Virus record (IMG/VR): IMGVR_UViG_3300018424_000197
Location: 1 to 26,547 of that record
DNA: 26,547 bases
Direction: 5' to 3' (one strand)
Source: a virus
Position numbers and translations under genes: made by a program. Under the pieces are notes generated by a model. That model ran no database searches, was not told where the DNA came from, and was given only the letters and a program-made list of their open reading frames with translations. Positions within the stretch are counted from its first letter, which is position 1; the number at the start of each line of letters is the position of its first letter. This document shows positions 1 through 26,547 of the stretch, piece by piece.

Positions 1-987
1 ATATGTTTGAGCATCTTGTCTAGCCGCTGCTTGAGCTTGGCTAGTGTTTGCCTCACGCATCTGTGCAGCAATGGTGTTAGGATCAAGAACCTTACCTTCA
101 GTGCTTAGAAGTTCTCCTTCTTGAACACTCATAAGTGTTGGGTCTAGGCGACCACCTTCAGGTAGAGTAGGGGCGTTGAATTGGTCAACCATATCTGCTT
201 TAATTGTGCGGCGACCATAGGCATCACGCTCTCCTGTGTAGCCTTTGGTCTGCCACTCACCAGCAGCACCCGTGCCCCAACCACCGAGATAACCACGATT
301 ACGATAATCCTGTCGTTCACGCAATACTTCGATAGGGATCGTGTCGGGATCAGTGAATTGGCCCCCGAGGAGGTCCGCACGGATGCTGCCAGTGTCTGCG
401 TCGAGATAGTCCTTTACAGCGGCGTCTCGTGCAGCTTGTTCTTCAGGTGTGAGAGTAGTGGGGGTAGTTGTTGTACCATCAGGTGTAGTTGTAGTGCCAC
501 CGCTTTGATCAGTGGTGGTGGTAACTGTAGGAGCAGTTGTACCATCAGGTGCAGGTGCAGTTGTGGTGTCAACTTGTCCTTGTTGTGTTCCCGCAGGATA
601 GTACTGCTGAATTTGTTCAGGAGTTAACTCGTGAAATGTACCATCAGCGGTACGATAGCCACCTTCTTGTGCGAGTTGTTGGGCGAACATAAACCCTTGA
701 CCACTGTTCTGATAGAACGGATCATCAATGTTAAAGTCGTCATTGAGGGTAAGAACGTTAGTCCCTTGTAGTGTCATACCGGGACCAGGTGCATTCCAAT
801 TGTTACCACCTTCGTAGGTGAAGGTGTTGTCATAAGCATTAACGATTTTACTATCGTTATTTTGTCCTACCTGTGGATAGGCAGTCGTGTATAGCCCCGT
901 TTGGGTAGCAAAGTCTTGGACATTAGTAGTGTCAATGCCTTGGTTTGCTTTATCGAAGTTTACACCGTAGTCGTTTGTGTTTGCCAT
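1..987 (-). CDS. Virion-type low-complexity protein, C-terminus beyond window
   Basis: The reading frame is open from an ATG at 987 to the left edge (329 codons, no stop), so the gene is cut by the window. The start has a Shine-Dalgarno sequence (GAGGT) about nine bases upstream. Residues 1-130 are Asn/Asp/Gly-rich. A Thr/Pro/Ala linker follows at about 138-178 with the unit PDGTT repeated three times, and then a charged region ending in an Ala/Gln-rich stretch. I see no signal peptide, membrane segment or catalytic motif. It is the last visible gene of the tail block and begins 17 bases after the gene upstream of it. The composition suits an internal or tail-associated virion protein, but that is inferred from context only and I do not recognise a family. 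Confidence 0.75.
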   Translation of the reverse strand, partial: MANTNDYGVNFDKANQGIDTTNVQDFATQTGLYTTAYPQVGQNNDSKIVNAYDNTFTYEGGNNWNAPGPGMTLQGTNVLTLNDDFNIDDPFYQNSGQGFMFAQQLAQEGGYRTADGTFHELTPEQIQQYYPAGTQQGQVDTTTAPAPDGTTAPTVTTTTDQSGGTTTTPDGTTTTPTTLTPEEQAARDAAVKDYLDADTGSIRADLLGGQFTDPDTIPIEVLRERQDYRNRGYLGGWGTGAAGEWQTKGYTGERDAYGRRTIKADMVDQFNAPTLPEGGRLDPTLMSVQEGELLSTEGKVLDPNTIAAQMREANTSQAQAAARQDAQTY

Positions 988-1004
988 AAAAGTTTACCTC
1001 GGGT

Positions 1005-1829
1005 TTATACCGCGTCCCTCGGATCAGGAAGCATGGGTCCAGATGGTCCCATCGGCAAATTGGTGGCAGCGTCATTGAGGTTTGAGCCAGCGGCAATTTG
1101 ATTAGCAGGTGTAGTAGCAGCCTGTTGTGCAGGTGCCATTGGGGATTGCATTGCAGGTGAATTCAAAAGTGATTGTACACCTTGATTCGTGTTATAGGTC
1201 ATAGGTTGCATGTCTTGTAGTTGACGCTCTAGATCAGCACGTCCTTGCAGACCTTGCTCACGTACATCGCCAAGATTGCTTAAAGTTTGTGCAGAACGCC
1301 CTTCGTAGAGATTCTGGAAGTTACCAAGTTGGTTACCGAACTGGTCAAACTGACCTGCCATAGAACCGAACTGATTACCGAGATTAGCCATAGCCTGACC
1401 TTGATTACCAAGTTGACCAAACACCGTCATACCCTCCTCAGCAGGTGTGCCAATAGCGCTTTGCACTTCTCCTACACCCTGTCCAACAGTGCCAATATCA
1501 CCTTGAAGGGTAGCTTGGTTTTGCATGATGGTGCCTTGATTACCTGCTAGTGCAGTTTGTCCTTCACCTAGTTGGGTTTGTCCCTGTTGAAGAGTGTCGA
1601 AGCGAGGGGCCATACCAGACGTAATTTCAGATACAGACGGACCAGTGAATTGCGGGGTTTGTTCCTGTTGCGGAACAGGTTGATTTGAATACATTTGCTC
1701 AAGAGTACCCGTGTCGAGACCCTGTTGTTGTGCCCACGTGCCAAACTGGCCTGTACCAAAGTCGCCTGTGTATCCAGTTTGTGATGCTAACCATTGGTTT
1801 TTCTCGGGGTTGTAACCATAATCAGGCAT
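1005..1829 (-). CDS. Gln/Gly-rich repeat protein, probable virion protein
   Basis: This 274-aa protein starts at an ATG with GGAG nine bases upstream. Residues about 65-175 are a run of short degenerate repeats of the type LxxGQxxLxxxQ and LGNQ, rich in Gln, Gly, Asn and Leu. Such a run is compatible with an extended helical or coiled-coil rod. The C-terminal 80 residues are rich in Pro, Ala, Asn and Met and look disordered. There are no Cys residues and no membrane segments. It lies between a membrane protein and the partial virion-type protein with only a few bases between genes, so it is probably in the same transcript. A structural role, such as a tail or ejection component, is inferred from position and composition. 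I do not recognise the family. Confidence 0.8.
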   Translation of the reverse strand: MPDYGYNPEKNQWLASQTGYTGDFGTGQFGTWAQQQGLDTGTLEQMYSNQPVPQQEQTPQFTGPSVSEITSGMAPRFDTLQQGQTQLGEGQTALAGNQGTIMQNQATLQGDIGTVGQGVGEVQSAIGTPAEEGMTVFGQLGNQGQAMANLGNQFGSMAGQFDQFGNQLGNFQNLYEGRSAQTLSNLGDVREQGLQGRADLERQLQDMQPMTYNTNQGVQSLLNSPAMQSPMAPAQQAATTPANQIAAGSNLNDAATNLPMGPSGPMLPDPRDAV

Positions 1830-1831
1830 CT

Positions 1832-2413
1832 CTAAATAACTCCTACTAAAATTGCAGTAACAACTGCTAATCCGATTCCGACAGTGTACTCAACAAAAGC
1901 AAAGGTCGGTACTTTATTACGCATCCAATATACATAATGTTCAACCACCTGTAAACAAGGAGGTGCAAGGAACATATAAATACCAATTAAAGACAGCCAA
2001 GGGTTTACAAAGTACAGAGGGATACTCACAAAAAGGAACCACGCATAACGCATAAACATTCCCATAAGGTCTCGACCAAAGCTGCTTTTACTTTTGAAGA
2101 ACAGGTCTCGAATTTGCCAGCCCCATTCATCATCAGGTTTGTTGTTTCTCCCAAGGTCCATCTGCGTCCCGTGACCGGGGGTTTGAGCAGCAGCAAAGAT
2201 GGCTCCCGCCAGAACAATCAAACCCAATGTAGTCAGGTTGAGTGGAAAGGTGAGGGTAGCAAAAAAGAGGGTGAGGACAAGGAACAGAGGCGTCAGCATT
2301 AGGCTGATTGCTCGCCCTGGCTTCCAAGGCTTGAAGCTTCCGCCCCTGATTGCCCAGGTCACTGTTAGTGTAGAGCATGTCATAAATGCGAGAAGTGTCC
2401 ATTGAATCTCCAT
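1832..2413 (-). CDS. Polytopic membrane protein of unknown function
   Basis: This 193-aa protein is very hydrophobic. Likely membrane segments lie at about residues 4-22, 36-57, 59-78, 120-150 (possibly two close segments) and 172-193, giving five or six spans. Between them is a polar loop at about 79-118 with Asp/Asn/Lys and a WGW motif. A basic RGGSFKPW-KPGR stretch follows the first segment. It starts one base after the DUF4376 gene and ends two bases before the Gln/Gly-rich gene, so it is co-transcribed with tail genes. It could be a holin-like, channel or superinfection-exclusion protein, but it is larger than most holins and shows no motif that decides between these. Confidence 0.75.
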   Translation of the reverse strand: MEIQWTLLAFMTCSTLTVTWAIRGGSFKPWKPGRAISLMLTPLFLVLTLFFATLTFPLNLTTLGLIVLAGAIFAAAQTPGHGTQMDLGRNNKPDDEWGWQIRDLFFKSKSSFGRDLMGMFMRYAWFLFVSIPLYFVNPWLSLIGIYMFLAPPCLQVVEHYVYWMRNKVPTFAFVEYTVGIGLAVVTAILVGVI

Positions 2414-2414
2414 G

Positions 2415-3014
2415 TTACGTAGGCCATCCAGATGTTACGTCAACTTTATTTAAAGCTGTTAAAGTAGTTGCTGCGTCAATTTGTTCTTGCAGGGCAGCTT
2501 CATTCGCGTACACAGCAGAGATATATGCTTCCACTGCATCACGAATTGCAGCAGCAGAGGTAACATCTCCAGTGACCACTGAACCCCCACGGGTTACGAA
2601 CTTTTGTGTGCCACCACGACGGTCAAGCATATTGGCGAGTTGGTTGATTTCCTGTTGACTACGAAGGTCCGTTTTGTACTCAACACCGTTGATGGTGATG
2701 CCACGATTGATTGCATGGTTTGTGTAGTTACGAAGTTTACCAATGAAGGCAGCTTTTCGTTCACCAAGGGTTGTGTTGCGTACCTGATTGCTGTACACAA
2801 TGCCATCCTGTACGTAAGGCGCTGTGCTGACACTGATTTGGTTTGTGCCAACAGCCTTTTTGTCAATAGGGAAACATCCAAAAGTAGCAGCCTTTTCTTC
2901 GCTGATGTACGCTGTGAATGAGGTTCTAGGGAACAGAGAGGTCATAGAGCCAATGCCAATGATCTCATCATCAACAACTTGAGCCATGGGAGTTGTGTTG
3001 GTTTTAATTTGCAT
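2415..3014 (-). CDS. DUF4376-type tail-associated protein
   Basis: This 199-aa protein starts at an ATG preceded by AAAAGGA. The C-terminal half, about residues 105-199, has the look of the DUF4376 domain found in phage tail-fibre and tail-fibre-assembly proteins. It contains TDLRSQQEIN, then an Ala-rich helix with an AVEAYI-A-NEAAL pattern, then DAATTLTALNKV and the terminal GWP. The N-terminal half is a mixed region with no recognised fold. The gene lies directly after the fibre-like genes, which fits a role in fibre assembly or as a fibre-associated subunit. Assignment to the family is by pattern recognition of the C-terminal motif. Confidence 0.75.
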   Translation of the reverse strand: MQIKTNTTPMAQVVDDEIIGIGSMTSLFPRTSFTAYISEEKAATFGCFPIDKKAVGTNQISVSTAPYVQDGIVYSNQVRNTTLGERKAAFIGKLRNYTNHAINRGITINGVEYKTDLRSQQEINQLANMLDRRGGTQKFVTRGGSVVTGDVTSAAAIRDAVEAYISAVYANEAALQEQIDAATTLTALNKVDVTSGWPT

Positions 3015-3034
3015 AGATTAAATCCTTTTGTGTC

Positions 3035-3751
3035 CTAGAGCGCAGGGGGAGTTGGAGGGGTAAATCCAGCGGTATCATAAACAAGCCCTGACGAAACTCG
3101 AAAATTGTTGTAAAGCATGAGTTGACTTCCGGGAGCGCCCCCATCTTGCATACGCTTACCAAAACCCGGCGTACATGTATGAGCAGTAGAAAATGTCAAT
3201 TCCATAGCGAGAGTACCATCGACGTGAATCCACCCCTGTGTTCCATCAGTCATAATGCTGTAATGTACAAAGGCGTCTGCCCATCCAGATGCGCTAGTTA
3301 CGGCGTAGCTACCTGTGGATGTAGCTACCCCGGTCTGACCCGAGAAATAGACTCTACCATCATCATTTGTGAAGATACTTGCATACGGATTCGCGCTAGC
3401 GGCAGCGGTTGTTCGTAACCCAACAACAGTCATAAAATACTGTGTACTAGCCGCATTATTTCCCTTTGCCCAAATCTCTACTGTTCTAGTGTCTACTCCC
3501 CCTTCAAAATTAGAGGCAGACGACCAGAGTGAAGTATCTCCTGTTGCACCAAGCGAGAAGCTATACGTGCTAACACCTGTTGATTCATTTGTAGGGTTAC
3601 TAGCACCACTGATAGTTAATGTATTAACCCCAGAAATACTGTCTAAGTAGGTAGTACCGTTGTTATCATCAAGGCGGTATACTTCTAGAGTTCCAACGCC
3701 CTCACCAGACCCTGCTGCTCCCATCAATGCTGATTTATGGATCGTTGGCAT
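3035..3751 (-). CDS. LamG/concanavalin-like tail protein
   Basis: This 238-aa protein is rich in Thr, Ser, Gly and aromatic residues with a beta-sandwich pattern. After a short N-terminus with a Gly-rich turn, residues about 25-230 resemble a laminin-G or concanavalin-like jelly roll. Visible elements are TRTVEIWAKG, then alternating strands, and WIHVDGTLAMEL, the DG hairpin typical of this fold. The end is Pro-rich (TPPTPPAL). Such domains in phage tails often bind host surface glycans. The gene follows the fibre-like gene with a two-base gap, so it is probably a fibre tip or accessory receptor-binding subunit. The fold is inferred by eye and the binding role from context. Confidence 0.7.
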   Translation of the reverse strand: MPTIHKSALMGAAGSGEGVGTLEVYRLDDNNGTTYLDSISGVNTLTISGASNPTNESTGVSTYSFSLGATGDTSLWSSASNFEGGVDTRTVEIWAKGNNAASTQYFMTVVGLRTTAAASANPYASIFTNDDGRVYFSGQTGVATSTGSYAVTSASGWADAFVHYSIMTDGTQGWIHVDGTLAMELTFSTAHTCTPGFGKRMQDGGAPGSQLMLYNNFRVSSGLVYDTAGFTPPTPPAL

Positions 3752-3753
3752 GG

Positions 3754-5286
3754 TTACGCAAACGCCTGTCCTGCCGTGAAGCCACGAACTTTCGTACCAT
3801 CAGGGCTAAAGAATGTGAACACATCAATACCAGCCGCACTTGAAGTCAAGGTTGGAGCAGTGTTGTCACTAGCCCACGACACTGCTGTTGCCCATGTGAT
3901 TGTCGTTGTATTTGGGTGTACTTGAAGGGTCCAAGCATCGCCAGCAGAGATGGGGCTGAAGTCAATGGTGGTTGCTACGCCCGTCGTCAAGAATAGGTCA
4001 TACACTCCCGGTGCTGCAACAGTGTAAGCAGTGCTGACGGTAGCAGTGGTGACAGCTTCGCGAATACCTGCATTAAAGGTTGCAAGGCCGTTGTGGGTGT
4101 TTGCGCCTGATGTTACAAGAGCGCCAGAGATGTTAACATCAGCGAAAGCGGCTGTAGAGTTAACCGTCAGATTAGTGAACGTCCCCGCCGCAGCAGCAGA
4201 TGCACCAATAACTGTGCTGTTGATTGTAGCACTGGTAAACACCACCCCTGCAATTGTGCCGCCAGTGATGGCAACATTGCTCTGATCAAGCGGAACACCC
4301 TGCACACCTGCAACGTTAACAGTCCAACCAGCATATGTACCAGAACCCTCTGTACGCTCAATGTCAAGGCTTACTGTCTGTGTTGCAGTCGTATAAGACG
4401 CAACCTCACCAAACACCCAGTTGTCCGCTGTTGCAGTGATAACCAATCGTGCTCCGGCAGCAATACCAAGGTTATCTGCAAGAACAAATGAAACTCCATC
4501 TGCGGTTGCAATTGTAGCTGTAGTTGTTGTGGTAGTTGAAAGAGCAAGATTATTAGCAATCTGCGTCGTCACATAGGACTCAGTGGCAATGGCATTGCCA
4601 GCAATAGTTCCTGTACTACCTACAACAAGATTGGTTACAGTCGCTGTCGTTGTGGTAACATTTGCAAAAGTTGCAGGAGCACCAGAAGCATTGACAGCGG
4701 AGGTGACATTCAGATTCCCTGCTGTCAGGTTTGTAAAGTTGGCAGAGGCAATAGTAATCGCTGACAAATCTAATGTAGAGCCAGTTGCTAATGTCACGGT
4801 TCCTTGAAATACAGCGGAAGTCGTGTTGGTCAGATTAGCTATCGTTGCTGCCGTAATGACGTTACCTGATAGATCAATTGTTCCACCAGTTGCGAGGGTA
4901 AGTGTACCACGAATTGTTGCGGCGGTGGTATCCACATTTGATACATAAAGAGTTCCATAACGGACAGTGCTAGTTCCGAGATCAAAGGCTGTGCCCGTTG
5001 ATGTACGGAGTTCAGTTACGCTGCTGACAAGTACCTCTGTACCAGCCACATCAATCCGTATCAGGTCTTCATCAGCGGTGCTCTCAACGCGGATACGTGT
5101 GTCACCATCTGCGTCAGAAATTAGAGGTACAAGTGCTCCTCCACCTGTAGTACCATCGTGATTATGCCCTGTTGTTTCGGACATAGCCGCCTGGAGTTGG
5201 TTGAACTCAGCATTAAGTGGTGACGCCTGTACAACAGCGCCTGTAATGATGTCTGCGGCAGATTGTCGCTGGTAACCTTGTGGCAT
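3754..5286 (-). CDS. Tail fibre / tail spike-like protein
   Basis: This 510-aa protein is Thr/Ala/Ser/Val-rich. The N-terminal 50 residues have a LNAEFNQLQAAM helix followed by GHNHDG and a Gly-rich turn, a start often seen in phage fibre and baseplate-wedge-like proteins, where it likely attaches to the virion. Residues about 60-400 are many short repeats of ATI-NLT-T type with a TLATGxTxDLS unit present twice, compatible with a beta-helix or triple-stranded fibre. The last 100 residues form a distinct domain (DLFLTTGVATTIDF, WTLQVHPNTTTITWA, then FTFFSPDGTKVRGF) like C-terminal head domains of environmental phage fibres. It lies directly downstream of the nozzle-like gene. Receptor binding is the expected role. 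Confidence 0.8.
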   Translation of the reverse strand: MPQGYQRQSAADIITGAVVQASPLNAEFNQLQAAMSETTGHNHDGTTGGGALVPLISDADGDTRIRVESTADEDLIRIDVAGTEVLVSSVTELRTSTGTAFDLGTSTVRYGTLYVSNVDTTAATIRGTLTLATGGTIDLSGNVITAATIANLTNTTSAVFQGTVTLATGSTLDLSAITIASANFTNLTAGNLNVTSAVNASGAPATFANVTTTTATVTNLVVGSTGTIAGNAIATESYVTTQIANNLALSTTTTTTATIATADGVSFVLADNLGIAAGARLVITATADNWVFGEVASYTTATQTVSLDIERTEGSGTYAGWTVNVAGVQGVPLDQSNVAITGGTIAGVVFTSATINSTVIGASAAAAGTFTNLTVNSTAAFADVNISGALVTSGANTHNGLATFNAGIREAVTTATVSTAYTVAAPGVYDLFLTTGVATTIDFSPISAGDAWTLQVHPNTTTITWATAVSWASDNTAPTLTSSAAGIDVFTFFSPDGTKVRGFTAGQAFA

Positions 5287-5287
5287 G

Positions 5288-6901
5288 TTACGTTACTTCT
5301 CTTTCGCTGTCACGCATACTTATAACGAAGCCTTGTATGCTAAACGGTTTATTAGTTGTCCCTGTTGTAACAAAGGAAAATTTTACGCTGGGGGTAATTC
5401 CCACGATATTAGTTCTACGCCCGAAACGTCCTTCACCATCATAAAGAATAGTATTATCATCGTAAAGAACGTTAGGATCATCATAGATAGCACTCAGTGC
5501 TGTGATGCTCTCACTAAAGTTCGATGGGCTTTCATAATCAGGGTCATCCCAGGCGTAGTTTAGTCCAAGGAAGTATGAGAATTGTCCTTCAGAACTGATA
5601 AACAAATTTATCCGTCTAAGGTCTTTTAGTGTCTCCGTATCCCCAAAATCTAGATAAGGTGTGTCGTACACGGTGATTTTTTCTGATCCGTTGAAGCTTG
5701 TATCACCTCTTTCCAGTTCGTAGACTACACCGTCTTTACCACCAAAGATAACACGCTCAACACCATTTACAAAATCACTGTCAGTACAGTTTGCTTGGAT
5801 ACCTAAAAGATCACCGAATTCCCATTGTGAAGTTCCATCTGATGCGTAACGCTTACCACCAATAACCCCAATTGATTCTGAAGCCTGTTGGCTGCTCTCA
5901 AATATATAGAACCTGAACTGAGTCTTTTTACGTATAACTTGTCCTAGCACGTTTGACAGATCATATAGTTCTGGATAGTTAATCAGTTTTGACTTGATGT
6001 TTTCACTAATTGTTTCAAGTTCAACATCCCCGATTCGATCAGTACCGGAAACTGTACGTATGCCATCTGGACTATAATAAATGAGATCGCCACCAACAGT
6101 AACAAGGGCATCACGAGACACAATCCCAATATTCTTAGTAACGTCAACCAACTGGAAGTCACTACTGTTATTACCTGTGATTTTTTTAATCTGGTCACTA
6201 CCGAATATGTAAAGGTCATCACGAAACACACCAATCGTTTGAACTGCAAAACCTACATTAACACTCAGAGAGCCAGCACCAGTAGTAAATCCGTCAGGGT
6301 CATTAGGTGAACTAAAAACCACAAGGTTAGCACGAGTTCCAGACATACCGCTATATGCTAAGTGATTCTTGAAATCCGCAGTTACAGAACAACCTTCTAC
6401 ATCAGTTGAATCCGCAGATGTAAGAACAGTCCAGCCGTCAGCGGAGTTATAAGCTGCGGGGAAATTGACGCCATCAGTGACCGTGTACGCTTCTTTTCCC
6501 TCGAAGTTGTACTTGCTAACTCTCAGTCGGCTAACACCTACTGAACTGCGTACATCCGTACTACCTGTTGCAAAAATGTTAACAGCCGCAGTTGCCCAAG
6601 TAGCTCCCGTAACCCATCTGTAAATATTGTATTCACTTCCAGTTGTACTACGTGCAGCGTGTACCGTGTCTTGGAAAATCCAACAACCTAGTGTTGCACC
6701 TGTACCTGGCAGAGCGGTGGATGTTGTGTCATACGGGCGTGAACCATCAATAGTTCTGTAGCCGTCAGTCTGAGACACTTCGTAGTTAATTAGTCGTGTA
6801 GCATATCCAGGTCCGTTGACACTAAGGTTAATAGAGGAGTCCTTTGTGTTCAACCCGCCGTTACAAAGAATACGCTCACTGCGAATTGGTTCATTTGCCA
6901 T
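5288..6901 (-). CDS. Tail nozzle / tail tubular protein B-like protein
   Basis: This 537-aa beta-rich protein begins with a short N-terminal arm (SERILCNGGLNTKDSS) that opens many podovirus tail-hub proteins. Repeated blade-like segments follow, such as DDLYIFGSDQIKKITG, DLIYYSPDGIRTVSG and ERVIFGGKDGVVYELE. These look like a beta-propeller, the core fold of podovirus tail nozzle proteins (T7 gp12 or P22 gp10 type). It lies two bases after the adaptor gene and directly before the fibre-like gene, the same order as in short-tailed phages. The role is inferred as the distal tail tube that extends from the adaptor ring. I cannot tell T7-type from P22-type without a structure-based search. Confidence 0.75.
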   Translation of the reverse strand: MANEPIRSERILCNGGLNTKDSSINLSVNGPGYATRLINYEVSQTDGYRTIDGSRPYDTTSTALPGTGATLGCWIFQDTVHAARSTTGSEYNIYRWVTGATWATAAVNIFATGSTDVRSSVGVSRLRVSKYNFEGKEAYTVTDGVNFPAAYNSADGWTVLTSADSTDVEGCSVTADFKNHLAYSGMSGTRANLVVFSSPNDPDGFTTGAGSLSVNVGFAVQTIGVFRDDLYIFGSDQIKKITGNNSSDFQLVDVTKNIGIVSRDALVTVGGDLIYYSPDGIRTVSGTDRIGDVELETISENIKSKLINYPELYDLSNVLGQVIRKKTQFRFYIFESSQQASESIGVIGGKRYASDGTSQWEFGDLLGIQANCTDSDFVNGVERVIFGGKDGVVYELERGDTSFNGSEKITVYDTPYLDFGDTETLKDLRRINLFISSEGQFSYFLGLNYAWDDPDYESPSNFSESITALSAIYDDPNVLYDDNTILYDGEGRFGRRTNIVGITPSVKFSFVTTGTTNKPFSIQGFVISMRDSEREVT

Positions 6902-6903
6902 AG

Positions 6904-7641
6904 TTACGTCAACGTCACATTGCCAATATAGGCAGCGGAGCCTCTACGCCGCTTCATTCTACGATCCTTGACACGAACGTATTGATCATTGGTTTCAATG
7001 GTCCGCATACGAGATACACCTTTTGCAAATTCCTGACGGAACATGCTGGCTTGGTCACTGTTACCTCGCTTGGCGTTCAAATAGTAACACGCACCATTAA
7101 CAATAACCTGTCCGTAGCGATCTGGAATACGTGTGGTATCTGTGCTGACACTAAGTGTGGTAGGATCAACGTAGCGTGTGTAAGAAACTGTGTATGCCTG
7201 ATCAGGGATTTTAGTGAACCCCAAATTGTTGTTAGGATAGCGGAACACATGACTAGGAGTGTCATAGTCAGATGAAGTTGCATCCCCATCACGCTGTGAA
7301 AAATTCTTAACCCAATGGTCATAATCAATCTGAGGCAACCACCGCTGATTTACAGATAGCGCATCAGACTGATTTAGCATGATGGTATCCATGTCAACAT
7401 CTTTTGTGTCAGATGGAAGGGTGTAGCGTTGTGTTCCTGCAACCATCGTCAGAGTTGTTGCAGTAACGTTGAAGGCCCACTCAAACTCGTACATATTGAT
7501 GTCTAGGATGGCGTCGTTAACAGCGTCTTTTGCTAGGCGAATTTCAGGGTCAGTGGAGGTATCAAAAGATGCAGCAGCAGCTTCCTTACCCCCAAAGCGG
7601 CGCAATGTTCTGTTTGTCAGATCAATAAATGTCAGCGCCAC
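6904..7641 (-). CDS. Head-tail adaptor / tail tubular protein A-like protein
   Basis: This 245-aa protein starts at a GTG with a strong GGAGG nine bases upstream. The N-terminus (FIDLTNRTLRRFGG, then an Ala-rich stretch and AVNDAILDIN) and the C-terminal helix pair (RIPDRYGQVIVNGACYYLNA, then MFRQEFAKGVSRMR) follow the pattern of podovirus adaptor proteins of the T7 gp11 / P22 gp4 type. Those form a twelve-subunit ring under the portal. The middle has a beta section with YTLPSD and the motif GFTKIP. The tail ends in a basic KDRRMKRRRGS stretch. The position between the head genes and the nozzle-like gene agrees with this role. Sequence similarity within the family is low, so context supports the call. 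Confidence 0.75.
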   Translation of the reverse strand: MALTFIDLTNRTLRRFGGKEAAAASFDTSTDPEIRLAKDAVNDAILDINMYEFEWAFNVTATTLTMVAGTQRYTLPSDTKDVDMDTIMLNQSDALSVNQRWLPQIDYDHWVKNFSQRDGDATSSDYDTPSHVFRYPNNNLGFTKIPDQAYTVSYTRYVDPTTLSVSTDTTRIPDRYGQVIVNGACYYLNAKRGNSDQASMFRQEFAKGVSRMRTIETNDQYVRVKDRRMKRRRGSAAYIGNVTLT

Positions 7642-7659
7642 TAAAGTGTACCTCCGTAA

Positions 7660-8583
7660 TTAGGCCGCAGCAGGTGTCTGCTCAACTACCCTTAAATCCT
7701 CACGAATAGAGAACTTTGGAAAACTCCCCATCATACCGGGGGTTTTCTTTAAAAAATTAATAAAATCTGAATTCAGTCGATTAGCCATAAGTATGTGGAC
7801 TTCATCATCCAGAACGCTTTTACCGTTGTTCTTCTGCTTTTCAACTATATAATCAGCCAATAGCCGTGTACCAATTATGTGAACAGGAATTGGGTTTAGT
7901 GATAGGGCTGCAAAAGCTTCTTGACAAGCACCTATTAGTACAAGATTTGTGTAGACTTCTGTACCGTTGTTAAGAGTGATTGGAATCTGCCCTTGATCTT
8001 TAGTCATAGGCCGATCACCTGTGATATGGGTGGTCTTATCTTTATCCCATGAAAGGTCAAATCCGTAGACAACAACCTGTGAGAAGCCTAAATAATGGGC
8101 AATACCCATTGATTGTAGCGTTGTGTTTGAACCCTGTGCTACAGTTGTTGCTGGATGCCAATCTGCTGCTGTCCTACTCTGGAAGCGAACTACCTTGTCC
8201 TTCTTGTAAAGATCAAATAGTTTTGGATGGCATTGAGTTGAAATCAACTGTGTGGTATTTTTGTTGTGGTAGGTGTATTTTAACTCTGTTTCTTTGGTGT
8301 CAACATGAACGTTAAAGTCAACCTTGATACCGTATTTTTCCAGAGTTTCGCCACATTTGATGGCAAACACCTTGTGCCCGAATTTCTCTTGAGCGTTTTT
8401 GATGCTCATAATATTATCTATAAGACCGGGGCCAGGGGCACAAATAATAGCAATCTTACCAGCATACTTCTTCTTGTGCATCTTCAGATGCTGTTGAATT
8501 GATACTGTACCTTTTCGAGCGTGATTGGCTTTGTGATTAGCCTTTAGGTTCTCTGTGTCGTCCTGACATTTAAGAGTAATCAC
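7660..8583 (-). CDS. MptE-like / DUF115 family protein
   Basis: This 307-aa protein starts at a GTG with AGAAGGA upstream. Residues 43-57 read KIAIICAPGPGLIDN, a strand-loop with a Gly-Pro-Gly turn. Residues about 151-180 carry GSNTTLQSMGIAHYLG then VVVYGFDLSWD. This two-part pattern is typical of the DUF115 / 6-hydroxymethylpterin diphosphokinase MptE-like family, which also includes the Maf flagellin glycosyltransferases. The family has pterin kinases and glycosyl-transferring members, and the sequence does not decide between them. The gene sits between the capsid decoration gene and the tail adaptor, unusual for a metabolic enzyme. Modification of a virion or host surface component is possible but unproven. 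The N-terminal 40 residues are Lys/His-rich. Confidence 0.7.
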   Translation of the reverse strand: MITLKCQDDTENLKANHKANHARKGTVSIQQHLKMHKKKYAGKIAIICAPGPGLIDNIMSIKNAQEKFGHKVFAIKCGETLEKYGIKVDFNVHVDTKETELKYTYHNKNTTQLISTQCHPKLFDLYKKDKVVRFQSRTAADWHPATTVAQGSNTTLQSMGIAHYLGFSQVVVYGFDLSWDKDKTTHITGDRPMTKDQGQIPITLNNGTEVYTNLVLIGACQEAFAALSLNPIPVHIIGTRLLADYIVEKQKNNGKSVLDDEVHILMANRLNSDFINFLKKTPGMMGSFPKFSIREDLRVVEQTPAAA

Positions 8584-8612
8584 AAAAACATTCCTTCTCT
8601 AAGTGCAGTTAA

Positions 8613-8646
8613 AGGTGGAGAGGGGTGATAAGCCCCCCTCGCACCT
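8613..8646 (-). terminator. Hairpin between capsid block and tail block
   Basis: Read on the minus strand, the transcript folds into a strong stem. AGGTG pairs with CACCT, and inside it GAGGGG pairs with CCCCTC around a short loop. Only three U residues follow, so it is a weak intrinsic terminator at best. It may act as partial termination or an mRNA-stabilising hairpin that keeps capsid transcripts more abundant than the tail genes downstream. Confidence 0.55.
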
Positions 8647-8667
8647 AAATGTAGTTACACCTGACGA

Positions 8668-9171
8668 TTAAGCCAGATAGTCACGTGTTGCCACACCACC
8701 GAGACCAAGCTCAGAAGCATCAGTCATCCACGCAACGACACGGACTTTACCGTTTGCTGGTACAGTTGCACCAGGTACGTTAAGAAGCATGTCAATGGTG
8801 TCGGCAGCAGAAGTAGGCAGAACAGTGTTTGCACCAAATGGAGCAAGACCATTCGAACCTACAGCCGGGTAGCCGAGGGTGTTGAGGTCACCACCGTCGA
8901 TGAAGTCATCGCCAGCAGCAACGTCAAGGTCGAAGGTTGCACCCGTTGAGGTGTCAACCGTCAGAACTTCTGCAATAGCGCCGTGGAGGAGAGTATTAGC
9001 AGGTACATTGATGACCTGAATAATATCGCCAGTAGCGAGTGCAGAACCCTTGGTAGTGGTGACTTCAGCGAAGTCAACAATCCGTTCAACCATATACGGG
9101 ACACGATTGCTCAGACCGGAAACATGGGTGCCTTCAGTAGCAGAGCCACGAGTGAAATTAACAGTAGCCAT
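8668..9171 (-). CDS. Capsid decoration-like / minor head protein
   Basis: This 167-aa acidic, beta-rich protein starts at an ATG preceded by AAAGGT. It is rich in Ala, Thr, Val, Gly and Asp, with short strands such as GDIIQVINVPANT and GKVRVVAWMTD. It has no Cys and no membrane segment. It follows the major capsid gene by 28 bases and is therefore in the same transcript. Small beta-rich proteins encoded directly after the capsid gene are commonly head decoration or stabilising proteins. That is the basis of the call, together with the composition. An alternative is a minor tail or neck component. Confidence 0.65.
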   Translation of the reverse strand: MATVNFTRGSATEGTHVSGLSNRVPYMVERIVDFAEVTTTKGSALATGDIIQVINVPANTLLHGAIAEVLTVDTSTGATFDLDVAAGDDFIDGGDLNTLGYPAVGSNGLAPFGANTVLPTSAADTIDMLLNVPGATVPANGKVRVVAWMTDASELGLGGVATRDYLA

Positions 9172-9199
9172 AATAGATTACCTTTCTCTAAGCTCGGTC

Positions 9200-10288
9200 T
9201 TACTGACCCAAGTTATAACGGGCGGTTACGAGACCTTCAGGACGGAGAACTTTCCGACCGTACAGGTGCAGACCGCGAACAACATCACCGAAGAAGTCCG
9301 TAGAACGGTACGTTTCGGATTTGTTGATTTGCTCGGCGCAAGCAACGGAGCCTTTATGTCCTGCAACAATCACACCGTAGTTAGTTTGTTGTGCAGCCGT
9401 AGATACGGATTCAGGACCAGAACCAATGCTCGGAAGGTTGTTGGACGAGTACAGTTTAAAGCCGTAGATCATGCCTTTACCGATACGACCGTTCCGCAGC
9501 AGGTTTTCACCAGTAGAGGTAAAGTCGTGATCCATGAGCTTGGAACCTTCGTCACCAAGAACTTCAAGGAAGGCAGGGTCAACGATCAGCCAACGATCTT
9601 CTTGCGGGACGTTCTGACGGTCCAGCAGACGCTTCATACGGTTGATCACACGCAGCGGCGTAGTGAAGTTAGACGTATTAATCGTCGGGCTAGTACCAAT
9701 CGGAATTGCATCACCAGCAGAAGCAGCAGTCGTACCAAACTGAACAGAGAAGTCAGTACGGTCGAGTTGCATGGAAGCCAGCAGACCTTGACCATTTGTG
9801 GTCGAGATCGGGGAGGTTCCAGAAGCATCTGCCGAAGTTGCAGTCGTGTCACCAACACCAGCGAGGCTAGACAGTTTGTAGCCCGTCATGTAGGCGAGAA
9901 CGTCACGATCAAAGGTATCGCGGAGTTCATAACCAGCACGGTCAGAAGCCAAAGACTCCCAGTTGTGATGGGCATGTTTTTCCTCAATGTCGTCAATTTT
10001 GAACGCGTAGTAGTTCGACTTGTCGATTACCAGCGTGAATTCTTCGTCATCAAGGTCTTGAGCGGTGATCTGAGTACCACGAGAGTACTCTTTAACGGTG
10101 ATCGACGGTTCTTTGATGATACGGACGGTATCACCTTCGTTTTCGATCTCACCGAAGTAGTCAGAGTTACAAATTTCCCGACATACGGAAGATTTGCGGA
10201 AAGCCAACTGTGCCTTCTTGGAGAAAATCTCAGGAGAGAAATTTCCGTTAGGAAGGTTGTTCCAGTTGGAAGCAGCGCGGAAAGCCAT
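9200..10288 (-). CDS. Major capsid protein (HK97-fold, P22 coat-like group)
   Basis: This 362-aa protein has one of the best translation starts in the window: AAGGAGGT eight bases before the ATG. The N-terminal section runs from FSKKAQLAFRKSSVCREICN through GDTVRIIKEPSITVKEYSRG and LVIDKSNYYAFKIDDIEEKH. This is the layout of P22-coat-like HK97-fold capsid proteins: an N-arm, an extended loop region and a long spine helix (RDTFDRDVLAYM). The middle holds a Thr/Ala/Ser-rich insertion, and the C-terminal part returns to a domain with DRWLIVDPAFLEVLG. It is preceded by a consensus promoter and scaffold-like gene and followed by a decoration-like gene. The fold group is assigned by pattern; capsid identity rests on pattern plus context. 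Confidence 0.85.
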   Translation of the reverse strand: MAFRAASNWNNLPNGNFSPEIFSKKAQLAFRKSSVCREICNSDYFGEIENEGDTVRIIKEPSITVKEYSRGTQITAQDLDDEEFTLVIDKSNYYAFKIDDIEEKHAHHNWESLASDRAGYELRDTFDRDVLAYMTGYKLSSLAGVGDTTATSADASGTSPISTTNGQGLLASMQLDRTDFSVQFGTTAASAGDAIPIGTSPTINTSNFTTPLRVINRMKRLLDRQNVPQEDRWLIVDPAFLEVLGDEGSKLMDHDFTSTGENLLRNGRIGKGMIYGFKLYSSNNLPSIGSGPESVSTAAQQTNYGVIVAGHKGSVACAEQINKSETYRSTDFFGDVVRGLHLYGRKVLRPEGLVTARYNLGQ

Positions 10289-10571
10289 AGTAAGTTACCT
10301 CCTTCAAGGGTTTTGGGCCTTTCCAATTCAGCCAAAAACGGGAGCTAACACATTCCAAGGCTACTAACACATTAATTCAACAAAATTTGACGGGTGCCAT
10401 AAAGGGGCGTCAAAGTAAGGGGTCGAAAAATGGAGTAGGAAATTGGTAGTCAGCAATAAGAACCAATCAACTTGGGGTATCAGAGTATCCACTAATGGAG
10501 GTCTTACCCACCTATGAAAGGTTCCATTGTATGCAAAAAGTGCTTTAAAAAAAGGTTTTTCACCTTTTTAC
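10289..10571 (-). promoter_or_regulatory. Long untranslated leader of the capsid transcript
   Basis: The stretch between the predicted transcription start near 10571 and the capsid ATG at 10288 is about 280 nt and holds no sizeable gene. It contains a seven-codon reading frame at 10504-10527 (ATG to TAA, encoding MEPFIGG) without a clear ribosome site. It also contains two copies of CTAACACATT (plus-strand reading) at 10345-10354 and 10364-10373, and a possible stem in which ATTGGT pairs with ACCAAT. The capsid ribosome site is at its end. The leader may stabilise or regulate the capsid message; no known RNA family is recognised. Confidence 0.45.
10547..10569 (-). terminator. A/T-rich hairpin with U-tract at transcript start
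   Basis: On the minus strand AAAAAGGT pairs with ACCTTTTT around a five-base GAAAA loop, followed by further T residues. It begins within a few bases of the start site predicted for the capsid promoter. For transcripts from that promoter it is probably too close to the start to terminate and would act as a 5' stabilising hairpin. For read-through from the scaffold gene it could act as a weak terminator. Confidence 0.5.
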
Positions 10572-10577
10572 ACGTAC

Positions 10578-10606
10578 ATTATATCACATAAAAATACGTT
10601 TGTCAA
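10578..10606 (-). promoter_or_regulatory. Consensus sigma-70 promoter for capsid genes
   Basis: The minus strand reads TTGACA (10606-10601), a 17-base spacer and TATAAT (10583-10578). Both boxes are perfect and the spacing is optimal. Transcription would start near 10571 and run into the major capsid gene and onward. It gives the capsid block its own strong promoter apart from the packaging genes upstream. Confidence 0.88.
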
Positions 10607-10637
10607 GCACTTTTTGCAATTTCTTGTGTTTTTTTTT

Positions 10638-11648
10638 CTATTCAGTCGGAGCGTGGTTCAAATGACCCGTTGCATCGTAGAGATATCGACCTTCACGACG
10701 AGCCTTATCAATCTGCTCCATGTGCTGTTCAAACTCTGCATCGCTCATAGCATTCACCATACTATCACTATACAGGTATTCACGCTTGCTTACCGGATCA
10801 GTTTTTGTAGCAGTTTTGCTAGGAACATCTTCCGGTGGTTGACGTGTTTTACGCTTCTTCTTAGGAGCCTCTTCGAGTACTTCCTCGTCAGATTCATCTA
10901 CAGGTGATTTCCACCCTGTGTCAGCCTTAAACAACGTGATGATAGCGTTGAGTTGCTTTGCAGTAGCATATGGGTTACTGAGAGTATCAACTGTATTTTC
11001 AGGTGCTTCTTCAGCTATCCAATCAGAGAACTCCTCAGAGTTTTTTACGTGCTCTGCATCTGGATGGCGTTTGATAACCTGGCTCATAACCTTTGCTACG
11101 TGTAGTTCTGCCTTTACGGTATCAAGGTCTTTAGTACGATTAGTGAACTCTTCGTCAACTTCTGCAAGACGCTTTTCAACCATAGTGTCAAGTACACGAG
11201 TAAAGTCAGGATACTCAGCACGGAATTTTTCAATATCTTCCTCAGTGGAAAGATTCTTGAGGCGTTCCTTTTTATTAGCCTCTAGCTTGACATTCTTTAA
11301 CTCATTTTGAATTTCTCTGAGTTGCTTTTGTAGTTCAGCATTCTGCCGTCGAGAGTCAGCATGACGTTTTTGCCAATCATGCTTCTGCTCATTTTTCTTC
11401 TTCTGTTTAGGCTCTTCTTCATCCTCTTCAGATTCTGTTTCGTCAGCTTCTTCTACAACTTCCTCTTCTTCGACTTCTTCTTCGGCGTCGTCTTCAATAG
11501 GGGGAAGTTCAACTTTTTTTCCTAGTTGGGCTTCTCGCTCTTCTTGGAACTTCTTTTCTGCTTCGGCAATTTCCTTTTCTAGGTCTTCATCTGAAGTATT
11601 AGAACTAGAAAAACCATAACTCTTCATCATTGCTACTTTTTCAGCCAC
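10638..11648 (-). CDS. Scaffold-like acidic coiled-coil protein
   Basis: The frame extends to a GTG at 11681, but a GTG at 11648 has AAAGGA at good distance and is the likelier start, giving 336 aa. The protein is highly charged. It has a long Glu/Asp-rich stretch (about residues 55-85), then a Lys/Arg/Gln helical region with coiled-coil heptads (QKRHADSRRQNAELQKQLRE), then a mixed helical domain and a second acidic/basic patch (EEVLEEAPKKKRKTR). Directly before the capsid gene, a protein of this type is usually the internal scaffold that guides procapsid assembly and is later lost or cleaved. No protease gene is visible nearby. Identification is from composition and position. Confidence 0.75.
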   Translation of the reverse strand: MAEKVAMMKSYGFSSSNTSDEDLEKEIAEAEKKFQEEREAQLGKKVELPPIEDDAEEEVEEEEVVEEADETESEEDEEEPKQKKKNEQKHDWQKRHADSRRQNAELQKQLREIQNELKNVKLEANKKERLKNLSTEEDIEKFRAEYPDFTRVLDTMVEKRLAEVDEEFTNRTKDLDTVKAELHVAKVMSQVIKRHPDAEHVKNSEEFSDWIAEEAPENTVDTLSNPYATAKQLNAIITLFKADTGWKSPVDESDEEVLEEAPKKKRKTRQPPEDVPSKTATKTDPVSKREYLYSDSMVNAMSDAEFEQHMEQIDKARREGRYLYDATGHLNHAPTE

Positions 11649-11738
11649 TTGTATATTCCTTTCATAGTCGCTGGGGCGCACAAATAAAGGCTGTGCGGTG
11701 CCAACACCACAGAAGAATCATTTCTTGTGTGGGTATTC

Positions 11739-13262
11739 TTAATCTGGTGTGTCGTTGTCTGCGCTTGCTTGTCCAGAGCCATCTGCGTCATCAGAGTCGG
11801 ATTCATTTCCTCCGTATCCTCCAAAATCCCCTGAAGCGGCGTTGCTTCCTGCTTCTGCTTGGACATCCCGATCTTCTTTCGTGTTTCCAAAAGCGTCGAA
11901 GCCGATTTCCTCATCGTCCAAATCTTCTTTTTCTTTATCCATAAAGTCTTTTTCATACTCCCCTCGGAAGTCTAGTGCAGCTTCTACTTGTTGGTCTGTG
12001 AGATTACCAAAATAATCTACTGCTGCTTTAGTACCTAGAGAAGGGACAGGACCGCCAACTTGGTATGAACCGTCTGAACTGTAAGACTCGATGTTACCAC
12101 TAAAGGGGTTAGTGGTGTTATACCCACCAATAACGTTACCTACTGAACCTGGAGGGGCACCACCATGTGCTTGAGATGTTTCAGACAAGGCTTCAAAGGA
12201 TTTCTGTGCTGCATCCGCCATACTTTGCGCGATCTCGCCTTTTACTTCTGGCCCAGCAGTTGCAATAGTAGACAGATAATCTCTAGCCTTTTGGCGATCT
12301 TTTGTAGCGAGGTCTCTTAGTTGGCCCTTTGTATCCATAAACCCAGCAACTTTACCGGGTAGACCAGGACTAAGAGCAGCATTAGCTACCATATCCATAA
12401 CATCAACGAGAGCGTCGGGCGCTGTGGCTGTATCAACAAGTCCCTCAATATTCCCTCGGTCAATCATCTCTCCAACTGACTTACCAAACTCCCCGCCTTC
12501 AACACTACCGACGCCAAGGGTTTGAGTAGTTCCTCCTGCTTGACCTGCTCCACCCGGTGAGCCTCTATTGGTTCCCGCTCGCATCTCATTCTCTCCAGAA
12601 TTTAAATCTTGAGTTCCTGGACCTTTAGTGGTAGATGAAGATGTACCTGTTCCTACAGTTTTAGAACCAGATGTTCCGGTGCCAACAGTACTTTGTCCCG
12701 CAGATGAAGCAGAACCTTCTTGCTGTTGTTTTTCCACCTCTTTTACAGCTGATGGTACATATGTTTTAGCAATGTTTATAGAACCTGGTTGGTAAACTGC
12801 TTCAGGGTAGTAGCCACCTTGAGTTACAACACCCCCTTGGTTAAACGCACGAACAGGTTGTGGAACTTTCATCATAGGCTGCTGCTGCTGTGCCATCTGA
12901 GCAGGAGGAGTAGGCTGACCTTGTGGCTTGCCCATTTGAGGTTGTTGTGGAGGGCGTGGTTGTCCCTGCCCCTGTTGTGGTGGTTGTTGTGGTTTTCCCA
13001 TCGGACGCTGTTGCGGAGGACGAGGCTGACCTTGTGGTGGTTGTTGTGGTACAGGTTTACCACCAACACGCCCCTGCTTCTGCATTTGTGCCATGCCTTC
13101 TTTTGCAGCAGACTCCATCTTCTGCAATTTCTCTAATCCATACCAAGCCACGGCTTCCTTTGTCAGGACGCCTTCACCTGGAGTCAACTTAGCTGGAACC
13201 GTGTCAGGACTTGAAGGCTGGGCGACGGGTCTTGGCTGCGGTTTTTGAAACGGAGTCTGCAT
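11739..13262 (-). CDS. Pro/Gln-rich probable internal virion protein
   Basis: This 507-aa protein starts at an ATG with AAGGTGAT upstream and overlaps the end of the 101-aa gene by 59 bases. Near the N-terminus it has DTVPAKLTPGEGVLTKEAV (residues about 20-38), a motif seen in many phage tail and internal proteins. A Pro/Gln-rich section (about 70-135) with repeated GKPQ and QPRPPQQ units follows. A Ser/Gly/Thr linker with GTGTS repeats comes next, then a helical domain (about 260-350), and a very acidic C-terminus rich in Asp, Gly and Ser. It lies between portal and scaffold genes, so a portal-associated, ejection or assembly role is plausible. I do not recognise a catalytic domain. Confidence 0.75.
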   Translation of the reverse strand: MQTPFQKPQPRPVAQPSSPDTVPAKLTPGEGVLTKEAVAWYGLEKLQKMESAAKEGMAQMQKQGRVGGKPVPQQPPQGQPRPPQQRPMGKPQQPPQQGQGQPRPPQQPQMGKPQGQPTPPAQMAQQQQPMMKVPQPVRAFNQGGVVTQGGYYPEAVYQPGSINIAKTYVPSAVKEVEKQQQEGSASSAGQSTVGTGTSGSKTVGTGTSSSTTKGPGTQDLNSGENEMRAGTNRGSPGGAGQAGGTTQTLGVGSVEGGEFGKSVGEMIDRGNIEGLVDTATAPDALVDVMDMVANAALSPGLPGKVAGFMDTKGQLRDLATKDRQKARDYLSTIATAGPEVKGEIAQSMADAAQKSFEALSETSQAHGGAPPGSVGNVIGGYNTTNPFSGNIESYSSDGSYQVGGPVPSLGTKAAVDYFGNLTDQQVEAALDFRGEYEKDFMDKEKEDLDDEEIGFDAFGNTKEDRDVQAEAGSNAASGDFGGYGGNESDSDDADGSGQASADNDTPD

Positions 13263-13509
13263 TAGAGATCACCTTGTCTTGTTTTGCGGCTTCATCGGCC
13301 CACACTTGAGGGTCACGATTAATCTTGGCTTGTAACTGGCATAGAGCAGCGTAGCCACCATTCACACGAATCAAGTCTTCTGCGGTGGATGGTACTTGTA
13401 GGTTTTTCACATAATCTGCTTTTAAATCCTCTATGATAATGTTTAGTGCCTTTACATTTTTTTGGATACATAGGGTTCTGTACGATTGTAGTACTTCTTT
13501 ATTCATCAT
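13204..13509 (-). CDS. Small protein downstream of portal
   Basis: This 101-aa protein starts at an ATG that overlaps the portal stop codon (ATGATGA arrangement), indicating translational coupling. It is mostly helical and charged: KNVKALNIIIEDLKADYVKN, then EDLIRVNGGYAALCQLQAKI. The C-terminus is basic and rich in Lys, Thr and Ala. Its last 59 bases overlap the next gene in another frame. Small helical proteins with an RVNGGYAAL-like segment are frequent after the portal in podovirus-like genomes, but the function is not known to me. A chaperone or neck role would fit the location. Confidence 0.75.
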   Translation of the reverse strand: MMNKEVLQSYRTLCIQKNVKALNIIIEDLKADYVKNLQVPSTAEDLIRVNGGYAALCQLQAKINRDPQVWADEAAKQDKVISNADSVSKTAAKTRRPAFKS

Positions 13510-15635
13510 TGTGGAACTTCTCCTCCTCCACCGCCATCATTTCCTGTAAATCCTGGGGTTCCCGGTACTTGCGGTACGCCTACTCCCGGTACACCCCCGC
13601 CAGAACCCTGTGTGTCTTGTGCTTGCGCTCCTGCGGGACCATTAGGGGGTTGCGGTGCCCCCGGTGCTCCTCCACCTTGAGGTCCACCCATTCCCTGCAT
13701 CTGCATAAGGAGTGCTTGGTATTGTGCTTCCTCTGCGTTATTCAGGAGCTTATCAGGGTCAAGATCAAGTGACTTGGCAATCTCACGCAGCATGTAAGGC
13801 CAGCGGACGTGCGGAGCCATAACCTGATTTGACGCCTGTTGCATGAACATAGCAAGACGTTGTGAACGAATTTCGTTAGACATGAGAGCGTCCGTGCCAC
13901 GGGCACACACTGTCACATCTCCGAGAGCACGTTCATCAAAGTCAAACGTCATGTTGTACTCAAAGAGTGAGCGAGCCAACTTCTCTAGGCCGTTATCATA
14001 GTTCTTGATAACAGTTTTGATGTTGGTTGACGCTGCACCCATAAGCATTGAGATACCAGATGCTGTACGCCCAACGCCTGTGATGCCTGTCTGACCGTGT
14101 GCAAAACTTGGAAAGCCTGTGCTTTCATCTGATAGTTGACGAGCTTTGTCAAACATCATCATGTTTTCTTGGGTGGTGTTCTGGAACTTATGAGCAAAGA
14201 TCGCCTGTCCCGGTGCACCACCTTGACGACGGAATACCTTACCAGACTCAATGGTTAGGTCTTGTCCCGGCACAAGGTAATCCTCTGCGATTTCAAATAC
14301 AAGATCACCTGACTTAGCAGCGTTGTCAATCGCCATACGCATAAAGCCGTTCATAAGCAACTGTGTATCACTCATGTTCTCCGCAAGACCAACGCCAAAG
14401 AAGTTATTCGGGTTATACTCATAACGGAAGAAATGGAACGGTATACGCTCTGGCATATAAGGGTTAAAAGCAAATTTCAAAACCTGACCGTTACACACCC
14501 AAATCGACACGTTGAATTCATCTGCATCCTCGTATTCTTCTGGAATATCAATCTGTGAAAACAGATCGTCGTCATCTTCAAAGTCTTCACGACCAACGAT
14601 ACCCCAAAACTCATACACTTCATAACGCTCGTTATTCTCATTTTGGCTGTCGTCGTTGATGTCCGTTTCCCACCACTTCTGCTCATAACTGGGGCCGTTT
14701 TCCAGAGCAGTGTCAATAGCCTCTGAACGGAACAGAGAACGTTTTTTAAGGTTGCGTAGTTGGTGGGCAGACATACGCCTGTCGATGACGACATATTCGA
14801 GGTCGTCCTCACCATAGGCTTCTGGATCAACATAAACGTCCAACAGACGGATGTGCTCATATGTAGGAATCATTTGTTTTACAGGGCGGTACAACGGTGG
14901 ACCGTCTTCCTGTGGCTCCCAATATGGGTATTCTTTTTCAACCGCGAACGGGCCTTTGATGACGCCCGTACCATACAGCACACTATCAAACAGAGCACGA
15001 CGCAGAGCCTCATGCCCTGCACCTTCTTGCAGTTGGTCCTGCATCTTCTTGTCCATGAATTCTGCCGCTTCTTGAGCAGGGAAAAAGTTTAGAGATGTAG
15101 GTGTGCCACCAGTGCCTTCTTCAAGTTTCTCTTCAACTGGTTTCAACTTTTTCTGGAGTGTTCCAAGATTGAAACGATATCCTGGCTCTAGGTCTTTACC
15201 ATCGCCGGGGAAGCCATAAGGGCTGTCGAATTCATCTGACTCCTCCATCTCCTGCTCTTCAGGTTTAGGAGGAGCCTTTGGATCAATATGAACAGCTTCT
15301 TCAACGCCCTCTGGAATAGGGGTAGGCTTAACCATGATCGGAAACTTATTCCCACTATTGGGAAACATAATTTCGTGAATGATACCGTAGGCAGCAAGAA
15401 CCTTAGTCTTGGTGACCTTGATGAAAACATCTGACTCTTCATCTTCCTTGAACACGTTGTTTACGTGCGGAAGACCACGATAGTTCAGGTATGCCTCTAC
15501 CCAGCGCTCCTCCTGCTCACGACGATTATCCTGTGCACGATTAAACCGCTCCAAAACGTAGGTTGCCACAGGGCCATGCTCGGATAGAACAGCCTCATCA
15601 TCTACAGACTCAATCTCAATCCCTTGCTCGTCCAT
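13506..15635 (-). CDS. Portal protein
   Basis: This 709-aa protein matches the size of P22-type podovirus portals. The N-terminus has a typical helical start (VLERFNRAQDNRREQEERW then EAYLNYRG). Further on are DPEAYGEDDLEYVVIDRRMS, where the wing region usually lies, and a crown/stem section with IPFHFFRYEYNPNNFFGVGL and TQLLMNGFMRMAIDNAAKS. The central part has long acidic stretches. The last 70 residues are Gly/Pro/Gln-rich and probably disordered. The portal forms the dodecameric ring at one capsid vertex through which DNA is packaged and ejected. It lies four bases after the large terminase gene and is coupled to the 101-aa gene by an overlapping stop/start. Confidence 0.88.
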   Translation of the reverse strand: MDEQGIEIESVDDEAVLSEHGPVATYVLERFNRAQDNRREQEERWVEAYLNYRGLPHVNNVFKEDEESDVFIKVTKTKVLAAYGIIHEIMFPNSGNKFPIMVKPTPIPEGVEEAVHIDPKAPPKPEEQEMEESDEFDSPYGFPGDGKDLEPGYRFNLGTLQKKLKPVEEKLEEGTGGTPTSLNFFPAQEAAEFMDKKMQDQLQEGAGHEALRRALFDSVLYGTGVIKGPFAVEKEYPYWEPQEDGPPLYRPVKQMIPTYEHIRLLDVYVDPEAYGEDDLEYVVIDRRMSAHQLRNLKKRSLFRSEAIDTALENGPSYEQKWWETDINDDSQNENNERYEVYEFWGIVGREDFEDDDDLFSQIDIPEEYEDADEFNVSIWVCNGQVLKFAFNPYMPERIPFHFFRYEYNPNNFFGVGLAENMSDTQLLMNGFMRMAIDNAAKSGDLVFEIAEDYLVPGQDLTIESGKVFRRQGGAPGQAIFAHKFQNTTQENMMMFDKARQLSDESTGFPSFAHGQTGITGVGRTASGISMLMGAASTNIKTVIKNYDNGLEKLARSLFEYNMTFDFDERALGDVTVCARGTDALMSNEIRSQRLAMFMQQASNQVMAPHVRWPYMLREIAKSLDLDPDKLLNNAEEAQYQALLMQMQGMGGPQGGGAPGAPQPPNGPAGAQAQDTQGSGGGVPGVGVPQVPGTPGFTGNDGGGGGEVPQ

Positions 15636-15639
15636 GTTC

Positions 15640-18312
15640 TTATCCTACTCTACGTTTGCTGAACCAACGCTTAACGTTGTTGCTAGCGGTTTTTTGTGGG
15701 CGGGTTGAGACTCCGAACTCCGCAATGTTGCGTGCCCGTGGACGAGAAGAGATTCCATAACGAAGAGCGTCATACAAGTGATCTTCTGCGGTTGTGTCTA
15801 CATCCTCGGGGTTTTTCTTATCAACCGGAATAGCCGGGAGTTGTGCAATAAGATTAACGCAATTTTCAAAAATAATTAATCTAGGTTCATCTAGAAATTC
15901 ATCCACAGCCAGAAGACGGTGAATCTCTTGTTTACCTGCTGCTCGTGTACCTTTACTTCTATCAGATGGACGCCACTTACATCCCTGGGCAATCATTGCT
16001 TCTGCAATACTTACAGTTGTATCTCCACGCTTGTGCCAACAAGAACTGTCGAGTACACCGTAGTTAGGTGCCCAAATCTTGTCTCGCTCTAGAACATCAT
16101 GTGCAAGATCAACTGCTAGACGTTTTGATACATATAGTTCATCAACTACAAAAATCTGGTCGCTAGGTGATACTGCAAACCATAGAACCCCTGTATAACT
16201 GCCATATCCATAATCACACGCACGAAATGTTTTCCAGTTCTCAGGAACGTCAAATGATTCACACGTATGAATCTTACGGTTGAACTCGCTGAATGCAGCC
16301 CCTTCCGAGACATCCCAATCCCCATAAAGAAGTGCTCTACGCTTTTCCTCTGGCAACGTGAGAAGTGTTTCCACATAACCACTGTTTGCCAGATATGGAT
16401 TGTCACTCAAGCGGCTAGGGATAAACTGACGCTTCATCAGTGGTTGCCCTGCTTTTGGGTGAGGATTTCCATATTCGTCAAGCGGTGGGTAAACTAGGGT
16501 TTCACCTGTTTCTATATCTGTTGCCCAAAATGGTTTACCCCACGGAGCAGGGTCAATGAACATTTTCTTGACCCATTGGTGGCCTGGACCTCCTGGGTTG
16601 GTTGTGGCCCTCATAAGGGGCTTAATGTTTGGGTTAGCGCTACGGTTACGAGATCGCAGATAGTCCCAAGCATTAGGGGTGTGCCAGTGAGTCAATTCGT
16701 CAAATGCCACATACGGGTAAGGCTGTCCCTGAAAGCGCGAAAGGTCTTCGTCACGATCACAATAGGTCATCCAGATACGGGCACCAGAACTAAACCTCCA
16801 CTCTGATTTCTTCTCCGACCACTTTGCACCGGGGTCCATTTTTGGGTATAGTTCTTGAGACTTGTTGATAAGTTCACGTAGTTCGTCAGTTGTTTTACGC
16901 AGGATCAAACCAACATAATCTGATTCATTAACACCATACAGAGCATCAACTAGAATAGCGTAAGAGTTGTGTGTTACAGTAAAATTTTCTGTTACATAAA
17001 GACCATCAGGGTTACTTACAGAAATACACCTACCCTCTATAGTCCCTTTTTGTTCTACTTTAACAACAGCTTTCTGAACAAGTCCTTTACCAAATTTACC
17101 ACGCTTCTTACGTTCCATACGAAAAAACTTATCAGGATTGTCGTGCTTTATATATAAACAATAAACCTTCTGACAAATTACTTTTGTACCGTCTTGGTCA
17201 CGATAAGAACCCATCTTATCTGTAATCGTGACACATGCTCCCAAACTTCTAAACAGACTTGCTGCGTCATTTGCTAACTGTTCTGATACTGTGTAATAGT
17301 AGATCGCATTCTTGTTGGGGGCTGAGTAACCGTCGGTATCCATTAGCCCTTGAGCAACTGCCCAACGTACCTCTGAAGAATTGATAAGATAATCCCGAGG
17401 GATAAATTTTGTTGCACTACGTGTATACATAAGTCCATAGGAAGTAAACGCGCCAACTAACTCTTCTCTATATTCTCCCCCAAAACGTATGGTATTCTTT
17501 GTGTCCCACTTGTCTGTTGGGATATACTTTTTGTAGTGCTCCTTATCATCTTCATGGCACGTTATAGTTATTTGATTTGTCGTCAGACAGCCATCCCCAA
17601 TAAACACCCCCAACAAGTAAGGATCAACCTGTACCCCTTTAGAGTGAAAATACTGCTCAGAGCACACTGGAACTTGTGGTTTATAACCTTTTTCAAGGTA
17701 CTCTGAAAGTTTTTCTGTACTGACAACCTTACCCGACGCCTCGCCAAACACCCTAACACCATTAATCTTTCTGCCTCTGCGTGCCAGCCACGAAAACCAT
17801 AAATGCTCCTTAGCAACATCTAGGTGAGTGCCATCCGAAAAGTGTACGGTCCACTTAGGAAGGGTTTCCCAGGCAAATAGATGTTTGACAGTCTGTGTAC
17901 CTCCTTTTGGGTGGCATATTTCATCACCCACCCTTAAATCTTCAACCTTTACAAAGCCTTCGGGAGTTAGAATTGAGTCACCCTTTTGTACTAGCTTACC
18001 ACCACCTGCTGCCCCTCCGAATAAGACTTCACGAATAGGGGATGAAAGAAACTCTGTCTGAGGGCCGGGGTTAGGTCTGAAAACAACTTTACTACCGTTG
18101 TACGTATCTTGCCCTTCATCTTTCTTTTCAGCTTTGATAGCCTCTTTTAGTTTCTTTTCTTCTTCACGCGCAACACGAGCCTTCTCACTCTCTTGCCTTT
18201 CAACAGTAGGAGAAGTCCCTTTCAGGATCAGTTTGCCCCCCTTACTGCGTCTAGCAGTTTTACGGGACACTCCTCGTTTAAAGGTCTGAGTCGTCGTCTT
18301 CTTCGTAGTCAT
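15640..18312 (-). CDS. Terminase large subunit with internal intein
   Basis: I choose the ATG at 18312 with GGAG five bases before it; a GTG at 18318 is possible, and residue numbers below count from that GTG. The gene encodes 892 residues, of which 109-451 are an intein, leaving about 549 for the mature protein. After a basic N-terminal extension (to about 70), the ATPase has Walker A GGAAGGGK (101-108) continued by S452 after splicing, Walker B VAFDE (537-541) and a coupling motif ATTNPGGPG (571-579). The nuclease domain has likely metal-binding Asp at D702 (ACDYG), D757 (VLDSS) and D850 (HLYDALRYG). It packages and cuts DNA at the portal. It overlaps the small terminase by 35 bases. Without splicing the ATPase would be inactive. 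Confidence 0.92.
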   Translation of the reverse strand: MTTKKTTTQTFKRGVSRKTARRSKGGKLILKGTSPTVERQESEKARVAREEEKKLKEAIKAEKKDEGQDTYNGSKVVFRPNPGPQTEFLSSPIREVLFGGAAGGGKLVQKGDSILTPEGFVKVEDLRVGDEICHPKGGTQTVKHLFAWETLPKWTVHFSDGTHLDVAKEHLWFSWLARRGRKINGVRVFGEASGKVVSTEKLSEYLEKGYKPQVPVCSEQYFHSKGVQVDPYLLGVFIGDGCLTTNQITITCHEDDKEHYKKYIPTDKWDTKNTIRFGGEYREELVGAFTSYGLMYTRSATKFIPRDYLINSSEVRWAVAQGLMDTDGYSAPNKNAIYYYTVSEQLANDAASLFRSLGACVTITDKMGSYRDQDGTKVICQKVYCLYIKHDNPDKFFRMERKKRGKFGKGLVQKAVVKVEQKGTIEGRCISVSNPDGLYVTENFTVTHNSYAILVDALYGVNESDYVGLILRKTTDELRELINKSQELYPKMDPGAKWSEKKSEWRFSSGARIWMTYCDRDEDLSRFQGQPYPYVAFDELTHWHTPNAWDYLRSRNRSANPNIKPLMRATTNPGGPGHQWVKKMFIDPAPWGKPFWATDIETGETLVYPPLDEYGNPHPKAGQPLMKRQFIPSRLSDNPYLANSGYVETLLTLPEEKRRALLYGDWDVSEGAAFSEFNRKIHTCESFDVPENWKTFRACDYGYGSYTGVLWFAVSPSDQIFVVDELYVSKRLAVDLAHDVLERDKIWAPNYGVLDSSCWHKRGDTTVSIAEAMIAQGCKWRPSDRSKGTRAAGKQEIHRLLAVDEFLDEPRLIIFENCVNLIAQLPAIPVDKKNPEDVDTTAEDHLYDALRYGISSRPRARNIAEFGVSTRPQKTASNNVKRWFSKRRVG
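16966..17994 (-). other. Class 3-type intein with LAGLIDADG endonuclease
   Basis: The insert splits Walker A exactly between K108 and S452 of the terminase. It runs from L109 to N451 (343 aa). Block A is LVQKGDSILTPEGF-KVEDL, starting with Leu rather than Cys/Ser. Block B is DVAKEHLWF with His172 and Trp174. Block F has Cys431 (GRCISV) where most inteins have Asp. Block G is T449-H450-N451, followed by Ser452. The Trp/Cys/Thr set is the signature of class 3 inteins, which use the block F Cys as first nucleophile. The endonuclease motifs are LLGVFIGDG (235-243) and GLMDTDG (324-330), both with the expected acidic residue. The frame is intact, so splicing and homing may be active. Confidence 0.9.
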
Positions 18313-18700
18313 CTTCACTCCGTTTAGGAGGTAGCAAAATCACGCCACCTTTGACATCTACCTCTTGCTTGTCTACTTTTACAATACCAACACCGCGATC
18401 AAGAATGTTACTAGCAGCAGATAGTTTGTCCCGTGCAGCACCGTCGCTGGATTTGCCCTGCATGACAGCCACCATAGTACCTGCTGCCTGTGGTCCTGCG
18501 GATACTAGAACACTTTTGGTAATATCTGCAATTTCATCTGCGAGAGATTTTGCAATACGCATGTAATTCGTTTCATAACCATTATACCCCGCGCGTTGGG
18601 CAGCTTCTTTGTAATAGTTAGAAACTTCTGGTTCGTTCAAGATGATGTCTTGTAAAGCCTCTAGAAAGGCTTCTTGTTTTTCTGTCAGGTTATTAGACAT
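18278..18700 (-). CDS. Terminase small subunit-like protein
   Basis: The chosen ATG at 18700 has GGA six bases upstream; an upstream in-frame GTG at 18727 lacks a good ribosome site. The product is 140 aa. The N-terminus (LTEKQEAFLEAL-DIILNEPE, then KEAAQRAGYNGYET) looks like the helix-turn-helix DNA-binding part of small terminases. Next come helices with an ARDKLSAASNILDRGVGIVK oligomerisation-like motif. The end, VKGGVILLPPKR plus an acidic tail, resembles the region that contacts the large subunit. It recognises the packaging start on viral DNA. It overlaps the large terminase downstream and the HNH-like gene upstream by 8 bases, so all three are coupled. Confidence 0.8.
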   Translation of the reverse strand: MSNNLTEKQEAFLEALQDIILNEPEVSNYYKEAAQRAGYNGYETNYMRIAKSLADEIADITKSVLVSAGPQAAGTMVAVMQGKSSDGAARDKLSAASNILDRGVGIVKVDKQEVDVKGGVILLPPKRSEDDYEEDDDSDL

Positions 18701-18983
18701 ATGACTTCCTTCCCTTGGCTGGGCCACGCGAACCTTTGGCTACACGCCCTTTGGTTGCTGGCTGATCTTTACGGTTTGATATCTTGTCTCTTATGGCGGT
18801 GGTTGCAGCATTATTGGCTGTAAGTTTTCCTCCACCTGCTACTTGGTGATCAAGTTCTTTTCCCTTTGGCATGGTCTGGGTGTCTTTCATGCCATTTGCT
18901 TTTTTCCATGCGTACCTATCGCGTCTACGTCTAGCGTCTACAGCGCGTTCAGCGTCAGTACGTGCATAGATGTTGATTGGCAT
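18693..18983 (-). CDS. Small basic protein with degenerate HNH-like motif
   Basis: This 96-aa protein is strongly basic. Its ATG overlaps the stop of the gene upstream (TAATG). The N-terminus is Arg-rich (DARRRRDRYAWKKANGMKD). The centre has ELDHQ (D45-H46), GGGKLTANN (N57-N58), and ISNRK (N70, K72), an order and spacing like an HNH nuclease core. The usual Cys pairs are missing. The C-terminus is Gly/Lys/Arg-rich. HNH proteins are often encoded next to terminase genes and help DNA packaging in some phages, and this gene lies directly before the small terminase. It could equally be a non-catalytic DNA-binding protein. Confidence 0.6.
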   Translation of the reverse strand: MPINIYARTDAERAVDARRRRDRYAWKKANGMKDTQTMPKGKELDHQVAGGGKLTANNAATTAIRDKISNRKDQPATKGRVAKGSRGPAKGRKSYV

Positions 18984-19321
18984 TAACGCTTTCCTGTTTT
19001 TTCAAGTAGGTTATCAATTTTTGAAGAGATGGTTTCTGTCTGGCGGATAATAAATTCCTGCCCAGCTTCTAATCTCGCAATACTGTTACCCATGTTGGTA
19101 ACCTTGCCTTCAAGTTCACTTACTCTATCCCAAACGCGAACACGTTGTTCAATCTGGAATGAACGGTTTTCAGCAACTACATTTCTAAGGGCTTCAAGCG
19201 CCTTCGTGTTGCTTTCCACACCTTCCTGTAATTGGGTGTAACTAACAACTACCCCAACAACAACAAGCACAGCAGTAAGAATGTTACCTAAACTAACTCT
19301 AGGCTCAATTTGTACAGGCAT
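18983..19321 (-). CDS. Membrane-anchored coiled-coil protein A
   Basis: The likely start is the ATG at 19321 with GGA eight bases upstream, inside the end of the previous gene; an earlier ATG at 19339 has poor support. The product is 112 aa. Residues about 12-28 (LTAVLVVVGVVVSYTQL region) form one membrane segment. The rest is a long helical region with heptad spacing (ALEALRNVVAENR, VSELEGKVTNMGNSIARLEA, ISSKIDNLLEK). This layout, one N-terminal anchor plus coiled coil, is found in phage Rz-like spanins and some holins. No lysis enzyme is visible nearby, so the role stays open. It follows a second gene of the same layout. Confidence 0.7.
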   Translation of the reverse strand: MPVQIEPRVSLGNILTAVLVVVGVVVSYTQLQEGVESNTKALEALRNVVAENRSFQIEQRVRVWDRVSELEGKVTNMGNSIARLEAGQEFIIRQTETISSKIDNLLEKTGKR

Positions 19322-19323
19322 TT

Positions 19324-19578
19324 TTATCTTCCACCCCAAAGTTTATTTTCGAGTTGTTGTACTCGACGCTCCAGAGACCTTACAGTCTGTTTTAACTCTC
19401 CATACTCTTGAAATGCCTTTGGGTCTAGGCGCTTTTCAATAGATACAATACGGTCATGGTTTTGCTGTAGGCGATACTGCCCAACAGAGAAATCCCCGGC
19501 AAGAACAACTATTGCCGTGATAATGAACCAATACTGCTTCAGGAATGTTGCAGCACCACTTTTAACTTCATCAACCAT
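19324..19578 (-). CDS. Membrane-anchored coiled-coil protein B
   Basis: The ATG at 19578 overlaps the TAA of the DUF6321-like gene (TAATATG arrangement) and has GGAAA nine bases upstream; the frame extends further but would then lie inside that gene. The product is 84 aa. Residues about 14-32 (YWFIITAIVVLAGDFSVG) are a membrane segment. A C-terminal coiled coil follows (HDRIVSIEKRL, ELKQTVRSLERRVQQLENKL). The design matches the next gene, so the two may be a functional pair such as spanin- or holin-like subunits, or small inner-membrane virion proteins. That is an inference from shape only. Confidence 0.65.
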   Translation of the reverse strand: MVDEVKSGAATFLKQYWFIITAIVVLAGDFSVGQYRLQQNHDRIVSIEKRLDPKAFQEYGELKQTVRSLERRVQQLENKLWGGR

Positions 19579-19579
19579 A

Positions 19580-19834
19580 TTAACATTTCCAACGTTTACG
19601 AGCGGCTTTTCCTCGTTCACCTGTCCAGCCGCTACTTCGCGCACAGAAGCTCTTCTTACGCGCCCTTTGTTTTGGTGTTTTTGGATTAGCCGCAGGTTCC
19701 TTCAAATTGCTCCCGGTTTTTGCGTTGTATTTTGCCCGCCCCTTTGCAGTCAAACCCGCTCCCCTGCTGACAGGGAGTTTTTCGCCCCTGCCGACAGAAA
19801 GGTTTGGTCCCTTTTTACGTTTAGTTGTTGCCAC
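19580..19834 (-). CDS. DUF6321-like basic protein
   Basis: The probable start is a GTG at 19834 with GGGGAG at suitable distance; an ATG at 19849 in the same frame lacks a ribosome site. The product is 84 aa and very basic. It has GAGLTAKGRAKYNAKTGSNL in the middle and KSFCARSSGWTGERG then ARKRWKC at the end. This is the pattern of the DUF6321 family of small phage proteins, whose function I do not know. The conserved Cys residues (FCAR and terminal C) may bind metal or nucleic acid. It overlaps the preceding Cys-rich gene by 14 bases and couples to the next membrane-protein gene. Confidence 0.75.
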   Translation of the reverse strand: MATTKRKKGPNLSVGRGEKLPVSRGAGLTAKGRAKYNAKTGSNLKEPAANPKTPKQRARKKSFCARSSGWTGERGKAARKRWKC

Positions 19835-19982
19835 AGACACACTCCCCATTTACACATTTGCATACAGGCTTATTGCGGTTTGGGTCCATAGCCTCAAGAC
19901 GATTCAACTTGCGTTGCATTTCTTGCAATTCACGACGCATACGGTTGATTTCATCTTGAACGAAATCTTTATTTTGCGTCAT
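19821..19982 (-). CDS. 53-aa coiled-coil protein with Cys-rich tail
   Basis: This short gene starts at an ATG with GGAAG about seven bases upstream. Residues 7-32 form a helix with heptad spacing (FVQDEINRMRRELQEMQRKL). The C-terminus has CKCVNGECVCGNN, four Cys within ten residues, which suggests metal binding or a redox or iron-sulfur ligand set. It overlaps the zinc-ribbon gene upstream and the DUF6321-like gene downstream by 14 bases each, a coupling pattern typical of a real gene. I recognise no family. It could be a small regulator or a virion-associated factor. Confidence 0.65.
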   Translation of the reverse strand: MTQNKDFVQDEINRMRRELQEMQRKLNRLEAMDPNRNKPVCKCVNGECVCGNN

Positions 19983-20130
19983 GAGGAGCTTCCTTCCACT
20001 GGTAGCCGCAGTTATTGCAAGTACGCAACATGGACTCAGAAGTAAGAATCTTCTTGTATTCTACACTCACTGTAGAAGAAGAACACTTTGGACATTTACC
20101 TTGGGCATTGTACTTTTCTAATTTCGCCAT
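19969..20130 (-). CDS. 53-aa zinc-ribbon protein
   Basis: The frame runs from an ATG at 20130 to a TAA. Two Cys pairs are visible: CPKC at residues 13-16 and CNNC at 38-41, the latter followed by GYQW. The 21-residue gap with a SSSTVSVEYKK strand is typical of a zinc ribbon such as those in transcription factors (TFIIS-like) and small phage regulators. The gene is nine bases after a structural gene and overlaps the next by 14 bases. A role in nucleic-acid binding or transcription is possible; the sequence shows the ribbon only. Confidence 0.7.
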   Translation of the reverse strand: MAKLEKYNAQGKCPKCSSSTVSVEYKKILTSESMLRTCNNCGYQWKEAPHDAK

Positions 20131-20139
20131 AATAAAACC

Positions 20140-20619
20140 TTACTGTCCTAGGACAAAGGACTCATAACTAGCGCCTGTAGGTAACTTTACATAACCTAGA
20201 GTGGCAGAACAATCCGTAGCACCAGTAACGACCATATCCAAACGAGCGTTAACCCAGCCCCGAAACTTACCAACAACAGGGAGAACAATGTTGGCAGGTG
20301 CATCGTTACAAAACACCTTAAAAACTGTAATAGAATTTGTACCATCAGTAAATTGAATTTCTACTGAACCTCCTGTTCGTTTTTCAGTGTTTAACACAAG
20401 GTCGGTAATCTGTATACATCCACCTGATATAGGGGTAGTAACTGTTGTTGTCCCTGCGCTACTACGTTGCACGTTTGTGTAGGTTCCGTGGGTTTGCATA
20501 GCATTTGTGCTAACAAGGAATACCTCATCCCCGCCGATAGTTTCTGTCTCTCGCCAAAGTTCTTCAAAATGGAGAGCCTGACGATTCTTTGAATCAACTA
20601 AAACAGCATTTACTGTCAT
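20140..20619 (-). CDS. Beta-rich probable virion protein
   Basis: This 159-aa protein starts at an ATG preceded by AAGG about six bases away. It is Thr/Val/Gly-rich with alternating strands: GGCIQITDLVLNTEK, GSVEIQFTDGTNSI, and GKFRGWVNARLDMVV. It has two Cys in the central region and one near the end, no membrane segment and no catalytic motif. It ends a set of three beta-rich genes of similar style, all with two or more bases between them. The composition and grouping suggest a structural or tail-associated protein, perhaps a fibre-like decoration. I do not recognise the family. Confidence 0.75.
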   Translation of the reverse strand: MTVNAVLVDSKNRQALHFEELWRETETIGGDEVFLVSTNAMQTHGTYTNVQRSSAGTTTVTTPISGGCIQITDLVLNTEKRTGGSVEIQFTDGTNSITVFKVFCNDAPANIVLPVVGKFRGWVNARLDMVVTGATDCSATLGYVKLPTGASYESFVLGQ

Positions 20620-20621
20620 GT

Positions 20622-21245
20622 CTAACCTTCACCAAATTCCGCAAGATTCAACACAACAGTATTCACACTAACCCCAATCGTTTCCCCGTTTGTAGCGTTA
20701 CCTCCACCAACACCTGCGGTAGACCACCCGAGCAACCATGTGGTATCAGGGGTGATGATATTTGTTGCGCGCATATTGCGTTGCTGGCTGGCGTTGCTGC
20801 CAAGATAGAACGCGTGGAATTGTTGTCCACCTGTGTAGGTCATATCAGAGGAACCATCACTGACAACAAACGTAGCAGACAAAGCGTCAGGTTTACCAAA
20901 GTTTTTCTGAATAATACCATCAGATGTGGAAGAAGTTTTGTCTGTGCCGTTGCTGACAGATGCAGGTTGCTTTACTTGTAAGATTTTGACGGGGGTTGTG
21001 AGGGTGTGTGCGTCAAAGTAAATTCGGGTAATAAGGATGCTGTCTGTGTTGGAAGTGTTCTTGATGTACAACAAACCGCCAGAAGAGGCTGCTGCTAGGT
21101 GGCATTCTGCATGAAAGATGTAACTGTTTCCTCGGATGGATTCAATTGCCTCTTCTGCAAAAGACTCAGAGCGTACAGAAAGTTGGTTGTAATTTGTTAC
21201 TCGTGCTAGAGTACCATCCGTGTTGTTCTTGATGTTAAATTCCAT
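20622..21245 (-). CDS. Beta-rich probable virion protein, paralogue 1
   Basis: This 207-aa protein starts at an ATG with a G-rich site (AGGGGGG) about ten bases upstream. Its N-terminal section (DGTLARVTNYNQLSVRSES) matches in layout the next upstream gene, whose N-terminus reads SGKLVKVLGDNQLSVISES. Both proteins then show a run of beta strands with Ile/Tyr/Phe (SDSILITRIYFD-type here, TKLFITDYIFTNG there). The last third contains WLLGWS and a Gly/Asn-rich loop. They are likely related subunits of one virion structure. No known domain is recognised, and the role is inferred from composition. Confidence 0.75.
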   Translation of the reverse strand: MEFNIKNNTDGTLARVTNYNQLSVRSESFAEEAIESIRGNSYIFHAECHLAAASSGGLLYIKNTSNTDSILITRIYFDAHTLTTPVKILQVKQPASVSNGTDKTSSTSDGIIQKNFGKPDALSATFVVSDGSSDMTYTGGQQFHAFYLGSNASQQRNMRATNIITPDTTWLLGWSTAGVGGGNATNGETIGVSVNTVVLNLAEFGEG

Positions 21246-21261
21246 GATAACAGTACCCCCC

Positions 21262-21867
21262 CTATTCTTCTATCTGTGCTTGATATGCGAACACAATTGC
21301 CCGAACAGTCATGTTTGTGTTACCAGAAGGAGGGATACACCCGATTGCAAAAGTGTTATTGCGCTCCAACACAAATGGCCTTGCCGCTTGTTCAATCTCT
21401 TGGCGGCGTGTAGTGCTAGATAGAGTCACAATGCCCACGTTAGTGCCGTCAATGAGTGTGCGGCCTTCTTGACCAACATAAGCTAGTCCCGGCATGACAT
21501 CTGGACCGGAGAAATTACGATTACGCACTGTAGCATTTGTTGCGCCGCTGACAATAGTTCCTGATGTACCGTTTTTGTATAGTGTAAAACGAGTGTCGTT
21601 TGTGCCCCCACCCGTAGAATCACCATTGGTGAAAATGTAGTCTGTGATAAACAGTTTTGTGTTACTTGCGGGTATATACTTAATCCACAACAGTATGGAT
21701 TCAGAGTCAGACGTAAGTGTTACATCTCCAGTAAGAATAGTGACGTGGCGCTGAAAATAAGCGGTGTATGCCCCAGGCGTAATAGACTCAGAGATAACAC
21801 TCAACTGATTATCACCAAGCACCTTAACAAGTTTTCCGCTAGGTCCTTCAAGCATTGTATTAGACAT
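21262..21867 (-). CDS. Beta-rich probable virion protein, paralogue 2
   Basis: This 201-aa protein starts at an ATG with AAAGGTGAT upstream. It shares with the 207-aa neighbour the N-terminal G-L-V-NQLSV-SES pattern and a strand-rich body (SESILLWIKYIP, TKLFITDYIF). The end has TMRAIVFAYQ-like strands preceded by a Pro/Gly/Asn loop. It is Thr/Gly/Asn-rich with a single Cys. It lies 25 bases after the small 77-aa gene and 16 bases before its relative. The pair may have arisen by duplication. The function is inferred as structural. Confidence 0.75.
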   Translation of the reverse strand: MSNTMLEGPSGKLVKVLGDNQLSVISESITPGAYTAYFQRHVTILTGDVTLTSDSESILLWIKYIPASNTKLFITDYIFTNGDSTGGGTNDTRFTLYKNGTSGTIVSGATNATVRNRNFSGPDVMPGLAYVGQEGRTLIDGTNVGIVTLSSTTRRQEIEQAARPFVLERNNTFAIGCIPPSGNTNMTVRAIVFAYQAQIEE

Positions 21868-21892
21868 TAGTTATCACCTTTATTAGATGGCA

Positions 21893-22126
21893 TTACTGAC
21901 CAATGCCTTTCAGGAGCAGATTAGTGATCTGCTGTTCATGTAACAGCGAATGTAGCAAGTTGTTAGTTTCCCGTAATTCTATAACCAATGATGAATCAAT
22001 GCGTACATCTACCTCAAGCGCCCCATCATTTGTCAACTGGACGGGGGCACGTTTTTCACCATTTTGGATAGTTCCAAGGGCGAGTTCCCCCCGTGTAGTA
22101 TCTACTCTAGGGTGCCTACCCGACAT
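21893..22126 (-). CDS. 77-aa protein of unknown function
   Basis: The ATG at 22126 overlaps the TAG of the gene upstream (TAGTATG arrangement); an in-frame TTG at 22156 would lie inside that gene. The N-terminal half has GELALGTIQNGEKRAP, VQLTNDGALEVDV, a beta pattern with a Leu-Thr-Asn-Asp-Gly turn. The C-terminal half is helical (IELRETNNLLHSLLHEQQITNLLLKGIGQ) and may form a short coiled coil. Proteins with this strand-then-helix layout occur beside tail-type genes in environmental phages, but I cannot name the family. Confidence 0.65.
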   Translation of the reverse strand: MSGRHPRVDTTRGELALGTIQNGEKRAPVQLTNDGALEVDVRIDSSLVIELRETNNLLHSLLHEQQITNLLLKGIGQ

Positions 22127-22127
22127 A

Positions 22128-22415
22128 CTAGAGGAACATCCCCGCAACAACTGCAACTACAATTACTACTACACCTGCAATAGCAATGTATTTAAAGTTG
22201 GAGCCGTCTTTCATCTTTTGTTCAACTCTGTCAATTTCAGCGTGAACCCTTGATTGTACTTCAGATGGTACTTCATCTAGTTTTGCAGATGCTTTATCAC
22301 CAAAGTTCTTGGCATTTTGAAACGCAGCATCGGCAGCTTCATTTGCGGAAGCAGTGAATTTTCCTGCTTTATCTTCAACCTTTGCTTCCAGGCTTTTGTA
22401 CTTATCATAATCCAT
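22128..22415 (-). CDS. C-terminally anchored helical protein
   Basis: I prefer the ATG at 22415; a GTG at 22424 overlapping the previous stop is an alternative. The product is 95 aa. The first 70 residues are an Ala/Lys/Glu-rich amphipathic helix (KSLEAKVEDKAGKFTASA, AAFQNAKNFGDKASAKL). The last 20 residues (IAIAGVVVIVVAVVAGMFL) are a single membrane segment. This is a tail-anchored layout with the helical part inside the cell. It could be a small membrane regulator, a holin-type protein or a virion-internal membrane-active peptide. No catalytic residues are seen. Confidence 0.65.
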   Translation of the reverse strand: MDYDKYKSLEAKVEDKAGKFTASANEAADAAFQNAKNFGDKASAKLDEVPSEVQSRVHAEIDRVEQKMKDGSNFKYIAIAGVVVIVVAVVAGMFL

Positions 22416-22420
22416 AATGA

Positions 22421-23191
22421 TCACTTATCTGCGTATGAACGGGATTTGCTATCCCCGCTTTTGCGAATCCGACGAGTAGACGTTTTACGCCCACCATAAT
22501 CGGCGCTGTTAGCCATCTTTGATTGCGATTGACGGGACTTTTTGTTGGGGGCAGCAGCGGTAGCCTTTTTTGCTTTAACTTTAAAGCCGTCACTTTTCCC
22601 TTTAGTGTTTGCCGCCGTTTCTCTGTTGACGGTTTTAGACTTTCCTTTAGCCGTTGACCGTGCTTCCTGCTCTGCCTTGGTGCCCTTTGTCACTGCACGT
22701 TTGGTGCCTTGACCAGCCTTGGCAGCACTGGAGAAACTCGTTGCGTTGGACTTGTCGTCTTTGTAGTTCTTGCGAGCTTTGTCAGAAGTTCTCTTTGCTG
22801 CACGACCGCCTTCTACAGCAGCACCAACAAGACCTGCAATTCCAAGCCCTGCGCCACCAGACATCTTTGAAAGAATGCGCCCTGCTTTGCCAACCTTACC
22901 AAGGGTCATTGATTTTGGTTTAGCCGAGGCAGATGAGGTTTTACGTGCCTCTACTTCTTTAGCGTTACTGAACCTACCGCCCTTACGTGCACGTTGTTGT
23001 GTCTTTGCCTTGGCGCTGTTAGCGGCTTTGTTGCGAGCATCACGGGCATCTTTACGCTTTGCTGCACCTTCACTACGACGTGAGGTAGCAGGTTTACCCT
23101 CACCTTTCATAACAGCTTGTTTGCTATTTGAATATCTACCTGAAGTTGCACGTTGTTGTTTACGTGCGTTTACAGAGCTTGAACGTGGCAT
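22421..23191 (-). CDS. Highly basic repeat protein A
   Basis: This 256-aa protein starts at an ATG with GGGAGA nine bases upstream. It is made largely of Lys, Arg, Ala, Ser and Gly, similar in composition to histone H1-like or other DNA-condensing proteins. It carries a duplicated unit: QQRATSGRYSNSKQAV near residue 12 and QQRARKGGRFSNAKEVEARK near 65. A short hydrophobic Gly/Ala stretch (AGLGIAGLVGAAV) lies near residue 115. Near the C-terminus is MANSADYGG, related to a motif in the gene upstream. DNA binding, perhaps inside the capsid, is inferred from charge only. Confidence 0.7.
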   Translation of the reverse strand: MPRSSSVNARKQQRATSGRYSNSKQAVMKGEGKPATSRRSEGAAKRKDARDARNKAANSAKAKTQQRARKGGRFSNAKEVEARKTSSASAKPKSMTLGKVGKAGRILSKMSGGAGLGIAGLVGAAVEGGRAAKRTSDKARKNYKDDKSNATSFSSAAKAGQGTKRAVTKGTKAEQEARSTAKGKSKTVNRETAANTKGKSDGFKVKAKKATAAAPNKKSRQSQSKMANSADYGGRKTSTRRIRKSGDSKSRSYADK

Positions 23192-23227
23192 AATAAAAAA
23201 TCTCCCAAAAAAAGAAAAAGTCGGTTG

Positions 23228-24013
23228 TTATTTATCGGGACCGTTATCGTCCCAAAAGGCTTGGTTGTCCTTACGGGTCTTGGTCTTTTCAGCTTGTGAA
23301 CGCTTGTCGTTAAAAAGTTTTCCAAGTGTTCGTGTAATAACATTATTACGGGCATCTGTGGAACCAGATGTGTATTTACGTGTTCCTGGACCTGATCCAA
23401 AGCCTTTTTCAGTTTTGCTGACGCGGCGTTGTTTTCGCTCCATATCTCCAGAGCGCTTTTTAGGCCGGGGGGTAGGTTTCGGCGGGGTTTTACTACCCGC
23501 AGCGTAGTTACCATAATCAGCCGTGTCCATAACTTCTCTACTCATTTTCTTTGGACGTTCAGTAGGTTTCGAAGGAGTGGGTTTTGCCTCAGCCTTTTTG
23601 CCTATACCCTTGTTACTACCTGGGCGGTTCTTTGCTGCTTCAGTTGATTTAGCAAGACGCTCAAGGTTAGTGCCCCCACGTTTGTTAAACGGGTTGGTCA
23701 CTTTTCCTCGCCCCTTACCCTTGTTTTTGATCTCGTCCTTTTCAGCGTTGCTATCACTAGACTGTTTTTTCGGGTTGGTCTTATTTTTAAGCGGGGAAAT
23801 GCCAATTTCGCGAAGCTTATGTTGAACATTTTCGCGCCAAGACTTGCTGTCGGTATCGGGTGTGCTGTTTACATGCTTACGTGCCGTCCGACTTGCAACA
23901 CGTTTTGCAGTTGAACCTGCGGCTTCAAAAGCCGCTTTAGCAGCAGGACTTGGAGTCTTACCTGTAAATGTCGCGATATAGTAGTCTTGCAGTTTTACCA
24001 TATTTACGGCCAT
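23228..24013 (-). CDS. Highly basic repeat protein B
   Basis: This 261-aa protein has a folded-looking N-terminus (MVKLQDYYIATFTGKTPS) and then a long Lys/Arg/Ser/Pro-rich, probably disordered section. The unit KPTP-P-KK appears twice (near residues 148 and 179). Between them is MDTADYGNYAAGSK, similar to the MANSADYGG end of basic protein A. A GGAGG lies about 15 bases before the ATG, farther than usual, so a start at the internal ATG four codons later is possible. Nucleic-acid or virion-internal binding is a reasonable guess. I recognise no domain. Confidence 0.7.
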   Translation of the reverse strand: MAVNMVKLQDYYIATFTGKTPSPAAKAAFEAAGSTAKRVASRTARKHVNSTPDTDSKSWRENVQHKLREIGISPLKNKTNPKKQSSDSNAEKDEIKNKGKGRGKVTNPFNKRGGTNLERLAKSTEAAKNRPGSNKGIGKKAEAKPTPSKPTERPKKMSREVMDTADYGNYAAGSKTPPKPTPRPKKRSGDMERKQRRVSKTEKGFGSGPGTRKYTSGSTDARNNVITRTLGKLFNDKRSQAEKTKTRKDNQAFWDDNGPDK

Positions 24014-24023
24014 AATTATTTTA

Positions 24024-24473
24024 TCACACCTCCTGTGGAGACGGGAACTCTAGTCCAACATACAATTGCTGGTCGAGATCGTCGGGGTTTGCTGCCTTTG
24101 CTACAACAACCCAAATTGGTTTTTTATCAGGCCGATTCACAGCCTCAAACGCGTGTACAATATCCATAATAAGACCCGTTGACGTAAACGGGAAGCATTC
24201 CCCCATACTGATCTTTTGTTGTACCATCATACGAAACGTACTCAGATCACCGCCGTTTTTATCTCCAGCCATACCTGCCATTTGCAAAGCCATGATAGAA
24301 CTCCGCTGACGACACACAAAGTGAAATACTTCAACCTTGCCTACCTTTGCCTCTATCCAGGCTGGGAATTTGCCCATTGAGTTGTCTTTTAACTCTTGGT
24401 TTGCAGATGCAGGTACAACTGTGAGCAAAAGGGCTACAAGTGCAACTACAAGTGTTCTTACAGCGGTGGTCAT
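24024..24473 (-). CDS. Small protein with signal peptide
   Basis: The frame could extend to 24650, but the ATG at 24473 has GAAAGGGG nine bases upstream and starts a clear signal peptide: a short charged head, a hydrophobic core (TLVVALVALLLTVVP) and an ASA-N cleavage site. The precursor is 149 aa and the mature protein about 123. Two Cys (FHFVCRQ and GECFPF) could form a disulfide, which suits export. The rest shows short helices and IWVVVAKA then LYVGLEFP strands. It may act in the periplasm, for example in superinfection exclusion or lysis, but no family is recognised. Its leader is a structured RNA described separately. Confidence 0.72.
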   Translation of the reverse strand: MTTAVRTLVVALVALLLTVVPASANQELKDNSMGKFPAWIEAKVGKVEVFHFVCRQRSSIMALQMAGMAGDKNGGDLSTFRMMVQQKISMGECFPFTSTGLIMDIVHAFEAVNRPDKKPIWVVVAKAANPDDLDQQLYVGLEFPSPQEV

Positions 24474-24639
24474 TGTGTGAAACCCCTTTCTATCGGGTTT
24501 TAAGGGGGGTAGGACAGGCGAAAGCGGGAGAGCACCCATCCTACCCCTTTTGAGAACGCCAAGCCCGTCTACGGGCGTTTTTTCTAGCGTGAACGACTGG
24601 TTAATCGTGGGAGGGTCCGACAAGCCCCGCAGGAACAGG
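24474..24639 (-). promoter_or_regulatory. GC-rich structured leader before signal-peptide gene
   Basis: This minus-strand stretch is clearly more GC-rich than its flanks. A first stem pairs GAGGGT with ACCCTC (24611-24648) and touches the stop of the 92-aa gene. Next come GCCCG/CGGGC, then AAGGGGTAGGA with TCCTACCCC-CTT. The C-run of that last stem can instead pair with the AAGGGG ribosome site, and AAACCC can pair with GGGTTT over the same site. The two states exclude each other, as in a translational switch. No known riboswitch consensus is recognised. Confidence 0.5.
24563..24583 (+). terminator. Intrinsic terminator on the plus strand
   Basis: On the plus strand GCCCG pairs with CGGGC around TCTA and is followed by G and six T residues. 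A flanking AAC/GTT pair extends the stem. It faces away from all coding genes nearby, so it would stop antisense or small-RNA transcription. On the minus strand the same sequence gives a stem preceded by A residues, which cannot terminate. Confidence 0.6.
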
Positions 24640-24918
24640 CTAACCCTCATTTGATTTTTTAGTCTTGGCAGTTCTCAATTCATATTCAAGTTCGTCTTTC
24701 ATTGCCTGTTCTACCTCATGCAGACTAGGCTCGTATCCATGTTTCTCCACAAAGTCCGTATCGTTGATCAACAGGCTTCTGACGTAGTGCACGGAATAGT
24801 GAAATAACTCCACATCACGTACATCTTCAGCGGAGCAGTACTCATGAAGAGAGTTTGTCGCGTTGTGCTTTCTCTCTCTTCGTTGTTCGGGTTTTAGCAC
24901 CTTTAGTAGGTTTTTCAT
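24640..24918 (-). CDS. Unknown 92-aa protein, apparently leaderless
   Basis: The frame extends to a TTG at 24963, but that codon lies in the promoter, so the ATG at 24918 is the real start candidate. Only about five bases separate it from the predicted transcription start, so the message is nearly leaderless. The product is charged and helical: LKPEQRRERKHN at the N-terminus, VELFHYSVHYVRSLLIN in the centre, then EQAMKDELEYELRTAKTKK at the end. It has one Cys and no membrane segment. It is the first gene under its own consensus promoter. I do not recognise the family. Confidence 0.7.
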   Translation of the reverse strand: MKNLLKVLKPEQRRERKHNATNSLHEYCSAEDVRDVELFHYSVHYVRSLLINDTDFVEKHGYEPSLHEVEQAMKDELEYELRTAKTKKSNEG

Positions 24919-24930
24919 TCTATAGGCTCC

Positions 24931-24959
24931 ATTATAGCATAATGCACAGTGTTTGTCAA
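24931..24959 (-). promoter_or_regulatory. Consensus sigma-70 promoter for the 92-aa gene
   Basis: The minus strand has TTGACA (24959-24954), a 17-base spacer and TATAAT (24936-24931), both perfect. The start site would be near 24924, six bases from the ATG. It drives the 92-aa gene and probably the signal-peptide gene and those following. Confidence 0.88.
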
Positions 24960-25033
24960 GCAAAAAATGACTATATCGTGTTTTTTTATGCTTTTTAATT
25001 TTTTTTCACGATTTGTGCATTTTTTACTTGACA
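24954..25033. repeat. Mirrored 27-bp element at divergent promoters
   Basis: Two copies of a 27-bp element face away from each other, one at 25007-25033 (plus) and one at 24954-24980 (minus). Both begin with CACGAT, have ATTTTTT in the middle and end in the -35 box CTTGACA; 22 of 27 positions agree. They are separated by 26 bases of mostly T. This is an inverted repeat around the divergent promoters and a candidate binding site for one regulator controlling both. Confidence 0.75.
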
Positions 25034-25057
25034 CGGGTATGCTTTTCGTGGTATAAT
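25028..25057 (+). promoter_or_regulatory. Plus-strand sigma-70 promoter with extended -10
   Basis: The plus strand has TTGACA (25028-25033), an 18-base spacer and TATAAT (25052-25057) preceded by TGG, an extended -10. It points rightward, but both genes downstream are on the minus strand, so the transcript would be antisense to them or a small RNA. A stem of ACCCCT with AGGGGT lies at about 25081-25107. Confidence 0.8.
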
Positions 25058-25131
25058 AGTGTTTCGAGTGGCGGCGAGAAACCCCTATATAATAGAAGTA
25101 CAGGGGTGTAACTTCAGATGTAACTTCGATG

Positions 25132-25389
25132 TTACTTCGTACCCATATCCAAAATGTTACAATCCTCATGCACTCTAACCACTGATTTAGGGTCATAAAG
25201 GTTGATGACCAACACTTCCTTGGTTAAATCATCATAGTGGATCATTCGAGAATCCCCACTCACAGCTATCAGCTTCAGCAATACCTTTTCCTCCCCAAGG
25301 ATTTGCTTCCTTGGAGAGAACACCCTCTCTATGGCGAATATATCATTTTCTGATATCCACCGAAGAGTATTTGGAGTGATTGTTGACAT
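25132..25389 (-). CDS. Unknown 85-aa protein
   Basis: The ATG at 25389 has AAAGG nine bases upstream. The protein alternates helices and strands (NTLRWISENDIFAIERVFS, KVLLKLIAVSGDSRMIHYDD, EVLVINLYDPKSVVRVHED) and is mildly charged with one Cys. It has no signal or membrane segment. The stop codon lies inside a cluster of GTTACTTC-type repeats. It follows the 166-aa gene by 57 bases and probably shares its promoter. It is likely an early or accessory protein; no family is recognised. Confidence 0.75.
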   Translation of the reverse strand: MSTITPNTLRWISENDIFAIERVFSPRKQILGEEKVLLKLIAVSGDSRMIHYDDLTKEVLVINLYDPKSVVRVHEDCNILDMGTK

Positions 25390-25446
25390 GCAGTTTCACC
25401 TTTAGTTGCAGTTGAAGTTTCGTACTCATATTCAATTTCTTTTTTA

Positions 25447-25947
25447 TCAGTGCAGTGTAGGTTTGAACCTTGGTTCTGCAATCTCCATACGGGCATCAGC
25501 AGAATCATCCATCTGGAATTGGAATCCAATGTCCATAAGTTTCTCCAGTGCAACCTTTACCATAGGATCACCCTCGTGGATTGGGTCACACAACACTGCC
25601 TTTAGACCACAAAGCAGCATCATTGTGTTTTGGGCTATTGGATGCTCCTCGAAAATCTCCATAAGTGCATCGTCATCCTCATAGAGTTCTTGGGTAAGCA
25701 GAACTGATACAGTCCCAGTTTCAAAGTCCATGATGAACGCTCCCATTCTAGAATCAGGAGTTACTTCGTAGTTGTTGAGAGTTTCATATTCACCTAGATC
25801 ATGTAGATCGTAGGGGTCTTTAATTTCATCTGAAGATTCAGATGTAACTTCACCCTCATATTCAATTTGTTCCGAATCGGACCTATTGTTATCAGTGTTT
25901 GCCTCATCTGAAACTACACCTGATTTAACATTTTCATTCTTTTTCAT
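25447..25947 (-). CDS. Unknown 166-aa acidic protein
   Basis: The start at 25947 has AAAGG seven bases upstream; an ATG at 25962 is possible. Residues 1-70 are low-complexity and acidic, rich in Glu, Ser, Asp and Asn (YEGEVTSESSDEIKDPYD). Residues about 75-166 look folded: GAFIMDFETGTVSVLLTQEL, then a helical DDALMEIFEEHPIAQNTMMLLC, then LMDIGFQFQMDD. The region coding for the acidic part contains copies of the short repeats seen across the right end, such as GTAACTTC. It is preceded by a consensus promoter about 150 bases upstream. No family is recognised. Confidence 0.75.
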   Translation of the reverse strand: MKKNENVKSGVVSDEANTDNNRSDSEQIEYEGEVTSESSDEIKDPYDLHDLGEYETLNNYEVTPDSRMGAFIMDFETGTVSVLLTQELYEDDDALMEIFEEHPIAQNTMMLLCGLKAVLCDPIHEGDPMVKVALEKLMDIGFQFQMDDSADARMEIAEPRFKPTLH

Positions 25948-25964
25948 AGCCTTACCTTTCATTT

Positions 25965-25999
25965 GTGATATCAAGTGAAATATCACTGTGATACATCAC
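25965..25999. repeat. Two adjacent palindromes upstream of the 166-aa gene
   Basis: GTGATAT at 25965-25971 and ATATCAC at 25980-25986 are inverted around eight bases. The next site, GTGATACATCAC at 25988-25999, is GTGAT inverted with ATCAC around two bases. They sit in the untranslated leader just before the start codon and look like operator half-sites or an RNA stem that could block translation. Confidence 0.5.
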
Positions 26000-26547
26000 C
26001 TGGATAATAGTCCTTTTTCGGACCTATATAACACATGGTTTCATGTGGATTTTCACCTGAAATTTCACCTGTCATAGATGATTTTTCAATTGTTTGGGTA
26101 GTATAGCACATTTTTTATCACCTGTCAAGGAAAATGTTACTTCATGTGGATTTTTTCTGAAAATATGTCTGGTACATATAGAATAACGCTACGAAGGGGA
26201 GTGGCCCATGCACCCCTACTACAACAATTGACTACTCATCTGAAATTACAAAGTGATTTTACACTCTGCCTATAAATTGTGCAATCAGTTTTAGATTCAC
26301 CTGGTATTTCATATGTGGATTCAGGTGTGTTAGCATCTGGTTTTTATAGTAATAAAACCCCCTACCAGATGAAAAATCACGTGCTATAACATATGACGTA
26401 ACACGTAACAACACGTGACAGCACAATCCAATGACACTTGAAGTAACAAATGAAACATCAACGTGTGAATACAGCTGTATTTCCAGGTGTAGAGTCATCT
26501 TGTATCTCTCTCTCTATTCGATGATATATTAGAACTATGTATTAAAA
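25987..26547. repeat. AT-rich non-coding right end with short repeats
   Basis: No gene is supported here. It holds the promoter at 26100-26128 and a CACATG/CATGTG hairpin (26032-26047). TCACCTG is exact at 25996, 26053, 26065, 26118 and 26297, with the reverse CAGGTG at 26322 and 26484. ATGTGGATT occurs at 26043, 26144 and 26313. The motifs recur at 12-base spacing in places and continue into the genes to the left. Confidence 0.55.
26100..26128 (-). promoter_or_regulatory. Sigma-70 promoter for the 166-aa and 85-aa genes
   Basis: The minus strand has TTGACA (26128-26123), a 17-base spacer and TATACT (26105-26100). Transcription would start near 26093, giving a leader of about 146 nt that contains the palindromes and the CACATG hairpin. 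A copy of TCACCTG overlaps the -35 box, suggesting that a regulator binding that motif would affect this promoter. Confidence 0.8.

Follow-up and report, generated by a model that had tools for sequence, protein, structure and literature searches.

An array of the minimal palindrome CANNTG, repeated every 12 bp, occupies the right end of a 26,547-nucleotide virus fragment (IMG/VR record IMGVR_UViG_3300018424_000197; the whole stretch is referred to as the window). A cooperative, sequence-specific protein probably binds this lattice; it would control the early promoters of the phage and would probably reach along its genome. GTWACTTC and TCACCTG, which the initial annotation had listed as separate motifs here, are one element, CANNTG every 12 bp: TCACCTG is a common form taken by the hexamer, and GTWACTTC spans the junction of two units (TG-TWACTT-C[A/G]). 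Their copies were verified (GTWACTTC at 25108, 25120, 25131, 25760, 25844 and 26136, and inverted at 26440; five TCACCTG in 25996-26303), and both motifs, like CANNTG itself, are far denser than in shuffled sequence. GTWACTTC occurs 9 times in the window against 1.6 expected, a count reached by 0 of 100 shuffles, and 7 times in 25100-26547 against 0.08 expected. The same interval holds 5 copies of TCACCTG (0.32 expected) and 31 of CANNTG (9.1 expected; 0 of 300 shuffles reach 31), while 24 CANNTG units lie in 25950-26547, where 4.0 are expected and no shuffle attains that number.

Thirteen CANNTG pairs in 25100-26547 are spaced at 12 bp, one at 10 bp and none at 11 or 13 bp, with a second peak of the spacing histogram at 24 bp. 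Base autocorrelation over 25940-26547 likewise peaks at lags 12 and 24, although the lag-12 value is not decisive by itself, as repetitive genes give similar values. The regular spacing described earlier, 11-12 bp or about one DNA turn, is borne out, but the step is 12 bp, or 1.14 helical turns, and the 11-bp step between 25120 and 25131 is an exception. It had also been proposed that the motifs run through coding and non-coding DNA at the right end; they do, but the lattice recurs in the structural genes as well. The GTWACTTC copies at 25760 and 25844 are inside a probable gene and encode Glu-Val-Thr. The array is known from one assembly; the near-identical regions of L205 and L206 stop short of it. 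Its parts are as follows (strand given where one applies):

25108..25138, plus strand: outlying left part of the array, GTAACTTC-A-GATGTAACTTC-GATGTTACTTC, stepped at 12 and then 11 bp
25385..25414: degenerate three-unit run GACATG/CACCTT/CAGTTG at the start of ORF 25132-25389, overlapping the presumed ribosome-binding site
25827..25844: a pair of perfect CANNTG units at a 12-bp step, in the stretch of ORF 25447-25947 that encodes the N-terminus
25905..25934: three units at 12-bp steps, one of them with a mismatch and the others perfect, at the 5' end of ORF 25447-25947
25960..26002: three CANNTG units (25960, 25972, 25997), with a CAnnnTG near 25984 bridging the longer step
26032..26092: closely packed units in the leader of P_L, the leftward promoter, at 26032, 26042, 26054, 26066, 26075 (one mismatch) and 26087
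26107..26148: lattice run at 26107, 26119, 26131 and 26143, two perfect and two one-mismatch units, covering P_L and reaching the conserved core
26225..26242: a pair of perfect units at a 12-bp step, immediately right of the core
26274..26339: six-unit run at exactly 12 bp, the last four perfect
26366..26417: four-unit run at 12 bp (26366, 26378, 26390, 26402) and one unit at 26412
26435..26501: two runs 13 bp apart (26435, 26447; 26460, 26472, 26484, 26496), almost at the end of the record

With one mismatch allowed, each run has two to six units following one another at exactly 12 bp, and the phase shifts between runs. CA and TG are the only fixed positions of a unit, and the NN positions are G+C-rich. 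A+T makes up 79% of the six-base spacers, which begin A-rich and end T-rich; column by column, their composition agrees with its own reverse complement (r = 0.90-0.97) and is thus dyad-symmetric. The 13 pairs at 12 bp carry 13 different spacers and 11 different NN. The densest part of the array (25950-26500) is in no continuous reading frame, and the units furthest left pass through two small ORFs that point leftward and have no database relatives. Since the units are alike only in CA/TG and the spacers are symmetric and A+T-rich, independent selection for symmetric sites is favoured and decay of a tandem or coding repeat is disfavoured. A decayed tandem repeat, one of two origins suggested at first, is disfavoured by neighbours that are unlike outside CA/TG (NN identity between neighbouring units, 4/26), by cluster phases that change and by the lack of any frame spanning the array. 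The other suggestion, an array of sites to which a protein binds cooperatively, appears to be the best fit to the retention of CA/TG, the symmetric units, the fixed spacing, the overlap with a strong promoter and the flanking of a shared core.

On the basis of its capsid, portal and terminase proteins, the phage is assigned to the HMO-2011-type podophages as an uncultured, marine-type member. Its capsid protein is 56% identical to that of CRP-345 and 55% to that of HMO-2011, over 99% of the length, the terminase and portal families match those of HMO-2011-type podophages, and the structural gene order is conserved. The terminase large subunit gene (15640-18318) is split by an intein with matches to Hint and a LAGLIDADG homing endonuclease. 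HMO-2011-type podophages have genomes of approximately 55 kb, with structural genes running leftward and early genes rightward; the record is a linear fragment and the early half of the genome lies outside it. Judged by comparison with these phages, the right end of the window is their divergent early/late control region, with the following features:

26100..26128, minus strand: leftward promoter P_L, TTGACA-17-TATACT with an extended -10 TG, 11/12
26157..26216, plus strand: core common to relatives, free of lattice sites; a weak promoter-like CTGAAA-16-TAGAAT, then TACATATA...ACGC...TGGCCCATGCACCCC
25447..25947, minus strand: probable gene, 166 aa, acidic, the first left of P_L; no relatives found
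25132..25389, minus strand: probable gene, 85 aa, the second left of P_L; no relatives found

P_L, which is predicted to be an active promoter and whose counterparts in HMO-2011 and CRP-13 score 12/12, lies some thirty base pairs left of the core. The core, presumed to be the rightward early promoter and start region, has a promoter that is weak by consensus; it aligns in the window, CRP-345, CRP-1, CRP-13 and HMO-2011, and the 12-mer TGGCCCATGCAC is common to the window and CRP-345. Lattice units cover P_L, its leader and both flanks of the core, and none falls in 26149-26224. Database searches found no relatives of the right-end genes, an Rfam search gave no match and the RNA fold of 25064-25150 is unremarkable (z -1.5); structure predictions of the two right-end proteins were discarded (pLDDT 42). 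Further left, 24931-25057 contains two perfect 12/12 sigma-70 promoters facing apart (24959-24931, minus strand; 25028-25057, plus strand), the rightward of which runs antisense into the leftward ORFs, so that its transcript start may be that of a small RNA. In addition, 25394-25441 and 25824-25871 form a 48-bp repeat with 73% identity, and the N-terminal coding part of ORF 25447-25947 has an apparent decayed copy right behind the ORF's own stop.

The array gave rise to the hypothesis, so the remainder of the window can test it independently. The null for the coding part (1-24963) was a shuffle holding every protein, the codon counts of each gene and all dinucleotides. Against it, CANNTGN6CANNTG occurs 14 times (1.9 expected), TGN6CANNTG 38 times (14 expected) and TGN6CA 192 times (152 expected, z 4.8). 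There are 13 three-unit lattices that match in 11 or more of 12 letters (1.2 expected) and 8 five-unit lattices that match in 17 or more of 20 (0.1 expected). Without two low-complexity genes, there are still 21 three-unit sites (at least 10 of 12 letters) against 6.5 expected. Periods of 9, 15, 18 and 21 gave nothing comparable to 12. Furthermore, in an agnostic scan of 460 gap-lag combinations per genome over nine genomes the only outliers were CAN2TG and TGN6CA of this phage at lag 12 (z 9.5 and 9.0; next best 5.1). The following runs were located in the genes:

4461..4538: lattice run of approximately six units, inside gene 3754-5286
4863..4916: lattice run of five units, inside gene 3754-5286; relative L209, 88% identical, largely lacks it
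5106..5147: lattice run inside gene 3754-5286; missing in L209, with many differences on CA/TG positions
23341..23394: lattice run of five units, inside gene 23228-24013

Gene 3754-5286 thus has three runs, two of which the aligned L209 lacks. Because the shuffles hold the protein fixed, the excess lies in third bases. All but one of the gene runs share the frame NCA NNT GNN, which is the commonest CANNTG frame anyway (119/161), and their spacers are without A+T bias; a codon-context effect outside the shuffle model is a less likely but conceivable source. The excess is absent from 16.4-21.6 kb, which contains the intein and a segment 96% identical to L209. That segment (19033-21576), itself without a 12-bp lattice, looks recently exchanged, since other aligned stretches are 71-88% identical to L209. 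At 22421-24013, two adjoining genes without database relatives encode very basic, low-complexity proteins (pI 11.4 and 10.4), possibly DNA-condensing.

The comparison with relatives called for initially showed the same control region and core, with weaker palindromic repeats of other motifs. In HMO-2011, CRP-1, CRP-13 and CRP-345 the control region occupies the same site between leftward structural and rightward early genes; all share the core TACATATA...ACGC...CCCC...TGGCCCAYGC with the window, and two have a leftward TTGACA/TATAAT promoter. Short palindromic repeats are also present in the leader of the leftward promoter, but they are fewer and weaker than in the window array and consist of AAGTG/CACTT or AAGTA/TACTT rather than CANNTG every 12 bp; AAGTG occurs 6 times in the leader of CRP-1 (0.5 expected) and 5 times in that of HMO-2011 (0.6 expected). 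Nor are these repeats locked to 12 bp or enriched in the genes of their phages: a test of each relative's own control motif showed no genome-wide enrichment, and the three-unit lattice is absent from 23 relatives' records. TTGTGATCACAA is common to the control regions of CRP-1, CRP-13 and CRP-345, and GTGGTTAACAC to those of CRP-1, CRP-345 and HMO-2011; neither was seen in the control region of the window. HMO-2011 (L204/L494) has a genome-wide excess of CAN6TG (z 3.9) and CAN7TG (z 3.7), with CANNTG depleted (z -4.9), and L203 (MW202701) has an excess of CAN5TG (z 4.9). These scattered gap signals, like that of TGN4CA in L209 (z 3.4), did not hold as a motif or lattice. Two published descriptions of the relatives that were searched make no mention of such control-region repeats (PMC9038755, PMC6918029).

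The 12-bp unit is CANNTG flanked on each side by half an A+T-rich spacer, and we infer that protein dimers would occupy successive units and polymerise along the DNA. Such an assembly would block or modulate P_L (26128-26100) and the rightward core (26157-26216) as a multi-site operator, with the runs in structural genes acting as secondary sites for its spreading or looping; at 1.14 turns per step, the bound units would trace a superhelical path. The protein would probably be phage-encoded, from a gene in the missing half of the genome; no Pfam DNA-binding regulator families were found among the proteins of the fragment, and no described regulator was found for the HMO-2011 group. A repressor is plausible because at least one relative in the HMO-2011-type group, CRP-3, integrates into its host (PMC9038755; PMC6918029). 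It is possible, though not likely, that a phage protein forms a sequence-specific, chromatin-like filament on the lattice, coupling genome organisation to the early/late switch; the lattice would then be written into the synonymous codon choices of the structural genes and be densest at the control region.

An unlikely alternative is a nucleoid-like phage protein in the manner of phi29 p6, which would wrap the DNA with one contact per 12 bp and control genes only as a by-product, the control region being its nucleation site and the coding runs weaker wrapping signals. A p6 monomer contacts DNA every 12 bp, with preferred nucleation sites, and acts in the early/late switch (PMC10899789), so that a preferred region and the early/late link would be shared, and the 12-bp lattice agrees with the p6 step, as a sequence pattern and not as a footprint; the alternation of CA/TG steps with A+T-rich centres resembles a bending code, and the enrichment extends into structural genes. 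However, p6 is reported to read bendability and not sequence (PMC10899789), whereas CA and TG are nearly invariant here. The phi29 genome is without such a lattice, the gene spacers lack A+T bias, and nothing like a p6 gene was recognised among those of the fragment, which does not reach the early half of the genome. An improbable reading is a partition centromere, ParR-parC-like or TubR-tubC-like, on which a filament-forming adaptor would segregate a plasmid-like prophage. ParR and TubR form helical assemblies on arrays of short tandem sites that can be split around a promoter, which they repress, and centromere sites can be scattered over a genome (PMC5016525). Yet classical centromeres are direct repeats beside a par operon that conserve the whole unit and not CA/TG alone, no motor, adaptor or other partition gene was seen in the fragment, which is half the genome and ends before the right-hand neighbour of the array, and the known relatives carry integrases, one integrating in a tRNA gene (PMC6918029).

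Replication-origin iterons bound by an initiator are quite improbable. The array does lie in a divergent A+T-rich region beside strong promoters, a common location of phage origins. Iterons are direct repeats of a whole unit beside an initiator gene; the array units share CA/TG only, and the gene to their right lies past the end of the record. Against an origin, the lattice is also found in distant structural genes, and the relatives have a primase, helicase and polymerase of their own for replication, with no iteron initiator among those of their early proteins that were scanned. A coding origin, in which a gene, intact or decayed, encodes a four-residue repeat and so yields CANNTG every 12 bp, is very improbable, although it would explain most of the other occurrences examined: scans for four- and five-unit lattices in viral and bacterial collections returned more than 300 stretches, and those examined, apart from the window, were mostly repeats of four residues in coding DNA, almost always keeping to a single frame and repeating their spacers. 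The pattern GTWACTTCANNTGTWACTTC gave 46 matches, apparently coding and none with a lattice. The single frame shared by all but one of the gene runs and the two GTWACTTC copies encoding Glu-Val-Thr would also fit. Against it, no frame is open across 25990-26547 and the cluster phases differ, the spacers differ in all 13 pairs and there are 11 different NN where coding repeats mostly keep theirs, and the gene enrichment was measured with proteins held constant. Codon usage in a longer decayed gene, raised early on as a possible explanation, would hardly account for the motifs, as no open frame runs through the array and the spacers are all different.

Multi-site operators are known. As with the lattice, the operators and stoperators of L5, a Cluster A mycobacteriophage, comprise many repressor sites at promoters and across the genome, but L5 sites are 13 bp long and asymmetric, follow the direction of transcription and lie in promoters or short gaps between genes (PMC9283540), whereas those of the window are palindromic, form 12-bp lattices and occur inside genes too, and so differ from Cluster A stoperators. 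None of the phi29 p6, ParR/TubR and L5 systems matches the lattice in all features, and a fixed 12-bp lattice of one minimal palindrome extending into synonymous positions is not found among the systems compared. If the lattice is protein-bound, it would represent selection for occupancy working through codon choice in a phage, and it could provide a test system for early-gene control or DNA organisation in the widespread HMO-2011 group.
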